The notes: generated by a model from the sequence alone, not told the origin. 64,000 nt of DNA from Halorientalis litorea (GCF_023028225.1 NZ_CP095482.1:1240001-1304000); one strand, 5' to 3'. Shown: positions 1-64,000, numbered from the stretch's first letter. Numbers and translations are program-made.

Positions 1-480
1 CGGGTCGACCCGCTCCACGTCGTCGACCTCTCGGACCCCGACGACCCAGCGGAGGTCGGCGAACTGGAACTGCCGGGGTTCTCGACGTACCTCCATCCCA
101 TCGACGACGACAGGGTACTCGGCATCGGCGAGGAGGACGGCCGCGTCAAGGCCGTCCTGTTCGACGTGTCGGACCCCTCGGACCCGACCGTCGCGGACGA
201 CTACGTCCTCGACGCGCGGTTCTCGGCCGTCTCCGAGTCGCACCACGCGTTCCTGCTCGACCGCGAACACGGCGTGTTCTTCCTGCCGACGGGGCAGGGC
301 GGGCGCGTCGTGGACTACACCGACGACGACCTCTCGCTCGAAGCGACCGTCGACACCGCGGGGAGCGCGCTCCGGGCACGCTACGTCGACGATTCCCTCT
401 ACGTGTTCGGCCACCGGGAAGTCGTGGTCGTCGACGAACGGACGTGGGAGCGGACCGCGACCCTCGACCTCGACGACTGA
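1..480 (+). CDS. C-terminal end of a beta-propeller domain protein (partial)
   Basis: The frame is open from the first base of the window to a TGA at 478-480, giving the last 159 residues of a larger protein. It contains repeated blade-like units of the type VVDLSDPDDPAEVGEL and VLFDVSDPSDPTVADDY, in which a hydrophobic beta strand is followed by D-P-x-P-x turns. This is characteristic of secreted haloarchaeal beta-propeller proteins that carry a Beta_propel domain. The real start lies upstream of the window, so a signal peptide or lipobox cannot be checked. An internal ATG at 166 is in frame, but the blade pattern continues upstream of it, so it is not the true start. The substrate or partner is unknown. 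Confidence 0.8.
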   Translation, partial: RVDPLHVVDLSDPDDPAEVGELELPGFSTYLHPIDDDRVLGIGEEDGRVKAVLFDVSDPSDPTVADDYVLDARFSAVSESHHAFLLDREHGVFFLPTGQGGRVVDYTDDDLSLEATVDTAGSALRARYVDDSLYVFGHREVVVVDERTWERTATLDLDD

Positions 481-656
481 CCGGCGCGTGTCGGCGGGCA
501 GGGCCGGCCACGACGGGCACTCGCCGCCGGAACCGGTGCCCGAAACCGCTGGTATCAGCCCCACTGTGCCGGGTTTGGTCGATGGATATATATACCAGAA
601 CTGGTGCGACCGTTACATTCATACTCGACTGTCGTTTACCGTGAGTGTGAGTACCA

Positions 657-830
657 ATGTCTATGGGAGCCTACGACGAGGACGAACACGAACGTCGTGA
701 ACGCAAGAACAGCGAAGTCGATGCGGCGTTCGACGACGAGCGGACGAGTTACCACGGGTCCGTCGAGTACGACAGCGGCGAGTCCGCCGAGGAACTCTTA
801 GACCAGTTCGAGCAAATCAAGTCGGAGTGA
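657..830 (+). CDS. DUF5786-type acidic microprotein
   Basis: A 57-residue, very acidic protein starting MSMGAYDEDEHERRE and ending EELLDQFEQIKSE. I recognise the pattern (N-terminal MG.YDE.E, C-terminal S.EELL.Q...K) as the small haloarchaeal family DUF5786. Its function is unknown. A second family member lies at 48698-48880 in the same window. The start ATG at 657 follows an AT-containing stretch, and a second in-frame ATG occurs two codons later. The 3' end overlaps the 3' end of the convergent membrane-protein gene by 14 nt. It contains no cysteines and no membrane segment; it is likely soluble and may bind a partner through its amphipathic C-terminal helix. Confidence 0.75.
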   Translation: MSMGAYDEDEHERRERKNSEVDAAFDDERTSYHGSVEYDSGESAEELLDQFEQIKSE

Positions 831-1539
831 CGCCGTCCCTTCTGACGCCACGCCTGAGGAGGAGCACGGAGAGTCCCGTGACCACCGTCACCGCGCCGAC
901 GTGCCCGACGACTGCCGTCAGGAGGACGGGGTACGGGAGCAGGAACGGGACCAGCGCGAGTTGCAGCAGGCCGAACCCCATCGTCTCTAGGTCCGCCCGC
1001 TGGAGTGCCCACGCCGTCTCGGAGTCGAACCGATACCGGTAGGACCGCCACAGGGCCGCGACGCTCGCCCACCACCCCGTCCCGATGCGATAGCACACGT
1101 CCCACAACACGAGGAGGACGAGGTAGACGACGAGAATCGGCGGCTCCGGGCCGAGAAGTCGCTCCACGAGCGGGACCTCGGCGTACCGCGGGTCGAAGAC
1201 GAACAGGTGGGTCACCAGTGCGACGTAGGCGAGGACGGCGAGGACCACTTCGATGCTCGACCCGAACAGGAGGCGTCGGTACGATTCGGGGACCGCCTCG
1301 CGGCGGACGAACCGGCCGATTCGGAGCATCTCGACGCTCCCGGCGGTGGCGACGACCACCGCGACAGTGCCCGCGATGGCCGCCGTCCAGAGGCCGTACA
1401 CCGCCGCGAGCGCGAGGATAGCCGTCTCGAAGACGAGAAACTGGAGTGCCACCGCCGCCCGCGTCGAGAGGTCGATGCCCGGGAGCGCGCCGACGATGCT
1501 CTCGTAGGCCCACGTCTCCCCGTACTCTGGCCCCCTCAC
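817..1539 (-). CDS. Conserved multi-pass membrane protein
   Basis: A 240-residue protein with about six hydrophobic segments, for example LQFLVFETAILALAAVYGL, IEVVLAVLAYVALVTHLFVF, ILVVYLVLLVLWDVCY and LLQLALVPFLLPYPVLL. A conserved-looking amphipathic stretch near residues 150-185 contains WWASVAALWRSYRYRF. I do not recognise a catalytic motif. The start ATG overlaps the stop codon of the upstream NAD(P)-binding protein gene by four bases (ATGA at 1536-1539), so the two are almost certainly translationally coupled and may act together at the membrane. It could be a transporter or a lipid-modifying protein; neither can be shown. Confidence 0.75.
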   Translation of the reverse strand: MRGPEYGETWAYESIVGALPGIDLSTRAAVALQFLVFETAILALAAVYGLWTAAIAGTVAVVVATAGSVEMLRIGRFVRREAVPESYRRLLFGSSIEVVLAVLAYVALVTHLFVFDPRYAEVPLVERLLGPEPPILVVYLVLLVLWDVCYRIGTGWWASVAALWRSYRYRFDSETAWALQRADLETMGFGLLQLALVPFLLPYPVLLTAVVGHVGAVTVVTGLSVLLLRRGVRRDGVTPT

Positions 1540-2489
1540 CGCTCTCCCGCCACCGGTGAGTATCCCTCGGTCGACTGGTCGGCCGCCGATTCCGGCGGCT
1601 TGGCGGGGTTGTGGACGGCCCGTGCCACCGCCTCGTCGAACGGCGTCAACTCGATGGGAAGGTGGTCGCGGATGCTGTCGTCGTGGACCACGACCGAGTT
1701 CTTCAGGCCGAGGATGAGCGGATAGGCGACGGACTTCGGGACGCTCGTCACGAGTCCGACCCAGTACATCGAGATTCGCGGCGTCAACACTGGAACGGGG
1801 ACGATGAGCGGCCGCCGCCCGGTGACGGTTTCGGCCGTCCGGGCCATCACCTCCCGGTACGTCAGTACGTCCGGCCCGCCGATTTCGTAGGTTTCACCCG
1901 CCGTCTCTGGCTGGTCGAGGACACCCGCCAGATAGGCCACCACGTCGCCGATGGCTATCGGTTGACACTCCGTGTCCACCCACTTCGGCGTCACCATCAC
2001 GGGCAAACGTACCGCCAACTGGCGCACCATCTCGAAACTCGAACTCCCGTCGCCGATGATGATGGCCGCCCGCAACGACGTCAACTCGAAGGTCCCCTCC
2101 GAGAGGACGCGTTCCACCTCCCGGCGGGACTTGAGGTGTTCGGACAACCGCTCGCGCTCCTCGCCCAACCCGCCGAGGTAGACGGCGCGTTCGACACCCG
2201 CGTCGTCGGCCGCGTCGACGAAGTTGCGGGCCGCCCGGCGGTCCCGGTCGGCGTAGTCCGGTCCCGCGTGCATCGAGTGGACGAGATAGTACGCCGCGTC
2301 GACCCCGTCGAGGGCCGCCTCGAAGCTGCCGGGGTCCAGCAGGTCACCCTCGAAGACGGCGACGCCGTCCAACCCCTCGTACTGCGTCTGGTCGCGGACC
2401 AGCACCCGCACGCGGTGGCCCGCATCGACCAGTTCCGGGACGAGATGGCTCCCGACGAAGCCCGTCGCACCGGTGACGAGAACGTGCAT
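1536..2489 (-). CDS. NAD(P)-binding atypical SDR / NAD-dependent epimerase-like protein
   Basis: A 317-residue protein beginning MHVLVTGATGFVGSHL, the nucleotide-binding glycine motif TGxxGxxG of extended or atypical short-chain dehydrogenases. After it come VRVLVRD, where the adenine-ribose phosphate is read, and GDLLDP, the usual DxxD adenine contact. The C-terminal third has a hydrophobic region (PVPVLTPRISMYWVGLVTSVP) typical of the YbjT/SDR_a5-like group. I chose the ATG at 2487-2489, because the glycine motif lies normally close to this methionine; a longer frame would start at 2513. The gene is coupled through ATGA to the downstream membrane protein. The substrate is unknown; a quinone, sugar or lipid head group is possible. 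Confidence 0.8.
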   Translation of the reverse strand: MHVLVTGATGFVGSHLVPELVDAGHRVRVLVRDQTQYEGLDGVAVFEGDLLDPGSFEAALDGVDAAYYLVHSMHAGPDYADRDRRAARNFVDAADDAGVERAVYLGGLGEERERLSEHLKSRREVERVLSEGTFELTSLRAAIIIGDGSSSFEMVRQLAVRLPVMVTPKWVDTECQPIAIGDVVAYLAGVLDQPETAGETYEIGGPDVLTYREVMARTAETVTGRRPLIVPVPVLTPRISMYWVGLVTSVPKSVAYPLILGLKNSVVVHDDSIRDHLPIELTPFDEAVARAVHNPAKPPESAADQSTEGYSPVAGER

Positions 2490-2531
2490 ACTCCCGAAAA
2501 GGGGACGGGCCATCTTAACGGCGGCGTCGAG

Positions 2532-3032
2532 TCAGCACTCCCGGAGGTCCGAGACGTCGCTCCGCGTCTCCGCCAGCGCGTCCGTCCGTTCGGGCGAGAG
2601 GTCCGCCGCCACAGCCTCACAGGCCCCCGCCAGCGGGTCGTGGGTCTCGACGTACGCCGCCAGTGCCAGTTCCTGCTCGCTCGCACCCGCGAGTTCTAGC
2701 GTCTCCGTCCGCGAGAGGTGCCCTGTCAACCAGTCCCGGACCAGTTCGCGGCCGGTCGGCCCGAGCGGCGACACCTCCTCGCCGAGCAGGTGGAGGGTCT
2801 TGGCGGCCGTCACCGGCGCGATACCGGCGACGCGGGCAGCCGCGCCGACGGGTCGGCCCTCGGCGTACACCTCCACCACCGTCGCCGCCGCGGCCGGGTC
2901 ACAGGGCAACGCCTCGCCGTACTCGGCCAACCGCTCGGCGAGCGAGGCGTCCGTCTCGTCGACGGTGGCGACCCCCCGGTCACGCTGCTCGGCCGTGACC
3001 TCCACCCCCGCCGCGATGTCCGACAACACCAT
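2532..3032 (-). CDS. Conserved haloarchaeal protein of unknown function with HTH-like segment
   Basis: About 166 residues, acidic and alpha-helical, containing a helix-turn-helix-like stretch GRPVGAAARVAGIAPVTAAK in the middle and ending SDLREC. I set the start at the ATG at 3030-3032, because a TATA-like GTTTAAC at about 3056-3063 lies roughly 27 nt upstream, which fits a leaderless transcript. An ATG at 3050 and a longer frame to 3122 are alternatives. It is divergent from the TFB gene and shares an approximately 180 bp control region with it. It has no membrane segment and no cysteine pair. A DNA-binding role is possible but unproven. Confidence 0.6.
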   Translation of the reverse strand: MVLSDIAAGVEVTAEQRDRGVATVDETDASLAERLAEYGEALPCDPAAAATVVEVYAEGRPVGAAARVAGIAPVTAAKTLHLLGEEVSPLGPTGRELVRDWLTGHLSRTETLELAGASEQELALAAYVETHDPLAGACEAVAADLSPERTDALAETRSDVSDLREC

Positions 3033-3173
3033 GGACGCCGGTACCGCCATCTCGGTGTTAAACGTTCGTGGTTCGACGGCGTCAGCCCGCTCCCGTCCGC
3101 CGAATTCGAACGTACCGGTCACCGGTGCGTTCGAGCGACGCGGGACGACGAAATCCCGGGGTCGTCACCCGTC

Positions 3174-3180
3174 TTTAAAT
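3174..3180 (+). promoter_or_regulatory. TATA box of the TFB gene
   Basis: TTTAAAT stands alone in GC-rich sequence 31 nt before the TFB start codon. This is the distance expected for an archaeal TATA box giving a transcript with almost no 5' leader. Confidence 0.6.
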
Positions 3181-3210
3181 ACTGCTTCCGGCCGAAGCTT
3201 CGAGTGTACG

Positions 3211-4074
3211 ATGGCAGCCTCGACACAGCAGTGTCCCGAGTGTGCGGGACAGGTACGGACGGAGGACAGCGAGACAGTGTGTGCCGACTGTGGGCTCGTG
3301 GTCACGGCGGACCACATCGACCACGGCCCGGAGTGGCGGTCGTTCGAGGGCGAGCAGTCGACACGCGAACGCACCGGCGCGCCGCTGACCCGCTCCAGAC
3401 ACGACAGGGGCCTCTCGACCGACATCGGCCATTCGAGTCGCCTGAAGGGACGCAAACGCAGACAGGTGGCTCGGATGCGCCGCCAGCACAACCGCGCGCA
3501 GATTTCCTCGAAGCGCGAGCGCAACCAGGTGTACGGCTTCGGGGAGATACGGCGACTGGTCAGCGCGCTGGACTTGCCCGACGACATCCGCGAGCGGGCG
3601 TGTGTCCTCTTCGAGTCCGCACAGTCGGCAGACCTGCTTCGCGGGCGGTCACTCGAAGGGTTCGCGGCCGCCGCCGTCTACGCCGTCTGCCGGACGGCCG
3701 ACCTCTCGCGGACGCTCACGGAAGTCGTCGGCCCGGCCCGTGCCGACCGCGACGAACTGAAGTGTGCCTACGACGCGCTGAACCGCGACTTAGGACTCCC
3801 GACCGGCCCTATCGACCCCGCCGAGTACGTCCCGCGGTTCGCCAGCGAACTCGACCTCTCACAGGCCGTCGAGCGTCGCGCCGCCGAACTCGTGCAGGTC
3901 GCCCACGACAGGGGGGTCGTCACCGGGCGCGACCCCGCCGGCGTCGCCGCTGGCTGTCTCTACACCGCGGCCCGTGAGGCCGACCGTGACCTCACGCAGG
4001 CGGCCGCCGCGGCGGTTGCGGGCGTCACGCCCGTCACGCTCCGCGGGACGTATCAGGAACTCAACGAGGAGTGA
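3211..4074 (+). CDS. tfb: Transcription initiation factor IIB (TFB)
   Basis: This 287-residue general transcription factor recruits RNA polymerase to TBP-bound promoters. An N-terminal zinc ribbon uses C8, C11, C24 and C27 (CPEC...CADC). The B-reader/linker region follows with the conserved LTRSRHDRGLSTDIG. Two cyclin-like repeats occupy roughly residues 100-190 and 195-285, with typical motifs such as RGRSLEGFAAAAVYAVCR and DPAGVAAGCLYTAAR in corresponding positions. At 287 residues it is shorter than the roughly 310-330 usual for haloarchaeal TFBs. Haloarchaea carry several TFB paralogs with specialised promoter sets, so this may be one of the specialised forms. The 3' end overlaps the convergent MinD-like gene by 22 nt. 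Confidence 0.95.
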   Translation: MAASTQQCPECAGQVRTEDSETVCADCGLVVTADHIDHGPEWRSFEGEQSTRERTGAPLTRSRHDRGLSTDIGHSSRLKGRKRRQVARMRRQHNRAQISSKRERNQVYGFGEIRRLVSALDLPDDIRERACVLFESAQSADLLRGRSLEGFAAAAVYAVCRTADLSRTLTEVVGPARADRDELKCAYDALNRDLGLPTGPIDPAEYVPRFASELDLSQAVERRAAELVQVAHDRGVVTGRDPAGVAAGCLYTAAREADRDLTQAAAAAVAGVTPVTLRGTYQELNEE

Positions 4075-4718
4075 ACCGCGTCCGCGAGCGCGACGAACCG
4101 CTCGGCCACGTCGCTGTCCGGGGCCGTCTCCCTCACCGGGACCCCGGCGCGCTGTGCCCGGGCCAGCGGCTCCGACTCGGGAACGACGGTCACGGGCGCG
4201 CCGAGTTCCCGGGCGAGGGCGGCCGTCGGTACCGTCGCCTCGACGCGGTTCACCACGACCCGGGCGAGTCCGGCGTCGAGTTCCCGTGCCAGTGCCCGGG
4301 CGCGAACGGCGTCCGCGACGGCCGGTTCGTCGGGCGTCGTGACGAGGAGACTCCCGTCGGCGACACAGAGCGAGAGCCCCACGTCGCTCGACAGCCCCGC
4401 CGGACAGTCGACGACGACCCAGCCGTAGGCTCCGGCGACGGCCTCGATAGCGTCGGCGAGTGCCGTCGGGTCCGCCGCTCGTGCCCCCGCGAGCGACCGA
4501 CCGCAGGGGAGCATCGCGACCGGCCCGTCCTCCCGGACGGCTTCGACCGGGGCCGCTCGCCCGGCGAGTACGTCGTGCAGGTCCGGGCCGTGACCGCCCG
4601 GGAGGTCCGTCATCCCCAAATCCGCGTCGACGACCACCGCGTCCAGCGCGGCGGCGAGGTTGTACGCCACAGTCGTCTTTCCGACGCCGCCCTTACCGCC
4701 GGTGACGGCGACTATCAT
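4053..4718 (-). CDS. MinD/ParA-like P-loop ATPase
   Basis: A 221-residue protein starting MIVAVTGGKGGVGKTT, the deviant Walker A motif with the signature lysine (K9) that defines the MinD/ParA/Mrp family. VVVDADLGMTDL (switch I) and WVVVDCPAGLSS (Walker B) follow at the expected spacing. It is shorter than bacterial MinD (about 260-270 residues) and lacks a clear C-terminal amphipathic membrane-targeting helix. It is the last gene of a coupled operon: its ATG overlaps the stop of the upstream gene by four bases. Archaeal MinD paralogs act as positioning factors for cell-surface or chemotaxis structures; its partner here is probably one of the operon's coiled-coil proteins. Confidence 0.9.
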   Translation of the reverse strand: MIVAVTGGKGGVGKTTVAYNLAAALDAVVVDADLGMTDLPGGHGPDLHDVLAGRAAPVEAVREDGPVAMLPCGRSLAGARAADPTALADAIEAVAGAYGWVVVDCPAGLSSDVGLSLCVADGSLLVTTPDEPAVADAVRARALARELDAGLARVVVNRVEATVPTAALARELGAPVTVVPESEPLARAQRAGVPVRETAPDSDVAERFVALADAVHSSLSS

Positions 4719-5500
4719 CGCAGGCGTGCGACCGTCTCGGTCGGAACGTCGGCCGTCTCGGCGCGTTCGGCGAGGGCCGCGGCGCGCCGCTCGATTCGCC
4801 GGAGGCGGTCGGCGTCGGCCGCCAACTGGTCGGCCACGTCGCCGAGGCCGTCGAACGCCTCGGCCTCGGTCACCGTCGCGGCCGCCGCGGCGAGCGTCGT
4901 CTCCCCGGAGAGACGCTCCGCGATGTCGATCCGCTCCTCGACGCCGTCGAACAGGTCCGCGAGTGTCGCCGCCTGCTGGGTCTCGGAGCGACCGTGTGCA
5001 GTCGCCTCGTCGGTGGCCGTGCCCGTTCGCGTTTCGCCCCCGCCCGTACTCCCGTCGGCGTGTTCGTTCGCTGTCTCGGCCGCACAGTCGGTCTCGGCGG
5101 GCACGTCGGGGAGCGGCACGGCATCCCGTGGCGGACGCGGGTCCCCGAGTTCCCGGACGACGGCGTCCGGTTCGGCCGCGACGGACGGCACGTCCCCCCG
5201 TGACCCGAACGCGTCCGTCCGGTCCGGGTCCACGGCTGTCGTCTCCACGATACGCATCGGTTCGTCCGCGGGAGCCGCCGGCGTCGCGTACCCCACGGGC
5301 CGCGTCTCGGCGGCGGCGAGCGTCGTCTCGAAGCCCGCCTCGTCCCATCCCTCGGCCGGGACGCCGCCGTCACGTGGCGGCCAGACCGGGCCGTCGAGAC
5401 AGTTCTCGACGCGGACGCGACACGGGTGGTCGGAGGACAGGCGGCCAGTGACGAGCGTCACGCCGTCCGTGCGCGACGCCGTGCAGGTGAGCGAGACCAT
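4715..5500 (-). CDS. Uncharacterised acidic protein coupled to the MinD-like ATPase
   Basis: A 261-residue protein. The first 70 residues look like a compact beta domain (TGRLSSDHPCRVRVENCLDGPVW in two pieces, with two cysteines), followed by a long, low-complexity acidic linker (about residues 75-175). The C-terminal helical region contains ATLADLFDGVEERIDIAERL and a coiled coil rich in R and A. The stop overlaps the start of the MinD-like gene (ATGA at 4715-4718), so translation is coupled. I do not recognise the family. The domain plan (small beta domain, flexible linker, coiled coil) suits an adaptor that could be positioned by the ATPase; this is inference from context only. Confidence 0.75.
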   Translation of the reverse strand: MVSLTCTASRTDGVTLVTGRLSSDHPCRVRVENCLDGPVWPPRDGGVPAEGWDEAGFETTLAAAETRPVGYATPAAPADEPMRIVETTAVDPDRTDAFGSRGDVPSVAAEPDAVVRELGDPRPPRDAVPLPDVPAETDCAAETANEHADGSTGGGETRTGTATDEATAHGRSETQQAATLADLFDGVEERIDIAERLSGETTLAAAAATVTEAEAFDGLGDVADQLAADADRLRRIERRAAALAERAETADVPTETVARLR

Positions 5501-5525
5501 ACGCCGTCTGGCCACGGCTTCCGAT

Positions 5526-6341
5526 TTAAACCCTGACGACGGGTGCGTCGAGCCACGAGGCGGCCGCCGCGGGTACCCGGAACCGGTCACACGCCAGCAC
5601 CACCGGTGCCCGGAGGTCGGCGACGCGGCCGACTGCGAGGGCGGCGGTCACGGGGTCGGCTTCGAACGGGTCCGCGGGCGACGGGCCGGGTGCGTCGGCA
5701 ACCGCCGCCGCGTACGCCCCGCGCAGTTCGGCCACGAGGGACGCGCGCGCCGCCCGTTCGAGGTTCGCCACCTCGTCTTCGAGGCGGAGGCGTCGCTCGC
5801 GAGCGTCCCGTGCGTCCCTGAGCCGGTCTCTGTCGAGTCGTTGGCTCGCGGCGGTTCGGTCGGTCGCCACCTCCGAGAGGTCGCGGACGGCACTCGTCAG
5901 TGCCGCCTCGGCCTCGGCAACGGCCTCGTCGGTCCCCTGTTCGCGGAGGACCTGTACCCGCCCGCGGAGTTCCGCGACCCGCTCTTCGAGGCGTTCCGTC
6001 TCCGTGTCGGCCGCCGCGAACTCGCGGCGGACGGTATTGGTCGCTATCTCGGGCACCTCGATGTCGGCGAGTTGCTCGCGGACCGCCGCGATGTCGTCGT
6101 CCTGCGGTGCCGACAGTCCCCGGGAGCGGGCCGCCGCCGCGAGTGCCGTCCGCACCGACACCCCCATCTCCGGTCGAACGTACCCGACCCGCTCGTGGAC
6201 GGGACGGGGAGCCGGATTCTCGACGGTGATGGGGGTCTGCTCGCCCCTGACGGCCGCCGCGACTGTCGCGCCGTCGACCGGGACGTTCCGGGCGTCTATC
6301 GCCCGGCCAGTTCTGACGATGCCCCCGGCTTCGAGCATCAT
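5526..6341 (-). CDS. Uncharacterised coiled-coil protein of the MinD-like operon
   Basis: A 271-residue protein. The N-terminal 90 residues are compact and start MMLEAGGIVRTGRAIDARNV. A long coiled coil fills about residues 95-205, with heptad-like runs such as ETERLEERVAELRGRVQVLR and RLEDEVANLERAARASLVAE. A C-terminal beta-rich end contains APVVLACDRFRVPAAAASWL. The start ATG at 6339-6341 overlaps the stop of the upstream gene (ATGA), and the next gene begins 25 nt after the stop. The family is not recognised. Its position between a small conserved protein and a MinD-like ATPase suggests a structural or scaffold role. Confidence 0.75.
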   Translation of the reverse strand: MMLEAGGIVRTGRAIDARNVPVDGATVAAAVRGEQTPITVENPAPRPVHERVGYVRPEMGVSVRTALAAAARSRGLSAPQDDDIAAVREQLADIEVPEIATNTVRREFAAADTETERLEERVAELRGRVQVLREQGTDEAVAEAEAALTSAVRDLSEVATDRTAASQRLDRDRLRDARDARERRLRLEDEVANLERAARASLVAELRGAYAAAVADAPGPSPADPFEADPVTAALAVGRVADLRAPVVLACDRFRVPAAAASWLDAPVVRV

Positions 6342-6676
6342 AGCTCGCGGGCTTTCATCGCGTCCGGGTCCGGGTGGTCGGTTCCCGCCGCGAACTTGGC
6401 GTAGGGCGTACTCGGGTGGTCTCGGTCGGCGTAGGCCGTCGCCGCCTCGCGCACCTCCTCGGGGATGTCCTCGAACTCGTTGAGCGGCCGCGTCCGTTCC
6501 ACCTGCACGTCGCCGCCGTGGTCCGCCCGCAGTCGGAGCGCGAGGAAGGCACCGAACACGGACGCTTCGAGCAGGACCGCACGCCCGAACCGCCGGACGA
6601 CACAGTCCTCGTGAGTTCGGCACGCGTTCCGCAACGACCGCCGTGCCGCGCGGGAGTAAGTTACGACCAACAGCAC
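6338..6676 (-). CDS. Small conserved protein at the head of the MinD-like operon
   Basis: About 112 residues if translated from GTG at 6674-6676 (reads LLVVTYSRAARRSLRNACR); an ATG at 6715 would add 13 residues. I prefer the GTG because the sequence following it has the look of a family start and the extra residues are arginine/proline-rich like non-coding frame. It carries two cysteines (NACRTHEDCVVRR) and a basic N-terminal half, and ends in an acidic, proline-containing tail (DHPDPDAMKAREL). The stop overlaps the next gene by ATGA. Function unknown. The basic N-terminal helix could bind nucleic acid or a membrane surface. Confidence 0.65.
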   Translation of the reverse strand: MLLVVTYSRAARRSLRNACRTHEDCVVRRFGRAVLLEASVFGAFLALRLRADHGGDVQVERTRPLNEFEDIPEEVREAATAYADRDHPSTPYAKFAAGTDHPDPDAMKAREL

Positions 6677-6744
6677 ACTACCAACCGGCCCCCGACGTGT
6701 CAAAAGACTATCCAAACTGCCGAGAACGGAACGGGCGTGTCCGC

Positions 6745-7344
6745 TCAGTCGTCGTCGAGGGGGTACCGGGTCCGTATCGACACGTCGCTCCCGGAGAGGT
6801 TCACTTCCGCGTCGAACAGCGAGCGGAGGGTGTCGAGCGTCTGCTCGTCGTGCGCGCTCGGGTCGACGTGGAAGTGGGACACCGCCCCGGCACTGTACAG
6901 TTGGCCGGTCAGGGCGTGGAGGAACTCGTAGGCGGTTTCGAGGTCGACGTACTGCAGGAGCGCGGTCAGCGAGTCGAAACAGACCACTATCTCGCCGCTC
7001 CGTCCCGAGACGAACTCCGTAATCGTGATGCCGATACCGGTGAGGTCCGAGGGCGTCGATATCGTCTCGACGACCGCGGAGTCTAACTCCTCACCCGCAC
7101 CGATTCCGGGTGTCTCTCCGACGACGACGACGCCGAACTCCCCCGGGTCGGCCTCGTGTTCGTCCCGCCACGATTCGAGACACTGCGCGGCCTGTCTCGT
7201 GAACGTGACCCACAGCACGCTCGTCGTCTCCGGGTCGCCCTGCGAGAGGAGGTCGACACACACGTCGTCTGCCTCGTTGTTCATCGAGGACGCCCCCAGC
7301 ATAATCGTCGTCGCACCACCCAGTTGCTCCGTGATATCTGTCAT
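6745..7344 (-). CDS. Degenerate RecA/KaiC-like domain protein
   Basis: A 199-residue acidic protein beginning MTDITEQLGGATTIMLGASSM. The alternation of buried beta strands (TTIMLG, SVLWVTF, FGVVVVG, EIVVCFDSLTALLQY) matches a RecA/KaiC fold, and VVCFDSLTALL sits at the Walker B position. The glycine-rich Walker A loop is replaced by LGASSMNNEADD without a GKT, so ATP hydrolysis is doubtful. Such single-domain, ATPase-dead RecA-like proteins are common in haloarchaea, often near signal-transduction genes. The gene stands alone between the MinD-like operon and the genes behind mcm, in the same orientation. Function unknown. Confidence 0.7.
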   Translation of the reverse strand: MTDITEQLGGATTIMLGASSMNNEADDVCVDLLSQGDPETTSVLWVTFTRQAAQCLESWRDEHEADPGEFGVVVVGETPGIGAGEELDSAVVETISTPSDLTGIGITITEFVSGRSGEIVVCFDSLTALLQYVDLETAYEFLHALTGQLYSAGAVSHFHVDPSAHDEQTLDTLRSLFDAEVNLSGSDVSIRTRYPLDDD

Positions 7345-7416
7345 GTCCGTCCTCACCGGCACTCTGTCAGCCTATTCGGTGGTTCCCGCTAAAACCTTCG
7401 GGTGTCCGACCAGTAG

Positions 7417-7701
7417 CTAGCCGTCCTCAGTGGTCGTGACCCGTTCGACCGCCACGTCGTGGGCGTCGACCAGCGACCGCACGCGCTCGCGGGCCGCCTG
7501 CTCACCCGCCGCCATCACGACCATCCCCGCGGCCTGGCCGTCGCTCGTCACACGGTAGGCCGCCAGCTCCCCCTCGAACTCCGTCGCGTACGTCCGCAAC
7601 ACCCCCCGGACGCGGCGTTCGAGTCCCGAGAAATCCGTCTCGCCCGCCTCGAACTCCGCGAGGGCCTCCTCGACGTTCCGCAGTGCCGATATCCGGTCCA
7701 T
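7417..7701 (-). CDS. Small conserved protein directly behind mcm
   Basis: A 94-residue alpha/beta protein beginning MDRISALRNVEEALAEFE, with two amphipathic helices and a beta-hairpin region (ELAAYRVTSDGQAAGMVVMAA). Its ATG at 7699-7701 directly abuts the mcm stop codon (7702-7704) with no intervening base, so it is almost certainly translated by ribosomes finishing MCM. I do not recognise a named domain. The constant link with the replicative helicase suggests a replication- or repair-related role, but this is context only. Confidence 0.75.
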   Translation of the reverse strand: MDRISALRNVEEALAEFEAGETDFSGLERRVRGVLRTYATEFEGELAAYRVTSDGQAAGMVVMAAGEQAARERVRSLVDAHDVAVERVTTTEDG

Positions 7702-10700
7702 CTATGTCGTCCGGAGGTGGTCGTGTTGTGGCTCGTACACCTCGCCTTTCTGTTTCAGTTTGTCTATCTCGTGTTCGGCCTTCGACCGCTCCATCCCGGC
7801 CTCCTCCGCCCGTTCGAGGACGCGGTCGACCGGTGCCCCCTCGTCGTACTCGTCCTCGATTTCGGCGATGAGCGTCTTCAGGTTCTTGATGCGGTCCCGC
7901 TGTGTCTTCGAGGTACCCGTCTCGATGACGTCCGCGTCGAGTTCGCCCGTCTCGGGGTCCAACCCGATGGCCTCCAGACACGACCGCACGATTTCGATGA
8001 CGCGTTCGGCGTCCTCCCGCTCGACCGTATCCGACAGCCTGATGCGGGCACTCGCCTCCGCCAACCGCACCAACGCCTCCAGTTTCCGGGCCGTCACCGG
8101 CACCGGGGCGTCCTCGCCGGTCCCACGCGAGCGCAGGTCGACGTAGAACTCCCGTATCGCGCTCTTTGCCTCCTCGGTCATCGTCGGGTAGACGTTCCGT
8201 TTGGCGTAGGCCACGTACTTGCGCAGGAGTTCCGGCTCGATGGTCGGTGCCACGTCCTCGGTGACGCGTTCGACTTCCTCCTCGGTGTAGTCCGAAGCAC
8301 TCGTCTCCGTCCGGTGGGTGTTCAACTCGCCGGCGTAGTTGGTCGTCAGAATGTGCTCGGCGAGGTTCCGGTCCTCCTCCTCGTCGGGCTTGTCCGTCAC
8401 CGTAAAGATGAGGTCGAACCGCGAGATGAGGGCGGGTTCGAGGTCTATCTGCTCGGCGATGGACTCGTACTGGTCGAACCGGCCGTACTTGGGGTTGGCC
8501 GCACCGAGCAGCGAACAGCGCGATTTGAGGGTGGCGTTGATACCAGCTTTCGAGACGCTGATGGAGTTGTGGAGGACGACGCCCTCGCTGACGAACGTGT
8601 TCGTCGGTTCGACGGTCACGTCGTACACCCAGTCACAGGCGTACTCGCCCTCGTTTGGGACCGTCTCTACGTCGGTCACGCGATAGTATCGGAGGTCACA
8701 TCGTCGTTCGAGGGCGTCCGCTCGTCGCTCGAACTCGGTGAGTGTGTCTTCGACAGCGGTACGTGCGGCGTCGGTAAGTTCGCTACGTCTCTCGGCGTCG
8801 TAGCCGCCGTCTTCGGCGTAATGGATCGTGCTGGTCATCTCGCCGATTCGCTCTCCGAGTTCGCGCCCCGACCAGCCGACGGCCCCACGAACGTCGGCCA
8901 GCGTCTCGGCGTCAGTCAGACTGTCCCGCACTTCGTCCGCCCGCTCCCGGAGCGTGTCGAGTTCGTCCTCGACGGTCCCGCTTTGGACACCGAAGCCCTC
9001 GTCGAGATTGGGACGGACCTTGCCGGTCAGTCGAAGTCCGAGCAGCGAGCGTAGCTCCCGTATCTCCCGTGCTGCACTGGTCGGGAGTACGTCGTGATGG
9101 CGTGGCGTCTCTTCGCTCCGCTCGACGAACGCCCGAGCATCGTCGTACCGGTCGTCCGTGGACTCGACGACCCGATCGACGAACTGCTCGGTCGAGTCAC
9201 CCATCACGTAGACCTTCCACGAGTCCTCTGCGGAGTCGTGGTGGATGCGCGAAGCCACGCCGATCTTGGAGAGTGCATCTGCGTAGTCTCTTGCCAGCCC
9301 CGCAGAAGCCGTCGAGAACGACATCGCCTCGCTCTCGACGCCCCCATCGCCAGCGAACGCACCCACGAGGAATCGCCGGATCTCCTCTTCCGAGGCTCCG
9401 AGCACCGCCGCCGGAATTCGCTTGTCCCGTGCGGTATGCATTACCTCGGGGAAATTCTCCTCGAACCAGCGGAAGAGCTTGGTCGAGACCCACCGCTTCG
9501 TGACGGTGCCCGCGGCGTTTGTCGCGTCGGTACTCGCCATCCCGAACACGTCGTGCATCAGGTCAGCCGCCCGGGCGAGCAGGGGTTCGTCCTGGTTCGA
9601 GAACCCGATCTCGTGGGCCGAACCGGCGTCGGAGTGTCCCTCGGCGGTCATCAGACCGAGGAACTCCGCCAGATCCGGGGACAGGTCGTCGGGGAGGTCG
9701 ACGTCTTTCTCTTTGCCCTGCTGACTCTCGGGGTCGAGTTCGACGGGTTCCGCCGAGTTCGGGAGCTTCCGGGGTGCGGGAACGAACGTACCTTCTTCGA
9801 TACTGCTGGCTTCGACCGTCCCCACCTCGCCGCCGTCGTCCACGAACATCGGATGCTCCGGCGTCACCAGCACGTCCCGACCGTTCGAGAACGTCACCCG
9901 GACGAACTCGTCGGGGGCCTCGTGCCTGCTCACCCGGTCGACTGCCGTCTTCTCGACCTCGTTCGCGTCGAGGTCGACCGAGTGAACGCCCACGTCGTCG
10001 ACTGGCAGAATTTCACAGTCCACACCGTCGACGACCTCGTCCGATCGATCGGCCATCCGCTCGTCGACGAATTCACCGATATTCACTCGCCGGCCATCGG
10101 CGAGCAAAACCTCCGAATTCGGGTGGTATGACTGCTGTTCGAGTGCTTCGTGCATGGCCGACCGGTCTTCCGAGTTGTGGACGACCATCCCATTAGCGAC
10201 GAAGTTGTGTGTCCCTTCGACTGTCAGGTCGTACACCTTCGCCTCGCGGTTCGCCTCGATGGTGTCGAGTAGTTCGGCCGCGTCATCGCGAATGTCGGCA
10301 ACTCGTTCTTCCGTGACCGTGCGTACGTCGTCGAACCGATCCGTTTCGACGAGCCCATTGAACCAGCGGGAGACGGTCGAGCCAGCGACACCGACATCGT
10401 GTGCGATATCCTGATACGAAATGCCGTACGTATCGAGTGTCGAATCTATGTCGTCCCACGTGTCAGTAGCCGGCTCGGCGGACAGTAGCTGACGAGCACG
10501 CGGTTCAGCAGTGCCGGTGTCACAGCCCAGCAGATCTGCGAGCCGCTGTTTCTGAAGGGCGATCTGGTCCTCGTTAGCTTTCGTGGACGACACTGTCTCG
10601 ATCGATTGAACTTTTCGCCACTTCACGTCGCGGTAAACCAAGGATTGCAGTCCACTCAAATCGGTCTCCGCGACGGCAGTGACGAACGCCGAGAGACGCT

Positions 10701-13700
10701 CGCGGACGCGTTCTCGGAGTGGCTCGTCGGTCCCCCACAGACGCGATACCTGTTGCTGGCTGTACGCAGTACTGTCCGCGAGCTGTCTCTGTGAGACGTG
10801 GTATCGTTCTCGTAGCTCCGATAGCTGTGCCCAGTCGGCGTTTTCGATGTCCGCCCTGTCGGTCTGTGCCTGCCGCTTGCGTTCTCTGAATGCCTCCAGT
10901 ACCGTCCGGGCTGCACGGAAGGAAATGTTGGCATCCCCGTTCTCGAAGTTGCAGTAGGTCGCATCGGCAAGCCCGCATTCCGACTGGTAGAGACGAAGCG
11001 ATTCTCGTTTCTCTCGGAGCGTCGTTCCGATATCCGGAACCACATCGAGAACCGTCCGGTCACCGGAAGCAGCCTCGATTACGTCGTCGAGTGCCCGTTG
11101 TTTCCTGTCGAGCGTGAAGCCGACGTACCGATCGAACGCAGCCAACGACTCGGCGTCAGTAATCACCAACACGTAGAGGTTTCGGCGGTCGTCCCGCTCA
11201 CGCGTCTGTATCTGGCTGGAGATGCCGAACTCTAAGAGAAGGTGTTTCGTCCCCAGAAGGAGTTCGTAACTGGCCGAGTGCAGCTTCACGTTCCTGCGGT
11301 CGACTGTTCCCTCGCTATCGGCGAGCGCACGTACGAAGGCGGCCTTCGCGGCCCTCCCAGCCGTGGAAACGGCGTCGGGGAGACGCTTGCCGTCGTACGT
11401 TTCGAGGTTCATACCGGCATCGAGTACCGCGTCGGCGTACTCCTTTCCGGGCACACGAACTGTCTCGACCCCGTCCTCACGCTGCTCGCTTGCCGGTCGA
11501 ACCGGTTGCGTGTCGAAAGCATCGCGGCACGCTCGTTCGAAGTCCGCCAGCAGTTCTTCGTCGGCGTTCGTAAACCGAATCCCGTAGACTCCCTCGCTCC
11601 GGTCGTAGTATACGTTCCCGTCACCGGAGAGGTATCCGAGGACGGCAGCCAGTGACGTGGAAATTTTCGAGTTCCGAACGGCTGGCTCTGATGCCGTCGC
11701 GACGCCACCGTCAGCCGCTGGTTCGGACAGCTGACGTGGCACGTAGACCCAGTCGTCGGGTTCGAGTTCTCCCGCTGGTTTCTCGAGTCGCTCTCCACCT
11801 TCGAGGACGAAGAACGGATGGTCCTCAGTCGCGGTCAGTCGCTCGCCGCTCTGGAGCGTCACCCGCGTCAGTTCCTCGGGCGCGTCGTACTCGTGAATCG
11901 CCGTCACCGGTCGGCGGACCAACTGCCCGTCGTCCGTCATCGTCCACGCCTCGATGTCGAGGTCTCTGATGGTCCGACCGCGGGGGAGTTGTTCTATCTG
12001 CCCGCTTTCGGACGCTTCGTTCGCCACTTCCCCGATACGGCAAATTCGGCCGTTCCCGAGGTGAACTAGCGTGTCGCCAGTCACACAGCGCATTTTGTCC
12101 AACTCGTCGACTGCCGCGATACCCTGGTCCGCCAGCACGAGCGCGCCAGCCTCCAACGTCCACTGTTGGCCGTCGCCGAAGTCGTCGCGGACGGCGGCCG
12201 CCGTCAGGCCCGCCGAGGACGACCCCTTCCCCGACGTGTACACTGACCGTGGCGCGATATTTCTGATGTACTGGAGCATGGCCGAATTGTGCGAGACGAT
12301 ACCGTTCGAGAGGTAGTTGTGCGTCTCCGCTACTTCGAGGTCGTAGACCCAGTCGTACTCCGGTTCGACGCGCTCGATGGATTCGATGGGGTCCCAGCGA
12401 AGGTTGTCACTTGTAGGGCCCTGGCGTATACGAATGTCGCCCGCACCCGAATCTTTTCGATCGGTTCGGTAGAATGTCTCCCCCTCAGCCACGTTCGTGA
12501 TACCACCGTCAGAGGCGACATCAGAGTGGAGTCCGCCGTCGCCGCTCGTTGAGATTTCCCGCGGTGTCGCAACGGAATCACCTTCGGACAGGTTCGCGGC
12601 TTTCACTGCCCGGAACCCGTCGGCGTCCGGGACGAACAGCGGGTGTGACGGTGTCACTTCGAGTTCGGTTCCACTCGCCGTCCGGATGCGACACATCCGC
12701 TCCGGTGCCTCCCGCTTCCAGACTTTGGTCGCTCGACTCGAACCGAGCGTGCCGTCGTCCCGGAGCGACGGAACGTCGAAATCGACGTGGTCGTACACGC
12801 CGTCGTCTACCGGTTTCGGGTCGTCCAAGTTCGATTCGACGAGTTCCCGAATCGGCTGTTCCGTCCCGTCGGCGAGCGTCACGGGAGTGTCGCCGCGGAT
12901 GCACTTCCCCGTACCCGGGTCCCCGATGAGGAGCATGTGCAGGTCACCGCGGATGCGGGACTCGTCGGGGAGGTGCTTGGTGACGCCGGAGAACAGTTGG
13001 AGAATCATCGCCAGTTTGGCCTGGCGGTAGCCGTAGATGGAGGGTGCGATGGAGTCGACCATCTGTTCGTAGATGTCCTCCTGTTCGGAGAGGGCGACGA
13101 TTTCCTTCTTGTCCTCGTCGGTGATGTCCATGTCCTCGAACTGTTCGTCCTCGATTTCGACGGTGACGCCGTCCATGTACACGTCGAACATGGGCGATTT
13201 CTCGCCGCGCGTCTCGCGCTGGTCGAGGTTGAGGACGCCCGTGACGCGGACGTGGTCACCCGCCGTCACCTCGCCCGTGATGTCGTCCTCGACGTTCACG
13301 TCGATGTTCTGGGGGGTCTCACCGCCGCGCAGGCCTTCGGGACTCTCCTGCACCCGGAGTTTCTGGGCGTCGACGAACTCCGACTGGTCGTAGTTGATGC
13401 GGAACGGGCCCTGCCGCTCACAGCCCTGACACTCGTGTGGTTCCTGAAAGTCGCCGGCGGCCTGCGGGATGCGGGTGAGCGTGCCACAGCGTTGGCACTC
13501 GAAGGCCGCCGTCGTGACTTTGGGACGCACGTCGGTGGCCTTGCGGACGATGCCTTGCACGCTGATGAGCATGCCGCGGTGGTCGGCGCGAATCTCCCGG
13601 ATTTCGGTCGTCTCGGGGATGTTCTGGACGCGAACGTGGGCCTGCCCGAGTTTCACGTCCACCGGCAGGTCGTACAGGCGGAGGGCCTCCTCGGCGTAGT

Positions 13701-13896
13701 CTTGGAACTGCTCGGGGTGGTTGCGGTAGTCGTCGGCGAGGTCGGGGTCGAACCGGTAGAGTTTCTGCCAATCGACGTAGAGTGACTTCTTCTCGTTGGG
13801 ATACTTCTGTGCGAGGTCACCGATTTCGTTGCGGTAGTAGTTGCGGTAGAACTCCTCAAACAGGTCGATAACCTCCGTGTCCTCCGCGCGAGCCAT
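7702..13896 (-). CDS. mcm: Replicative minichromosome maintenance helicase (MCM) with three inteins
   Basis: The precursor is 2064 residues; removing three inteins leaves a 698-residue MCM, the usual haloarchaeal length. The N-terminal domain has a zinc motif (CQRC...CQGC) and OB-fold; the AAA+ domain carries Walker A GDPGTGKS, Walker B AAVDELDKM, and an arginine-finger region ISRFDLIF. The C-terminal end is a winged-helix region (ERSKAEHEIDKLKQKGE). I start at ATG 13896 (MARAEDTEVIDLFEEFYRNY) rather than the TTG at 13929, because it gives the family length. Extein pieces are precursor residues 1-331, 538-603, 1242-1255 and 1778-2064. The inteins must splice for the helicase to work, since one splits the P-loop and another follows Walker B. 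The 94-residue protein gene follows without a gap. Confidence 0.97.
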   Translation of the reverse strand: MARAEDTEVIDLFEEFYRNYYRNEIGDLAQKYPNEKKSLYVDWQKLYRFDPDLADDYRNHPEQFQDYAEEALRLYDLPVDVKLGQAHVRVQNIPETTEIREIRADHRGMLISVQGIVRKATDVRPKVTTAAFECQRCGTLTRIPQAAGDFQEPHECQGCERQGPFRINYDQSEFVDAQKLRVQESPEGLRGGETPQNIDVNVEDDITGEVTAGDHVRVTGVLNLDQRETRGEKSPMFDVYMDGVTVEIEDEQFEDMDITDEDKKEIVALSEQEDIYEQMVDSIAPSIYGYRQAKLAMILQLFSGVTKHLPDESRIRGDLHMLLIGDPGTGKCIRGDTPVTLADGTEQPIRELVESNLDDPKPVDDGVYDHVDFDVPSLRDDGTLGSSRATKVWKREAPERMCRIRTASGTELEVTPSHPLFVPDADGFRAVKAANLSEGDSVATPREISTSGDGGLHSDVASDGGITNVAEGETFYRTDRKDSGAGDIRIRQGPTSDNLRWDPIESIERVEPEYDWVYDLEVAETHNYLSNGIVSHNSAMLQYIRNIAPRSVYTSGKGSSSAGLTAAAVRDDFGDGQQWTLEAGALVLADQGIAAVDELDKMRCVTGDTLVHLGNGRICRIGEVANEASESGQIEQLPRGRTIRDLDIEAWTMTDDGQLVRRPVTAIHEYDAPEELTRVTLQSGERLTATEDHPFFVLEGGERLEKPAGELEPDDWVYVPRQLSEPAADGGVATASEPAVRNSKISTSLAAVLGYLSGDGNVYYDRSEGVYGIRFTNADEELLADFERACRDAFDTQPVRPASEQREDGVETVRVPGKEYADAVLDAGMNLETYDGKRLPDAVSTAGRAAKAAFVRALADSEGTVDRRNVKLHSASYELLLGTKHLLLEFGISSQIQTRERDDRRNLYVLVITDAESLAAFDRYVGFTLDRKQRALDDVIEAASGDRTVLDVVPDIGTTLREKRESLRLYQSECGLADATYCNFENGDANISFRAARTVLEAFRERKRQAQTDRADIENADWAQLSELRERYHVSQRQLADSTAYSQQQVSRLWGTDEPLRERVRERLSAFVTAVAETDLSGLQSLVYRDVKWRKVQSIETVSSTKANEDQIALQKQRLADLLGCDTGTAEPRARQLLSAEPATDTWDDIDSTLDTYGISYQDIAHDVGVAGSTVSRWFNGLVETDRFDDVRTVTEERVADIRDDAAELLDTIEANREAKVYDLTVEGTHNFVANGMVVHNSEDRSAMHEALEQQSYHPNSEVLLADGRRVNIGEFVDERMADRSDEVVDGVDCEILPVDDVGVHSVDLDANEVEKTAVDRVSRHEAPDEFVRVTFSNGRDVLVTPEHPMFVDDGGEVGTVEASSIEEGTFVPAPRKLPNSAEPVELDPESQQGKEKDVDLPDDLSPDLAEFLGLMTAEGHSDAGSAHEIGFSNQDEPLLARAADLMHDVFGMASTDATNAAGTVTKRWVSTKLFRWFEENFPEVMHTARDKRIPAAVLGASEEEIRRFLVGAFAGDGGVESEAMSFSTASAGLARDYADALSKIGVASRIHHDSAEDSWKVYVMGDSTEQFVDRVVESTDDRYDDARAFVERSEETPRHHDVLPTSAAREIRELRSLLGLRLTGKVRPNLDEGFGVQSGTVEDELDTLRERADEVRDSLTDAETLADVRGAVGWSGRELGERIGEMTSTIHYAEDGGYDAERRSELTDAARTAVEDTLTEFERRADALERRCDLRYYRVTDVETVPNEGEYACDWVYDVTVEPTNTFVSEGVVLHNSISVSKAGINATLKSRCSLLGAANPKYGRFDQYESIAEQIDLEPALISRFDLIFTVTDKPDEEEDRNLAEHILTTNYAGELNTHRTETSASDYTEEEVERVTEDVAPTIEPELLRKYVAYAKRNVYPTMTEEAKSAIREFYVDLRSRGTGEDAPVPVTARKLEALVRLAEASARIRLSDTVEREDAERVIEIVRSCLEAIGLDPETGELDADVIETGTSKTQRDRIKNLKTLIAEIEDEYDEGAPVDRVLERAEEAGMERSKAEHEIDKLKQKGEVYEPQHDHLRTT
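8566..10131 (-). other. Intein 3 of MCM (Ser1, LAGLIDADG homing endonuclease)
   Basis: A 522-residue intein inserted at ALEQQ|SISVSKAG, only 14 extein residues behind intein 2. The first residue is serine (SYHPNSEVLL) rather than cysteine, so the first acyl shift would be N-to-O. Block B is VTPEHPMFV; the C-terminal end is DWVYDVTVEPTNTFVSEGVV plus LHN before the +1 serine. The endonuclease motifs are LGLMTAEGHSD and FLVGAFAGDGGV. A helix-turn-helix-like stretch (VGWSGRELGERIGEMTSTIH) follows. All elements appear intact, so both splicing and homing are possible. Confidence 0.93.
10174..12087 (-). other. Intein 2 of MCM (LAGLIDADG homing endonuclease)
   Basis: A 638-residue intein located after the Walker B sequence, at DKMR|S. 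It begins CVTGDTLVHL and ends FVANGMVVHN before the +1 serine. Splicing blocks include TATEDHPFFVL (block B). The endonuclease has two DOD motifs, LGYLSGDGNVYY and FVRALADSEGTV. Downstream of these are three helix-turn-helix-like segments: a Cro-like one (SLRLYQSECGLADATYCNFE), VSQRQLADSTAYSQQQVSRL, and YQDIAHDVGVAGSTVSRWF. These probably help recognise the homing site. It is unusually long for an intein. GC content looks lower than in the flanking extein, consistent with horizontal spread. Confidence 0.93.
12286..12903 (-). other. Intein 1 of MCM (mini-intein in the Walker A loop)
   Basis: A 206-residue intein inserted between K and S of the P-loop GDPGTGK|S. It starts with Cys1 (CIRGDTPVTL, block A), has a block B with TPSHPLF, and ends with block F/G DWVYDLEVAETHNYLSNGIV followed by HN before the +1 serine. 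No LAGLIDADG endonuclease is present. Between the splicing halves lies a glycine/serine/aspartate-rich linker (about residues 115-165 of the intein) that looks like the remnant of a lost endonuclease. It is therefore expected to splice but not to home. Confidence 0.93.
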
Positions 13897-13991
13897 GTGG
13901 TCTTGCAGTGGTTGTTCCCACTCACTCAAGAAGGTTCGCCATCCCCAGCGAGAGGGGGACCCAACGGACAGAGTTAACAGGTTGTTAATAC

Positions 13992-15122
13992 ATGTCTGGG
14001 ACGATGCGCCGCCGCACTATCCTCGCAACCGCCGGCGTCTTCCTCTCGGCCGGATGTTCGGAGATACTCCCGGAACCCCAGCAGACGGAGACGGACGACG
14101 GGACGACCGAAGCGTCGGAAACGACCGACGGCACCCCTCCATCCGAGACGGCTCCGCCGGGTGAGACACCGACCGAGCGTGAGACCGAACGCACGGACGA
14201 ACCGGACGAGACGGCACAGCCACGAACCGAACCACCGCACCCACGGACAGCACGGCACCTCGACGACGCGCGGTCGAACCTCGGCGACGCGCTCGACCAG
14301 TACGCCGCGGCCGCGGAGGCCGACGACGCGACGCTGCTCGACGTGACTGCCGAGACGGCCATCACCTTCACTCGCATCACGAACCCCGTCAGCGCGGCAC
14401 GACAGGAACTCACGGACCTCCCACGCGAGGCGACCGACGCCCAGCGAGCGACCGCAACGCAGTTGCGCGCCGTGGGTGCCTTCCTCGCGTCTGGGGCACG
14501 CTGTCAGTCGGCACTCAAAGACGCCGACGACGAACTCGACTACATCACCGGCCGCCTCTACGCCGAGCGGACCGGTGCCATCCCGAGTGCCATCGTCGAC
14601 TTGCGGTCGTTCCACAGCACCGCCCGCGACCACCTCGATACCCTCGAAGCCGAGAGTGACCCCGAGGACACCGACGCCTTCGACCGCCTCGACAGCGACA
14701 CCTACACCGCGAAGGTCGAGCAACTCCGTCGGGAAGTCACCGCATTCGGTTCTCTCCCGGACACGCTGTCGGAGTTCCGAACGGGCTTCGATGCCATCGC
14801 CCGCGCCGCCGACGCGTACGTCGACGACAGCTACACCACTGCACGCGACGAGTTCGGGACAGTCATCGACAGCCTCGGTACCGGCGAGGATACCCTCCGG
14901 TCGCTCGACAGTCCGGCTGCTATCGCCGACACCGTCGAGAACCTCGTCGCCGACGCCGCCTCGCTCTCGGCCACCGCCGAGGAATTCAGGACCGCCGCCG
15001 CCGACGGTGCCCGCGGCGTCCGCCCGTCCCGCGACGCCGTCGAGGCGGGACAGGAACACCTCCGGGATGCCAGCGAGCGCGTCCGCGACCTGAATGCTAC
15101 CAATGTACTCCTGCGGGCGTAG
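13992..15122 (+). CDS. Secreted lipoprotein, helical domain (paralog of the convergent neighbour)
   Basis: A 376-residue protein with a twin-arginine-like lipoprotein signal (MRRRTILATAGVFLSAGC; lipobox LSAGC, lipidated Cys at residue 22 counted from the first ATG). A T/E/P-rich linker spans about residues 30-85, then an all-helical domain of about 280 residues with many D/E/A. An ATG at 14004 is the alternative start and places the signal peptide right at the N-terminus. The domain start (DDARSNLGDALDQYAAA, then LLDVTAET) matches the corresponding region of the convergent lipoprotein at 15139-16116. The two genes end 16 nt apart. It acts outside the cell, anchored to the membrane; function unknown. 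Confidence 0.8.
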   Translation: MSGTMRRRTILATAGVFLSAGCSEILPEPQQTETDDGTTEASETTDGTPPSETAPPGETPTERETERTDEPDETAQPRTEPPHPRTARHLDDARSNLGDALDQYAAAAEADDATLLDVTAETAITFTRITNPVSAARQELTDLPREATDAQRATATQLRAVGAFLASGARCQSALKDADDELDYITGRLYAERTGAIPSAIVDLRSFHSTARDHLDTLEAESDPEDTDAFDRLDSDTYTAKVEQLRREVTAFGSLPDTLSEFRTGFDAIARAADAYVDDSYTTARDEFGTVIDSLGTGEDTLRSLDSPAAIADTVENLVADAASLSATAEEFRTAAADGARGVRPSRDAVEAGQEHLRDASERVRDLNATNVLLRA

Positions 15123-15138
15123 TGTGCAGCCGCCGCGG

Positions 15139-16116
15139 TCAGTTGTACGAAACCTCGAAGTCCTCGGCCTCCCGGAGGTACTCTTCGGCCATGTCGAGCG
15201 TATCCGCAACCGAATCCTCGAAGGCGTCGGCGCGTGACGGCAGGTCGTCTTCGAGGTTGTCGAGGTCATCCACCACGTCGTCGAGCGTCTCGGCCGCCAT
15301 ATCCGCCATCTCTTCGGCGTCGTCCTCGTTGCCGTAGTCGGCCTCTTCTCGCGCCTCCTCGATGTCTTCGACAGCAGCGTAAATGCTCAGCAGCGCGTCG
15401 TTGAGGTCGACCAGCACGCTCCGTTCGTGCTCGAACTGCGTGATTTTCCGGTCGTACTCGTCGCTACTGATTGTACTCGTCGCGTCGGTGCTCGCGGCGT
15501 CGACGTTGTCACGCACCTCGGTAAGCGGTTGTTCCGTGTTGTCGACGACATCGCTGAGGGTGTCGAGGGTCGATTCGATGGTGTCCTCGTCCCTGTCGTC
15601 GGCTTCGAGTGCCGCGCGCGCCTCGGAGGTCGTGTCGTGGCCGAGAATCAGTCGGGCTTGGAGGTCGGCCGCGTACGTCAGGAACCGTTCCATCTCCATC
15701 AGCGAGGCGACGAGCTGTTCCTGTTCGTCGGTCGCAGCGAGGTCCTCCGCGTCGTTGGTCGCCGTCTGGACCGCGTCCAGTTTCAGCAACACGGTGCGGG
15801 CGTCGAACTCCTCGGTCTCCGCAGAGACGTTCAGCAGGTCGTCCGTCGTCCCACCGGTGTAGGTGTAGACGGCCTCTCTGAGGTTGTTCTGCGCAATCCG
15901 TATCTTCTCTGCTGCGGCAGTCTGGTCACCGGTCGGTGTCTGCGTCGTTTCGGTCGTCGTCGGTGTCGGTTCCGGCGTCTCGGTCGGTTGTTCCGTAGTC
16001 GGGGTACTCGTCGGCTCCGCCGTCGGCCGTTCGGTCTGTCCCGATTCCGGGTCTGTCCCACTGAAACACCCCGCCACGAGCGGGGTCAGGGCTGCCAGGA
16101 GGGCGCGTCGCTTCAT
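15139..16116 (-). CDS. Secreted lipoprotein, helical domain (paralog of the convergent neighbour)
   Basis: A 325-residue protein with signal MKRRALLAALTPLVAGC (lipobox LVAGC, Cys17), a T/P/E-rich linker of tandem TPTxE-type units (about residues 25-68), then an acidic helical domain. RIAQNNLREAVYTYTGG and LLNVSAET align with DARSNLGDALDQYAAAAEA and LLDVTAET of the facing gene. I therefore infer a duplicated, inverted gene pair. The C-terminal 90 residues are extremely acidic (EEADYGNEDDAEEMADMAAE), as in other halophilic surface proteins. An AT-rich region separates its start from the divergent membrane-protein gene. No enzyme motif is visible. Confidence 0.8.
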   Translation of the reverse strand: MKRRALLAALTPLVAGCFSGTDPESGQTERPTAEPTSTPTTEQPTETPEPTPTTTETTQTPTGDQTAAAEKIRIAQNNLREAVYTYTGGTTDDLLNVSAETEEFDARTVLLKLDAVQTATNDAEDLAATDEQEQLVASLMEMERFLTYAADLQARLILGHDTTSEARAALEADDRDEDTIESTLDTLSDVVDNTEQPLTEVRDNVDAASTDATSTISSDEYDRKITQFEHERSVLVDLNDALLSIYAAVEDIEEAREEADYGNEDDAEEMADMAAETLDDVVDDLDNLEDDLPSRADAFEDSVADTLDMAEEYLREAEDFEVSYN

Positions 16117-16252
16117 GTATCACGCCGTGAGCTTCGTACCAATAAAGGTACAGTCTTTGTCTGACGCTCGTCTGACGCAAAGCGCGTTCAGAGCGATTCT
16201 CTCATGCTTTCACAGATATACCGGGAGTTAATTGTAAGATATTTTTGAAAAT

Positions 16253-16262
16253 TCATATATAT
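16253..16262 (+). promoter_or_regulatory. TATA box of the following membrane-protein gene
   Basis: TCATATATAT is the only strong AT run here and lies 25-34 nt before the ATG at 16287, the geometry of a leaderless haloarchaeal promoter. Confidence 0.5.
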
Positions 16263-16286
16263 CGCCGCGGCCGTCGTTCCGGTAGG

Positions 16287-17021
16287 ATGCCCTCCCAGAT
16301 GGACACCGCTGGTTCACACGCGGGCCTTTCAGAGTCGTACAGTCAGTTGCTGGCCGTCGCCGCGTTCGGCGTGGCGATAGGGCTCGTAAACGTCGCCGTG
16401 AATCGGCTGGCCGAACTCCACCGGGCCACACTCCCGGCGTCGTTTCGGTTCGAGTACGCCGTCTCGCTCCCGCTGACCACGTTGGGGGCCGTCACGCTGC
16501 TGGTCGTCGCGTTCGGGCTGGCAGTCGGGTCGCTCGCGGCGTTCGTCGTCTTCCTCGGTGGCACCGACGAATCGAAGCCGAACCGGCCCGATGCGGATAG
16601 TCGGACGGTTCGTCGGCTCCTGCGTGCCGGTGTCGTGTTGCTCGGCGGAACCGTCGCGGTTCTCCTCGGGTCACTCCTCCTCCTCGTCCCCGGTGTCGTC
16701 TGTCTGGTGTACCTCCCGCTCGTGTTCGTCGACGTCGTACGCACTGGCCACACGATTCCCGAGGCGATTCGAGCGAGTCGTGCGCGGATTCGCGAGCGGC
16801 CGCTCCCAGTCGTCGCGACGGCGGTCGTGGCGGCCGCCTGTCTCGTCGGCGTCGGCGCGCTCGGTGCCTTCACCGCGTTCCTCACCCCGACCGCCGAGTT
16901 CGCCGTTGGCGTCCTCGTCAGTACGCTCGCCGTTCTCGGTGGGGTCGCGATGGCGACCGGACTCCACCGGCGACTGCCCGCAACGCGGACGCGACCCCGC
17001 TCGTCCAGCGGCCGTCTGTAG
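16287..17021 (+). CDS. Multi-pass membrane protein of unknown function
   Basis: A 244-residue protein with about five or six hydrophobic segments (LLAVAAFGVAIGLVNVAV, LTTLGAVTLLVVAFGLAVG, GTVAVLLGSLLLLVPGVVC, PVVATAVVAAACLVGVGALG, FAVGVLVSTLAVLGGVAMAT). The GSLLLLVPGVVCLVYLPLVFVD signature followed by IPEAIRASR resembles the glycerophosphoryl-diester-phosphodiesterase-like/DUF975-type membrane domain, in which LxPGIxxxxxxxF is followed by an amphipathic helix; I cannot be sure of this. The start at 16287 is chosen from the TATA spacing; the frame is open upstream to 16245. It ends in a basic tail. Confidence 0.65.
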   Translation: MPSQMDTAGSHAGLSESYSQLLAVAAFGVAIGLVNVAVNRLAELHRATLPASFRFEYAVSLPLTTLGAVTLLVVAFGLAVGSLAAFVVFLGGTDESKPNRPDADSRTVRRLLRAGVVLLGGTVAVLLGSLLLLVPGVVCLVYLPLVFVDVVRTGHTIPEAIRASRARIRERPLPVVATAVVAAACLVGVGALGAFTAFLTPTAEFAVGVLVSTLAVLGGVAMATGLHRRLPATRTRPRSSSGRL

Positions 17022-17298
17022 GGACCGACGACACCGTGTCGGTGGCCTCGATCGTCCCTTGGAGTGCTGCCGGAGCCGCTAGCAACGTTCAGAATGCTTG
17101 CCCTCCTCCGGCAGACGTAGACAGCGGTGCTGTTGGACCGTTCGTGCTCGGCGCAGGTCGATAGCGACCGCGAAACGCTTCTCCACGGCCCGGGACAGGT
17201 CACGGACAACCGTGCCCCTTGCAACGGAGGCCCGTAGCCGAGCGAACCAGCTGGTTGACCGGTTCTCCTCGCAACCGCTGGACGCTATCTTCTTTAGG
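17022..17298. other. Intergenic stretch without a recognisable gene
   Basis: These 277 bases separate two membrane-protein genes. Open frames here are arginine-rich and have no start-site context or domain. It contains a short inverted-repeat-like pair (GCTGCCGGAGC near 17064 and CTCCTCCGGCAG near 17105). I see no tRNA, no transposase remnant and no clear promoter except a weak TCTTCTTTAG just before 17299. Confidence 0.4.
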
Positions 17299-17553
17299 AT
17301 GCGTTCCTACACTATCGGTGTGTCCGGAAACGAACGCATCGAGAACAATTCCGGAGTTCGGGGCTGGTTCAAGCGCCACGACATCCACCCGTGGGTGTTT
17401 CTCGCGCACGCCATCGCCGCAGTCGGCGCGTTCGGTCTCGGCACGGTCGGTCTGCTCGAGGGTGCCGGGGTGGGGGCGGTTCCCGTCCTCGGTGTCGGAG
17501 TACTGATACTCATCCTCGGTCGGTCCGCCGCCCGGATCGCGGCCCGCCGATAA
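17299..17553 (+). CDS. Small two-helix membrane protein
   Basis: An 84-residue protein with a short polar N-terminus (MRSYTIGVSGNERIENNSG), then HDIHPWVFLAHAIAAVGAFG and a second hydrophobic segment GAVPVLGVGVLILILGRSAA, ending in arginines. The ATG at 17299 is the first with sensible following sequence; a GTG at 17320 is an alternative. It lies 43 nt before another small membrane protein and may be cotranscribed with it and the AAA gene. Function unknown; it may be a subunit or anchor for a neighbouring complex. Confidence 0.5.
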   Translation: MRSYTIGVSGNERIENNSGVRGWFKRHDIHPWVFLAHAIAAVGAFGLGTVGLLEGAGVGAVPVLGVGVLILILGRSAARIAARR

Positions 17554-17596
17554 TCGCACCGATACTACTGACCGACGCACGATTGAACGACAACAC

Positions 17597-17797
17597 ATGA
17601 TAGGCATTCCGTCCGAAGACTGGCTACCACTGGTTGCCGCCTCGCTCGTGCTGGTCGCTGGCAACACTGTGAGCTACCTGAACGAGTGGGTGGTGTATCT
17701 GAGTATCTTGTTCGTGCCGTTCGCGATCCTCGCCTTCTGTGGCACTAGGTACGTGCTTCATGGCAACCCGTTTCCGGAAGCCTTGCAGGATTCATAA
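17597..17797 (+). CDS. Small two-helix membrane protein upstream of the CDC48-like gene
   Basis: A 66-residue protein with two hydrophobic segments, WLPLVAASLVLVAGNTVSYL and VVYLSILFVPFAILAFCG, and a short polar tail (YVLHGNPFPEALQDS). The stop is only 4 nt before the ATG of the CDC48-like AAA gene, so the two are likely co-translated. Third codon positions here are less strictly G/C than in neighbouring genes. Function unknown; it could tether the ATPase to the membrane. Confidence 0.6.
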   Translation: MIGIPSEDWLPLVAASLVLVAGNTVSYLNEWVVYLSILFVPFAILAFCGTRYVLHGNPFPEALQDS

Positions 17798-17801
17798 CAG
17801 T

Positions 17802-19892
17802 ATGTCCTACCGAACGCGTGCAGTGGTGACAGTCGCAGATGCTGAGCGGCCGGTCGGACTCGCACCCGACGTTTCGTCGTCGATCGGGGCCAGTGCCGGT
17901 GACGCAGTCCGCGTGCTCGATGGCACCGGCGGTTCGACGGTACGGCGGGCCGAGATAGAGCCCTCTCTCGAGCCGGGCACGGCCCGTTTGGGCGTCGGTC
18001 TCGCAGACCAACTGGAAGCCGGAAGCGGCAACGTAGTGCTCATAGAGTCTGCCACTCCGGTTGCTGCAAGGGCGGTCGAACTGGCACCGGTCCCGGCACT
18101 CTCGCTCGCGGGGGGCGAGGCCGCAGTCCGCCAAGCCATCGGCCAGCGTCCGATATCGCCCGGCGATGAGCTCAAGGTGTCGTTTTTCGAAGGGTCGATC
18201 TCCGCTCCGCTCCGAGTGACTGAGACGCGCCCCTCCGGACTGGTGGTTGTCGACGAGAACACACAGCTGGACCTGTCAGACGGACCGGCACCGGCCGCGT
18301 CGGGCCGGCGGGTTCAGCCGGTTGCAGGGGAGCTGGTCGGTGGATACGATGAAACGATCCGGGAACTCAATCTGGCGGTGGTCGGCCCGCTTGTCGACCG
18401 GGAACGGGCAGACGCGCTCGACGGCACAGCCCGGGCTGGCGTCTTGCTCGTTGGTCCCAGCGGTGTCGGCAAGACACACCTGCTCGGGCACGCAGTCTGG
18501 CGGGCAAACGCGACGGTCCACTCCGTGGACGCGCGGACGTTCTCGCCGCAGGACCCCGACGCCGTACGTGACCGACTCCGCGAGGCTGGTGCAGCCGTCT
18601 CCGGACCCGGTCCCGGAATCGTCCACGTCGATGGGCTGGACGACTTCCTCGCGGATTCGGACGACAGCCCGGGAGCCACCTGCTTCCGTGAGTGGCTTCG
18701 GCAGTACGCCAAAGAGTCGAGTACGGTTGTCGTCGGAGAGGCTCGTGAGTTCGACGACCTGCCACCGTCGTTCCTACGCGGGGAGCTCCTCGCCCGAACA
18801 GTTAGGGTCGACCGGCCAACCGACGACGACCGGGGCGACATACTCTCGGTGCTGATGCGGAACACGCCAGTCGATCCGTCTGTCGATGTGGATGCCATCG
18901 GTCGGAGCGCGTTCGGCTACGTCGCTGCGGATCTGCTGTCGTTACGGTCCCGGGCGGTCGAAACTGCGATTGACCGGTCGGACGAACAACAGCCGGTGGT
19001 CAGTGAGACGGACTTCCGGACGGCACTGGAGGAAACGGAACCACAGCAGATGGCCGGGACTCGTCAGCAGGTGCCATCGACCTCGTTCGACGACATCGGC
19101 GGCCTTGAGACGGCAAAGCGGGAGCTCAGGCGGGCGGTCGAGTGGCCAATCCGATTCTCGGCGTCGTTTGAACGGCTTGGCATCGATCCGGTCGGCGGTG
19201 TGCTGCTGTACGGTCCTCCGGGAACCGGAAAGACGACGCTCGCACGGGCAGTCGCTTCGACGACCGAAGCGAACTTCATTTCGGTGAGTGGTCCGGAACT
19301 GATGAACAAGTACGTCGGGGAGAGCGAGCGAGCGGTCCGGCTGGTCTTCGAGCAGGCACGGGCTAGTGCTCCGACGGTGGTGTTTTTCGACGAGGTAGAC
19401 AGTCTCGGGTCGGCACGCTCGACAGATGGAGACGGGTCGGCACCCGAGCGGGTCGTCTCACAACTTCTCACGGAAATGGACGGCATCCGGGGCAACGACG
19501 ACGTGACGGTCATCGGCGCGACGAACCGACCCGACAAGCTCGACGACGCGCTCCTGCGACCGGGCCGTTTCGACCGTCTCGTCGAGGTTCCGGTCCCTGA
19601 TGAGACCGAGCGGGCCGAGATATTCAGAGTCCACACGCGCGACCGGCCGGTCGAGAACCCGGACTGTGAGGCACTTGCGGCCCGAACGGAGGGGTACACC
19701 GGAAGCGACATCGCGGCTGTCGTCAGGGAGGCTGGACTGCTCGCGCTCGAAGAACACGTCGAGAACTCGTCCGGTTCCGACCGGGACCGCGAAGCACTCC
19801 TCCTGAGACGACATTTCGAGCGCGCGCTCGAAGTAGTCGAGCCATCACTTTCGGCGGGGGACCGGACCTACGACGGGTCGCTCGAACGCTAA
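17802..19892 (+). CDS. CDC48/p97-like AAA ATPase with degenerate first AAA domain
   Basis: A 696-residue protein. Residues 1-160 are a CDC48 N-domain (double-psi barrel, then the VxVxFFEG... CDC48_2-like part). D1 (about 185-410) has a Walker A GPSGVGKT (218-225), but the Walker B is IVHVDGLD (273-280), with Gly replacing the catalytic Glu. The sensor-1/arginine-finger segment GATNRP...RPGRFD is missing and replaced by VGEAREFDDLPPSFLRGELL. D2 (about 430-680) is canonical: GPPGTGKT (471-478), VVFFDEVDSLG, GATNRPDKL and LLRPGRFDR. It is therefore predicted to bind nucleotide in D1 and hydrolyse in D2. This is a divergent paralog of the housekeeping CDC48 and probably a specialised unfoldase. 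It is preceded by a 66-residue membrane protein and followed by the convergent bop cluster. Confidence 0.92.
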   Translation: MSYRTRAVVTVADAERPVGLAPDVSSSIGASAGDAVRVLDGTGGSTVRRAEIEPSLEPGTARLGVGLADQLEAGSGNVVLIESATPVAARAVELAPVPALSLAGGEAAVRQAIGQRPISPGDELKVSFFEGSISAPLRVTETRPSGLVVVDENTQLDLSDGPAPAASGRRVQPVAGELVGGYDETIRELNLAVVGPLVDRERADALDGTARAGVLLVGPSGVGKTHLLGHAVWRANATVHSVDARTFSPQDPDAVRDRLREAGAAVSGPGPGIVHVDGLDDFLADSDDSPGATCFREWLRQYAKESSTVVVGEAREFDDLPPSFLRGELLARTVRVDRPTDDDRGDILSVLMRNTPVDPSVDVDAIGRSAFGYVAADLLSLRSRAVETAIDRSDEQQPVVSETDFRTALEETEPQQMAGTRQQVPSTSFDDIGGLETAKRELRRAVEWPIRFSASFERLGIDPVGGVLLYGPPGTGKTTLARAVASTTEANFISVSGPELMNKYVGESERAVRLVFEQARASAPTVVFFDEVDSLGSARSTDGDGSAPERVVSQLLTEMDGIRGNDDVTVIGATNRPDKLDDALLRPGRFDRLVEVPVPDETERAEIFRVHTRDRPVENPDCEALAARTEGYTGSDIAAVVREAGLLALEEHVENSSGSDRDREALLLRRHFERALEVVEPSLSAGDRTYDGSLER

Positions 19893-19897
19893 CGCGG

Positions 19898-20122
19898 TCA
19901 CTCCAACGGCTGGTGAAGTCGCCGAACCGATGCGAAGACACCGAGGAATGCGGCGAACTCCAAGGCGAGCAACGACCAAAACGCGACTCCGAAACTCACC
20001 CCGAGCGACCGCAACGACGGGAGGAGAAACAGTCCGACGATGCCGACTACGACGGAAACGACGAGTCCAGCGGCTGCACGGGTATTCAATTGTTCGACTT
20101 CCACCTCGTCTTCTTCGTCCAT
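19898..20122 (-). CDS. Small two-helix membrane protein downstream of bop
   Basis: A 74-residue protein with acidic N-terminus (MDEEDEVEVEQLN) and two hydrophobic segments (AAGLVVSVVVGIVGLFLL and GVAFWSLLALEFAAFLGVFA). It lies 64 nt behind the bop stop on the same strand. An AT-rich TTTTTTAA about 25-32 nt before its ATG probably serves as its own TATA box, while the same T-run could terminate bop. Function unknown; a bop-linked accessory role is possible because of position only. Confidence 0.6.
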   Translation of the reverse strand: MDEEDEVEVEQLNTRAAAGLVVSVVVGIVGLFLLPSLRSLGVSFGVAFWSLLALEFAAFLGVFASVRRLHQPLE

Positions 20123-20143
20123 CTATCTCATCCCGTCGTTCGT

Positions 20144-20160
20144 CGGTTAAAAAATGTTTT
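20144..20160 (-). promoter_or_regulatory. T-rich element: possible bop terminator and TATA box of the next gene
   Basis: Read on the minus strand this is TGAAAACATTTTTTAACC. A run of six T following the bop stop codon suits an archaeal terminator, and its distance (24-33 nt) to the ATG at 20122 suits a TATA box for the small membrane protein. Confidence 0.4.
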
Positions 20161-20186
20161 CAGTCGCCGATTCGGTCGACGCGCTG

Positions 20187-20975
20187 TCAGTCGGCGGCAG
20201 CTTCCTCAGCGGACGGGGTCGGTGCTGACTCGTCGCCCATGATGCCGCGGCTGCGGAGCAGGATGAAACCGAACCCGACCTTCGCGGTCACGTCGAGGAT
20301 CATGAAGCCTAGCGTCTCGACGTAGAGGTTCACGACACCGGCACCCTCCGTCCCGATCAGCCAGAGGATGGGGTAGATTGCCCACGTCACCAGTATCAGG
20401 TTCCGGAGAATGTTGAACGTTCCCCGAGCGTCTTCGTCGAGGTCGGACGCCGCCTCGGTGAACACTGCGAACAGGAAGTACAGCAGGAGCACCATCGCGA
20501 TGGTGCTGATGGTCCAGAAGGCGTACCGGGCGACGCCGTTACGCATCAACGTCGCGCCGAGGCCGGTGACGATCATGAACGCGTCGAGGCCGACGAGGGA
20601 GCCGATGTCACGGTTGCTGGCTCCCGCAAGCAACCCGATGTCGAGCAACAGCAGCGGTGTGGTAAACAGCCAATCTGCGTACCGGGCCCAGTAGACCTCG
20701 AGCACACCGCCGTTCGCTGCCGCGAATGAGTTGTACGCCTCGCCGACCGGCACCTCTGTCAAGCCGAACCCGAAGAACATCGATAGATACGATGCGGCTG
20801 CGATGCCGGGAATCAGGATGGTGATGATGTAGAACTCCTTCTGTCGGGGGTCCTGGACACCCCATCCTCGCACGATGAAGTACACCATCCCGAGAAGCAT
20901 CAGTACCGTTCCGAGGGCCAGCCAAATGCCCTCGCCCTCAACTCCCAAACTGCCCGCTTGTAGTGGTGCTAGCAT
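20187..20975 (-). CDS. bop: Bacteriorhodopsin, light-driven proton pump
   Basis: A 262-residue seven-helix retinal protein. Helix C reads [15 protein letters not shown], giving R98 (bR R82), D101 (D85, proton acceptor) and D112 (D96, proton donor). D131 corresponds to D115. The proton-release glutamates are E210 in GTEG and E220 in YVET (E194, E204), and helix [12 protein letters not shown] gives D228 (D212) and the Schiff-base lysine K232 (K216). Every residue needed for outward proton pumping is present; halorhodopsins would have T at the D85 position and sensory rhodopsins lack D96. L109 at the bR L93 position suggests green-light absorption. The start follows a TATA box and a Bat-like site, so expression is probably induced by low oxygen and light. 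No bat, brp or crtB gene is in the window. Confidence 0.98.
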
Positions 20976-20993
20976 ACAGCCAAATGTTGGGTT

Positions 20994-21004
20994 CTATCAT
21001 AAAA
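20994..21004 (-). promoter_or_regulatory. bop TATA box
   Basis: On the minus strand the sequence TATTTTTATGATAG ends about 19 nt before the bop ATG at 20975. The box centre is about 25 nt upstream, so the bop mRNA should be nearly leaderless, as known for Halobacterium bop. Confidence 0.65.
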
Positions 21005-21012
21005 ATAGGAGT

Positions 21013-21027
21013 GCCTGACTGGTTGGG
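21013..21027 (+). promoter_or_regulatory. Bat-type upstream activating sequence of bop
   Basis: GCCTGACTGGTTGGG matches the Halobacterium bop UAS ACCTAACTAGTTGGG in 12 of 15 positions, all three differences being A-to-G. It lies immediately upstream of the bop TATA box and between bop and the divergent zinc-ribbon gene, so it could serve both. The established UAS binds the activator Bat; the match here is by eye. The core is near-palindromic, so orientation is ambiguous. Confidence 0.6.
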
Positions 21028-21113
21028 CTTCTCTCACCGTCGGACAGTAGCCGGGCACTAATCTCGTTGAATTATCCAGTAGATTGATTCGAGAACAGCA
21101 CACATAACAGGAT

Positions 21114-21482
21114 ATGACGGACAACGGCTCAGCGGACGGAGAAGAGGCTGCGGCCGAGAGCGAGCAGTCGTCCGAAGCCAGCGAGGCCGAGATGACGGCC
21201 GAGGATGGTGCCACCGAGACGGTATCAGAAGCCGTCTTGGATATCGAATCAGTCGAAGAGCGTGAACAACGCATCGAAGAACTGCGTGGGACGATCGAGG
21301 AACAGGCTCAGCAGATCGACGAACTCGAGGATATGCTGCTGGACCTCTCAGCGCGCGTGGCGGACGGCGACGGTACTGGGGTGTGTCCCGACTGTCACGG
21401 TCCGGTAGTCAAACGTAACCCGTGGTTCCGCTCCGCGCGGGTCAAGTGTACTCAGTGTGGTCGGGTGTTCCACGAATACTAA
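21114..21482 (+). CDS. Acidic coiled-coil protein with C-terminal zinc ribbon, divergent from bop
   Basis: A 122-residue protein. Residues 1-45 are strongly acidic and low-complexity, 46-85 form a coiled coil (VEEREQRIEELRGTIEEQAQ), and the end is a zinc ribbon with C91, C94, C112 and C115 (CPDCHG...CTQCG). Its promoter region is shared with bop and contains the Bat-like site. In Halobacterium a small zinc-finger protein, Brz, encoded between bop and brp regulates bop. This protein is longer and I cannot show it is Brz, but position and metal motif suggest a regulatory role. It could also be a ribosome- or chaperone-associated ribbon. Confidence 0.7.
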   Translation: MTDNGSADGEEAAAESEQSSEASEAEMTAEDGATETVSEAVLDIESVEEREQRIEELRGTIEEQAQQIDELEDMLLDLSARVADGDGTGVCPDCHGPVVKRNPWFRSARVKCTQCGRVFHEY

Positions 21483-22049
21483 CCGGCCGTATCGTCCGCG
21501 CTTTACCCGTCGACAGCACGGGACAGGCTGACGAACACTCAGCCGGCTGAGTCCCCTCCCAGCCACAGACCGCCTGCGGTCCGGGTCGATATCAACAACA
21601 AGAAAAGCCGCATCCCGATAGGTGAAAACCGCATTTTCGGTATTCGCATCCCGCTTTTGTTCGAGTTCATCCTCGGGGTTCACGAGCCGAATCCCGGCGA
21701 CTTCGACCTTCCAGCCGTCGGGGGAGTCTCCGGCCAACGACACGACGGGAAAACGACGTATGAGGCTAGCAAATCAACAGACTGCGTAGCGATCGAACTC
21801 GGTAAATGGCGTGATCCGCAAAAATACCCTGATAAGAGAGGAATCGCTCCAGGCGGCTCTCCCGGGCCGAGAAGCGAAGTCTCCTAACGGGACCGTCTGT
21901 AGGCACATAGACGTACTGTGCTACAGGCTGGTGTGTACTCCAAGACCCGAGACGGCGAGGGGGTGCGACCGTACCGTGGTTGGAATTTCGAGTCTGGACC
22001 GTAACCTTGTGTAGTTGGGACGCACCGCTGTAGTGCAGATCTTGAACGG
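21483..22049. other. Intergenic region between the zinc-ribbon gene and the TnpB element
   Basis: About 570 bases without a gene I can defend. AT content is higher than in most of the window. A minus-strand frame at 21743 downward (GWKVEVAGIRLVNPEDELEQ) has protein-like composition for about 85 codons but runs into the zinc-ribbon gene. It may be a decayed gene fragment left by past insertions. No inverted repeats of IS size were seen other than the TnpB end hairpin. Confidence 0.4.
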
Positions 22050-22057
22050 TTGAGCTA

Positions 22058-22077
22058 CCCACGACTGAAGTCGTGGG
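22058..22077 (-). ncRNA. Right-end hairpin / likely 3' scaffold of the omega (reRNA) guide RNA
   Basis: A perfect 8-bp stem with loop, directly behind tnpB. In characterised TnpB systems the guide RNA scaffold covers the tnpB 3' end and the right-end hairpin, and the guide is copied from flanking host DNA. By that rule the guide here would begin near 22049 and read leftwards (ACCGTTCAAGATCTGC...). The extent of the RNA is inference. Confidence 0.5.
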
Positions 22078-22090
22078 ATTCAGCGTGGAC

Positions 22091-23302
22091 TCACGTTCTG
22101 GCCTCTGACGAGGCAGGAGAATAGCCTCCGTTCACGTTCAGCGTCCCGCTGTTCAAGCGCACGCCCAAGGGTACGCCTCCATCGCCCCCAGTTTGGTTGC
22201 GACGGAGATACCGCAAACCGATGTTCTTCGCGGCGTTGTAGTCCGCGTGGTTCCCGTACCCGCACTTTAGACACTCAAACCGTTCACCGGTACGGTTGTC
22301 TGGGTGCGTGAATCCACAGTGCGAGCAACGCCGACTGGTATTCCCAGGGTCAACCTGCTCGACCACTATTCCGTGTTCTGTAGCCTTGTACTCGACGTAC
22401 TCGTACAGGCGGTCGAACGCCCATTTGTGCCCCCACGACGCACCAGTCCGCTCACGAATGTCGGTCAACTCCTCAAACGCGATGACTGAACACCCGTTCT
22501 CACGGGCTTCGGCGACGAGTTCGTTGCTAATGCGGTGAAGCATCAGCTTGAACCGTCCGTCCTCTTTCCGTCCAACGGATTGGATGTTCTGGTGCGCCCA
22601 GCGCGTCCCGCACTGCTGGAGCGATCCACGGCGGTTCTCGTATTCATGCTGCCAGTGCTCGAACTCGTCGCCCGTCCAAAACGTGCCAGTCGAGGTGACG
22701 GCGAGGTTGTTCACGCCGAGGTCAACCCCGAGAACCGTGCCGTTCTCAGGTGTCGCCCGTGCCGACGTGTCAGACTCCACGTCCGTCTTGCAGTGGATGT
22801 GAAGCATCCAGTCACCGTCACGATAGTGTAGTTCCGCACCCGTCGTCTCGTACTCGTCTGAAAACAGGTACTCGGAGTGGGGAGTGTTGCTGTCCTCGTC
22901 GGGCAACACGTACTCGGCTTCCACCCGACCGTCTGTGGTGGCGAGGCTCACGCAGTCCTCGTGGAACGTCGCGGTACGTTTGTCGTAGACGATGTGCGGG
23001 CTGGTGAACGTGGGTTTGGACGCTTTCTTCCCGTTCTGCCAGCGGGCGACGACGCTCTTGCAGGCTTCGGCCGCCTTGTTGCGGGCGGCTTGCACGAGTC
23101 CACCGTTGAACCCGTCTGTTTTCTCGCGCACGTCGTCGTACGTTTCGTCGTCCAACCGTGTTTTGCTGGTGGTGACATACTCGCCTTGGAACGCGTGGTC
23201 AACAACGTACTGCGCCGACCAGCGGAACGTATCGACGGTGTCGTCGAGGAGTGCGGCGTCGTCACTGTCCACGTCGAGTGCGACGGGGACGGTGCGCCGC
23301 AC
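22091..23302 (-). CDS. tnpB: TnpB, RNA-guided DNA endonuclease of an IS1341-type element
   Basis: A 403-residue TnpB/OrfB protein. The N-terminal part is the OrfB helix-turn-helix/wedge region. The RuvC nuclease is complete: D194 in [11 protein letters not shown]277/E278 in [10 protein letters not shown] and D354 in [13 protein letters not shown] zinc ribbon between RuvC-II and III uses C326, C329, C344 and C347 (CSHCG...CLKCG). The GTG start at 23300-23302 gives [11 protein letters not shown], a normal family start; an ATATTATA run lies just upstream. The length matches active family members. TnpB cleaves DNA guided by an RNA made from the element's right end and helps the element persist. 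No transposase is encoded here, so mobility would need a TnpA elsewhere. Confidence 0.95.
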
Positions 23303-23394
23303 CTCGATATATTATACGCAAGTCAGACATTTCTTAAATACTGGGGGTCAGCCTGCCACTGTCGCGTGATTTGATTCCCTGTTATCGGCTTCAT

Positions 23395-23414
23395 CCCACG
23401 GCTAAAGCCGTGGG
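23395..23414. repeat. Left-end hairpin of the TnpB element
   Basis: CCCACGGCTAAAGCCGTGGG is a perfect 9-bp stem with a two-base loop, the counterpart of the hairpin at 22058-22077, and marks the left end of the element about 30 nt from tRNA-Pro. Confidence 0.7.
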
Positions 23415-23443
23415 TTTTCGCCTCGCACTATCTATAAGAGGAA

Positions 23444-23516
23444 TGGGACCGCCCGGATTTGAACCGGGGTCACGGGCACCCAAGGCCCGAAGTATACCAG
23501 GCTAACCCACGGTCCC
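23444..23516 (-). tRNA. tRNA-Pro (anticodon TGG)
   Basis: On the minus strand a 73-nt cloverleaf runs from GGGACCG to CGGTCCC plus discriminator A. The anticodon stem is CGGGC/GCCCG with loop CTTGGGT, giving anticodon TGG. The T arm is CCCGG-TTCAAAT-CCGGG. CCA is not encoded. No intron is visible. The TnpB element ends close to it. Confidence 0.95.
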
Positions 23517-23556
23517 GCACTCACATCTCTCAGACGGTGGGAAGTAAGCGTTTCGT

Positions 23557-25437
23557 CTACAGTCCCCAGAAGAACGCGATGCCGAGCGTCGTGACGACGG
23601 CGAAGAGGACCTGTAGCGGCCCACCGACGCGGATGTAGTCGGTGAAGCGGTACCCACCAGGCCCGTAGACGAAGAGGTTGGTCTGGTAGCCGACGGGCGT
23701 CATGAAGGCAGTCGAGGCGGCGAAGGTCACCGCGAGGACGAACGCGAATGCGTTCGCGCCGAGGTCCTGTGCGGTGGTCACGGCGACTGGTATCATCAAC
23801 ACCACGCTGGCGTTGTTGCTGATGACGTTGGTCAGGGTGGCCGTGACGACGTACATCAACCCGAGGACTGCGATGGGCGGGAGCGTCGTCGCGGTGGAGA
23901 CGATGGCGTCGGCGATGAGGTCGGCCCCGCCGGTTCGCTCCATGGCGATGCCGAGCGGAATGACACCCGCGAGCAGGAAGATGACGTCCCACTGGACGGA
24001 CTCGTACACTTCCGTCGGCTTGAGACACCCCGTCAGGACCATCGCCAGCGCGCCGGCGAGCGCGGACGTGACGATGGGCAACACGTCGACTGCCGCGAGA
24101 CCGACGACACCGACGACGATGCCGAGTGCCACGGGAACCTTCGAGGTCCGGAAGTCGGGGCGGTCGACTTCCCCGGCGACGATGAAGTTGCGGTCCTGAT
24201 AGAGGCGGTCGATGGTCTCGGGTGTCGCCTGCACGAGGAGCGTGTCACCTACCCGTAGACGCAGGCGGTCCATGCGCTCGCGGATGACCTCGTCGCCCCG
24301 GCGGAACGCGAGGACGGACGCGTCGAAACGCTGTCGGAAGTCCGGACCATCGAGCGTCTTGCCGGCGATAGTCGCCCCAGGTGCGACGACGATTTCCACG
24401 AGATTCTGGCGTTCGTTGGCCGCTTCGAGCGTCTCGTCGTCGACGGTCACGTCGGGCATGAGGTCGAACCCGTCGAGGTCACTCAGTTCGACGAGGGTGT
24501 CCCGGTCGGTCCGAAGCGCGAGGACATCGCCCGCCCGAATCGCCTTCGCGCCGAGCGGTTCGAGGAACACCTCGTCGTCCCGAATCAACTGGACGATATC
24601 CACGTCGAAGTCCGTCGTTGCGAGCGTCTCCCGGACGGTCTGGCCGACGACGGACGAATCCTCGCGGACGGCAACCTCCGTCAGGTACTCGCCCATCTCG
24701 AACTCTTCGGTCAGGTCCGACTCGGGTTTGATGCGCGGCGGCGTCAGCCACCGACCGACCGTCAGGAGGTACGCCGACCCGACCACCGTGACGATGGCCC
24801 CGAGTGCGGTGAACTCGAACATCGAGAACGACTGGCCGATGAGTCGGCCGGATATCTCCGAGGCGAGGATGTTGGTCGAGGTCCCGATGACGGTCAACAT
24901 CCCGCCGAACATCGACGCGTACGAGAGCGGGAGGAGGAGTTTCGACGGCGACGTCTTGCCTTCGTGGGCGAGGTCGGTGACCATCGGGAGGAGAATCGCC
25001 ACCGCCGCCGTGTTGTTTATGAACCCCGAGATGGGGCCGACGAATCCGATAGTCGCGCCCAACTGCTTGAGTTCGCTCTCGCGGGTGACGGTAGCGATTT
25101 TCGCCCCGACGACCTGGATGATGCCCGTCCGCTGGACGCCGGCACTCAGGACGAACATCGAGAGGACGGTAATCGTCGCCGCACTGGCGAACCCTGACAA
25201 GCCCTGTTCGACGGCCGTCGCGTCCCCGTCGCTGAGGACGACGACCCGTTCGGCGAGGAGGCCCACATCGGCGGCGAACGCCGAGAGCGGTTCGACCAAC
25301 AGGAGCGTCACCATCACCCCGATAGCGGTGATGTCGATGGGAACGACTTCCGTGGCGAACAGCACGAGGGCGACGAGGATGAGCGTGAAAACTAGTGTCA
25401 TCCCCGGCGTGACGGGTGGGAGAGACACGCACGCCAT
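23557..25437 (-). CDS. SLC13-family (DASS) permease with two TrkA-C domains
   Basis: A 626-residue membrane transporter. Helices at the N-terminus (MTLVFTLILVALVLFATEVV) and throughout give roughly 11-12 segments. Two cytoplasmic TrkA-C (RCK_C) domains sit in the middle: one around EMGEYLTEVAVREDSSVVGQ, the other around NLVEIVVAPGATIAGKTLDG, each ending GD-x-L. SLC13/CitT motifs are visible, for example GFINNTAAVAILLPM, SYASMFGGMLTVIGTSTNIL and ISNNASVVLMIPVAV. This family moves dicarboxylates, sulfate or similar anions with Na+. I used ATG 25437; ATG 25401 is an alternative and TTG 25509 is unlikely. It is divergent from the flavoprotein gene across an AT-rich region. Confidence 0.92.
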   Translation of the reverse strand: MACVSLPPVTPGMTLVFTLILVALVLFATEVVPIDITAIGVMVTLLLVEPLSAFAADVGLLAERVVVLSDGDATAVEQGLSGFASAATITVLSMFVLSAGVQRTGIIQVVGAKIATVTRESELKQLGATIGFVGPISGFINNTAAVAILLPMVTDLAHEGKTSPSKLLLPLSYASMFGGMLTVIGTSTNILASEISGRLIGQSFSMFEFTALGAIVTVVGSAYLLTVGRWLTPPRIKPESDLTEEFEMGEYLTEVAVREDSSVVGQTVRETLATTDFDVDIVQLIRDDEVFLEPLGAKAIRAGDVLALRTDRDTLVELSDLDGFDLMPDVTVDDETLEAANERQNLVEIVVAPGATIAGKTLDGPDFRQRFDASVLAFRRGDEVIRERMDRLRLRVGDTLLVQATPETIDRLYQDRNFIVAGEVDRPDFRTSKVPVALGIVVGVVGLAAVDVLPIVTSALAGALAMVLTGCLKPTEVYESVQWDVIFLLAGVIPLGIAMERTGGADLIADAIVSTATTLPPIAVLGLMYVVTATLTNVISNNASVVLMIPVAVTTAQDLGANAFAFVLAVTFAASTAFMTPVGYQTNLFVYGPGGYRFTDYIRVGGPLQVLFAVVTTLGIAFFWGL

Positions 25438-25660
25438 CTCAGTCCCTGCCGTAGAAAAACCATTGATTTCGGCAGCGACCAGCAGGAGCGTTTTGCCGGA
25501 TAGTATCAAATATAATATATTTCATCGACATCGGATATATGCCAATACTATCTGAACGTTTATTCTCCGCTTCACGCCGATTTGAGGGCACGAAACCTCA
25601 TTTTCCAGAACGCGTCTAGGTGTCCAGACCGTACGATAGTGTACGCAGTTCTCTCCGAAA
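25438..25660. promoter_or_regulatory. AT-rich divergent promoter region
   Basis: The 223 bases between the permease and the flavoprotein include AAATATAATATATTTC (about 25507-25522) and GGATATATGCCAATAC (25532-25547), the most AT-rich stretch nearby. These can act as TATA boxes for either gene. I see no gene in it. Confidence 0.45.
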
Positions 25661-27462
25661 ATGAACACTATCATGCCCAGCCAGACAGTCCCGTCCGACG
25701 CACCGGCAGACGCGTACGAGGAGGTGTCGGTCCCGGTCCTCGTGGTCGGTGCCGGTGCCGCCGGTGCGCGGGCGGCTATCGCGCTGGCGGACCACGGTAT
25801 CGAGCCGCTGGTCATCGGCAAGCGCGACCACGGCGACGCACACACGACGTGGCCGCCGGCGGCATCAACGCCGCCCTCGGAAGCCTCGACGACGAGGACT
25901 CGTGGGCGATACACGCCGCCGACACCCTCGACGAGGGTCACCTCGTCAACGACCCCGTCGCCGTCGAGACGGTGGCCAAGGCGATGCCGGACCGCATCCG
26001 CGAACTCGCGGCGTGGGGCACGCCCTTCGCCGAGACTGACGCGGGGGACATCGACCAGCGGTACTTCGGCGCGCAGTCGTTCCGGCGGACCTGTTTCGTC
26101 GGCGACCGCACCGGCGAGGCCATGCTGAACACTCTCGTCGAACAGGCACAGGAGCGGTCGATTCCCTACCGAGAGAACGTGATGGTCACGAAACTGCTCT
26201 CGGACGGAGGCCGGGTCTACGGTGCGGTCGGGTACGACATGGACGACGGGCACTCCGTTCTGTTCCGGACCGACCACGTCGTGCTCGCGGCCGGCGGGTT
26301 CTCGGCCCTGTGGTCCCGCCACTCCTCGCGCGAAGACGAGAACACCGGCGACGGCCCCGCGCTGGCGTACGACGCCGGTGCGGCCCTGATGGACACGGAG
26401 TTCGTCCAGTTCCACCCGACTGGGATGGTCGCCCGAGAGGAGTGGGACGAGAGTTGGAACGGTCGCTTGGTCACCGAGGCGGTCCGCGGCGAGGGCGGCC
26501 GACTCTACAACGCCGACGGCGAGCGGTTCATGGAGCGGTACTCGCCCGACCAGATGGAACTCGACGCCCGCGACGTTGTGGCCAGGGCCATCCGGTCGGA
26601 AATCGACGCCGGCCGCGGCACCGCGAACGGCGGTGTCCACCTCGACATCAGCCACCGTGACCGGGACTTCATCGAGGAGCGTCTGCCCCGGATGTACGAG
26701 CGGTTCATGACCCTCGGCGTCGACTTGGCCGAGGAACCCGTCGAGGTGGCTCCGACCGCACACTACACGATGGGCGGCGTCGACGTCGATTTCACCACTG
26801 GCGAGACGACAGTCGAGGGTCTCTACGCCGTCGGAGAGACGACGGCGGGCGTCCACGGCGCGAACCGACTGGGCGGCAACTCGCTGGCCGAGACGGTCGC
26901 ACTCGGGAAGATAGTCGGCGACCACATCGCCACCCACTACGCACCACGGGCACCGACCGATATCCCCGAGCGGTGGCAGACGGCGGCCGCGGAACACTTC
27001 GCCACGCTCGACGCCCTCGTGAGTGCCGACGGCGACGTGCGCCCGGAAGAGCTAACGGCGGACCTCGGCGACTTGCTCACCGAACACGCGGGCATCAGCC
27101 GGGACGGCGAGTCGCTGGCCGCCGGCCGCGAGAAACTCGCGTCGCTCCGCGAGCGCGCACGCGACCTGCGGGTCGAGGGTGACCGCACGGGGCTCGATTT
27201 CGAGTACGCGCTCGATTTGGGCTTCATGTTCACCCTCGCGGAGGCGGTGCTCCGGTCGGCGGCCCACCGCACCGAGTCACGCGGTGCGCACTACCGGACG
27301 GACTACCCCGAAACTGACCCCGAGTGGCAGCGCAACGTCCTCGCCGTCGCCGACGACCACGACGAGATGACACTGGCCACACGGGAACCCGGCGACCCCT
27401 CTCCGGAGGTGCAGGCGGCACTGGACGATGGGTACGAACTCGACTACCACCACCTCGAATAG
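25661..27462 (+). pseudogene. Fumarate reductase/succinate dehydrogenase-type flavoprotein, with an apparent frameshift
   Basis: The reading frame from ATG 25661 encodes a Rossmann FAD-binding start (VPVLVVGAGAAGARAAIALA, then VIGKRDHGDAHTTW) and leaves frame at about 25850-25853. The following frame continues directly with AAGGINAALGSLDDEDSW to the stop at 27462. One missing G (TGGCCGCC instead of TGGGCCGCC) explains everything. Joined, it gives about 600 residues of the FrdA/SdhA/NadB family: AHTT with the histidine used for covalent FAD, QFHPTG substrate region, HYTMGGV, and HGANRLGGNSLAE at the C-terminal FAD/active-site arginine. It is a paralog of SdhA rather than part of an sdh operon. 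It may be a true pseudogene, a sequencing error or a slippage site. Its stop abuts the stop of the convergent helicase gene. Confidence 0.85.
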
Positions 27463-29547
27463 TCACTCGTCGTCGCGCAGTTCCATGTCGGCGACGATGT
27501 CGTAGGGGTCCCGTCCCTTCCGAATCCCGTCGAGCAACAGGAACGCCTCGTCCGGCGCGAGGAAGTGGCGCGTGACGGCGCGCCCGAGCGGCGTGGGTGA
27601 CAGACCCTCGATGAACTCGTACTCGATGAGTTTGGCGAGTGCGTGTTTCGTGGGGACGGTCCCGACCATCCGGTCGTTGAGTCGTTTGGCGTGTTCGCCC
27701 GCGACGGTGACGTTCGCCAGCGTCTCCTCGACGGCGGACGCCCCGTCGTAGCGCGTGACCACCGGTTCCATCTCCCCTTTGAGGAGTTTGAACGCCACTT
27801 CGTCCTCGGACATCTCCATGCTGTTGTGGTACGCGCCGTCCGGTTCGACCAGCATGTACACCGTCCCCTCGTCGTGGTAGTCCGGCCGCCCCGCCCGGCC
27901 GAGCATCTGCTCGAACTCCTGGACCGTGAGCCACTCGATGCCCATCGCCAGCGAGTCGAAGATGACCTGCGAGGCGGGGAAGTCCACGCCCGCCGCCAAC
28001 GCCGCCGTCGTGACGACGGCGGCCAGTTCCTGCTCGGCGAACTGCGACTCGACCATCTTCCGCCGCTTGTAATCTAGCCCGGCGTGATAGGGGGCGGCGG
28101 AGTACTGCAACCGACGGGATATCTCGTGACAGCGCCGCCGAGAGTTGGTGAAGATGATGGTCTGTCCGCGATACCCCTTCGAGGATTTCGTGTCGAACGC
28201 CCGCTTGACGAGTTTGTCCTCGATGTCGACCTTCTCGCGCCCGTCCGCGAACGTGACGTGACGCTCGATGGGGACCGGACGCTCCTCGAACTCGATGGTC
28301 TTTGCACCGAGTTTCTCCCCCAACTGTCCGGGGTTCCCGACTGTCGCCGAGAGGTAAATCCACTGGGTGTCCGACACCCGTTGCTCGCGGGCGTCGCCCG
28401 CTCGCTCGTTCCGGGCCGCTCTCGTCGTCCCGCGTTCACAGTAGTATTTCAGCCGCGAGATGAGGCCGTCGAGTCGGTGCCCGCGCTCGTCCTCGCCGAG
28501 CGTGTGTACCTCGTCGATGACGACCGTGCCGATGTCGCCGAGGTCCTTCCCCGTCCGCAGCGCGTGGTCGATTCCTTCGTAGGTCCCGACCACGATGTCG
28601 GCGTCGGCGTCGAAGCGGTTGCCGTCGTCGTTGATACGACTCGCCCCGACGCGGATGGTCACGTCGGCCACGTCGCCGTACCGTTCCTGAAAGCTCTCGT
28701 ACTTCTGGTTCGCCAGTGCCACCAGCGGGACGAGAAAGAGCATCTTGCCCTCGCCGTTCAACACGCGGTTCAGCCCCGCCATCTCGCCGATGAGCGTCTT
28801 CCCCGTCGCCGTCGCACTCACGACGAGCTGGTCGGTACCGTCGAGGGCACCGTTCTCGACGGCCAGACTCTGGACGGGCAGGAGCGTGTCGAACCGGGAT
28901 TCGAGTTTCGACTGGATGCCCGGGTGGAGCGAGAGAGAATCGACCGGCACGAGGTCCACGTCGTCGAGCGTCGCGCTGATTTCGTCGAACTTCGTCAGTT
29001 CGGGGTCGAGTTGCCCGGCCAGAAGGTTCGTGATACGGTCGAGGTCCTGTACGTCCAACAGCAGGTCTTCGAGTCGGTCCCGGGCGTTCGCGCTGAGGTC
29101 GCCCTGTAAGGCGAGTTCGCGGTCCAGTTGTGCGCGGGCGCAGTCGGGGCAGATGTGCTCGTCGTCGCTCTCGATTGCCGTCTCACTTGTCAGCGGCGAG
29201 TACCGCCCCTCGCCCGCACAGAGCCGGCACGTCCGGACGACTTTCGCGTCGAGTTGGTAGCCGTCGAGCATCGCTCGAAGCCGCTCGCGCCCGCTCCGCG
29301 AGGTCTGCTCGGAGATGCGGATGCGGTCGGCCCGGCGGGCGAGTTCGACGAACTGCTCGGGGTCACGCGGGTCCTCGCTGGTCCCCTCCTTGACACGGAA
29401 CCGGCCGGGTCGGGGTCCCGCACTGGTCTCTTTGAGTTCGAGGACGGCCTGAAACAGTCGCTCACCGTCCCGTTGGACGACCACGCGGTAGTCGTCGCCG
29501 GACTCGTGGAGGAACAGCGTGTCCACCCGCGCAACCTGCTTTGACAC
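27463..29547 (-). CDS. Ski2-like DEAD/DEAH superfamily 2 helicase with N-terminal zinc domain
   Basis: A 694-residue protein. The first 215 residues form a haloarchaeal N-terminal domain with a zinc motif (CRLCAGEG...ICPDC). The helicase core follows: Walker A SATATGKT, FLVPLVALANQKYE (Ia), VVGTYEGIDH, DEVH, YLSATV (III), TIIFTNSRRRCHEI (IV), TTAALAAGVDFP (V) and QMLGRAGRPDYHDEG (VI). Motif VI and the C-terminal region resemble the Ski2/Hel308 group. It starts with GTG at 29545-29547. RNA or DNA unwinding in repair or RNA turnover is likely; the zinc domain distinguishes it from Hel308. The gene converges with the flavoprotein gene with no spacer. Confidence 0.92.
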   Translation of the reverse strand: MSKQVARVDTLFLHESGDDYRVVVQRDGERLFQAVLELKETSAGPRPGRFRVKEGTSEDPRDPEQFVELARRADRIRISEQTSRSGRERLRAMLDGYQLDAKVVRTCRLCAGEGRYSPLTSETAIESDDEHICPDCARAQLDRELALQGDLSANARDRLEDLLLDVQDLDRITNLLAGQLDPELTKFDEISATLDDVDLVPVDSLSLHPGIQSKLESRFDTLLPVQSLAVENGALDGTDQLVVSATATGKTLIGEMAGLNRVLNGEGKMLFLVPLVALANQKYESFQERYGDVADVTIRVGASRINDDGNRFDADADIVVGTYEGIDHALRTGKDLGDIGTVVIDEVHTLGEDERGHRLDGLISRLKYYCERGTTRAARNERAGDAREQRVSDTQWIYLSATVGNPGQLGEKLGAKTIEFEERPVPIERHVTFADGREKVDIEDKLVKRAFDTKSSKGYRGQTIIFTNSRRRCHEISRRLQYSAAPYHAGLDYKRRKMVESQFAEQELAAVVTTAALAAGVDFPASQVIFDSLAMGIEWLTVQEFEQMLGRAGRPDYHDEGTVYMLVEPDGAYHNSMEMSEDEVAFKLLKGEMEPVVTRYDGASAVEETLANVTVAGEHAKRLNDRMVGTVPTKHALAKLIEYEFIEGLSPTPLGRAVTRHFLAPDEAFLLLDGIRKGRDPYDIVADMELRDDE

Positions 29548-29573
29548 GGGCCACGGTACGCGAGTGTCCTATT

Positions 29574-29969
29574 TCAGCGGTTCGCTTCCTCGTCGTCCAA
29601 CAGTCGGATGTCGTCGTCGCCCGTCGGCACGGCACAGACGAACGCCCCCTCCTCGTCGCCGTCGTTGCGGTACCAGTGGACGACACCCGCGGGGATGAAC
29701 AGCGAATCACCCGCGGAGACGGTGTGTTCCGCCCCGTCGACACCCACTGTGTACTCCCCGGCGAGGACGTACTGCTCGTGTTCGACCTCGTTGGTGTGTT
29801 TCGGAATCCCACCACCGGGGGCGAGCGTGAACCGACGGATTGCGAGGTTGGGCGCGCCGTGGGCCTCGTTTATCAGGACGCCCTTTTCGACGCCGTCGGC
29901 GGCGTCGACCGTCTCGTACTCGACGTCGTCGGCCCGTCGAATCAGCGGTTCCGGGTCAGTGTCTGCCAT
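29574..29969 (-). CDS. Cupin-domain protein
   Basis: A 131-residue single-domain cupin. Motif 1 is GGGIPKHTNEVEHEQYVLAG, providing H, H, E-type metal ligands, and motif 2 is GDSLFIPAGVVHWYRN with the last histidine. The fold binds a divalent metal; such proteins are isomerases, dioxygenases or small-molecule sensors. The ATG at 29967-29969 gives a normal N-terminus. It is followed on the same strand by the helicase gene about 26 nt away. The substrate is unknown. Confidence 0.88.
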   Translation of the reverse strand: MADTDPEPLIRRADDVEYETVDAADGVEKGVLINEAHGAPNLAIRRFTLAPGGGIPKHTNEVEHEQYVLAGEYTVGVDGAEHTVSAGDSLFIPAGVVHWYRNDGDEEGAFVCAVPTGDDDIRLLDDEEANR

Positions 29970-30056
29970 ACGCGGCCGGTACGTCGTCGGTCGACATATG
30001 TTCGGTGGGCACGGACCGGTCACACTCGTTAAGGGCGGTGCGGGCGTAGGTCGGGT

Positions 30057-31268
30057 ATGCGAAGCTTCCGAATCGGGAGTCTCGTGGGCATTCCCATCAA
30101 GTTGGATCTCACCTTTCTTCTCGTCCTGCCGCTGTTCGCGTGGATTATCAGTATCCAACTCGGCGAGTGGGTCTCCATCCTGAACGACACGCTCGGTGCC
30201 GCCATCCCCGCCGACGCCTTCGCAGCGTCCGGGTTAGCCCTCGCCATCGGTGCCGTGGCCGCCATCGGCCTGTTCGTCGGTGTCGTCCTCCACGAACTCG
30301 GCCACTCCGTCGTCGCCATGCGCTTTGGCTTCCCCATCGACTCCATCACCCTCTGGCTGTTCGGTGGCGTCGCCCAACTGACCGAGATGCCCGAAGACTG
30401 GAAACAGGAGTTGCTCATCGCCATCGCCGGTCCCATCGTCAGCATCGGCCTCGGCGTCGGCGCGTACGCCGCCTTCCTCGGCACGCCGGCGAGCCTCCCC
30501 ATTGTGAAGTTCCTACTCGGCTACCTCGCGCTCATGAACCTCGCGCTGGCGGCGTTCAACATGCTCCCCGGCTTCCCGATGGACGGCGGCCGCGTCCTCC
30601 GGGCGTTGCTCGCCCGGTCGTTCCCCTACGCCAAGGCGACCCAGTGGGCCGCCGAAGTCGGGAAAGTCTTCGCCGTCCTGCTCGGCCTGTTCGGCCTGTT
30701 CGGGGGCGGCGGCATCTTCCTCGTCGCCATCGCCTTCTTCATCTACATCGGTGCCTCCAGCGAGGCCCAGCAGACGGTCATGCGGGCGGCGTTTCAGGGC
30801 GTCACCGTCGGCGACATCATGACCCCGGTCGAGGAAGTCCGGACCGTCTCCCCCGACACCACCGTCGGTGAACTGCTCGAACGGATGTTCCGCGAACGCC
30901 ACACCGGCTACCCCGTCGTCCGCGACGGCGAGGTGGTCGGACTGGTCGCCCTCGACGACGCCCTCAGCGTCAACGACGTCGAACGCGACGCCTTCCGCGT
31001 CGACGAGGTGATGACCACCGACCTCCACACCATCGCCCCGGACGCCGACGCGATGGACGCCATGACCACCCTCCAGCAGGCGAGCGTCGGCCGCCTGCTC
31101 GTCATGGAGCGCGACGGCCGCGCCGGCGAGGAATCGCTCGCGGGCATCATCACCCGCTCGGACATCATGACCGCACTCAGCATCATCAAACAGAGCGGCG
31201 CGTACCGCGGCGAGAAACTCGCCGAGGACCGCGAGGAGTCGCTCACGTCGCATCCGGAACGCTTCTGA
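30057..31268 (+). CDS. Site-2 protease (M50) with C-terminal CBS domains
   Basis: A 403-residue intramembrane zinc metalloprotease. HELGH (79-83) gives two zinc ligands and the catalytic glutamate; the third ligand is D176 in GFPMDGGR. About six transmembrane segments span residues 15-245. Two CBS repeats (about 250-380: VGDIMTPVEEVRTVSPDT and VDEVMTTDLHTIAPDADA) form a cytoplasmic nucleotide-sensing module. This matches archaeal SpoIVFB/S2P-type proteases whose activity is controlled by adenine nucleotides. Haloarchaeal homologs cleave membrane-anchored regulators. It is divergent from the cupin gene and followed by a hairpin repeat. Confidence 0.95.
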   Translation: MRSFRIGSLVGIPIKLDLTFLLVLPLFAWIISIQLGEWVSILNDTLGAAIPADAFAASGLALAIGAVAAIGLFVGVVLHELGHSVVAMRFGFPIDSITLWLFGGVAQLTEMPEDWKQELLIAIAGPIVSIGLGVGAYAAFLGTPASLPIVKFLLGYLALMNLALAAFNMLPGFPMDGGRVLRALLARSFPYAKATQWAAEVGKVFAVLLGLFGLFGGGGIFLVAIAFFIYIGASSEAQQTVMRAAFQGVTVGDIMTPVEEVRTVSPDTTVGELLERMFRERHTGYPVVRDGEVVGLVALDDALSVNDVERDAFRVDEVMTTDLHTIAPDADAMDAMTTLQQASVGRLLVMERDGRAGEESLAGIITRSDIMTALSIIKQSGAYRGEKLAEDREESLTSHPERF

Positions 31269-31269
31269 A

Positions 31270-31479
31270 CCCACCTTTTTCCGCACCGGGTGACGCGCGG
31301 AGCGCGTCACCGCTCGCGCAAAAACGTCCCCAGAAATCGGAGATTTCTGGTGGGCTGCGCAAGAGCTTCGCTCTTGCGAACGTGGGTCAAAAAGGCCGGA
31401 GGCGAACCACTGGCTCGCGTCCGGATGCTGTACTGGTGTCTTCCGCGACCGCTCCGCCTCGCGGCCGCATCGCCTCAGC
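31270..31479. repeat. Modular hairpin/T-run repeat, copy A
   Basis: It starts ACCCACCTTTTT, then a palindrome GGTGACGCGC-GGA-GCGCGTCACC, AAAAACGT, a second palindrome CCAGAAATC-GGA-GATTTCTGG, a third CGCAAGAG-CTT-CGCTCTTGCG, GTGGGTCAAAAAGGCCGGA and GCGTCCGGATGCTGTACT. The order of constant blocks is shared with copies at 47606 and 54374, while the inner palindromes differ. It lies between the protease gene and the convergent cinA-like gene. Read on the minus strand each hairpin is followed by a T-run, so it may end transcripts of the cinA-like gene. Confidence 0.75.
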
Positions 31480-32232
31480 CTACTCCTCGCCTGCTCGTAC
31501 GCGCTCTACGTCGTCGGGGTCGTCGCTGGCCCCGGCTTCGACCAGCAACCACTCCGTCGCGGCGTCGACTTCGGCAGGGTCCTCGCCGCTCACTTTCAGG
31601 CGATTGTGGCCCGCGTCCCGGTCCGGGTAACAGCCAACGCGCACGTCGAACTGTGACTGGGCGTCGGTCAGCGGGTCGATGAGGTTCGCCTCCGGGCGGT
31701 CCGTGTAGAGGTATCGTGCGGTGGTGTCGCCGTCGAACTCGTCCGCGACATCGGCGAACATCGTCTTCATCTCTCCCGGAATCCCCGGGAGGACGTACAC
31801 GTTCTCGACCACACACCCCGGCGAGAGACCGCCACGGTTGAGAAGCGGACGTGCCCCCGCGGGAATCGTCGCCTCCGCAGTCACGTCCACATCGATGTCC
31901 GGATAGTCCCCCGCGATAGCGTCCAGCGTCTCCTCCACGTCGGCCCGCGCCAGTTCGTCGACCGCGAGTTCGCGGTCGAACGCCGCCGCGACGGCCGCCA
32001 TCGTGATATCGTCCGGCGTCCCACCGAGGCCGCCGGTGACGATGACCGCGTCGTAGGTGTCGCTGTACGCCCGAACGTTCTCCGTGATGGCCGCCATCTC
32101 GTCCGGTACCACGAGGACACGCGCGACGGTCACACCACTGTCGGCCAGTTCGCCAGCGAGCCACGTCGCGTTCGTGTTCGCCGTGTCCCCCGCCAACAGT
32201 TCGTCGCCGACAGTCACGAGTGCGACCTGCAT
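31480..32232 (-). CDS. CinA-like / molybdopterin-binding domain protein
   Basis: A 250-residue protein starting MQVALVTVGDELLAGDTANT, the MoCF_biosynth domain shared by CinA, MoaB and MogA. VIVTGGLGGTPDDITMAAVA is the conserved GG-GTx(P)D motif, and YVLPGIPGEMKTMFADVAD is the CinA-specific PGxPxEM segment. The C-terminal amidohydrolase half of bacterial CinA is missing, as in other archaeal short CinA proteins, which are linked to nucleotide (ADP-ribose or FAD) pyrophosphatase activity. The ATG at 32232 fits the family start. The transcript runs into repeat copy A. Confidence 0.9.
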   Translation of the reverse strand: MQVALVTVGDELLAGDTANTNATWLAGELADSGVTVARVLVVPDEMAAITENVRAYSDTYDAVIVTGGLGGTPDDITMAAVAAAFDRELAVDELARADVEETLDAIAGDYPDIDVDVTAEATIPAGARPLLNRGGLSPGCVVENVYVLPGIPGEMKTMFADVADEFDGDTTARYLYTDRPEANLIDPLTDAQSQFDVRVGCYPDRDAGHNRLKVSGEDPAEVDAATEWLLVEAGASDDPDDVERVRAGEE

Positions 32233-32275
32233 CTGTCCGTGAGAGGGGTTCGACGTAATTAGGGGTTTTCCCGCG

Positions 32276-33085
32276 TCACGCGCTGACTGATTCGCGGAGC
32301 GCGGACTTCGGAATCGTCCCGAAGTCCGCCTTCCGGTGACAGTCGATACACAGCGAGACGACGTTCCCCAGTTCGTGTGCGTCCGTCCGGTCGCACTCGT
32401 CGGACTGCTCGAACGCACGAACCGGTACGATGTGGTGAACGTCCGGATTCCGCCCGATCTCCGCCTTCGACTTCCCACAGACCGCACACTCGTAGTCGTC
32501 GCGTTCGAGTGCCTGTCGGCGCACGCGATTCCAGCCCTTGCCGTACGGACCCGTATCTCCGCCCTTCCAGTTGGGGTGCCCATCACCCGTGAAAGCGTCC
32601 GAGAGCCACTCTGCTTGACAATCCGAGCCACAGAACGTCACTTCACCTGCCACTTCGCTCGGATGCCGTTCTACAGTATCACCGCATGAATGACAGGGAA
32701 CATATATTTTTCCGCCCGCCCACCGCGGGTTCGCTTCGCCCTCCAAGGACGGGCGTGGCCGCCACGATTCGTCCTCGACACACTCGGCGCAGTACAGGCC
32801 GTCCTTCTCAGAGGGGTAGTACTCGAACTCGTCGCCACAGATGTCACACGCCGTCGTCTCCTTCCCGCCCCGGTAGTTCGGGTTGTCCGCTCCCGTGTAG
32901 GATACCGACGCATCGTGGCAGTCCTCTGAACAGTAGGCCCGTGCCGACTCGCTGTAGAACCGCTCCTCGCAGCGGTCGCACTCCCTGTTTGGCAACCGTT
33001 CGTCGTGGACCGAACTATGGTGGACACCGAGACCCCGGCGGGTCTCGAACGACCGAGTACAAGTCGGACAGTGGTGTGCTACCAT
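32276..33085 (-). CDS. HNH endonuclease with zinc fingers and NUMOD-like repeats
   Basis: A 269-residue protein. A C2H2-like finger starts the protein (CPTCTRSFETRRGLGVHHSS). Several CxxC-CxxC knuckles follow (CDRCEERF, CDICGDEF, CHSCGDTV). Between them are three short NPxW/Y-x-GGK-type units (NPNYRGGKE, NPRWAGGKI, HPNWKGGDT), which resemble NUMOD3 DNA-contact motifs of homing endonucleases. The C-terminal nuclease is a full HNH: YECAVCGKSK, DVHHIVPV, NVVSLCIDCHRK. It is a probable DNA nicking or cleaving enzyme, either a free-standing homing endonuclease or a restriction-type protein. It lies about 100 bp from tRNA-His. The upstream region is AT-rich and gives a TATA box near 33105. Confidence 0.9.
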   Translation of the reverse strand: MVAHHCPTCTRSFETRRGLGVHHSSVHDERLPNRECDRCEERFYSESARAYCSEDCHDASVSYTGADNPNYRGGKETTACDICGDEFEYYPSEKDGLYCAECVEDESWRPRPSLEGEANPRWAGGKIYVPCHSCGDTVERHPSEVAGEVTFCGSDCQAEWLSDAFTGDGHPNWKGGDTGPYGKGWNRVRRQALERDDYECAVCGKSKAEIGRNPDVHHIVPVRAFEQSDECDRTDAHELGNVVSLCIDCHRKADFGTIPKSALRESVSA

Positions 33086-33186
33086 CAGTATTCGTTTCGT
33101 TCAGTAGTAAAATAAATACTAGCCTCGCGCGGACAAAATGAAATCGATTCGGCTCATCACGCCCATTATTATAATAAAACAGACAA

Positions 33187-33258
33187 GTCCGGACGTGGGA
33201 ATCGAACCCACTTCACAGCCACCACAAGGCTGTAGGATACCAATACCCCAGTCCGGAC
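33187..33258 (-). tRNA. tRNA-His (anticodon GTG)
   Basis: On the minus strand, GTCCGGAC at the 5' end pairs with GTCCGGAC at the 3' end; the extra G-1:C73 pair is encoded and is specific to histidine tRNA. The anticodon stem is CAGCC/GGCTG with loop TTGTGGT, giving GTG. The T arm is GTGGG-TTCGATT-CCCAC. CCA is not encoded and no intron is seen. Confidence 0.95.
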
Positions 33259-33356
33259 ACACTGAGCACGTGTAAATAGCCCCCCTGCACCTGAAATACG
33301 TTACGACTCCGTGAACGCGACGGGAGAAGGTGACACACCCCGGACGGACTCACAGC

Positions 33357-34013
33357 CTACGCGACGAAGACGCCGTCACGTAGTCGCGGCACCACGTCGC
33401 TCTCGTTGAACTGAAGGAGTGCGTTCACGTCGTCGCCCAGTCCCAGTTCCCGCAGCCACCCGGCCGTCCCGCTCTCCTCGACAGTCGCCGCCAGCGACGC
33501 CGCGGCGTCCGTCGTCAGCCTGTCCTCGTAACACCGCCGGACGAGTTCGACGCCAGCCGAGTCCTCGGGAGTTGGGTCGCCACCCCGGCCGGCGGCGACC
33601 AGCCACGTCTCCCGGTCTCTCTCGGCGAGTGTCGACGCGACGGCGGCGGCGTTGACCGTGCTCCCGACGAAGATGGTCCCGTCGTGACCGATACGCTCGA
33701 ACGCGCGCGTCCCGTTCGAGGTGAGAATGCCGACCGGTCGGTCCGTGATGTCCTCGGGGAGCAACGACGGCAGCGGCGAGGCGTCGAACCCCTCGACGGG
33801 CGCGCCGCCCTGTTCGCCGACCAGTAACGCGTCCGTCTCGGCCCCGAACGAACGGGCGGCCTCGGGGTCCGCGAACGGGCGGACGTAGGCCGCACCGGCT
33901 TCGAGCAGGCGGACGATGCTGGTCGAGGAGATGATGACGTCGACCACCACGAAGTCGGCATCCGGTACCGGGTCGGGGACATCCTCCAAGCGGTCGACGG
34001 TGTGGAGCGGCAT
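33357..34013 (-). CDS. ComB-like 2-phosphosulfolactate phosphatase family protein
   Basis: A 218-residue protein with ComB-type motifs: FVVVDVIISSTSIVRLLEAG (acidic metal-binding start), ALLVGEQGGAPVEGFDASPLP, GILTSNGTRAFERIG and ACxAAG-like WLVAAGRGGDPTPEDSAG. ComB is a Mg-dependent phosphatase of coenzyme M synthesis, but non-methanogens including haloarchaea carry homologs, so the substrate here is probably a different phosphorylated hydroxy acid. The start ATG directly abuts the stop of the upstream kinase-like gene, so the two are coupled. Given the kinase, it could act on related phospho-compounds, which is an inference. Confidence 0.85.
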   Translation of the reverse strand: MPLHTVDRLEDVPDPVPDADFVVVDVIISSTSIVRLLEAGAAYVRPFADPEAARSFGAETDALLVGEQGGAPVEGFDASPLPSLLPEDITDRPVGILTSNGTRAFERIGHDGTIFVGSTVNAAAVASTLAERDRETWLVAAGRGGDPTPEDSAGVELVRRCYEDRLTTDAAASLAATVEESGTAGWLRELGLGDDVNALLQFNESDVVPRLRDGVFVA

Positions 34014-35069
34014 CTACAGCGGCCGGTCGCCCTCGATGATTTCGACGGCGTGGTCGGCCATCGTCGGGACGCCGTCCTCCATCATCTGATAGAGCGTGTT
34101 GTCCGAGTTGCCCATCAGGTAACGGGCGAAGAACATCTCGCCCAACGCGGCCATCTTGTACACCGCGAGCACCCGGTAGAAGCGTTGGTTCTCGACGGTG
34201 ACGCCCGTCTGCTCCTCGTAGCGGTCGACCAGTTCGCCGCGGGTGAGGTAGTCCTCGTGCGTGGTGAACGAGGGGGCCATCGTCTGCATCAGCGTCGTCA
34301 GGTCGTCCTCCGGGTCGAGCCAGAAGAAGAGCAACCACCCCAAGTCACAGAGCGGGTCCCCGAGCGTGGACATCTCCCAGTCCAACACCCCCGCGATTTC
34401 GGGCGGCGTCCCCGGCGCGAAGATGACGTTGTCGAGTTTGTAGTCGCCGTGGACCAGCGTGTGCGCCGGGTCCTCGGGGACGTTCTCGGCCAACCAGTCA
34501 CCGATACGCTCGATTTCGGGCACCTCGCGCTCGCTGGTCGTCTCCTCGAAGGCCCACTCGAACTGCTCGGTCCAGCGGTCGACCTGCCGCTCGGTGAACC
34601 CCTCTGGGGTGCCGAAGTCGCCCAGCCCCACGGCCTCGTAGTCGACGGTGTGGATGGCCGCGAGCGTGTCCACCATCTCCTCGCCGATGCCGCGCCGTGC
34701 ATCGGCGTCGCCGAACCGGTCGAGTTCGGAGAACCGCATCACGTCGCCGTCCAACCGCTCCATCACGTAGAACGGACACCCCATCACGCCGTCCTCGCTG
34801 GCGGCGACGGTCCGCGGCACGGGCACGTCACCCGCCTGTAGGGCGTCGACGACGCGGTACTCTCTGAGCACGTCGTGAGCCGTGTCGGCCGTCTCGCCCG
34901 GCGGCGGCCGCCGGACGACCAACTGCTGGTCCCCCCACGTGACGAACAGCGTCTCGTTCGAGAACCCCTGTTCGTGTCGCTCTACGTCGAACTCGTCTAC
35001 CCCCCCGAGTCGCTCCGCGAGGAACGTCCGCAGATTCCCGCGGTCGACGAGGTCGTCTGCGTCTGCCAT
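34014..35069 (-). CDS. APH/ACAD10-type phosphotransferase (small-molecule kinase)
   Basis: A 351-residue aminoglycoside phosphotransferase-fold kinase. The catalytic loop is HGDYKLDN (207-214), the metal-binding LDWE is at 229-232, and LGDPLCDLGWLL follows, exactly as in the kinase half of ACAD10/ACAD11 and bacterial LvaA-type enzymes. The N-lobe has QGFSNETLFVTWGDQQLVVR. It is divergent from a matching acyl-CoA dehydrogenase gene 84 nt away. In characterised systems this kinase phosphorylates the 4-hydroxyl of 4-hydroxyacyl-CoA. Its stop abuts the comB-like start. Confidence 0.92.
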   Translation of the reverse strand: MADADDLVDRGNLRTFLAERLGGVDEFDVERHEQGFSNETLFVTWGDQQLVVRRPPPGETADTAHDVLREYRVVDALQAGDVPVPRTVAASEDGVMGCPFYVMERLDGDVMRFSELDRFGDADARRGIGEEMVDTLAAIHTVDYEAVGLGDFGTPEGFTERQVDRWTEQFEWAFEETTSEREVPEIERIGDWLAENVPEDPAHTLVHGDYKLDNVIFAPGTPPEIAGVLDWEMSTLGDPLCDLGWLLFFWLDPEDDLTTLMQTMAPSFTTHEDYLTRGELVDRYEEQTGVTVENQRFYRVLAVYKMAALGEMFFARYLMGNSDNTLYQMMEDGVPTMADHAVEIIEGDRPL

Positions 35070-35153
35070 TGGAAGGTTGTTCCGAGAGGCAATTTAAAGA
35101 TGTTACTGAAAGAATGCAGTATAATTAACTCATCTGGTCGTTGAACTAAGCGC

Positions 35154-36413
35154 ATGGATATCGGATACCAAGACTCGGAGCGCGCACAGGAAGTCGCGGA
35201 GCGGACCCGTGCATTCGTCGACGAGGAGGTACTGCCGCGCGAGCGTGCGTTGTTCGGACAGCGTGACCACCGGAGCGACGCAGACCGGCAGGAAGAGGGG
35301 CGGGAACTGGTCGAGGAACTCCGGGAGATTGCCCGCGAGCGCGACGTGTTCGGCCCGCAGATTCCCGAGGAGTACGGCGGTCTCGGCCTCGATTTCGTGG
35401 ACCTGCTCCCGGTGTTCGAGCAGGCCGGACGGTCCATCTTCGCCATGGGCGCGATGCACGTCGCCGCCCCCGACGAGGGGAACATGGAAATCCTCGAACA
35501 CGCCGGCACCGAGGCACAGAAAGCGGAGTACCTCCGGCCGTTGGCCAACTGCGACATCTCGTCGGGGTTCTCGATGACCGAACCGATGGACGGCTGTGGG
35601 TCCGACGCAAAGCAGATACGGACCAGTGCCGAGAAGGACGGCGACGAGTGGGTCATCGACGGCCACAAGTGGTGGACCACGCACGGCCAGACCGGCGAAC
35701 CCGACTTCCTCATCGTCGTCGCCCGGACCAACGAGGAGGTCCACCCCTACGTCGGCACCTCGGCGTTCATCGTGCCCGCCGACGCCGACGGCGTCGAGTT
35801 CGTCCGGGACATCCCGCACATGGGCGAGTCCGGGATGGGACACTCGGAGGTGAAGTATCACGGCGTCCGCGTCCCCGAGGAGAACCTGCTGGGTCCGGAG
35901 GACGGCGGACTGGCCGTCGCCCAGCAACGCCTCGGGAAGGCCCGGCTGACCCACTGTATGCGATTTATGGGCATGGCCGACCGGTCGCTGGACGTGGCCA
36001 AGGCCTACATGGACGAGCGGTCGGCCTACGGCGACACGCTGAGCGAGAAGCAGTCGCTCCGGTTCGACATCGCCGACGCGCACATGCGTCTCCACGCCGC
36101 TCGGACGATGGTCCGCCACGCCGCTCGGCAGATAGCCGAGACAGGGAGTGCGGACACCGAGGTGTCGATGTCCAAGGTGTTCGCCGCCGAGACAGTCCAG
36201 GACATCGTCGACACGTGCGTGCAGGTGTGTGGCGGCAACGGTATCGGTAAGGACCTGCCGCTGGCCGACTTCTACGAGAACGTCCGCTGTTTCCGCATCA
36301 TCGACGGGGCCGACGAGGCGCACATGCGTTCCATCGCCAAGCGCGCCTTCGACGACGACGAACTCGAACCCGAAGAAATCGAGTACGTCACGCGGTTCGA
36401 CGGGGGCGAGTGA
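35154..36413 (+). CDS. Acyl-CoA dehydrogenase, ACAD10/11-like
   Basis: A 419-residue FAD-dependent enzyme with the ACAD plan: helical N-domain, beta middle domain (SMTEPMDGCGSDAKQI; KWWTTHGQT; MGESGMGH), and C-terminal four-helix domain (TCVQVCGGNGIGKDLPL). The usual catalytic glutamate region is replaced by RIIDGADEAH (D384), the DGxDExH signature of ACAD10/11-type enzymes. This suggests elimination/hydration chemistry on phosphorylated 4-hydroxyacyl-CoA rather than classical beta-oxidation. It is followed by an SDR gene after one base and faces the kinase gene. ETF encoded at 54.6-56.5 kb could accept electrons if net oxidation occurs. Confidence 0.93.
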   Translation: MDIGYQDSERAQEVAERTRAFVDEEVLPRERALFGQRDHRSDADRQEEGRELVEELREIARERDVFGPQIPEEYGGLGLDFVDLLPVFEQAGRSIFAMGAMHVAAPDEGNMEILEHAGTEAQKAEYLRPLANCDISSGFSMTEPMDGCGSDAKQIRTSAEKDGDEWVIDGHKWWTTHGQTGEPDFLIVVARTNEEVHPYVGTSAFIVPADADGVEFVRDIPHMGESGMGHSEVKYHGVRVPEENLLGPEDGGLAVAQQRLGKARLTHCMRFMGMADRSLDVAKAYMDERSAYGDTLSEKQSLRFDIADAHMRLHAARTMVRHAARQIAETGSADTEVSMSKVFAAETVQDIVDTCVQVCGGNGIGKDLPLADFYENVRCFRIIDGADEAHMRSIAKRAFDDDELEPEEIEYVTRFDGGE

Positions 36414-36414
36414 G

Positions 36415-37188
36415 ATGGGGGTCCTCGACCGCTTCCGACTGGACGACGACGTGGTGCTCGTCACCGGCGCGGCGTCGGGCATCGGGAAGGGCTACGCCGA
36501 GGCGTGTGCCGACGTGGGCGCGCGGTTGGCCCTCGCCGACATCGACGAGGAAGGCGTCGAGACGGTCGCTGCCGACCTCGACGCCGAGACGCTCGCGCTG
36601 ACGGTGGACGTGTCCGAACACGAGCAGGTCGAAGCGATGGTCGAAGAGACGGTCGACCACTTCGGCCGCCTCAACGCCGCCTTCGCCAACGCCGGCATCG
36701 GCCGCCTGAGTCTGCCGACCGACGACTACCCCGTCGAGGAGTGGGACGAGGTGATGGACGTGAACCTCGATGGCGTCTTCTACACCGTCCGGGAGGCCGC
36801 ACGGGCGATGGACGACGGCGGGTCCATCGTCACCACCGCCTCCGTCCTGAGTAGCGTCGCCTCCGACTTCCCCGGCGTCGCCGCCTACGTCGCCTCGAAG
36901 GGCGGGGTCGCACAGCTGACCAAGCAGGCCGCCGCCGACCTCGGTGAGCAGGGCATCCGCGTCAACGCCATCGCCCCCGGGTGGACCCACACGGGCATCG
37001 GCGGCGGCGCGTTCCGCAAGGACTCCGGGATGGACGCCATGCACGAGCAGATGGCCGAGGAGACAGTACTCGGTCGTCTCGGCGAACCGGACGACCTGAA
37101 GGGCATCGCCGTCTTCCTCGCCAGTGACGCCTCGTCGTACTGCACGGGGAGCGTCTTCACCGTGGACGGCGGCTGGACGACGACCTGA
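36415..37188 (+). CDS. SDR family oxidoreductase in the ACAD cluster
   Basis: A 257-residue classical short-chain dehydrogenase: TGAASGIGKG nucleotide loop, ADID acidic residue that favours NAD+, NAG motif in FANAGIG, catalytic serine in VTTASVLSS, and YVASKGG (YxxxK). VDGGWTT is the typical C-terminal end. The ATG at 36415 is one base after the ACAD stop, so it is translationally coupled. A natural role is oxidation of the 3-hydroxyacyl or related product of the kinase/ACAD pair. Confidence 0.92.
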   Translation: MGVLDRFRLDDDVVLVTGAASGIGKGYAEACADVGARLALADIDEEGVETVAADLDAETLALTVDVSEHEQVEAMVEETVDHFGRLNAAFANAGIGRLSLPTDDYPVEEWDEVMDVNLDGVFYTVREAARAMDDGGSIVTTASVLSSVASDFPGVAAYVASKGGVAQLTKQAAADLGEQGIRVNAIAPGWTHTGIGGGAFRKDSGMDAMHEQMAEETVLGRLGEPDDLKGIAVFLASDASSYCTGSVFTVDGGWTTT

Positions 37189-37248
37189 ATTGGGGCAGGG
37201 TAGCCGCCCACGGACGAAACAGGGGGCGAGTCGTGTTGGGGAGGTCGG

Positions 37249-38715
37249 TCACGACGGTGCCCTGATTTCGGGGAAGTACCGCCCGTGGAAGGCGAAGGGA
37301 AGCGCGTGCGGCAACGTCACTCGGGCCCGTTCGGTGAGGTCCGCACCGTCGAGGACGACCAATCGTGAACGGTCGGCGGCGGCGTCGAGTGCGACGGTCA
37401 CGACGGCACCGTCGTCCTCGGCGTCGCCCTCGGGATTCGGGACGAAAATCGGTTCGCCGAAGTAGTCACCGCCGGCGTCGGCCTCGGTCACGTCGCCGGT
37501 TTCGGTGTCGTATTTCACCACGCCACGCGCCCACTCGGTCACTGGTTGGGGCATGTCCATCGCGTAGACGTAGCGATGCTCACGGCACCAGCGGGCCGGC
37601 GACACGGTCGGAAGGGCCGTGCCGCTGTCGTGTAGCACCTCGCGCGTGACGGTCACGTCCTCGGCGTCGTACCGACCGTGACCGGTCGGGTCACCGAGGT
37701 CCACGGTGAAGCGTTCGAGTCTGCCGGCGATGGCACCCATCTCCCCGTCGCGGAGGCTGTCGAGATACAGCGAGTCGATTGTCGTCGCGTCCGGGACTGT
37801 TTCGAGGTCGAACACGATTTCGGTGCCGCCCGCCCGCTCGAAAGCGTTGACGTGGTGGAACCCGAACACCGGGTCGGTCGTCGGTGCCGCGACGACCGTG
37901 CCACTCGTGCGGTCCAACACGACGACCCGTGTGCCCCTGTCGGGTTCCCACTCGAACTGCTCGATGAACGGGGCTTGACGCCCGGGTTTCAGGAAGCGGA
38001 GCGGGTCGACCCGCAGCGGGAATTCGGTCAACACAACGTACCGTGGCGTGAGCGCGAAACTGTGCATGTAGGCGGGTTCGTCCGTCGGAACGCTGCCGAC
38101 GTGCTCGCGTGTCCCCGGTTCGGGGATGGTGTAAACGTGGTACTGGCTCGTCCGACCGAACTCGGTGTCGACGTTCACGAGCGTGCCCGTCGTCGGGTCC
38201 CGCTTCAGGTGCGCACAGGAGAGCTGTCCCGACGGGGCGTCGCCGTCGTACTCGACGTGCCCCCGCAGGTCGAGGCTGTCGGGGTCGAGGGCGACCCATC
38301 GCGGCGACTCCGTGAGCGCGACGTAGCTGTCTCCGACCCGCTCGACGACGATGTTCGTGTTGTCGTAGGGGTCGGTGAGGAACGTGGCCAACCGCGAGCG
38401 CAGTGTCGTCTCGCCGGTCGCGAACCCACCCTCGAACTCGCCCACGCGGGCGGCTTCGTAGGCGTCCGTCCGGAGGAACTGGTTCCGGTAGTGGACTGCA
38501 GAGTCACCGTCAGCGTCCGCGGGGTCGAACGTGAACCGAGACACCATCGCCAGCCCGTCGAACCAGTGGTCGACGGCACTCCCGTCTGGGAACGAGAAAG
38601 CTCCGGGGCCGTTCCGAAGCAGACTTCCGGTCAGCCACCTAGGGAGGTCGCCTGTAACCGGGAGCGTGGCCGATGTCTCCTCGTGCAACGAGTGAAATCC
38701 CGGATGCGTACTCAT
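37249..38715 (-). CDS. Carotenoid cleavage oxygenase (RPE65/BCO family)
   Basis: A 488-residue seven-bladed propeller non-heme iron enzyme. The four iron histidines appear at expected places: H169 (CAHLKRD), H218 (YMHSFALT), H287 or H288 (FGFHHVNAF) and H477 (PFAFHGRYFPE). Second-shell acidic residues are also visible (VNVDTEFG, FDLETVPD). The family splits carotenoids, including beta-carotene to retinal. Haloarchaea normally make retinal with Brp/Blh, so this enzyme may be an alternative or may make apocarotenals. The ATG at 38715 is preferred over the GTG one codon earlier. Confidence 0.93.
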   Translation of the reverse strand: MSTHPGFHSLHEETSATLPVTGDLPRWLTGSLLRNGPGAFSFPDGSAVDHWFDGLAMVSRFTFDPADADGDSAVHYRNQFLRTDAYEAARVGEFEGGFATGETTLRSRLATFLTDPYDNTNIVVERVGDSYVALTESPRWVALDPDSLDLRGHVEYDGDAPSGQLSCAHLKRDPTTGTLVNVDTEFGRTSQYHVYTIPEPGTREHVGSVPTDEPAYMHSFALTPRYVVLTEFPLRVDPLRFLKPGRQAPFIEQFEWEPDRGTRVVVLDRTSGTVVAAPTTDPVFGFHHVNAFERAGGTEIVFDLETVPDATTIDSLYLDSLRDGEMGAIAGRLERFTVDLGDPTGHGRYDAEDVTVTREVLHDSGTALPTVSPARWCREHRYVYAMDMPQPVTEWARGVVKYDTETGDVTEADAGGDYFGEPIFVPNPEGDAEDDGAVVTVALDAAADRSRLVVLDGADLTERARVTLPHALPFAFHGRYFPEIRAPS

Positions 38716-38972
38716 CACCCGATAGTAGGCTGCGAGGGACTAATCGCTGTGGGGTGTGACAGCGACGCACGAACGCTGTGAGCGACGAGTTTCTGGCCCC
38801 AGTGTCTGTGAGTCTTCCAACTGGCCAATGCCCATCGCCTTCTCGGGGCCGGTCAGCGTGCTATCGTCGGTCTCAAAGTATGCGTACTCGCGGTTTCGGC
38901 GTTTGCGAACCACACGTCGTCGAGGCCGGTTCCGAGAGTCTTTTGCGCCGCGACGGTCAAGTAGGGGTACGC
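38716..38972. other. Intergenic region between divergent genes
   Basis: About 257 bases separate the carotenoid oxygenase from the next gene. Near its right end GAGTCTTTTGCGC (38937-38949) is a TATA-like element suited to the GTG start at 38973. No other gene or repeat is visible. Confidence 0.4.
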
Positions 38973-39428
38973 GTGGCCATCACGGACAAGATATACGTCA
39001 AGAACCACCAGCAACTCGCCTCCCAGCTGGAGACGTCGATTCCGAAGGGGGCGTTCAGCGGCGCGACCCTCGATTTACTCTTTCAGGGCGAGGGGCTGGC
39101 GAAACTGGACGACGCGACCCGTGACCGCGTACTCGACTTCGCCGAGGACTTTCTGGACTGCGATTGCCAAGCGAGCCCCCACTGTGGCCACCCCGAGGAG
39201 AAGTTCGTCCACTACCTGCTCGACCTGCGCGCACAGGGCCTCGGCCCCGACGCCATCGTCGACGTGATGGGCGACGACTACATGCTCTATGCCTACCCCG
39301 GCGACATCCTGTCCTTTCTCGACCAGTCGGTTCGAACCCTCGAAGCGGTCGAGACGCTCGCGGACGTGGACGGGGACGAGGAGATGGCCCGACGCGCGGG
39401 CGAACGGCGGCGTGACCTCGTGCGGTAA
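38973..39428 (+). CDS. Conserved haloarchaeal protein with CxC...C metal-like motif
   Basis: A 151-residue protein starting (GTG) AITDKIYVKNHQQLASQLE. I recognise the sequence as a strongly conserved haloarchaeal family of unknown function. It contains LDCDCQASPHCGHPEEKF, a potential metal site with three Cys and one or two His, followed by LGPDAIVDVMGDDYMLYAYPG. The GTG was chosen because the family start lies there and a TATA-like TCTTTT is about 28-35 nt upstream. No membrane segment. A role as metal-dependent enzyme or RNA-binding protein is possible. Confidence 0.8.
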   Translation: MAITDKIYVKNHQQLASQLETSIPKGAFSGATLDLLFQGEGLAKLDDATRDRVLDFAEDFLDCDCQASPHCGHPEEKFVHYLLDLRAQGLGPDAIVDVMGDDYMLYAYPGDILSFLDQSVRTLEAVETLADVDGDEEMARRAGERRRDLVR

Positions 39429-39451
39429 CGCCGCGACCCGTCACCGCACCG

Positions 39452-39658
39452 TCACTCGCCGTCGAGCAGGCCCAAGTCGTCGGCCACGATGTCCGCCAAC
39501 TGGTCGGCGATATCGGGGTCGACCTCCGCGACATCCTCGCCGTCGTGGAGTTGGGCGTTGTGCCGGTCGATGGCTTGGCCCACCTCGTCCAACGGGATAC
39601 GCGTCGTCGTCCCGCAGTCCTCACAGAAGACCGGTACGGAAGGTTCCTCGTCGCTCAT
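39452..39658 (-). CDS. Small single-knuckle zinc protein
   Basis: A 68-residue acidic protein with one CxxCG knuckle (VFCEDCGTTTRIPLDEV) and a helical C-terminus with IADQLADIVADDLGLLDGE. With only two cysteines, metal binding would need a dimer or the histidines at RHNAQLHDG. It converges with the preceding gene. Function unknown. Confidence 0.65.
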   Translation of the reverse strand: MSDEEPSVPVFCEDCGTTTRIPLDEVGQAIDRHNAQLHDGEDVAEVDPDIADQLADIVADDLGLLDGE

Positions 39659-39757
39659 AACTCGTCGTTACGGGCGACGGTGATAACCGGGTCGGTTTCG
39701 TGACCCGATACAGTCGGGCGAGCGGTGACCCGAAGAGAGATGGCACGACAGCGGTCG

Positions 39758-39955
39758 TCAGGAGTCGTCCCCGTCGGCCGTGGGCGGTTCGGCGGAACGA
39801 GCGGCCGAGACGAGACTCCCGAGGATACCGAGGACAGCGACGGCCAACCCAGCCGCGACCCACGGGTCACCGGAACCGTAGCCAGAGGCCTCTATCTGAA
39901 CTGCCATGAGCATGAGAACGACGCTGAACAGGAGGACATCCGTCGACAGGGACAT
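39758..39955 (-). CDS. Small two-helix membrane protein
   Basis: A 65-residue protein with hydrophobic segments LLFSVVLMLMAVQIEA and PWVAAGLAVAVLGILGSLVSA, a Gly-rich turn between them and an acidic cytoplasmic-type tail (PPTADGDDS). No motif recognised. It stands alone between two minus-strand genes. Confidence 0.6.
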   Translation of the reverse strand: MSLSTDVLLFSVVLMLMAVQIEASGYGSGDPWVAAGLAVAVLGILGSLVSAARSAEPPTADGDDS

Positions 39956-40021
39956 ACGCCGCAGGTGACTGCGGAGCGGTAGTGTATATTTCGGTCCCCG
40001 ACGCCAGGGCAGGGAGAACGG

Positions 40022-40462
40022 TTAGACCGACTCGTCGAAACTGCTGCCGATGCGGTAGGAGGGTTCCTCGTCCTCGTCCTCGCCGCCGTCGAGGTCCTCC
40101 AGTTGGATGACCTCCTCGCCGTCCTCGTGTTCGTCTATCTGCTGGCGGAGTTTCGTCACGTAGCGTTTGTGTTCCTCGAGTTGCTCGCGGAGGTGTTCGG
40201 CTTCGAGTTCCAACCGCTCGTGTTCGCGGACGAAACTCTTGGGCACCTCGACTTTCGGCGGGAAACTCGTGTCGTCGCTCGTGTTCTCGGAGACTTCGTG
40301 TTCCGGGACGACCTCGACCTGGCCGTCGTGGGCAACGAGCAGGTCCACGTAGTCACGGAAGACTGCCGAGAGCGAGAGGTCCCGCTCCTCGGCGATTCCG
40401 CGGAGCGTCTCGAACTTCTCTTGGCTCACGCGGAACGAGATGGTTTTGTTTTTGTTGCCCAT
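40022..40462 (-). CDS. Ribbon-helix-helix protein with C-terminal coiled coil
   Basis: A 146-residue protein. The N-terminal 45 residues (KTISFRVSQEKFETLRGIAE, then RDLSLSAVFRDYVDLLV) form a CopG/MetJ-type ribbon-helix-helix DNA-binding unit. A linker with proline follows, then a coiled coil (REHERLELEAEHLREQLEEH) and an acidic tail. It likely dimerises, binds DNA and regulates transcription. It is on the same strand as, and downstream of, the rpa3-rpap3 pair, separated by 114 nt. Confidence 0.85.
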   Translation of the reverse strand: MGNKNKTISFRVSQEKFETLRGIAEERDLSLSAVFRDYVDLLVAHDGQVEVVPEHEVSENTSDDTSFPPKVEVPKSFVREHERLELEAEHLREQLEEHKRYVTKLRQQIDEHEDGEEVIQLEDLDGGEDEDEEPSYRIGSSFDESV

Positions 40463-40576
40463 AGTGTCCCATAGTCGTCACTACACCTACTTGAAGCTTT
40501 GTCAGACGCTCCCACGTCCTGCGGTTCGGCTCCAGTTTTCAGCCAGTATCGGCCGGAAACTGTGGTCGTGAGGCCG

Positions 40577-41197
40577 TCAGATGTCGGCCTGTGCGTCCGG
40601 TTCGTCGGTGGATTCCAGACTCTCCAACGCCTCGACGACTGCCCGCCGGTAGTTCTCGATGGGCGAGTCGTACTGCTCGCGGGCCATCTCGACGTACTCG
40701 TCGACCGCACCGCCCTCGTCGCTCTCGGCGGCCTCGAAGGCGTTGAGACGCTCGATGGTCCGCTCCGCCGTCTCGACGACCCACCGGTCGCGGGTCGCCT
40801 CGTCGACCGTCGTGATGGACTCGGGCCGGACGGAGACGTTCACTTCGCCCTCGTCCGTCTCGTAGGTCCGCGGCTTGCCGACGACAGAGACGTACGCCGG
40901 AGGTTCGAGTTCCCGGAGCATGGAGGCGGCGTCCGGCTGGTACTGCCCGGCGTACATGAAGAAGGTGTCGCCGTTCGGGTCGACCAAGCGACCCTGCCAG
41001 TACTCACTGTCCTCGCCCACGTCCTCCGTCTCGGTGAGCGTCCCGACGATGAACACCCGGTTGGCCCGTTGTCCCGTCGGGAGCAACAGGTAGACCGGTG
41101 CCCGCTCGTCGTCCGATTCCTTGAACGTGTATCCGGCGTCGTTGAACTCGCTCGCGAACACGCGCCGGGCGACTTCTCGGGTAGGTACTGCGGCCAT
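40577..41197 (-). CDS. rpap3: RPA-associated protein (Rpap3-type, COG3390)
   Basis: A 206-residue OB-fold protein beginning MAAVPTREVARRVFASEFND. It contains VYLLLPTGQRANRVFIVGTL and YWQGRLVDPNGDTFFMYAGQ, the conserved core of the haloarchaeal RPA-associated family. In Haloferax volcanii each RPA is encoded with such a partner, which binds it specifically. The start is one base after the rpa3 stop, so the subunits are co-translated. The C-terminal 60 residues are helical and acidic. Confidence 0.88.
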   Translation of the reverse strand: MAAVPTREVARRVFASEFNDAGYTFKESDDERAPVYLLLPTGQRANRVFIVGTLTETEDVGEDSEYWQGRLVDPNGDTFFMYAGQYQPDAASMLRELEPPAYVSVVGKPRTYETDEGEVNVSVRPESITTVDEATRDRWVVETAERTIERLNAFEAAESDEGGAVDEYVEMAREQYDSPIENYRRAVVEALESLESTDEPDAQADI

Positions 41198-41198
41198 C

Positions 41199-42131
41199 TC
41201 AAATCGACCTCGCTTTGATGAGTGTCTCCTCTGCGTCCACCGGCCCGGACAGTTCCTCGACGTCGTCCGCGAGGACGTACCGCCTGAACGTCGGCCCCGT
41301 CACGCGGTAGTACCGACCCAGCGTCTCCTTTCGCATCTTGTCGGCGACGACGGTCGTATCGAGCGCGTCCATCGCCATCTCTTTGGCCTCTTCGAGCGTG
41401 ATGCCGGTGAACTCCTCCGTGGCCTCGCGGTCGAAGATGACCTCGTGAACGTCCTCGCCGTCGTCGAGCACCCCCTTGATTCGGAGGTCGAACTCGCCTT
41501 CGGCCTCGCCGTGTTCCGAACACCGGCCGTTCTGGAGGACGCGTGTGCAGTCGTCTTCGGGACAGCGCTTGATGAGGCCGCTCCCGCTCTGGATGTCGAC
41601 CAGCGCGCCCTCGACGGTGGCGTCGTCGTCGCCGACTTCGAGGTCCGCGTCCGACTCTTCGATGACTGTCGTCCGGTTCAGTTTCACGGAGAAGCGACCT
41701 TGGTACTCGTCGGTAACGACGTTCCGCAGGTCGTACACTGCACCCTCCTCCAACTCGGGGAGGTCCGACTTCGACCACTTGGTGAACTTGATGGTGCCCG
41801 TCTCGTCACCGAGGAGGCCGACCTGCGCGACGGCGTCGCTGTTCGGGTCCCAGAGTTCGACCACTTTCGCGGTCATGTCGACCCACTTCTCGGGGGCGTC
41901 CACGTCGGCGGCGTTCACGCGCTCGTTGCCGCCACCGCCGCCCAACTCGTCGCGTTCCATCCCCGCCTCGTCGAGGTACGTACTCGTGACGCTTCGCCGC
42001 GCCTCGTCGACGGGGACCTTGTATTCGGTGACCAGCGTCTCCAGTCGTTCCTGCACGTCCTCGACCGAGAGGTCCAACTGGTCGGAAAACTGCTCGTGTA
42101 TCTCTTCCGCTTGGGTACGCAAATCTGTCAT
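41199..42131 (-). CDS. rpa3: Single-stranded DNA-binding replication protein A (Rpa3-type)
   Basis: A 310-residue protein with an N-terminal helical region, a DNA-binding OB-fold (WVDMTAKVVELWDPNSDAVA then GLLGDETGTIKFTKW), and a zinc-binding insert CPEDDCTRVLQNGRCSEHGE. The length equals that of Haloferax Rpa3, and the presence of the Rpap partner supports the assignment. It protects single-stranded DNA in replication and repair and will cooperate with MCM, also in this window. The ATG at 42131 begins MTDLRTQAEE; an upstream frame is not needed. Confidence 0.93.
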   Translation of the reverse strand: MTDLRTQAEEIHEQFSDQLDLSVEDVQERLETLVTEYKVPVDEARRSVTSTYLDEAGMERDELGGGGGNERVNAADVDAPEKWVDMTAKVVELWDPNSDAVAQVGLLGDETGTIKFTKWSKSDLPELEEGAVYDLRNVVTDEYQGRFSVKLNRTTVIEESDADLEVGDDDATVEGALVDIQSGSGLIKRCPEDDCTRVLQNGRCSEHGEAEGEFDLRIKGVLDDGEDVHEVIFDREATEEFTGITLEEAKEMAMDALDTTVVADKMRKETLGRYYRVTGPTFRRYVLADDVEELSGPVDAEETLIKARSI

Positions 42132-42238
42132 TGCTCTCACTGCCTCCGCGTCGTTTTCAATGGGAGGCAATCGAGGGTTCGTCGGCTTCGGACATAAACC
42201 CTCGCCCGGCGGGGTGGAAGTGAAAACCGCCGGACGGG

Positions 42239-43597
42239 TCAGGCGTCGGGACCGGAGAACTGGGCGAGCGTCGCGGCCGCGTTGCCGTCCTCGGACCGCC
42301 AGACCATACGAATGTCACAGTCGGGTTCGGCCCCGACGGTCACGCGGTCCCCGGCCGCCACGGCCGGGTCGCCGCCAATCTCGCCACTGGCGGTGCCTTG
42401 CCAGATGCCGGGACCGGTCATCTCCGCGTCGGCGGCATCGGCGAAGCCAGCACCTTCGACGGTGAGGGCACGCTGACGGACGTGGTCGCCGCCCTCGTGG
42501 GTAATGGTAACCGTCTCGGCGTCCCGGTCGTAGTCGAACCCGAACGCGACCTGTGGCGTGGTATCTTCCGCACCACCCGAACCGGACTGACCGACCGCCT
42601 CGTCGACGAGGGCGGTCAACTCGTCCACCGTCGCCTCGTAGGAGACGGTCACGCCCGTCCCGTCTTGGGTTACCTCCACGGCGTCGAGTTCGGCGGCGAC
42701 GGCCTCGGGTGCGTCCTGTTCGACGACGGTCAGTCCGCCGTCGATGATGTCGGCGATGTCCTCGGCGTCCGACTCGGACCCGGCCGCGAGCGTCGTCTCG
42801 ATACCGCGGGTGTCGCCGTCGGCGTACACGGACCCCGCGACGCTCTCGACGTTTCTGAAGACGCTCGTGTCGAACTGCCCCCCGGCCGATTCGGGGACCT
42901 CGTCTTCGGGGACGCCGCTGACGAACCGCACCGGTGCGGTCCGCGTCTCGGCGTACGCCGACTGGAGCGTCTCCGGGATGGCGTCTGCCTCGCCCGCCTC
43001 GACGTCGAGCGTGTCGGTCACGGCGTCTTCGGTGCCGACGACGTACCGCCCGTCGCCCAACACGCCGAGGTACGACCGATACTCCTCGTCTGGTTCGTAC
43101 AGCGTGCCGTCGGCGTACGCCTCGTCGCTGTAGGACCCACCGTTCTCTTCGAGCGAGTCGACGACAGCCTCGGCCGACCAGTCGGCCTCGAACCGCGCCG
43201 CCGCGAACTCACCGTCGACCGGACTGTACTCGCCACCCCATCCGAAGAAGGGAGTGAGCGTCGACGCCCCTTCCGGGTCGAGGCCCGTCTCGTTCTCGAA
43301 CTCGTCGAGAACAGCCTCGTAGTTCTCCGGCCCGTCGTAGTACTCGCGCTCGGCCTGCACGTCGAGGAAGGCGTTGACGAGGGCCGCCGTCGCGTCGTCG
43401 GTCCGGACCGCCTCGGCGTCGATGACTGCGGCGGCACCCGCGTCCGCCGGGAGGCTCTGGACACCACCCTCACTCTCACCGCCTCCGCCGCCGGTGAGGC
43501 CCGAACAGCCAGCGAGGCCGCCGAGGGCAGCAACCGCCGACACCCCGGCCCCAGTTCGCAGTACGTCGCGTCGCGTCAGGTCGTTCGACATACTCAC
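42239..43597 (-). CDS. Tat-exported lipoprotein with C-terminal pilin-like domain
   Basis: A 452-residue protein with a twin-arginine signal and lipobox (TRRDVLRTGAGVSAVAAL then LAGC). After a GGGGGESEGG linker comes a two-part, about 280-residue domain of repeated alpha/beta character. The last about 110 residues (FDYDRDAETVTITHEGGDHV ... GDRVTVGAEPDCDIRMVW) look like the C-terminal beta domain of haloarchaeal type IV pilins. That domain is normally at the end of a pilin, not of a lipoprotein. It is anchored outside the membrane. Function unknown; it may interact with surface filaments. Confidence 0.75.
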   Translation of the reverse strand: MSMSNDLTRRDVLRTGAGVSAVAALGGLAGCSGLTGGGGGESEGGVQSLPADAGAAAVIDAEAVRTDDATAALVNAFLDVQAEREYYDGPENYEAVLDEFENETGLDPEGASTLTPFFGWGGEYSPVDGEFAAARFEADWSAEAVVDSLEENGGSYSDEAYADGTLYEPDEEYRSYLGVLGDGRYVVGTEDAVTDTLDVEAGEADAIPETLQSAYAETRTAPVRFVSGVPEDEVPESAGGQFDTSVFRNVESVAGSVYADGDTRGIETTLAAGSESDAEDIADIIDGGLTVVEQDAPEAVAAELDAVEVTQDGTGVTVSYEATVDELTALVDEAVGQSGSGGAEDTTPQVAFGFDYDRDAETVTITHEGGDHVRQRALTVEGAGFADAADAEMTGPGIWQGTASGEIGGDPAVAAGDRVTVGAEPDCDIRMVWRSEDGNAAATLAQFSGPDA

Positions 43598-43694
43598 GGT
43601 GGCGACACCCGGCGACCCTCAATGTTTCGATTTGGTGACGTTTCGAGAGGGTGACGGCGGTGTTTCTATGTGTACCCGCACCCTACGGGCAGAC

Positions 43695-43982
43695 ATGGAC
43701 GACGGGCGTCTCCGGCGGTTCGTCCGAACGACGCTCCGGTCGGCGGGCCGACAGGTCGGCGAAGCACGACGGGCCTACAGCGACGCGAAGCGGAGTGCCC
43801 TCGCGGACCTGCCACAGGACGAACACGGGCGGGCGCGTCTCGTCTGCCGTCGCTACGCCGAACGACGGACCGTCTCGCTCGACGAGGAGGCCCGCCCCGA
43901 CTGCTTCGACCCGGAGCATCAGGACTGTCGCGGGTGTGTCGAGGACATCCGGGACGGGCAGATAGAGACGTGGGAGCCGTGA
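43695..43982 (+). CDS. Small basic conserved haloarchaeal protein
   Basis: A 95-residue protein beginning MDDGRLRRFVRTTLRSAGRQ. The N-terminal half is arginine-rich, and the C-terminal half contains CRRYAERRTVSLDEEARPDC and DPEHQDCRGCVEDI, a possible metal site. ATG 43695 lies within a longer frame; it fits the compact conserved-looking sequence. The mannose-1-phosphate guanylyltransferase gene follows on the same strand. It may bind RNA or DNA. Function unknown. Confidence 0.65.
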   Translation: MDDGRLRRFVRTTLRSAGRQVGEARRAYSDAKRSALADLPQDEHGRARLVCRRYAERRTVSLDEEARPDCFDPEHQDCRGCVEDIRDGQIETWEP

Positions 43983-44031
43983 CCGACGGGTACCCGAGTA
44001 ACCTTTTGCCGTCGGCGGCCGACTGACGGCC

Positions 44032-45090
44032 ATGGACCGTCCGCTCGTCGCCGTCGTCCTCGCCGGTGGCACCGGCACGCGCCTCTACCCCGCGAGTCGG
44101 AGCGACCGCCCGAAACAGTTCCAGTCGTTCGGCCGAGACGCGTCGCTCCTGACTGCTACCGTCGAGCGCGCCGGATTCGCCGACGAGGTGTACGTCCTGA
44201 CCCGCCCAGCCTTCGCCGACGGGGTGCGCGAGCACGCTCCCGAAGCCGCCGTCCTCACCGAACCAGAACCCAAGGACACCGGCCCAGCACTGACCTACGC
44301 CGCCCACCGCATCCGCGAGCAAGTCGGGGAGTGTGCCCTCGTCTGTCTGCCGAGTGACCACCACGTCGACGGCGACTTCGAGACGACGGCCCGGACCGCC
44401 GCCGAGGTAGCCGTCGAGACGGCGGGACTGGTCACCGTCGGCGTCGAACCGACCCGCGCCGCACCGGGCTACGGCTACATCGAACCCGGCGAGCGTCGCG
44501 AACCCGACCGATGGGGGGAGAGTGACGGCGCGAGCGGCGACGACAGGGCCGAGAGTTGGGCCGGCTACCACACCGTCGCGTCCTTCACCGAGAAACCGGA
44601 CCCCGAGACGGCCGCCCGATACGTCGCCGAGGGCTACTACTGGAACGCTGGCATTTTCGCGTGGACGCCCGACGCGTTCCTCGCTGCCGCCCGCGACTCG
44701 CCGCTCGAACCGCTGGTCACGGCCCTCGACGACGACTCCCCCGACGCCGGGTTCGCGGCCGTCGAGTCGGTCAGCGTCGACTACGCCGTACTCGAAGACA
44801 ACGACGAGACGTATCTCGTGCCGGCCACCTTCGCGTGGGACGACGTCGGGTCGTGGGACGCCTTCGAGCGCGTCCTCGACGCCGACGCGGCCGGCAACGT
44901 CGTCCTCGGCGACGCGTTGCTGGCCGACGCCGAGGACTGTGTGGTCGCCACCGACGGCCACGTCAGTCTGGTCGGCGTCTCCGACCTCGTGGTCGCGTCC
45001 TACGGCGACCGGACGCTCGTCGTCCCGAAAGGCGAGACACAGCGCGTGCGCGAGGTCGTAGAGCAGTTACGCGCGCAGGGTCGGTACTGA
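44032..45090 (+). CDS. Mannose-1-phosphate guanylyltransferase
   Basis: A 352-residue nucleotidyltransferase making GDP-mannose from GTP and mannose-1-phosphate. It starts PLVAVVLAGGTGTRLYPASR followed by SDRPKQF, the pyrophosphorylase signature of ManC/ManB-type enzymes. LPSDHHVDG gives the catalytic Asp, GYGYIEPGE contacts base/sugar, SFTEKPD is typical, and WNAGIFAW and FAWDDVGSWDA complete the family pattern. The isomerase (PMI) half of bifunctional ManC is absent. It feeds glycosylation of S-layer or extracellular polysaccharide. A TATA-like ACCTTTTG lies about 25-30 nt upstream. Confidence 0.94.
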   Translation: MDRPLVAVVLAGGTGTRLYPASRSDRPKQFQSFGRDASLLTATVERAGFADEVYVLTRPAFADGVREHAPEAAVLTEPEPKDTGPALTYAAHRIREQVGECALVCLPSDHHVDGDFETTARTAAEVAVETAGLVTVGVEPTRAAPGYGYIEPGERREPDRWGESDGASGDDRAESWAGYHTVASFTEKPDPETAARYVAEGYYWNAGIFAWTPDAFLAAARDSPLEPLVTALDDDSPDAGFAAVESVSVDYAVLEDNDETYLVPATFAWDDVGSWDAFERVLDADAAGNVVLGDALLADAEDCVVATDGHVSLVGVSDLVVASYGDRTLVVPKGETQRVREVVEQLRAQGRY

Positions 45091-45184
45091 AACCGAGGAC
45101 CGCAAGCCGGGGCTGACCCGGGAGTTGCCGGTTACTGAGAACCGACACAACCCATTTTTGGGTGCGTGGTGATTTACGAATGCC

Positions 45185-45640
45185 ATGTCTTCTGACCGCG
45201 TCGTCGACCTGCTCCGGACGGCATACGCCGACGAGATAGAGACCGTGATGAACTACCAGACGAACGCCATCGTCCTCGACGGCGTCCGCGCCGAGGAGAT
45301 AAAAGAGAGCCTTCGACAGGACATCCAAGAGGAGTTGACCCACGCCGAACAACTCGGGCAACGCCTGAAGCAACTCGACGCGCGTCCACCAGGGTCCGCC
45401 GAGTTCACTGCGCGACAGGACTCGCTCCAGCCGCCCGAGGATTCGACGGACGTGCTCGCCGTTGTCGAGGGCGTGCTCGACGCCGAGGAGGACGCCATCG
45501 CCACCTACCGCGACCTGATAGATGCGGCCGAGGAGGCAAGCGACCCCGTCACGGAGGACCTCGCCGTGACGATTCTCGCCGACGAGGAAGCGCACCGAAC
45601 GGAGTTCCGCGGGTTCCAGACGGAGTACCGGAACGACTGA
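45185..45640 (+). CDS. Ferritin-like (rubrerythrin/DPS-type) di-iron protein
   Basis: A 151-residue four-helix bundle. Ligand-type motifs are YADEIETVMNYQ (helix 1), EELTHAEQLGQ (helix 2, ExxH), AEEDAIATYRDL (helix 3) and ADEEAHRTEF (helix 4, ExxH). This is the di-iron pattern of ferritin-like and bacterioferritin proteins. No rubredoxin domain is attached. It probably oxidises or stores iron, or detoxifies peroxide. The 3' end is 6 nt from the convergent SDR gene. Confidence 0.88.
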   Translation: MSSDRVVDLLRTAYADEIETVMNYQTNAIVLDGVRAEEIKESLRQDIQEELTHAEQLGQRLKQLDARPPGSAEFTARQDSLQPPEDSTDVLAVVEGVLDAEEDAIATYRDLIDAAEEASDPVTEDLAVTILADEEAHRTEFRGFQTEYRND

Positions 45641-45646
45641 CCGGGG

Positions 45647-46432
45647 TTAGCTCCGCAGACTCCCGCCGTCGATTGGGAGCGTCACGCCGTTGATGTAGCC
45701 GCTCGCTTCCGAGGAGAGAAACGCGACGGTTCGCCCGAGTTCAGCCGGATTTCCCATCCGTTCGAGCGGGATGCCCTCGCCCCACTGCTCGCGGCCCGCC
45801 TCGTAGCTGTCGAACTCGCCGCGCTCGACGGACTGCTCGATGAGGTCCTCGATGCGGGAGGTTTCCGTCGCCCCCGGCAGGACGGCGTTGACCCGCACGT
45901 CCGGCGCGAACTCGCGTGCCTGTGTCTTCATCAACCCCGTGACCGCCCGGCGCACGGAGTTCGAGAGGACGAGGCCGTCGATGACCTCCTGTACCGACCG
46001 CGACGTGATGTTGACGATGGTTCCCCCGCCGTCGGCCTGCAGGTGGTCGTGTGCGTACCGGGTCGTCCAGACGACGCTCATCACGAGCAGGTCGTACGCG
46101 TGATAGAAGTCCTCGTCGTCCATGTCGAGGAACGGGCCACTCCGAGGCCCGCCCGCGCTCGTCACCACGTGGTCGAGGCCGCCGAACTCGTCGACTGTCT
46201 CGTCCACGAACGCCTCCACGTCCGCGCGTTCGGTGATGTCGGCCTGTACCGTGAGTACGCCGCCGTCACCCGCCGCGTCGAGTTGCTCGCGTGCGTCGGC
46301 CAGTTTCTCCTCGCTCCGGCCACAGACCGCGACGTTTGCCCCTTCACGGGCGAGTTCCGTCGCGCTCGCCAGTCCGAGGCCGCTGCTCGCCGCCGTGACC
46401 AGTGCCGTGTTGCCGTCGAGTTCGAGGTCCAT
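45647..46432 (-). CDS. SDR-fold protein lacking the YxxxK catalytic pair
   Basis: A 261-residue SDR with a normal TAASSGLGLA loop, NAG variant VTSAGGP, and catalytic-type serine in NITSRSVQE. The usual YxxxK is replaced by LVLSNSVRRAVTGLMKTQAR (SNxxR). This replacement is known from a distinct group of 3-oxoacyl reductase-like SDRs and may change or remove reductase activity. The VNAVLPG and PIDGGSLRS ends are typical. It is a single gene, convergent with the ferritin-like gene. Substrate unknown. Confidence 0.9.
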   Translation of the reverse strand: MDLELDGNTALVTAASSGLGLASATELAREGANVAVCGRSEEKLADAREQLDAAGDGGVLTVQADITERADVEAFVDETVDEFGGLDHVVTSAGGPRSGPFLDMDDEDFYHAYDLLVMSVVWTTRYAHDHLQADGGGTIVNITSRSVQEVIDGLVLSNSVRRAVTGLMKTQAREFAPDVRVNAVLPGATETSRIEDLIEQSVERGEFDSYEAGREQWGEGIPLERMGNPAELGRTVAFLSSEASGYINGVTLPIDGGSLRS

Positions 46433-46475
46433 AGCCGACTACACGACACCCGGGATAAAAACGAGTCCGATGCAC

Positions 46476-46952
46476 TCACTGCGGGTCGCTTCGGTGGCGA
46501 ACCCGAACCTCGCCGTCGCTGGTGACGCCGACGAGCAGTCGCTGTTCGACCTGTCGGCCCACGACGGCGTCGCCCGCCTCGTCGCTGATGCGTTTCATCA
46601 GTTCAGGGGCCGTGTAGCTCACCTTCACCCCGACGTCGTCACACTCCTCGAACACCCGCTGTGGAACGTCGTAGAGGTCCGTCCCCGGGTCCACGGGGAT
46701 ACGGACGGGTGCCCGGAGCGCGTCCGCGAACGCCACCGTCTCGTGTGCCTTGGCGACGTTCTCGCGGGCACTCGCCTCGACGCTCGAGACGTTCGCCCGC
46801 GAGGTTCCCAACCGCTCCGCGATGTCAGCCTGCGCCATCCCGCGCTCGCGGAGCGCGAGTACTTCCGCTTGACGCCGAGTCAGCACGTTCTCGGCCGCGT
46901 CGAACCCGGCACGGTCCAGAATCTCGTCGGCGTCGATGTCCCCGTCTGTCAT
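46476..46952 (-). CDS. Tfx family DNA-binding protein
   Basis: A 158-residue protein. The helix-turn-helix LTRRQAEVLALRERGMAQAD and IAERLGTSRANVSSVEASAR is the Tfx signature (LuxR/sigma-4-like, reading T-R-Q-x-E-V-L). The C-terminal half is an alpha/beta domain (RAPVRIPVDPGTDLYDVPQR). Tfx was described in methanogens as a regulator binding downstream of a molybdenum-formylmethanofuran dehydrogenase promoter; the haloarchaeal target is unknown. It lies between two same-strand genes. Confidence 0.92.
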   Translation of the reverse strand: MTDGDIDADEILDRAGFDAAENVLTRRQAEVLALRERGMAQADIAERLGTSRANVSSVEASARENVAKAHETVAFADALRAPVRIPVDPGTDLYDVPQRVFEECDDVGVKVSYTAPELMKRISDEAGDAVVGRQVEQRLLVGVTSDGEVRVRHRSDPQ

Positions 46953-47097
46953 TGTTGCTCGCCGTGTTGCGGCACGTCTCGACTGCTAGCGCGCCCGGCG
47001 CGAAAAAACCCACCGCCTGCGCGTCCACAGGTCGGACCCGGACTGTCCACCGTGCGGGTCCTGCTGGTCCGTGTCCCTGTCACGGGCCGGAGCGACG

Positions 47098-47568
47098 TCA
47101 CCCGCCCCAGAAGTTGTCCCTGCTTCCGAGTCGCGGGTCGTTCTCCGCATCCACCTCGTCAGCCTCGTCGTCCGCCTCCTCGTCCTCCGTGTCGGCTTCG
47201 TCGGCCTCGGTGTCGGCCCCCTCGGCCTCGTCTTCCATCGGCAACCGCTCTATCTCCTCGGCTTTCGCGTGGTTCGAGTGGACGCGGGTCACCTTCACCT
47301 TCGCGCGTGCCTCCGGGAGTACGCCGTCGACCATCACGATGAACCCGTCCTCGGTCCGCCCGACACCGGCCCCGCTCTCGTGGATGTCTTCGACGGTGAC
47401 GACGAGTTCCTGCCCCCGCTGGACCGGCTGCTGTTTGAGGTCGCGGATGGGCTGGCTGTAGTGGCTACACCACTCGGCACCGCCGCGGTCACCGTAGTGC
47501 TGACAGCCCATGCCCTCGATTCGCTCGCTGAAACTGGGACAATCGTCCGCAAGTGGACAGTCCGGCAT
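47098..47568 (-). CDS. TRAM-domain RNA-binding protein with Cys-rich N-terminus
   Basis: A 156-residue protein. N-terminal cysteines and histidines (MPDCPLADDCPSF, GMGCQHYGDRGGAEWCSHY) suggest a metal site. The middle is a TRAM domain (QELVVTVEDIHESGAGVGRT then FIVMVDGVLPEARAKVKVTR), which binds RNA. The C-terminus is very acidic and ends SRDNFWGG, a tail seen in haloarchaeal TRAM proteins. It probably acts as an RNA chaperone or tRNA/rRNA-modification cofactor. Confidence 0.9.
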   Translation of the reverse strand: MPDCPLADDCPSFSERIEGMGCQHYGDRGGAEWCSHYSQPIRDLKQQPVQRGQELVVTVEDIHESGAGVGRTEDGFIVMVDGVLPEARAKVKVTRVHSNHAKAEEIERLPMEDEAEGADTEADEADTEDEEADDEADEVDAENDPRLGSRDNFWGG

Positions 47569-47605
47569 GCCCCGAGGTAGTCAGACCAAGGAGTAAACGC
47601 TTACG

Positions 47606-47745
47606 ACCCACCTTTTTACTTCGTCGGGTCGCGCTCCGCGCGACCACTCCTCGCAAAAAGCTGGATCAAAAACCGCCGGACTCGACCGCCAGTCGAGTCC
47701 GGGTGCTGTGCTGGACGGCACCGCTCCGCCTCCGCTACCGCGCGG
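47606..47745. repeat. Modular hairpin/T-run repeat, copy B
   Basis: The shortest copy. It carries ACCCACCTTTTT, a palindrome GGTCGCGC-TCC-GCGCGACC, CACTCCTCGCAAAAAGCTGG, AAAAACCGCCGGACTCGAC-CGCCA-GTCGAGTCCGG and GTGCTGTGCT, the same constant-block order as copies A and C. On the minus strand CCGGACTCGAC...GTCGAGTCCGG is a hairpin followed by CGG and TTTTT, a classical terminator shape, placed directly behind the hydrolase gene. Confidence 0.75.
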
Positions 47746-48591
47746 CTACTCCGCGAAGAACTCCCGAATCGGTTCTATTTGGGCAGGGACGTTCAGCGAC
47801 GGCGCGTGCCCGCAGTCGACTTCGACCGTCTCGGCGTCAGGTTGTGTCTCCAGCATCCGCTCGTACGGCTCTGCGGGGAGAATGTCCGAGTCCGTTCCCC
47901 GGACAATCAGCAGTTCGGCGTCGATTACCGCCCACACGTCCCACGGGTCCGGCGCGTCCTCGCTGTCCTCGCCCTCCAGGATTCGGGGGTCGTACGCGGC
48001 AGTCACCCGCCCGTCGTCGGTCCGGCGGGCGGAGGTCAGCGTCAGCCGCCGCCACTCCTCGTCGCTCATCCCGCTGAACCGCCCCTCGTACAGCTCCCGC
48101 ATGTACGCCTCCATCGCCGTTACCGTCTCGAACGTCGGCGGGTCGGGCACGTACTCCATGATGCGAGCCATCGCCGCCGGCGTCGCGTCTTCCGCCGGGT
48201 TCGGACTGATATCGTTGACCACCAGATGCGAGATGCGGTCCGGCATCGCGCCGCCCGCGAGTGCCATTCCCAGCCCGCCGCCCATCGACGTGCCGACGTA
48301 CCGCACCGTCTCCAGTCCGAGTTCGTCACAGAAGCCCACGAGCGTCTCGACCATCGCCGCGTCGCCGTACAGCGTCGCCGGGTCGTCGGCCCACTCGCTC
48401 CAGCCCCGTCCGGGCATGTCGGGACAGAGCACGCGGTACTCGTCTTCGAGTACCCGTGCCAGTGGGTCGAAGTCCCGGCCGTTCCGCGAGAGCCCGTGGA
48501 CACACAGCACCGGCGGGTCAGACGGGTCGCCCCAGTCGGCGTAGTGGAGTTCGGTGCCGTCGACGGTCAGAAACCGGTCGCTCCGAGGCAT
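47746..48591 (-). CDS. Alpha/beta hydrolase
   Basis: A 281-residue alpha/beta-fold hydrolase. Oxyanion region VLCVHGLSRNG, nucleophile elbow GTSMGGG (serine in G-x-S-x-G), acid residue in the LLIVRGTDSDIL strand, and catalytic histidine in VDCGHAPSL. Similar proteins hydrolyse esters, lactones or epoxides. The family-typical N-terminus ELHYADWGDPSDPPV is present. Substrate unknown. The gene ends in repeat copy B. Confidence 0.92.
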   Translation of the reverse strand: MPRSDRFLTVDGTELHYADWGDPSDPPVLCVHGLSRNGRDFDPLARVLEDEYRVLCPDMPGRGWSEWADDPATLYGDAAMVETLVGFCDELGLETVRYVGTSMGGGLGMALAGGAMPDRISHLVVNDISPNPAEDATPAAMARIMEYVPDPPTFETVTAMEAYMRELYEGRFSGMSDEEWRRLTLTSARRTDDGRVTAAYDPRILEGEDSEDAPDPWDVWAVIDAELLIVRGTDSDILPAEPYERMLETQPDAETVEVDCGHAPSLNVPAQIEPIREFFAE

Positions 48592-48697
48592 GGTCTGCCT
48601 TCGCCCGGCGCGGGCAAAAGACTAGGCTCGTGACCGCACACCACGACTGGCACGGACCGCACGCGTTTTGTAGCCGGAGCAACCTCGTCGTACTACA

Positions 48698-48880
48698 ATG
48701 GGCTTTGGTAGCTACGACGAATCCGAGCAGGAGAACCAGAACCGAGACGAGGACGAGGACGTCGAAGCGGTCAACGTCCACGAGAACGAAACCGACGGCG
48801 ACGTGGCCTTCGAGTCCAACAAGTCCACCGACGAGTTGGTCGACCAGCTCCAGCACATGAAAGGCGACGACGACGAGTGA
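48698..48880 (+). CDS. DUF5786-type acidic microprotein (second copy)
   Basis: A 60-residue acidic protein, MGFGSYDESEQENQNRDEDE at the start and STDELVDQLQHMKGDDDE at the end. The ends match the microprotein at 657-830 (GxYDExE and S.EELxDQ...K), while the middle differs. Function unknown. The stop is one base from the stop of the convergent channel gene. Confidence 0.78.
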   Translation: MGFGSYDESEQENQNRDEDEDVEAVNVHENETDGDVAFESNKSTDELVDQLQHMKGDDDE

Positions 48881-48881
48881 G

Positions 48882-50522
48882 TCAGTCTCCACCGAACTGA
48901 CTGTCGAACCGGGTAACGCTCTCGTCCGTTCCCGCGATGACGACGTCGTCGCCGGGTTCGAAGGTGAACGTCGTCGGGTCGATGTCGATTATCGCCGAAC
49001 CGTCACGCCACACCGCGACGACGGTACAGCCCGTCTCTGCTCTCACGTCCGCGCTCACGAGCGTCTCCCCCGCGAGCCCGGGAGCCGAGAGGCGAACGAC
49101 ACGGACCTGCTTGTCGTAAATCAGGACGTCCTCGTCCTCGAACACCGTCGCCGCGAGCATCCGGCCGCTGATGCGGGCCAGCGACTCCACGGCATCGGCA
49201 CCGGCACGGTACAGTTTCTGCACGTCGTCGCGCTGGTTCGCCCTGACGACCACGTGTACCGAGGGGTTCAAATCGCGTGCGATGAGCGTGGCGAACACGG
49301 CAGTCGTGTCGTCGGCCAGCGTGAGAACGAGGGCCGACGCCGTTTCGAGGCCGGCCGCCTCGAGTGTCTCGGGGTCCCGGGCGTCGCCGACGATATCGAC
49401 CCCCTCGGCGTCCTCGATGTCGAGGACAGTCAGGTCTGTGTTGGTGTGTTCGAGCGCGCCGTAGGCCGCTTGCCCGGAGTTGCCGTACCCCGCGACGATG
49501 ACCTCCTGTGCCGCGAACTCCCGGACGGTCGAGGTGGTTGCGTCCCGGAGCGGGTCGATTTGGGGCGGTTCGCCCGCGACGAGGAGACGGGTCCCGGCCT
49601 CCAGTTCGATGGTCGGGTCGATGCGCGTCTCGAAGTCCGCGCCGCGCCAGACGCCGATGACGTTCACCCCGAACCGCTCCCTGAGGTCTGCCTCCGCGAC
49701 AGTCTGCCGGCAGAGGTCACTCCCCGCCTCGACGGTGAGTTCCACGAGTTCGATGTTCTCCCCGACCGACACCCCCTCCTCGACGGTGGCGGTGACCGCC
49801 GTCGGAACCTCGCCCGCGAGTCGTTCCCCCAACACCTCGCGCGGGGACAGCACCTCGTCCGCCCCGGCGACGCTGTGGTACTGTTTCAGGTCCGGGTCCT
49901 CGGCCAGCGTGACGATGCGCGTTCCCGGACTGGCCTCCGTGGCGGCGAGGGCGATACTCGCGTTCCGGTCGTCCGCTACGTCCGCGACGACGGCCCGTGC
50001 CGTGGCGATGCGTGCGTTTTCCAGCGCGTCCGCCGTCTCGGGATCGCCACTGATGACGTGATACCCGTCGTCGTGGAGCGAGTTCGCCGTCTCCTCGTCC
50101 GGTTCCACGAGGACGTACGCCTGCTCGCGAGCGTCGAGTTCGTCGACGAACGCGTCGGTCCGCGGCGTGAAGCCACAGACGACGACGTGGTCCGACAGTT
50201 CCGGGACCGTCTCCGGTGCGGTCGGCGAGAGCGCGTCACGGAGCCACGGCACCGCGAACACGTCGACGGCGGTCAGGATGAGGCCGATGCCGGCGAGTTG
50301 CATCGTGATGACGAGGACGTTCATCTGGAGCGTCGTCCATCCGGCGTCCTCGCCGTAGCCCGTCGTGGTGAAACTCTGGATGACGATTTCGAGCGACCGA
50401 TAGAGCGGTTGTGGTCGCCCCTCCCACGTCGCCATCCCGAAGTTGTAGAGGAGCGTGAAGGCCGCCGTGGTCCCGAACAACAACAGGACGTAGTACCCGA
50501 CACGCCGACCGCCCAAAGCCAT
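48882..50522 (-). CDS. Two-TM potassium channel with tandem TrkA (RCK) regulatory domains
   Basis: A 546-residue protein. Two N-terminal helices flank a pore loop with selectivity filter TTTGYGED. Two RCK modules follow: HVVVCGFTPRTDAFVDELDA with TrkA-C SVGENIELVELTVEAGSD, and EVIVAGYGNSGQAAYGALEH with TrkA-C VRVVRLSAPGLAGETLV. This is the architecture of MthK/GsuK-like K+ channels gated by nucleotides or divalent ions, with both RCK pairs fused in one chain. Haloarchaea keep molar K+ inside, so it probably regulates potassium flux. The ATG is at 50520-50522. Confidence 0.93.
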   Translation of the reverse strand: MALGGRRVGYYVLLLFGTTAAFTLLYNFGMATWEGRPQPLYRSLEIVIQSFTTTGYGEDAGWTTLQMNVLVITMQLAGIGLILTAVDVFAVPWLRDALSPTAPETVPELSDHVVVCGFTPRTDAFVDELDAREQAYVLVEPDEETANSLHDDGYHVISGDPETADALENARIATARAVVADVADDRNASIALAATEASPGTRIVTLAEDPDLKQYHSVAGADEVLSPREVLGERLAGEVPTAVTATVEEGVSVGENIELVELTVEAGSDLCRQTVAEADLRERFGVNVIGVWRGADFETRIDPTIELEAGTRLLVAGEPPQIDPLRDATTSTVREFAAQEVIVAGYGNSGQAAYGALEHTNTDLTVLDIEDAEGVDIVGDARDPETLEAAGLETASALVLTLADDTTAVFATLIARDLNPSVHVVVRANQRDDVQKLYRAGADAVESLARISGRMLAATVFEDEDVLIYDKQVRVVRLSAPGLAGETLVSADVRAETGCTVVAVWRDGSAIIDIDPTTFTFEPGDDVVIAGTDESVTRFDSQFGGD

Positions 50523-50640
50523 ATCGGCACTTGCGGGAGCGTCGTCAAAACTGTTCGTATCCGTTCAGGTCACCGTCCCGACGCCTCGCTCGGCGACCAC
50601 CCGTGGAACGGACTGCATCGAAGACCGCTCGCTCACAGCA

Positions 50641-51636
50641 CTACGCAACGGGCGTCCGTTCGACCACTTGCCCGTCGTACGTCGGGTACTGCTCGACGAT
50701 TTCGCCCTCGTCGATGTCGCCTTCCTCGACCATCTCCTCCAGCAGCCACCACGCCACCTCGACGTGGTCGGACTTGACTGTGTAGAACTCCTCGGGGACG
50801 CCCAACTGCTCGAACCGGTCGGGAGCGACCCACGTCTTCCCGTAGACGAGCGTCCCGTCGTCGGTCACGTCGTCGAACGGGCGGCGAATCGTCCGGGCCA
50901 TCCGCTTGAGGCGGCGGCGGTGCTGGGCGGCGTCCTTGAACACGGACGTACAGAAATAGACGCGCTCGTGGTCGCCCATCACGTCCAGTATCGCCTCACG
51001 GGTGTCCTCGACGGCACTCATGTGCCCCTCCTTCAACTCGAACCCGCGTTCCTGCATCCGGCGATAGTTGCCGTCGCTCATCTCGAACTCGTTGATGTTG
51101 CAGAACTCCGCGGCACCCTCGTCCAAGAAGTCGAGGAACTCCTCCTCAGGCCGAATCCCGGGTATCTCGAAGGCGGGGGTTAGCCCTTCCTCGCGGGCGA
51201 CGTAGAGGATGTCCTCCCACTCGGTGCCGTGGAGGTCACCCCACTGCTCGAAGGGAGGGTGGAACCGGATTTCGTCCAGTCCGGCCTCGCTGAGGCGGCG
51301 CATGTTCTCGCGCCCGCCCGTGATGCCGGTGTAGAGGTGCGTGTGGAAGTCCTCGCCGAACTCGTCTTTCAACAGGGAGAGATAGCGCGTCGTCCGGCCC
51401 ATCGCCTCCTGGGGTTCGCCGCCGGTGACGGAGGCACCGAGCGCGTCCATCCGTTCGGCCTCCTCGATGACATCGCTGTCGTCCTCGACGAGGCGTTCGT
51501 TCGCGTACACGTCGGTGACGTTCTTGCGGTTCTCGCCGAGCGGGCAGTAGAAACAGTCACGCTGGTCACAGTAGCCGTAGACGAACAGCACCATCTTGCC
51601 GCCCTCGGCACACTGTTCACAGCCCTTGGAAATCAT
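50641..51636 (-). CDS. Radical SAM protein with a CX4CX2C cluster motif
   Basis: A 331-residue protein starting MISKGCEQCAEGGK. The [4Fe-4S] motif reads GYCDQRDCFYCPLG: C23, C28 and C31, spaced CX4CX2C rather than the standard CX3CX2C. An additional N-terminal C6/C9 pair may bind a second cluster or zinc. TGGEPQEAMGRT is the SAM-binding GGE motif, and HTHLYTGITGG and RFHPPFEQWG follow. Product unknown; homologs are widespread in haloarchaea. I chose ATG 51636, since the extra N-terminus from 51699 is not family-like. Confidence 0.9.
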   Translation of the reverse strand: MISKGCEQCAEGGKMVLFVYGYCDQRDCFYCPLGENRKNVTDVYANERLVEDDSDVIEEAERMDALGASVTGGEPQEAMGRTTRYLSLLKDEFGEDFHTHLYTGITGGRENMRRLSEAGLDEIRFHPPFEQWGDLHGTEWEDILYVAREEGLTPAFEIPGIRPEEEFLDFLDEGAAEFCNINEFEMSDGNYRRMQERGFELKEGHMSAVEDTREAILDVMGDHERVYFCTSVFKDAAQHRRRLKRMARTIRRPFDDVTDDGTLVYGKTWVAPDRFEQLGVPEEFYTVKSDHVEVAWWLLEEMVEEGDIDEGEIVEQYPTYDGQVVERTPVA

Positions 51637-51690
51637 TCGCTGTCCAACCAGAACACGTCGAGGGCCAAAAGCGGTGCGAAACGGACTGGG

Positions 51691-51698
51691 GTTTTTCA
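51691..51698 (+). promoter_or_regulatory. TATA box of the PsiE-like gene
   Basis: GTTTTTCA lies 23-30 nt before the GTG start at 51721, the expected distance for a leaderless transcript. Confidence 0.45.
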
Positions 51699-51720
51699 CT
51701 GTTCCACGCTAGTACCACAC

Positions 51721-52290
51721 GTGAGCGACGAGGGGGCGACGGAACCGGCGGACGCGGCCGACGGTCAGCCCCCGGCACAGCAGGACGAGGAAAACACAGC
51801 GAGAGCGGAGGACCGGGAGCGGCAAGGCGGGCCACAGGTCGAACGGCTGGTCGACGCCTCCGAGCGGGTGATGCAGACCGTCGAACTCGTCGCCGCACTC
51901 GTGTTGGTCGTGCTGTTCGCCATCGGCGTGTTCGACCTCGGCCTGCAGATACTCGGAGAGATACAGTCGGGCGACATCAGCGACCCGCTGGTCGTCATCG
52001 GCTTCATCGACACCGCGCTCCTGCTGTTCATCATCGTCGAAGTGTACAACACCGTTATCGCGTACGCACGGTCGGACGAGACGGCACGGATTCTTCGCCT
52101 CGTCATCTTCACCGGCGTCATCGCGCTGGTCCGGAAGGCTATCGTGTTCAGGACCGGCGAGTACGACACCGCGGCCGATGCCCTCCTGGTCGCCGGGTCC
52201 TACGGGCTCCTCACGCTCGTCCTCGCCGTCCTCCTGTTCGTCAGTTACCAGTACGTCGGCGGCCGAGGCGACGAGCCGATAACGTACTAA
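51721..52290 (+). CDS. PsiE-family phosphate-starvation-inducible membrane protein
   Basis: A 189-residue protein with a long charged N-terminus (about 45 residues) and four hydrophobic segments: VELVAALVLVVLFAIGVFDL, DPLVVIGFIDTALLLFIIVE, ARILRLVIFTGVIALVRKAI and GLLTLVLAVLLFVSYQYV. VEVYNTVIAYAR between helices 2 and 3 and VFTGVIALVRK are typical of PsiE. GTG start at 51721 is supported by TATA spacing. Function in archaea is unknown. It is followed by a DUF373 membrane protein 42 nt away. Confidence 0.85.
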   Translation: MSDEGATEPADAADGQPPAQQDEENTARAEDRERQGGPQVERLVDASERVMQTVELVAALVLVVLFAIGVFDLGLQILGEIQSGDISDPLVVIGFIDTALLLFIIVEVYNTVIAYARSDETARILRLVIFTGVIALVRKAIVFRTGEYDTAADALLVAGSYGLLTLVLAVLLFVSYQYVGGRGDEPITY

Positions 52291-52332
52291 TCGCCCAAAA
52301 GCAGATAAACGACACCGGCGAACGTTGTGACA

Positions 52333-53415
52333 ATGCTGCTGGTCCTGTGTGTGGACCTGGACGACGACCTCGGTCGGAAAACCGACGTCGAGACGCCGGT
52401 CATCGGCCGCGACGCCGTCGAGGAGGCCGCCGTCGCGCTCGCGACGGCCGACCCCGAGGACAGCGACGTGAACGTCCTGTTCGAGGGCGTCCACCTCCAC
52501 GACACCGTCGAGGACGAACCCGTCGAAGTCGTCGCCGTCACCGGCCTCGACGGGAACGACGTGGCGGCCAACCGCGCAGTCGGGGAAGAGATAGACACCG
52601 TCCTCGCCAGCATCTCGACCGACGAGGACATCCGCGCCATCGTCGTGACCGACGGTGCCCAAGACGAGAGCGTCCTGCCCGTGGTCCGCTCGCGCGTCCC
52701 CATCGACGCCGTCCGCCGCGTCGTCGTCCGACAGGCACAGGACCTCGAATCGATGTACTACACCATCAAACAGGTACTCGACGACCCCGAGACACGCGGG
52801 ACCATCCTCGTCCCGCTGGGCATCCTCCTCCTCATCTACCCGCTGGCCATCATCGCCGACCAACTCGGTCTCCCGGGTGCCGTGTTCGGCATCACGTCGG
52901 GACTGCTCGGCCTCTATATCCTCGGGCGCGGGTTGGGTGCCGAGCGCGTCCTCGACACGCTCATCGACCGCCTCCGGACGGTGCTGTACGCCGGCCGCGT
53001 GACGCTCATCACCTACGTCGTCGCCGCCGCCCTGCTCGTCATCGGCGGCGTCAGCGGCGTCCAGACCCTCGATGCCGCCCAAGCCGAACGGGGCACCCTG
53101 AGCGCGCTCGAAGTGCTCGCCGCGCTCGTGTTCGGGGCCATCCGCTGGTTCGCGGCCGCCGGCGTCACGACCAGCCTCGGCCGCGTCACCGACGAGTACC
53201 TCGCCGAGTCCTTCGAGTGGCGGTACCTCAACGCCCCCTTCTACGTCCTCGCCATCGCCGCCGTCCTCCACGGCGTGAGCGCGTACTTCCTCGACTACGT
53301 CACGCTGTCGTATCTGGCGGCCGCACTCACCGGCGGGACCATCCTCGGCCTCGTCAGCACGCTCGCCTTCGCCGTCGCCGAGTCCCGGTTCCCGAACAAG
53401 CGCGCCTCGGCGTGA
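52333..53415 (+). CDS. DUF373-family membrane protein
   Basis: A 360-residue archaeal protein. The soluble N-terminal 145 residues begin LLVLCVDLDDDLGRKTDVET and contain VVAVTGLDGNDVAANRAVGE, a Rossmann-like unit of DUF373. From residue 155 on there are six or seven membrane helices (ILVPLGILLLIYPLAIIA, VYLITYVVAAALLVIGG-type, YVLAIAAVLHGVSAYFL). ATG 52333 was preferred over GTG two codons upstream. Function unknown; widely conserved in archaea. Confidence 0.88.
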   Translation: MLLVLCVDLDDDLGRKTDVETPVIGRDAVEEAAVALATADPEDSDVNVLFEGVHLHDTVEDEPVEVVAVTGLDGNDVAANRAVGEEIDTVLASISTDEDIRAIVVTDGAQDESVLPVVRSRVPIDAVRRVVVRQAQDLESMYYTIKQVLDDPETRGTILVPLGILLLIYPLAIIADQLGLPGAVFGITSGLLGLYILGRGLGAERVLDTLIDRLRTVLYAGRVTLITYVVAAALLVIGGVSGVQTLDAAQAERGTLSALEVLAALVFGAIRWFAAAGVTTSLGRVTDEYLAESFEWRYLNAPFYVLAIAAVLHGVSAYFLDYVTLSYLAAALTGGTILGLVSTLAFAVAESRFPNKRASA

Positions 53416-53465
53416 GTCACGGCGGCGGTGCGTCGCCCGTCGCGTACTCGCCGCTCACTCGCCCC

Positions 53466-53488
53466 GTGGCCTCGCTCCGCTCGGCCAC
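53466..53488. terminator. Hairpin between convergent genes
   Basis: GTGGCC-TCGCTCCGCTC-GGCCAC forms a stem in the 77-bp space between the DUF373 gene and the convergent prenyl synthase gene. It may terminate either transcript; no T-run follows. Confidence 0.4.
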
Positions 53489-53492
53489 GCTG

Positions 53493-54335
53493 TCACCGTT
53501 CACGGACCACCACGAACTCGGCGAGGTCCTCCAGATAGGCCAACGCCTCCGAGTCCTGAACGTCGGCCGTCGAGAGTGCCCGGAGCGCGTCGTCGGAGAG
53601 TTCCCGCGCCCGCTCGTTTGCCTCCTCGGGCGTGAGGTCGGTCACCTGCACCAGCGACGGGCGGTCCATCTCCGCGTCGGTCCCGGTCGGCTTGCCCAAC
53701 TCCTCGGCGTCGGCCGTCGCGTCCAGCACGTCGTCGCGCATCTGGAACGCGATGCCGACCCGCTCGGCGTACTGCCCGAAGGCTTCGACGGTGTAGGCGT
53801 CGGCGTCGGCGGCGATTGCCCCGAGTTCGGCCGCCGCGCGGAACAGCGCGCCGGTCTTGCGCCGCGCGAGGTTCATGTACTCCTCCTCGGTACTCGGCTG
53901 GGCGACCAACTCCGTCGCCTCGCCCTCACCGAGTTCGACCATCGCCTCGGACACCGCCTGCATCGCGCGCTCGTCGGCGGAGAACAGTGCGAACGCCTCC
54001 CCCAGCAGACCGTCCGACGCGATGATTGCCGGACCGAAGCCGAACTCCGCCCACGCGCTCGGCACCGACCGCCTCACGTCGGAGTCGTCGATGATGTCGT
54101 CGATGACCAGCGAGGCGTTGTGGACGAGTTCGATGCCCACGGCGAAGTCGACCGCGTCGTCGGGGTCCCCACCCAGCGACTCGCAGACGAGAACGGTCAC
54201 GGTCGGACGGACACGCTTCCCCCCGGAGAGCGTGACGTGTGCCAACTCGTCGGCCAGTTCCGACGGCTCGACGGCATCGAGAACGTCCTCCAACCGCTCC
54301 TCGACGCTCGCCCGCCGGTTCTCCAGATACTCCAT
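53493..54335 (-). CDS. idsA: Trans-prenyl diphosphate synthase (geranylgeranyl/geranylfarnesyl type)
   Basis: A 280-residue isoprenoid chain-elongation enzyme. First Asp-rich motif DDIIDDSDVRR, second QMRDDVLD, and GGKRVRP for substrate diphosphate. It supplies the C20 or C25 chains of archaeal ether lipids and precursors of carotenoids, which also lead to retinal. It is somewhat shorter than the 290-350 residues of many homologs but the motifs are complete. ATG at 54335 (MEYLENRR); a GTG two codons upstream is also possible. The bacterial-type short form may make the lipid precursors. Confidence 0.92.
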   Translation of the reverse strand: MEYLENRRASVEERLEDVLDAVEPSELADELAHVTLSGGKRVRPTVTVLVCESLGGDPDDAVDFAVGIELVHNASLVIDDIIDDSDVRRSVPSAWAEFGFGPAIIASDGLLGEAFALFSADERAMQAVSEAMVELGEGEATELVAQPSTEEEYMNLARRKTGALFRAAAELGAIAADADAYTVEAFGQYAERVGIAFQMRDDVLDATADAEELGKPTGTDAEMDRPSLVQVTDLTPEEANERARELSDDALRALSTADVQDSEALAYLEDLAEFVVVRER

Positions 54336-54373
54336 CGCCACTCCCTAAGGAATGGGGCGGTTTGTAGCTGACG

Positions 54374-54620
54374 ACCCACCTTTTTCGTCGTCGGGTGGCG
54401 CGCGGAGCGCGCCACCACTCCTCGAAAAACGTGGGCGAAAAAGGCCGGACGCTCACTTCGTCGTCGGGCGACACGCGAGTCGCCCGACTGCAAGCGAGAC
54501 CGTAGGTCTCGCCCTGTTCGCGTCCGGGTGCTGTGCTCGTGCCCTGACCGCCCCGCGACCGCTCCGCACAGCCCCCCGGTCGCTACGACGCCGCACGGCA
54601 CTGCCGCTCTACACCGCGTA
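54374..54620. repeat. Modular hairpin/T-run repeat, copy C
   Basis: The longest copy. ACCCACCTTTTT, palindrome GGTGGCGCGC-GGA-GCGCGCCACC, CACTCCTCGAAAAACGTGGG, AAAAAGGCCGGA, then inserted palindromes GTCGGGCGACA-CGCGA-GTCGCCCGAC and GCGAGACC-GTAG-GTCTCGC, then GCGTCCGGGTGCTGTGCT. Constant blocks match copies A and B; the inserted palindromes are private to this copy. It lies directly behind the etfA gene, occupying most of the 306-bp gap. Confidence 0.75.
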
Positions 54621-54641
54621 AAAAACGGGAGAAGTCGGGCC

Positions 54642-55613
54642 TCAGACGTCCGGCACTTCGCCGCCGAACTCCTCGATGAGCGCGGGCACGACGTCGAAGA
54701 GGTCGTCCTCGATGCCGTAGTCCGCGATGTCGTAGATGGGCGCACTCCCGTCGGTGTTGATGGCGACGATGGTGTCCGCACCCTTCATCCCGGCGACGTG
54801 CTGGACGGCCCCGGAGATACCGATGGCAATGTACACGTCCGGCGTGACGACCTTGCCGGACTGGCCGACCTGTCGGTTCTTGGGGAGCCAGCCGTTGTCG
54901 ACGATGGGACGGGACGAGGAGAGGGTGGCGTCCGTCGCGTCGACGAGTGCCTCGATAAGCGAGATGTTCTCCTCCTCCTCGATACCGCGGCCGATGGAGA
55001 TGAGGAACTCCGCTTCGCTGATGTCCACGTCGCCGCCGGCAACTTCCTCGAAGCCGGTGACGGTGGACTTGATTTCGCTCTCGTCGATGTCGGCGTCGAA
55101 GGCAGACACCTCGGCGTCACCGCTACCCTCCACTTTCGGCCACTCGGCCGGGCGGATGGTGACGACGGCGTTGTCCTCCTCGACGGCGAAGGTGGTTTCG
55201 ACCTTGCCACCGTACTGTTCGCGGGTGACGACGAGGGACCCGTCGACGTCGAAGTCGATGGCGTCGGTCACCAGCGGCAGACCGAGGCCCTCGGCGACGG
55301 CCGGCGCGTAGTCGAGACCGTTGACCGAGTTCGGCGCGAGCAGGTACTGCGGGTCGACATCGGCGTACACCTGTTCGACCGCCTGCGTGTACACGTCGTG
55401 GTTGAACTCCTCACCGTGGTCGACGGTGTGGATGGCGTCGACGCCCTCGCGGTTGAGGTCGTCGGCGAACGCGTCCACGTCGCCGCTGACGACGACGAGG
55501 TGCAGGTCGCCGCCAGTCTGGTCCGCGAGGTCGCGGCCCGCGGTAATCATCTCGTAACTCACGTCGCGCAGTTCGCCACGGCGGTGTTCCGTGACGGCGA
55601 GCACGTCGCTCAT
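54642..55613 (-). CDS. etfA: Electron transfer flavoprotein alpha subunit
   Basis: A 323-residue FAD-binding ETF alpha (FixB-type). The C-terminal FAD domain is complete: SSSRPIVDNGWLPKNRQVGQ, then SGKVVTPDVYIAIGISGAVQ and HVAGMKG, the ETF-alpha signature. It accepts electrons from acyl-CoA dehydrogenases (one is at 35.2-36.4 kb) and passes them to the quinone pool. The ATG overlaps the stop of a 21-codon open frame which itself overlaps the etfB stop. The gene ends at repeat copy C. Confidence 0.94.
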   Translation of the reverse strand: MSDVLAVTEHRRGELRDVSYEMITAGRDLADQTGGDLHLVVVSGDVDAFADDLNREGVDAIHTVDHGEEFNHDVYTQAVEQVYADVDPQYLLAPNSVNGLDYAPAVAEGLGLPLVTDAIDFDVDGSLVVTREQYGGKVETTFAVEEDNAVVTIRPAEWPKVEGSGDAEVSAFDADIDESEIKSTVTGFEEVAGGDVDISEAEFLISIGRGIEEEENISLIEALVDATDATLSSSRPIVDNGWLPKNRQVGQSGKVVTPDVYIAIGISGAVQHVAGMKGADTIVAINTDGSAPIYDIADYGIEDDLFDVVPALIEEFGGEVPDV

Positions 55614-55675
55614 GCGAGGTCACCTCCGGTGACGAGCAGGAGGTCGTCGCGCACGAAGTGTGCGACGGAACTCAT
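55610..55675 (-). CDS. 21-residue mini-ORF bridging etfB and etfA
   Basis: An ATG at 55673-55675 overlaps the etfB stop (ATGA), and its TGA at 55610-55612 overlaps the etfA start (ATGA). The peptide begins MSSVAHFVRDDLLLVTGG. Continuous stop/start overlap across a 58-nt gap would let ribosomes travel from etfB to etfA without reinitiating over untranslated RNA. It may simply be a translational coupler; whether the peptide has a function is unknown. Chance occurrence is possible but would require two precise overlaps plus an open frame. Confidence 0.4.
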   Translation of the reverse strand: MSSVAHFVRDDLLLVTGGDLA

Positions 55676-56466
55676 CCTTCGACGACCCCCTTGTCCCGCA
55701 GGAAGTCAGCAAGTTGCCCCGCCGTCTCCTCGGCGTCGCCCTCCCAGATGGTGGCGTCGCCCTCGGATTCGGGTTCGTACATGCTCGTGCGGTCGAGCGG
55801 GCTCTCGGTCACCGAGGCGTCCACGTCGAGGTCGTCGAGCGAGTGGACATCCAGCGGCTTGCTCTGTGCCTGACGGATACCGCGCAGGCTGGCGTACCGC
55901 GGTTCGTTGATACCGGACTGGATGGTCAGCACGGCGGGCACCTCCACGTCGGTCAGCTCCTCGACGCCGCCTTCGAGTTCGCGGTGGACGCTGGCGACGC
56001 CACCCTCGATGTCCAGTTCGAGGTCGTTGACGACAGCGGCCCACTCGAAGTCGATTTTCTCCGCGAGCGCGACGCCGGTCGCACCGTTGGATTCGTCGCC
56101 GGACTGGACGCCCGAGAGGACGAGGTCCGGGTCCTCCTCTTCGACGACTGCGGCCAGCAGTTCTGCCTTGGCGTCGACATCGAGGTACGCGGAACCAGCG
56201 AGGTCGTCGTTCCAGACGCGGACGGCGCGGTCCGCACCCTTCGCCAGCCCCATCCGGATGGTCTCCTCGGACCGCTCCGGACCGATTGTCGCTGTGACGA
56301 CTTCCACGTCGTCGTTCTCCTCGCTGATCTGGACAGCCTCCTCGATGGCGTAGTCGTCCCACTCGTTGAGGTCGTATTCGAGGTACTGGTCGGCGATGTC
56401 ACCGCCCGAAATCTCGAACTCGTCCTCGACTTCCGCCACCTCCTTTACCGTGACAAGAATCTTCAT
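55672..56466 (-). CDS. etfB: Electron transfer flavoprotein beta subunit
   Basis: A 264-residue ETF beta (FixA-type). MKILVTVKEVAEVEDEF, LNEWDDYAIEEAVQISEE and VVTATIGPERSEETIRMGLA are typical, as is PDLVLSGVQSGDESNGATGV. It binds AMP and the redox partner dehydrogenase. ATG at 56466 gives the family start. It is the first gene of the etfB-etfA unit and reads towards repeat copy C. Confidence 0.94.
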   Translation of the reverse strand: MKILVTVKEVAEVEDEFEISGGDIADQYLEYDLNEWDDYAIEEAVQISEENDDVEVVTATIGPERSEETIRMGLAKGADRAVRVWNDDLAGSAYLDVDAKAELLAAVVEEEDPDLVLSGVQSGDESNGATGVALAEKIDFEWAAVVNDLELDIEGGVASVHRELEGGVEELTDVEVPAVLTIQSGINEPRYASLRGIRQAQSKPLDVHSLDDLDVDASVTESPLDRTSMYEPESEGDATIWEGDAEETAGQLADFLRDKGVVEG

Positions 56467-56574
56467 GCTCGTCGTGGACTCGGGATTCTTCAAGGTTAAA
56501 CGTTTCCGAACGGCAACAGCAGTGTTATCCGTTCACTCGGTCTGTGCGAGGACGAACGCCGGCGATAAAACGTG

Positions 56575-57693
56575 CTATCGGCTGTCTTCGGGGTCCTCGC
56601 CGTTCGTCTCCGTGATGTCCTCGTCGGGGAACGAGATGAGGTTCTCCCGCCCGATTCGGAGTTTGTCGATGCGCCCGTCCTCGTCCATCGAGGAGAGTAA
56701 CTGCGAGACTTTCGCGTTCGACCACCCCGTCTCCGTGACGATGTTCGCCTGTTTCATGCGCCCGCCGTTGCGCTCTAACAGACGTTCGACACGCTCTTCG
56801 TCGCTCAGCAGTTCCGTGTCGACTGCCTCCTCGGCCGACGCGTCGTCGGTCGGTTCCGGCGCGGCCGCCGCGTCCGGTTCGCGGTCCGTCCCGTCGTCGC
56901 TCTGGCCCTCGTTCTCGGCCGCTGAGGCCGGAACATCACCGTCCCGCCGGCGGACGAGGTACAGGCCGACGACGAGGACGCCGCCGACGAGGACGGCGGC
57001 CGCCAGTTCGAGGTTCTGCAGCCACGCGAACCCGCCGGGCGCGTCGCCGACATCACGGTACGTGACCGCGAGGTCACCGGGGCCGAACGTCTGTTCGCCG
57101 ACCCACCGGAGCGACCCCTCCGACACCTCGTATCCCGAGGGCGGGGCATCGACGAGCGTGTACTCCTCGGGCGGCACGACGACGAGTGACTGGTCCGGGC
57201 CCAGCGACTGGAACCACGTGACTCCGGTCGTGTTGAACACGTCGTCAACGTAGAGCCAGTCGCCGTCCAGTCGGCTGAAGTTCGTCCACGTGAACCGGAC
57301 GATGAGTTGACCGGTGTTGTTGTACGTGGCCGAATCGTATTCGACGTTCGTGATTTCCATCTCGCGGCCGGTCGCGGCACTAGCTTGCTGGCTCGCCGCC
57401 CGTACCGCGGTGAGCGTCCGGAGGTCGACGCCCTGTTCGAACTCCGCGGCGGTCTCGTTGAACGCGTCACGCCGGTCCGAAGTCGGGGTAGAGAAGTTCA
57501 TTCGGACCGTCCAGCTGGCGTCACCATCGGGTTGGAGAGCGATGACGAACGTCGTCTCGTCGGACCCGGCGGTCGGCGGGGTTTCCTGTGCCGCGACGCC
57601 GGCTCCGGTGGCGTGGACGGCCCCGAGTGCCGGACCGGCGGTCACGAGGAAAACGAGGAGGGCGACCAGGGCGGTACGAGCCCGCAACGACAT
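56575..57693 (-). CDS. Membrane-anchored protein with extracellular domain and cytoplasmic winged-helix
   Basis: A 372-residue protein. A signal peptide (TALVALLVFLVTAGPALGAV) leads an extracellular beta domain (about 30-225). One membrane helix (ELAAAVLVGGVLVVGLYLVR) is followed by an acidic linker and a C-terminal winged helix-turn-helix (RVERLLERNGGRMKQANIVT, then GWSNAKVSQLLSSMDEDGRI and DKLRIGRENLISFP). Such proteins are candidate one-component transmembrane regulators in haloarchaea, sensing something outside and binding DNA inside. It is divergent from a secreted-protein gene and shares its control region. Confidence 0.82.
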   Translation of the reverse strand: MSLRARTALVALLVFLVTAGPALGAVHATGAGVAAQETPPTAGSDETTFVIALQPDGDASWTVRMNFSTPTSDRRDAFNETAAEFEQGVDLRTLTAVRAASQQASAATGREMEITNVEYDSATYNNTGQLIVRFTWTNFSRLDGDWLYVDDVFNTTGVTWFQSLGPDQSLVVVPPEEYTLVDAPPSGYEVSEGSLRWVGEQTFGPGDLAVTYRDVGDAPGGFAWLQNLELAAAVLVGGVLVVGLYLVRRRDGDVPASAAENEGQSDDGTDREPDAAAAPEPTDDASAEEAVDTELLSDEERVERLLERNGGRMKQANIVTETGWSNAKVSQLLSSMDEDGRIDKLRIGRENLISFPDEDITETNGEDPEDSR

Positions 57694-57850
57694 TACCTTC
57701 CTGTGTACGTGCCGTCGGCAAAACGCTTTCCATCGACTGATAAAACGTCAGCGGGCGTTGTGAAACGTCTCCGGCCCGCTCCGGTGTCCCTGTCCAGTGT
57801 CCTAAAACGTCGGGCACCCGAGTCGAACGGGTTTTTGTAGTTGCGTGTCA

Positions 57851-59086
57851 ATGTGGCGGGTGATGCGTCAGTTACTCCCCGCTGTGCTGGTCGCGCTGGT
57901 CCTGCTGGCGGCCGTCGCCACCGGCACACCGGTCGCGCCGACAGCCGCCCCCGGCTCGGCCGCCTCCACCGACTCGACGACGCCAGTCGTGGACGTCCGA
58001 AACACGACGGGCTATCTCACCTTCGAAGACGAAGACACACGGACGAGTCAGTTCGGTAACGCCACACTCAACGTCGCGAGTGCGTCGGCCATGGACAGTG
58101 GTCGCTTCGGTGACCGACTCGTCGGTGCGACCCAGAGACAGGCGTTCGAGTCCGCCCCCAACGAGACGGCACGGACCCGGGCACTCGAAGCCGCCACGGC
58201 GACGTACGAACGCCGCATCGGGGCACTCGAGCGGCGGCAGGCCCAAGCGGTTCGGCGGTACAACGCAGGCGACCTCTCGACGGCCAGTTTCCTCCAAGAG
58301 ATGGCCGTCGTCGACGAGCGCGCGCGACATCTCAGTGGGGCCGTGAGTGCCCTGCTCGCTCGTGCGACGGGACAGCCCGGGTACTCGCTCCCGTTGGGAC
58401 TCAAGACACGGATGGAGAGCCTCCAGATGACGCCGGCGGTTCTCCGAGGCCCCGTCCGGGGACAGGCGGCCCTCTCGGTGACGGGCGAGGCGACGCCGAC
58501 GCCGATTTACACCGAAACTGCGTCCGACGGCGTCGTCCTCGCACGGACGACCGGCAACGAGTACGTCCGCGAGGCCCACCTCATCAGCGCGTACGAACCG
58601 GACGGAGAGGGGCAATACACCATCGAGGACGCGTTCGAGCAGTCACGAGCCGTGTACCCGTGGGCCGACGAGAACCGGACGGCGGCATCGGCCGACAGCT
58701 ACGGTAACACCGCCGTCTATCGCATCACCATCGACCACACGCAGGGGACGCTCGTGACGTTCATCAGCGGTGGAACGGAGCAGGTCTTCCGCGAGATACA
58801 GGAAAAGCGGCTCCGGAGCCTCCCGATTACGGGGAGCGTGTCGACGACCACCGACGACCTCTCGGTGACGGTGAACGAGACACACGAGAACGGCCCGGTC
58901 GAGGTCCGGACGACCGACCCCGCGACCGGTGACCCGGTCGACGCGCGTATCCACCTCGACGAGCAGTACGTAGGGTCGACCGGTCCCAGCGGACACCTCT
59001 GGACCGCGATACCGCCGGAGACCACCATCGTCAACGCCACCGTGAGCGACGGCCGCGCCGCCGAAGTCGCCGTGACGCCGGGCTGA
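57851..59086 (+). CDS. Secreted/membrane-anchored protein of unknown function
   Basis: About 411 residues. A signal sequence (LLPAVLVALVLLAAVATG) is followed by an Ala/Ser/Thr-rich export linker, a helical coiled-coil-like region (TATYERRIGALERRQAQAVR) and beta-rich domains in the C-terminal half. A TATA-like TTTTTGTA at about 57832-57839 makes the ATG at 57863 or 57851 possible; GTG 57845 is also in frame. No catalytic motif is recognised. It is followed by a pilin-like gene 49 nt downstream and is divergent from the membrane-anchored wHTH regulator, which could control it. Confidence 0.72.
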   Translation: MWRVMRQLLPAVLVALVLLAAVATGTPVAPTAAPGSAASTDSTTPVVDVRNTTGYLTFEDEDTRTSQFGNATLNVASASAMDSGRFGDRLVGATQRQAFESAPNETARTRALEAATATYERRIGALERRQAQAVRRYNAGDLSTASFLQEMAVVDERARHLSGAVSALLARATGQPGYSLPLGLKTRMESLQMTPAVLRGPVRGQAALSVTGEATPTPIYTETASDGVVLARTTGNEYVREAHLISAYEPDGEGQYTIEDAFEQSRAVYPWADENRTAASADSYGNTAVYRITIDHTQGTLVTFISGGTEQVFREIQEKRLRSLPITGSVSTTTDDLSVTVNETHENGPVEVRTTDPATGDPVDARIHLDEQYVGSTGPSGHLWTAIPPETTIVNATVSDGRAAEVAVTPG

Positions 59087-59135
59087 CCCGCTCGCGTGCG
59101 AGGGTTCAAGTAGAAACGGGCGACCACCGGCCCCT

Positions 59136-59621
59136 GTGTCCCGTCCGCCGTTGGCCGACGACGCCCGCGGATTCGGTTCGGTCGTCGGTATCGCGCTGCT
59201 CGTTCTGGTCGCCGTGCTCGCTGCCAGCGTCGTCGGTGCCGCCACGCTCTCGGCGACGCCCGACGCGGCACCACCACAGGTCGCACTCGCCGTCAGTGCC
59301 GACGCGGGGGCCGACCGTATCGCGCTGACTCACCGCGGCGGCGACGCGCTATCCGTCGGCCGACTCCGAGTCGTCGTCCACGTCGACGGCGAGCGGCTCG
59401 CTCACCAGCCACCGGTTCCCTTCTTCGCCGCGCGGGGGTTCGAGAGCGGCCCGACAGGGCCGTTCAACGTCGCCGACGATGGTCGGTGGCAGGCGGGCGA
59501 GACGGCGGCGGTTCGGCTGGCGGGCACCAACAGCCACCGCCTGTCCGCGGGCACTCGCGTCCGTGTCGTCGTCTACCACGGGGCGTACGAACTGGCGACA
59601 GTCACGACACGAGCGGCGTGA
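59136..59621 (+). CDS. Type IV pilin-like secreted protein
   Basis: A 161-residue protein from GTG. The N-terminus RPPLADDARGFGSVVGIALL and VLVAVLAASVVGAATL is a class III (prepilin) signal: a basic/acidic stretch, RG cleavage region, then one hydrophobic helix. The rest is a beta-rich domain (VALAVSADAGADRIALTHRGG), with the THxGGD-type motif common to haloarchaeal pilins. It would be processed by PibD and assembled in or bound to surface filaments. Similar motif is seen in the lipoprotein at 42239-43597. Confidence 0.78.
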   Translation: MSRPPLADDARGFGSVVGIALLVLVAVLAASVVGAATLSATPDAAPPQVALAVSADAGADRIALTHRGGDALSVGRLRVVVHVDGERLAHQPPVPFFAARGFESGPTGPFNVADDGRWQAGETAAVRLAGTNSHRLSAGTRVRVVVYHGAYELATVTTRAA

Positions 59622-59710
59622 GACGCGGTTCGGAAGTCACTTCGGCGAAAGGCATATCACCTTGTTCATCCAACACGAAAGGACGTTGCGGGCCAAAGGG
59701 GGGGTAATAC

Positions 59711-60037
59711 GTGAGTTCGTACGAACCAGTCGAGGAAAGCGATAGCGGGTCCAGCCACGACCCCGGAGTCAAGGAGGGTGAGGTGACGGACGAACGCGAC
59801 TTGTCGTCGGTGGTCAGTGAGTTCAACGAACTCGAGTACGTCACCATCGGACTGGCCGCGAGCGTTCCGACGGCGATACTGACGATGGTCGCCGTGCTGG
59901 AGTTGTACCCCGCGTATGCGGACGTGGCGGCCGAGTTGCTCCGGCAGGTCGGCGTCGACATCTCGGAGTTCGCCGCCGCGCACCCGGAACTGTTCGAGCC
60001 GTTCGAGCAGGTGTTCGAGTTCTTCCGAAACGGCTGA
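59711..60037 (+). CDS. Small single-helix membrane protein
   Basis: A 108-residue protein (GTG start). An acidic N-terminus is followed by a hydrophobic helix (YVTIGLAASVPTAILTMVAV) and an amphipathic C-terminal half (ADVAAELLRQVGVDISEFAA). A G-rich run just upstream could act in ribosome binding. Function unknown. It converges with the methyltransferase gene 26 nt away. Confidence 0.6.
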   Translation: MSSYEPVEESDSGSSHDPGVKEGEVTDERDLSSVVSEFNELEYVTIGLAASVPTAILTMVAVLELYPAYADVAAELLRQVGVDISEFAAAHPELFEPFEQVFEFFRNG

Positions 60038-60063
60038 GTTGGGGGTCTCCGGGGACGTACCGA

Positions 60064-60687
60064 CTACTCGGGCACCTGCGCGACGGTCGTAATCGCGATT
60101 TCGGGGTTGTAACTCGGCCCCATGGTGTGGTGCTCGAACTCGGTGAAGCCGGCGTCCCGGAACATCCGGTCGGCCTCGCTCTCGTCGTAGAACAGCATGA
60201 TGGCGTCGGCGAGACGCTGGAAGACCGAGGAGTTGGGGTAGTTCGGACCGACGACGAGGACCTGACCGCCGGGTTTCGCGACGCGGCGACACTCCCGGAG
60301 GGCGTCGACAGGGTTGGGCCAGTACTCGATGGACCCGGAGGACCACACCACGTCGAAGGTGTCGTCCCTGAACGGCAGGCGTTCGGCGTCCCCGAGGTGG
60401 AAGGTCACCGGGCCGTCGCGCTTGCCGAACTTCGCGTATGCCTTCTCTAACTGGTGGGGGCTCTGGTCGAGGCCGTACACGTGGTCGACGTGGTTGAGGA
60501 GGCCTTCGGTGGCGAAGCCGGTGCCACAGCCGATGTCGAGGACACGGTTGTCGGGTTCGAAGTCGAGTAGGCCGAGTGCCTCGGTGCGCATCTCCTCGTT
60601 CCAGATGAACGGGTTGACCTGGTCGTACACCTTCGAGAGGTACTTGTAGAAGGTGCGGGCCCGGGACTTGTCTTCGAGGACTCCCAT
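60064..60687 (-). CDS. Class I SAM-dependent methyltransferase (MPBQ/MSBQ-like)
   Basis: A 207-residue methyltransferase. Motif I VLDIGCGTGFATEG, motif II/III regions VYGLDQSP and TFHLGDAERLPFRDDTFDVV, post-I KPGGQVLVVGPNYP. The N-terminal YKYLSKVYDQVNPFIWNEEM resembles plant/cyanobacterial MPBQ/MSBQ methyltransferases and UbiE/MenG-type quinone enzymes. It is likely to act on a quinone ring or related lipid (menaquinone in haloarchaea). It is divergent from the ATP synthase genes. Confidence 0.88.
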   Translation of the reverse strand: MGVLEDKSRARTFYKYLSKVYDQVNPFIWNEEMRTEALGLLDFEPDNRVLDIGCGTGFATEGLLNHVDHVYGLDQSPHQLEKAYAKFGKRDGPVTFHLGDAERLPFRDDTFDVVWSSGSIEYWPNPVDALRECRRVAKPGGQVLVVGPNYPNSSVFQRLADAIMLFYDESEADRMFRDAGFTEFEHHTMGPSYNPEIAITTVAQVPE

Positions 60688-60812
60688 TGCCTATCGATTG
60701 GAGCCTGACGGGCATAATTCCCCTGTTTCCCGACACGGGTGGACACCGGAGACGGGGCTGCACGACTTCGCAACTACCATATATCGGCTTCTGCAATCTT
60801 CGGACGATTAGA

Positions 60813-61145
60813 ATGCCAAGGCCGGAGGTTCTCGACCGCGTCAAGGAGGCGGAACAGGAGGCCGACGAAATCATCGCCGAGGCCGAGCGCGAGGCCGAAC
60901 AGCGGGTCGAAAGTGCCCGAGAGGAGGCCGAGGAGACCCGCGAACAGGCCCGAGAGGAGGCCGAGGAAGAGGCCAAAGAACGGCTCGAAACGGCCCGTGA
61001 GGAAATCGAAGCCGAGCGCGAGCGCGTCATCAGCGAGGGCGAGCGCGAGCGCGAGCAACTCGAATCCCAAGCCGAAGGGCAGGCCGACGAGGCCGTCGAA
61101 CACGTACTCGACCTGTTCGAGGAGGCGGTGCATGCTCAGACCTGA
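60813..61145 (+). CDS. atpH: A-type ATP synthase subunit H (peripheral stalk)
   Basis: A 110-residue protein that is one continuous helix (VKEAEQEADEIIAEAEREAE, AREEAEETREQAREEAEEEA) ending EHVLDLFEEAVHAQT. Such long coiled coils pair with subunit E to form the peripheral stalk of the A1Ao ATPase. It is the first gene of the operon here; ATG 60813. It overlaps the start of atpI by 14 nt. Confidence 0.92.
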   Translation: MPRPEVLDRVKEAEQEADEIIAEAEREAEQRVESAREEAEETREQAREEAEEEAKERLETAREEIEAERERVISEGEREREQLESQAEGQADEAVEHVLDLFEEAVHAQT

Positions 61146-63429
61146 GCAGATGAGCCGGGTCTCGGTGACCGGCTCCAGACACGTCATGGAAGACGTCATC
61201 GAGACGATCTACGACTTGCGACTGGTCGACGTGACCGACTACAGCGGCGGGTGGGACGGGTTCGAGCCCGGTTCTCCCATCGAAGGCGGCGACGAGGCGT
61301 CGAGCAAACTCGTCACCGTCCGCGCGCTGAAGAACACGCTCGGTGTCGACGAGGACGACGCCGGCCCGACCCGCCTCGTGACCGACGAGGCCATCGAGGA
61401 GGAACTCGACGACATCCGCCAGAACGTCAACGAACTCGACGACCGGCGCGACGACGTGCGGAGCGAACTCCGTGACGTCGAGGAGCGAATCGACAGCGTC
61501 GCGCCGTTCGCTCAGTTGAACATCGACCTGGACCTGCTGAGCGGCTACGACTCGCTGTCGGTGGCCGTCGGCGAGGGCGACGCCGAGGCCATCCGACGCG
61601 AACTCCTCGACGCCGACGAGGTGGCCGCCCACGAGCTATTCAGCGAGGGCGACGCCGTCGCCGTCTTCGTCCACCCCACCGACGCCGCGGGGGACGTGGA
61701 CGTACAGGACGTGCTCGTCGGGACTGCGTTCCAGGCCTACCCGATTCCCGACGCCGAGGGGAGTCCCGAGGAGTACATCTCGGAACTCCGGCATCGGAAA
61801 CAGCAACTCGAGACCGAACTCGAAACCGTCGAGTCGGAGTTGGAGAACCTCAAACTCGACGTGGCGGGCTTCCTGCTCGCGGCCGAAGAGAAACTCGCCA
61901 TCGAGGCACAGAAGGCGGAAGCACCCCTCTCGTTCGCGACGACGGAGAACGCCTTCGTCGCGGAGGGATGGATTCCGACCGACGAGTACGCCGACTTCGC
62001 CGACGCCCTCTCCTCGGCCGTCGGTGGGCACGTCGAAGTCGAGGAACTCGAACGCGCAGACTACGACAGCGACGGGCACGCCACCCACAGCGAACCCGTC
62101 CACGAGGAGACCAGCGCGTCGGCCGCGGCCACCGGGGCCGCCGCGTCGGACGACGAGGACGCCGACGCCGAGGCGACCGAACAGGAAGCCGTCGCGGACG
62201 GCGGTGCGGTGAGCGGTGCGAACCGCGCCTCGTCGGAGCCACGGTCCGACGGCGGTGCGGTGACGATGAGCGACGACGAACCGCCGGTCATCCAGGACAA
62301 CCCCGGTTCGGTCAAGCCGTTCGAGGCACTGGTCGAAGTCATCAACCGGCCGAAGTACTCCGAGTTCGACCCGACAATCGTCCTCTTCCTGACGTTCCCG
62401 GCGTTTTTCGGGTTCATGATCGGTGACCTCGGATACGGGCTGTTGTATCTGGGGCTCGGCTACTGGCTGTACTCCTCGTTCGAGAACGAGGTCATACAGA
62501 GCCTCGGTGGCGTCGGGATGTGGGCCGGCGGCTTCACCGCGCTCTTCGGCGTGCTGTACGGCGAGTTCTTCGGTCTCCACCAGTTGGGTGAGATACTGTT
62601 CAACGGGCACCCGCCCATCCACAAGGGCCTCCAGCCCCACTACCTGCAGTTCGCGCAGGCGTGGCTGACGCTGAGTCTCTTCCTCGGCTTGCTCCACGTG
62701 GGCGTGGGCTACGTCTTCGACTTCGTCGAGAACCTGTCACACGGCCTCGTCGACGCCGTCACCGAGAGCGGGTCGTGGGTGCTGCTGATGTTCGGCATCT
62801 GGGGCTGGGTGTTCAGCACGCAGGCAATCGCCGTCAAACCGACGTTCATGTTCACGGCCTTCGCGCGTGAAGGTGCCGTCGTCGGCGGAACGGAAGTGAC
62901 CGAGGGGATGGTCGCGCTCCCCGCCGGCTTCACCGGGTTCTCGCCGACTATCGGGACTGCCGGCCTCGTCGTGGCTGGCATCGGGTTCGCCCTGCTTCTC
63001 AAGGGCGAGGGCGGTGTCGGCGCGCTCGAGAGCCTGAACGTCCTGGTGAACGTCCTGTCGTACACGCGTATCGCCGCCGTCCTGCTGGCCAAGGCCGGGA
63101 TGGCACTGGCGGTCAACCTCATCGTGTTCGGCGCGACGTTCGAGGGTGGCGAGTTCCACTTCATCACCTTCGCCTCGGACCCGCACGGCGAAGTCGTGTT
63201 CTCCGGGTTGCTGAACGCGAGCGACCCCGTGAACCTCGTCGTCGGCGGTCTGTTCGGCATCCTCATCCTCGTGCTGGGGCACGCGCTCGTGCTGGCACTC
63301 GGTATCACGAGTGCCGGCCTGCAGGCAGTGCGTCTCGAGTACGTGGAGTTCTTCGGGAAGTTCTACGAGGGCGGCGGTCGCGCGTTCGAGCCGTTCGGGT
63401 ACGAACGCGAGTACACCGCCGAGGACTGA
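61132..63429 (+). CDS. atpI: A-type ATP synthase subunit I (Ao membrane subunit a)
   Basis: A 765-residue protein. Soluble N-terminal half (MLRPEQMSRVSVTGSRHVME) with coiled coils; an acidic low-complexity insert (about 62074-62280) separates it from the eight-helix membrane half (VLFLTFPAFFGFMIGDLGYG, SYTRIAAVLLAKAGMALAVN and so on). The SYTRIA segment holds the arginine that faces the c-ring glutamate of subunit K. It forms the proton or sodium half-channels. The ATG at 61132 overlaps atpH; an ATG at 61150 is an alternative. Confidence 0.95.
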   Translation: MLRPEQMSRVSVTGSRHVMEDVIETIYDLRLVDVTDYSGGWDGFEPGSPIEGGDEASSKLVTVRALKNTLGVDEDDAGPTRLVTDEAIEEELDDIRQNVNELDDRRDDVRSELRDVEERIDSVAPFAQLNIDLDLLSGYDSLSVAVGEGDAEAIRRELLDADEVAAHELFSEGDAVAVFVHPTDAAGDVDVQDVLVGTAFQAYPIPDAEGSPEEYISELRHRKQQLETELETVESELENLKLDVAGFLLAAEEKLAIEAQKAEAPLSFATTENAFVAEGWIPTDEYADFADALSSAVGGHVEVEELERADYDSDGHATHSEPVHEETSASAAATGAAASDDEDADAEATEQEAVADGGAVSGANRASSEPRSDGGAVTMSDDEPPVIQDNPGSVKPFEALVEVINRPKYSEFDPTIVLFLTFPAFFGFMIGDLGYGLLYLGLGYWLYSSFENEVIQSLGGVGMWAGGFTALFGVLYGEFFGLHQLGEILFNGHPPIHKGLQPHYLQFAQAWLTLSLFLGLLHVGVGYVFDFVENLSHGLVDAVTESGSWVLLMFGIWGWVFSTQAIAVKPTFMFTAFAREGAVVGGTEVTEGMVALPAGFTGFSPTIGTAGLVVAGIGFALLLKGEGGVGALESLNVLVNVLSYTRIAAVLLAKAGMALAVNLIVFGATFEGGEFHFITFASDPHGEVVFSGLLNASDPVNLVVGGLFGILILVLGHALVLALGITSAGLQAVRLEYVEFFGKFYEGGGRAFEPFGYEREYTAED

Positions 63430-63595
63430 CCGCCGGTCACGGCGGCCGTCCACACGCCCGTTTCGGACGGGTAGTACCGGAACCGTGAGACTGTCTCTCA
63501 TCGGTGATTCACGCACTCACGACGGCATTTGGGAAGTTTTATGAAGCCACTGTGGCCATATCCGCCTGTTCGGAACACCCCCGATACTACAACTC

Positions 63596-63901
63596 ATGAT
63601 CGAAACCGTTGCAGCAGTTCTGACCGGCGTCGTACCGCTTCTCCAAGATCAGGTTGTCCTCGCCGCCGCAGAGGGCACAGAAGGCGCGGCCCCGGCCATC
63701 GGCCCGGCCGCCGCAGGTGCTCTCGCCGTTGGCCTCGCCGCCTTCGGCGCGGGGTACGCTGAGCGTGGTATCGGCGCCGCCGCCGTCGGTGCGGTCGCCG
63801 AGGACGACGAAATGTTCGGTCGTGGGCTCATCCTGACGGTGCTTCCGGAGACGCTCGTGATTCTCGCACTCGTCGCGCTGTTCCTGGCACCGAACCTGTA
63901 A
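63596..63901 (+). CDS. atpK: A-type ATP synthase subunit K (c-ring proteolipid)
   Basis: A 101-residue two-helix proteolipid. GPAAAGALAVGLAAFGAGYA is the Gly/Ala-rich first helix, ERGIGAAAVGAVAEDDEMF the loop, and LTVLPETLVILALVALFL the second helix with the ion-binding glutamate. It rotates against atpI during ion flow. About 170 bp without a gene separate it from atpI; AAGTTTTATGAAG near 63533 may be a promoter element. Confidence 0.93.
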   Translation: MIETVAAVLTGVVPLLQDQVVLAAAEGTEGAAPAIGPAAAGALAVGLAAFGAGYAERGIGAAAVGAVAEDDEMFGRGLILTVLPETLVILALVALFLAPNL

Positions 63902-63921
63902 CGGGACCCACCTTTCCTACA

Positions 63922-64000
63922 ATGAGCCTTGATACGGTCGTAGAGGATATTCGGGACGAAGCCCGCGCGCGTGCGGAGGAGATTCGCGCAGAGGCCGACG
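63922..64000 (+). CDS. atpE: A-type ATP synthase subunit E (partial, N-terminus)
   Basis: The first 26 residues, MSLDTVVEDIRDEARARAEE, of the peripheral-stalk subunit E, cut by the end of the window. The long polar helix is typical. It follows atpK after 20 nt, as in other haloarchaeal atp operons. The rest (C, F, A, B, D) is expected beyond the window. Confidence 0.9.
   Translation, partial: MSLDTVVEDIRDEARARAEEIRAEAD

Follow-up and report, generated by a model that had tools for sequence, protein, structure and literature searches.

The Cluster and Its Genes

The window analyzed here, a stretch of 64,000 nucleotides, corresponds to C1:1240001-1304000 of the 3.2 Mb genome of the haloarchaeon Halorientalis litorea. 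The nearest named relatives at the locus are Halorientalis species, whose ACAD proteins are 85-87% identical. Four genes, designated PHOS, KIN, ACAD, and SDR, are clustered at positions 33357-37188 of the window. PHOS (33357..34013, minus strand) encodes a ComB-like protein of 218 aa with the 2-phosphosulfolactate phosphatase fold (PF04029, E 5e-38), and KIN (34014..35069, minus strand) encodes an APH-family protein of 351 aa (PF01636, E 4e-49), a candidate 4-hydroxyacyl-CoA kinase. The stop codon of KIN abuts the start of PHOS, with a gap of 0 nt. ACAD (35154..36413, plus strand) encodes a protein of 419 aa of the ACAD10/11-LvaC type, in which all the acyl-CoA dehydrogenase domains are found and which is a candidate for eliminating phosphate from 4-phosphoacyl-CoA. 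SDR (36415..37188, plus strand) encodes a classical short-chain dehydrogenase of 257 aa (PF13561, E 3e-67) in a position like that of LvaD; its ATG, at 36415, lies 1 nt past the ACAD stop, and the ORF call had begun at 36148.

KIN and ACAD are transcribed divergently. The 84 nt between them (35070..35153) are AT-rich and presumably serve as a two-way promoter; no convincing promoter motif shared with the relatives was found in this region, which is not strongly conserved. Because the four genes are conserved in other genomes, chance ORFs are ruled out. The first-pass annotation had described four genes here, with a kinase and a dehydrogenase as divergent neighbors and an SDR following, and in all these respects it was accurate. 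Convergent with SDR is a gene for an RPE65-family carotenoid oxygenase (37249-38718 of the window, minus strand, E 1e-114); it was considered as a part of the system and rejected, because it is not beside the cluster in the relatives.

Diagnostic Residues of ACAD, KIN, and SDR

In the structure of mouse ACAD11, R626, H634, and R637 form salt bridges with the 4-phosphate, D753 is the catalytic base, and R631 is a residue common to other ACADs (PMC12440821). In an alignment with PDB sequences, these five positions correspond to R259 (R626), R264 (R631), H267 (H634), R270 (R637), and D384 (D753) of the haloarchaeal ACAD. The first four lie in the segment RLGKARLTHCMR (35928..35963, plus strand), which includes the phosphate-binding HCMR motif, and D384 lies in the segment DGADEAH (36303..36323, plus strand). 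The earlier reading of RIIDGADEAH, in which an Asp replaces the usual catalytic Glu, is therefore correct. In an alignment of 111 ACADs, the signature R-R-H-C-M-R-D is complete in 97 of the 102 members of the family, and in the remaining five the deviation is confined to H, C, or M. None of nine other ACADs sampled from the same genome has the full signature or the Asp, and eight of the nine lack the Arg of HCMR.

The best PDB matches of ACAD are 4HR3 (E 7e-66) and ACAD11 itself (8V3U, E 3e-65); the next ACAD follows only at 1e-47. In a maximum-likelihood tree, the haloarchaeal ACADs, including those of Haloarcula, Halorubrum, and Natrinema species, form a single clade (support 99) and group with mouse ACAD11, 4HR3, and the bacterial HCMR enzymes (SH-aLRT 100), with the ordinary ACADs of the genome outside; the tree was built by a quick method that gave long-branch warnings, and the branching of the bacterial lineages inside the clade is unsure.

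KIN matches the kinase domain of ACAD11 with an E value of 6e-46. Its catalytic loop, HGDYKLDN (34428..34451, minus strand; residues 207-214), contains D209 and N214, and in the alignment to 8V3U/8V3V (PMC12440821) D209, N214, and R161 correspond to mouse D220, N225, and R176, that is, to the catalytic Asp, the catalytic Asn, and a CoA-contact Arg located between helix E and the catalytic loop. A further conserved Arg of KIN, R69, precedes the alpha-C Glu; the mouse Arg aligned with it counts as residue 84, whereas the CoA-contact Arg that the paper places beside this Glu is R86, so that R69 is only a possible counterpart of R86. KIN also has an LDWE motif, so that both kinase motifs listed in the annotation are present. 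One kinase gene of the family (in genome G221) seemed to contain an in-frame TGA; this was only apparent, since the codon is the stop at the end of the gene, and an intact kinase is encoded.

SDR carries the motifs TGAASGIG, NAG, and YVASK. A gene of this type is found at the corresponding position in Halorientalis, Halocatena, and strain YIM A00010, and none was found beside the copies in Haloglomus and Halorutilus, both of which have PHOS. A kinase, an ACAD with LvaC-type residues, and an SDR are found together, as in the Lva operon, with LvaC and LvaD compared through the accounts of later papers. The genes profiled between 29.5 and 43.6 kb of the window include neither LvaB nor the CoA ligase LvaE.

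Co-Occurrence and Genomic Context of KIN and ACAD

With cut-offs of E < 1e-100 for KIN and E < 1e-90 for ACAD, both genes are present in 53 of 116 Halobacteria genomes and neither in 63; no genome has one alone (Fisher p 2.5e-34, uncorrected for shared ancestry). In another three genomes the only kinase is a distant one (39-40% identity), and there is no such ACAD. The two genes lie within 400 nt of each other in 25 pairs, and 23 of these 25 are divergent. As a check on its own proposal, the annotation had named the co-occurrence of all four genes. KIN and ACAD occur together in all 53 genomes that have either; PHOS occurs in few genomes, and SDR is missing at some of the loci with PHOS.

The orthologous haloarchaeal loci carry genes that, named from sequence reading, encode 3-hydroxyacyl-CoA dehydrogenase/enoyl-CoA hydratase, enoyl-CoA hydratase, MaoC, acyl-CoA ligase, and SDR proteins. 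From these beta-oxidation genes, the pair looks catabolic, feeding beta-oxidation. Among bacterial relatives on plasmids, an APH kinase is found near an HCMR-type ACAD in 14 of the 16 loci read, frequently accompanied by an SDR.

The present genome has a second divergent KIN-ACAD pair (C1:189752-192150) and in total three HCMR ACADs, two of them with a divergent kinase. The third HCMR-type ACAD (C1:1515661-1516866, locus L179) has no adjacent kinase, and a gene that is P450-like by sequence lies about 2 kb away. There is also a third KIN paralog (C1:2259935-2260951; L180:4433-5485), which is more distant (41%) and has no HCMR ACAD nearby.

A Candidate Pathway for 4-Hydroxy Acids

The residues of ACAD and KIN, the tree, the co-occurrence, and the beta-oxidation neighbors all support the proposal, already made in the annotation, of a split ACAD10/11-like system. 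Judging from sequence, we consider it probable that this haloarchaeon has a two-protein pathway for 4-hydroxyacyl-CoA resembling ACAD10/11 and LvaA/LvaC. In the reactions that we infer, KIN would use ATP to phosphorylate the 4-hydroxyl group of a 4-hydroxyacyl-CoA. ACAD would then grip the 4-phosphate with R259, H267, and R270, D384 would deprotonate C2, and an internal redox reaction assisted by FAD would expel the phosphate, giving a 2-enoyl-CoA that could enter beta-oxidation. SDR most likely makes or oxidizes the hydroxyl group (levulinyl-CoA/4-hydroxyacyl-CoA), as LvaD does, its direction being presumptive, like the chain length of the substrate.

The parallels can be described system by system. 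Animal ACAD10 and ACAD11 (8V3U, 2WBI; PMC12440821, PMC11342911) likewise combine an APH kinase, with the equivalents of D220, N225, and R176, and an ACAD with the Asp, the HCMR motif, and the upstream Arg, and in ACAD10 a module with a phosphatase fold is attached at the kinase. However, the animal proteins are single polypeptides, whereas the version described here is archaeal and consists of two divergent genes, with a ComB-like rather than a HAD protein and a separate SDR. LvaABCDE of Pseudomonas putida and the cluster of P. citronellolis LA18T (PMC6692424) share with our cluster a separate kinase, an LvaC-type ACAD, and an SDR, and in P. citronellolis a phosphatase-family gene also adjoins the kinase. 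Compared with the Lva clusters, the cluster in the window has no LvaB or ligase, its genes are divergent, and its phosphatase is ComB-like instead of a histidine phosphatase.

Alternatively, the substrates may not be levulinate-type or straight-chain 4-hydroxy acids; the same chemistry could act on a different gamma-hydroxy thioester, for example that of a branched, isoprenoid, or steroid-like acid. The bacterial clusters with HCMR-type ACADs often sit amid diverse catabolic genes, and the presence in this genome of three such ACADs, two with a divergent kinase, indicates that their substrates have probably diverged. We regard this as a serious possibility, somewhat short of an even chance; it is compatible with the pathway outlined above and narrows it.

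PHOS as the Partner of KIN

Orthologs of PHOS (48-73% identical) are present in 12 of 391 Halobacteria genomes, the present one included. In 10 of the 12, no more than 50 nt separate PHOS from KIN, and in one the distance is about 2.9 kb; the exception (G270, C3:41684-42337, locus L181) has a PHOS ortholog of 54% identity and no close KIN. To these are added the named genomes of Haloglomus, Halorutilus, strain YIM A00010, and, on a plasmid, Halocatena, in all of which PHOS adjoins KIN. The KINs linked to PHOS form one clade (97), and so do the ACADs, if the unplaced row L112 is set aside. Because the kinase and dehydrogenase clades are each single and yet drawn from several families, the coupling between PHOS and KIN is old and has been kept. 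PHOS is thus the operon partner of KIN and no chance neighbor, and the annotation was right to see a ComB-like phosphatase coupled to the kinase gene.

An AlphaFold model of PHOS built from 23 sequences has a pLDDT of 93.9 and superposes on ComB 1VR0 with a TM score of 0.88; the fold from the single sequence (pLDDT 36) was useless. PHOS resembles ComB (PF04029; 1VR0, 2Z0J, 2YYV) in its fold and in most of the invariant residues; the conserved positions that it keeps include D25, E67, D77, N100-G-T-R103, N121, and D151. It differs from ComB in having Ile in place of the Arg of the canonical D-x-x-R-A motif, in falling below the curated NCBIfam cut-offs (71 vs 175 bits), and in being linked to a kinase instead of ComA. 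Since the Arg of DxxRA is missing, catalysis by PHOS is uncertain. In haloarchaeal PF04029 proteins outside this ortholog group (about 30-36% identical), more of the ComB residues are gone, GE and NGTR included, and KIN was not found within the 1.5 kb flanks read around their genes. Most haloarchaeal KIN/ACAD pairs have no PHOS; the ORFs flanking these pairs, picked crudely, did not include a histidine phosphatase either.

The favored role of PHOS is that of a clean-up phosphatase, followed by that of a kinase regulator and then that of a true ComB. Co-transcribed with KIN, PHOS most likely hydrolyzes either the 4-phosphoacyl-CoA left unused by ACAD or the free 4-phospho-acid, a dead end, and this would keep phosphate and carbon from being trapped.

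Phosphatases at the Kinase in Bacteria and Animals

The annotation had called the phosphatase an unusual addition. The remark holds, but the arrangement is not as unusual as was supposed: in bacterial relatives, a histidine phosphatase frequently takes this position. Among the 16 plasmid loci read, five have one at the kinase: two in Thermus, two in Deinococcus, and one in Rhodobacteraceae. It adjoins the kinase, or in Thermus lies one gene further, and its catalytic RHG motif is intact. These clusters (L148, L150, L151, L152, and L161) have the same ACAD and kinase families as ours, an SDR, and a nearby phosphatase; they differ in the histidine phosphatase fold, and Thermus adds a DUF6285 protein at the kinase. 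This protein, of 116 aa, is encoded directly 3' of the kinase (L148:7128-7478, L152:6083-6433), and its size and place fit LvaB; if it is LvaB-like, this would be a lead for a family of unknown function. In P. citronellolis LA18T grown on levulinate, the cluster carries lvaA, a histidine phosphatase gene, lvaC, and lvaD, with no lvaB; it has genes induced by levulinate, and the authors asked what the role of the phosphatase might be (PMC6692424). In animals, the kinase of ACAD10 is fused to a HAD domain, which has negligible phosphatase activity and restrains the kinase, and free 4-phospho-acid was detected in cells running the ACAD10/11 pathway (PMC11342911).

That one kinase is accompanied by phosphatases of three unrelated folds suggests a need to keep the phospho-intermediate, or its free acid, in check. 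Tentatively, we extend this to 4-hydroxyacyl-CoA kinases in general: they may have a hitherto unnoticed need for a partner phosphatase, which clears the 4-phospho intermediate or the free acid or restrains the kinase, and this need may have been met at least three times by unrelated folds, as HAD in animal ACAD10, as a histidine phosphatase in bacteria, and as a repurposed ComB in haloarchaea. Among the open-licence papers searched, we found none linking these bacterial and animal findings.

In a second reading, PHOS partners the kinase in a non-catalytic or allosteric way, comparable to LvaB or the HAD domain of ACAD10, and controls the flux into the phospho-intermediate. The HAD domain, in which no phosphatase activity was measurable, holds its kinase in check (PMC11342911), and LvaB is an essential protein that binds LvaA, its gene being absent from the P. 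citronellolis cluster that has the phosphatase-family gene (PMC6692424). Our cluster, too, is without LvaB, and PHOS lacks one Arg of the ComB motif. However, PHOS retains GE and NGTR, which the widespread haloarchaeal PF04029 proteins have lost, and the bacterial histidine phosphatases in the equivalent place retain the catalytic RHG, so that this reading seems to us rather unlikely.

The third reading is that PHOS is simply the ComB of this genome, acting with ComA in sulfolactate synthesis, and that its adjacency to KIN is a historical accident. Its fold and family are those of ComB, the genome has ComA on contig 2, and PHOS is the sole PF04029 protein of the genome. Against this, ComA occurs in 59 of the 391 haloarchaeal genomes, yet of the 12 genomes with PHOS only 3 have ComA, while 11 have KIN; ComA is not beside PHOS in the loci read; and PHOS scores far under the ComB cut-offs and lacks the DxxRA Arg. 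In addition, the ComA gene of this genome adjoins a histidine phosphatase gene, a possible performer of the ComB step. Co-occurrence and neighborhood thus disfavor PHOS as the partner of ComA, and we hold this reading to be improbable.

The ComA gene (phosphosulfolactate synthase, PF02679) is located at C2:46119-46865 (L177:6072-6905, neighbors at 5346-8401), beside genes for the histidine phosphatase and an MmgE/PrpD protein. This arrangement suggests a sulfolactate pathway with a histidine phosphatase in place of ComB. As part of the same tentative joint reading as the general need for a partner phosphatase, the present haloarchaeon may show the reverse swap, with a histidine phosphatase placed beside ComA. 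In other haloarchaea (L165, L166, and L172), a PF04029 gene has a more divergent ComA (about 30% identical) as a neighbor 0.5-0.7 kb away, a more ComB-like layout.

Finally, that ACAD is an ordinary ETF-dependent acyl-CoA dehydrogenase and that some unrelated small molecule is the substrate of the APH kinase is very improbable: the family names are generic, APH proteins have many substrates, and by ORF reading there are apparently ETF-like genes in the window (54642-56466), but ordinary ACADs lack the catalytic Asp, HCMR, and the upstream Arg, and this ACAD strictly co-occurs with KIN and sits with ACAD11 in the tree.

Significance

The chemistry and the protein families of the preferred reading, a 4-hydroxyacyl-CoA pathway with PHOS as its clean-up phosphatase, are already known; the lineage and the ComB-like partner are new. 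The first-pass annotation had supposed that a haloarchaeal 4-hydroxy-acid pathway was undescribed, and we likewise found no prior account among the open-licence papers searched. The recently elucidated ACAD10/11 pathway would be extended by these observations to about half of the sampled haloarchaea. Because Haloarcula, Halorubrum, and Natrinema bear the ACAD, they are possible hosts for genetics. The open remarks of two papers, one on the HAD domain of ACAD10 and the other on the phosphatase of P. citronellolis, merge into one testable idea, namely the control or clean-up of 4-phosphoacyl compounds.
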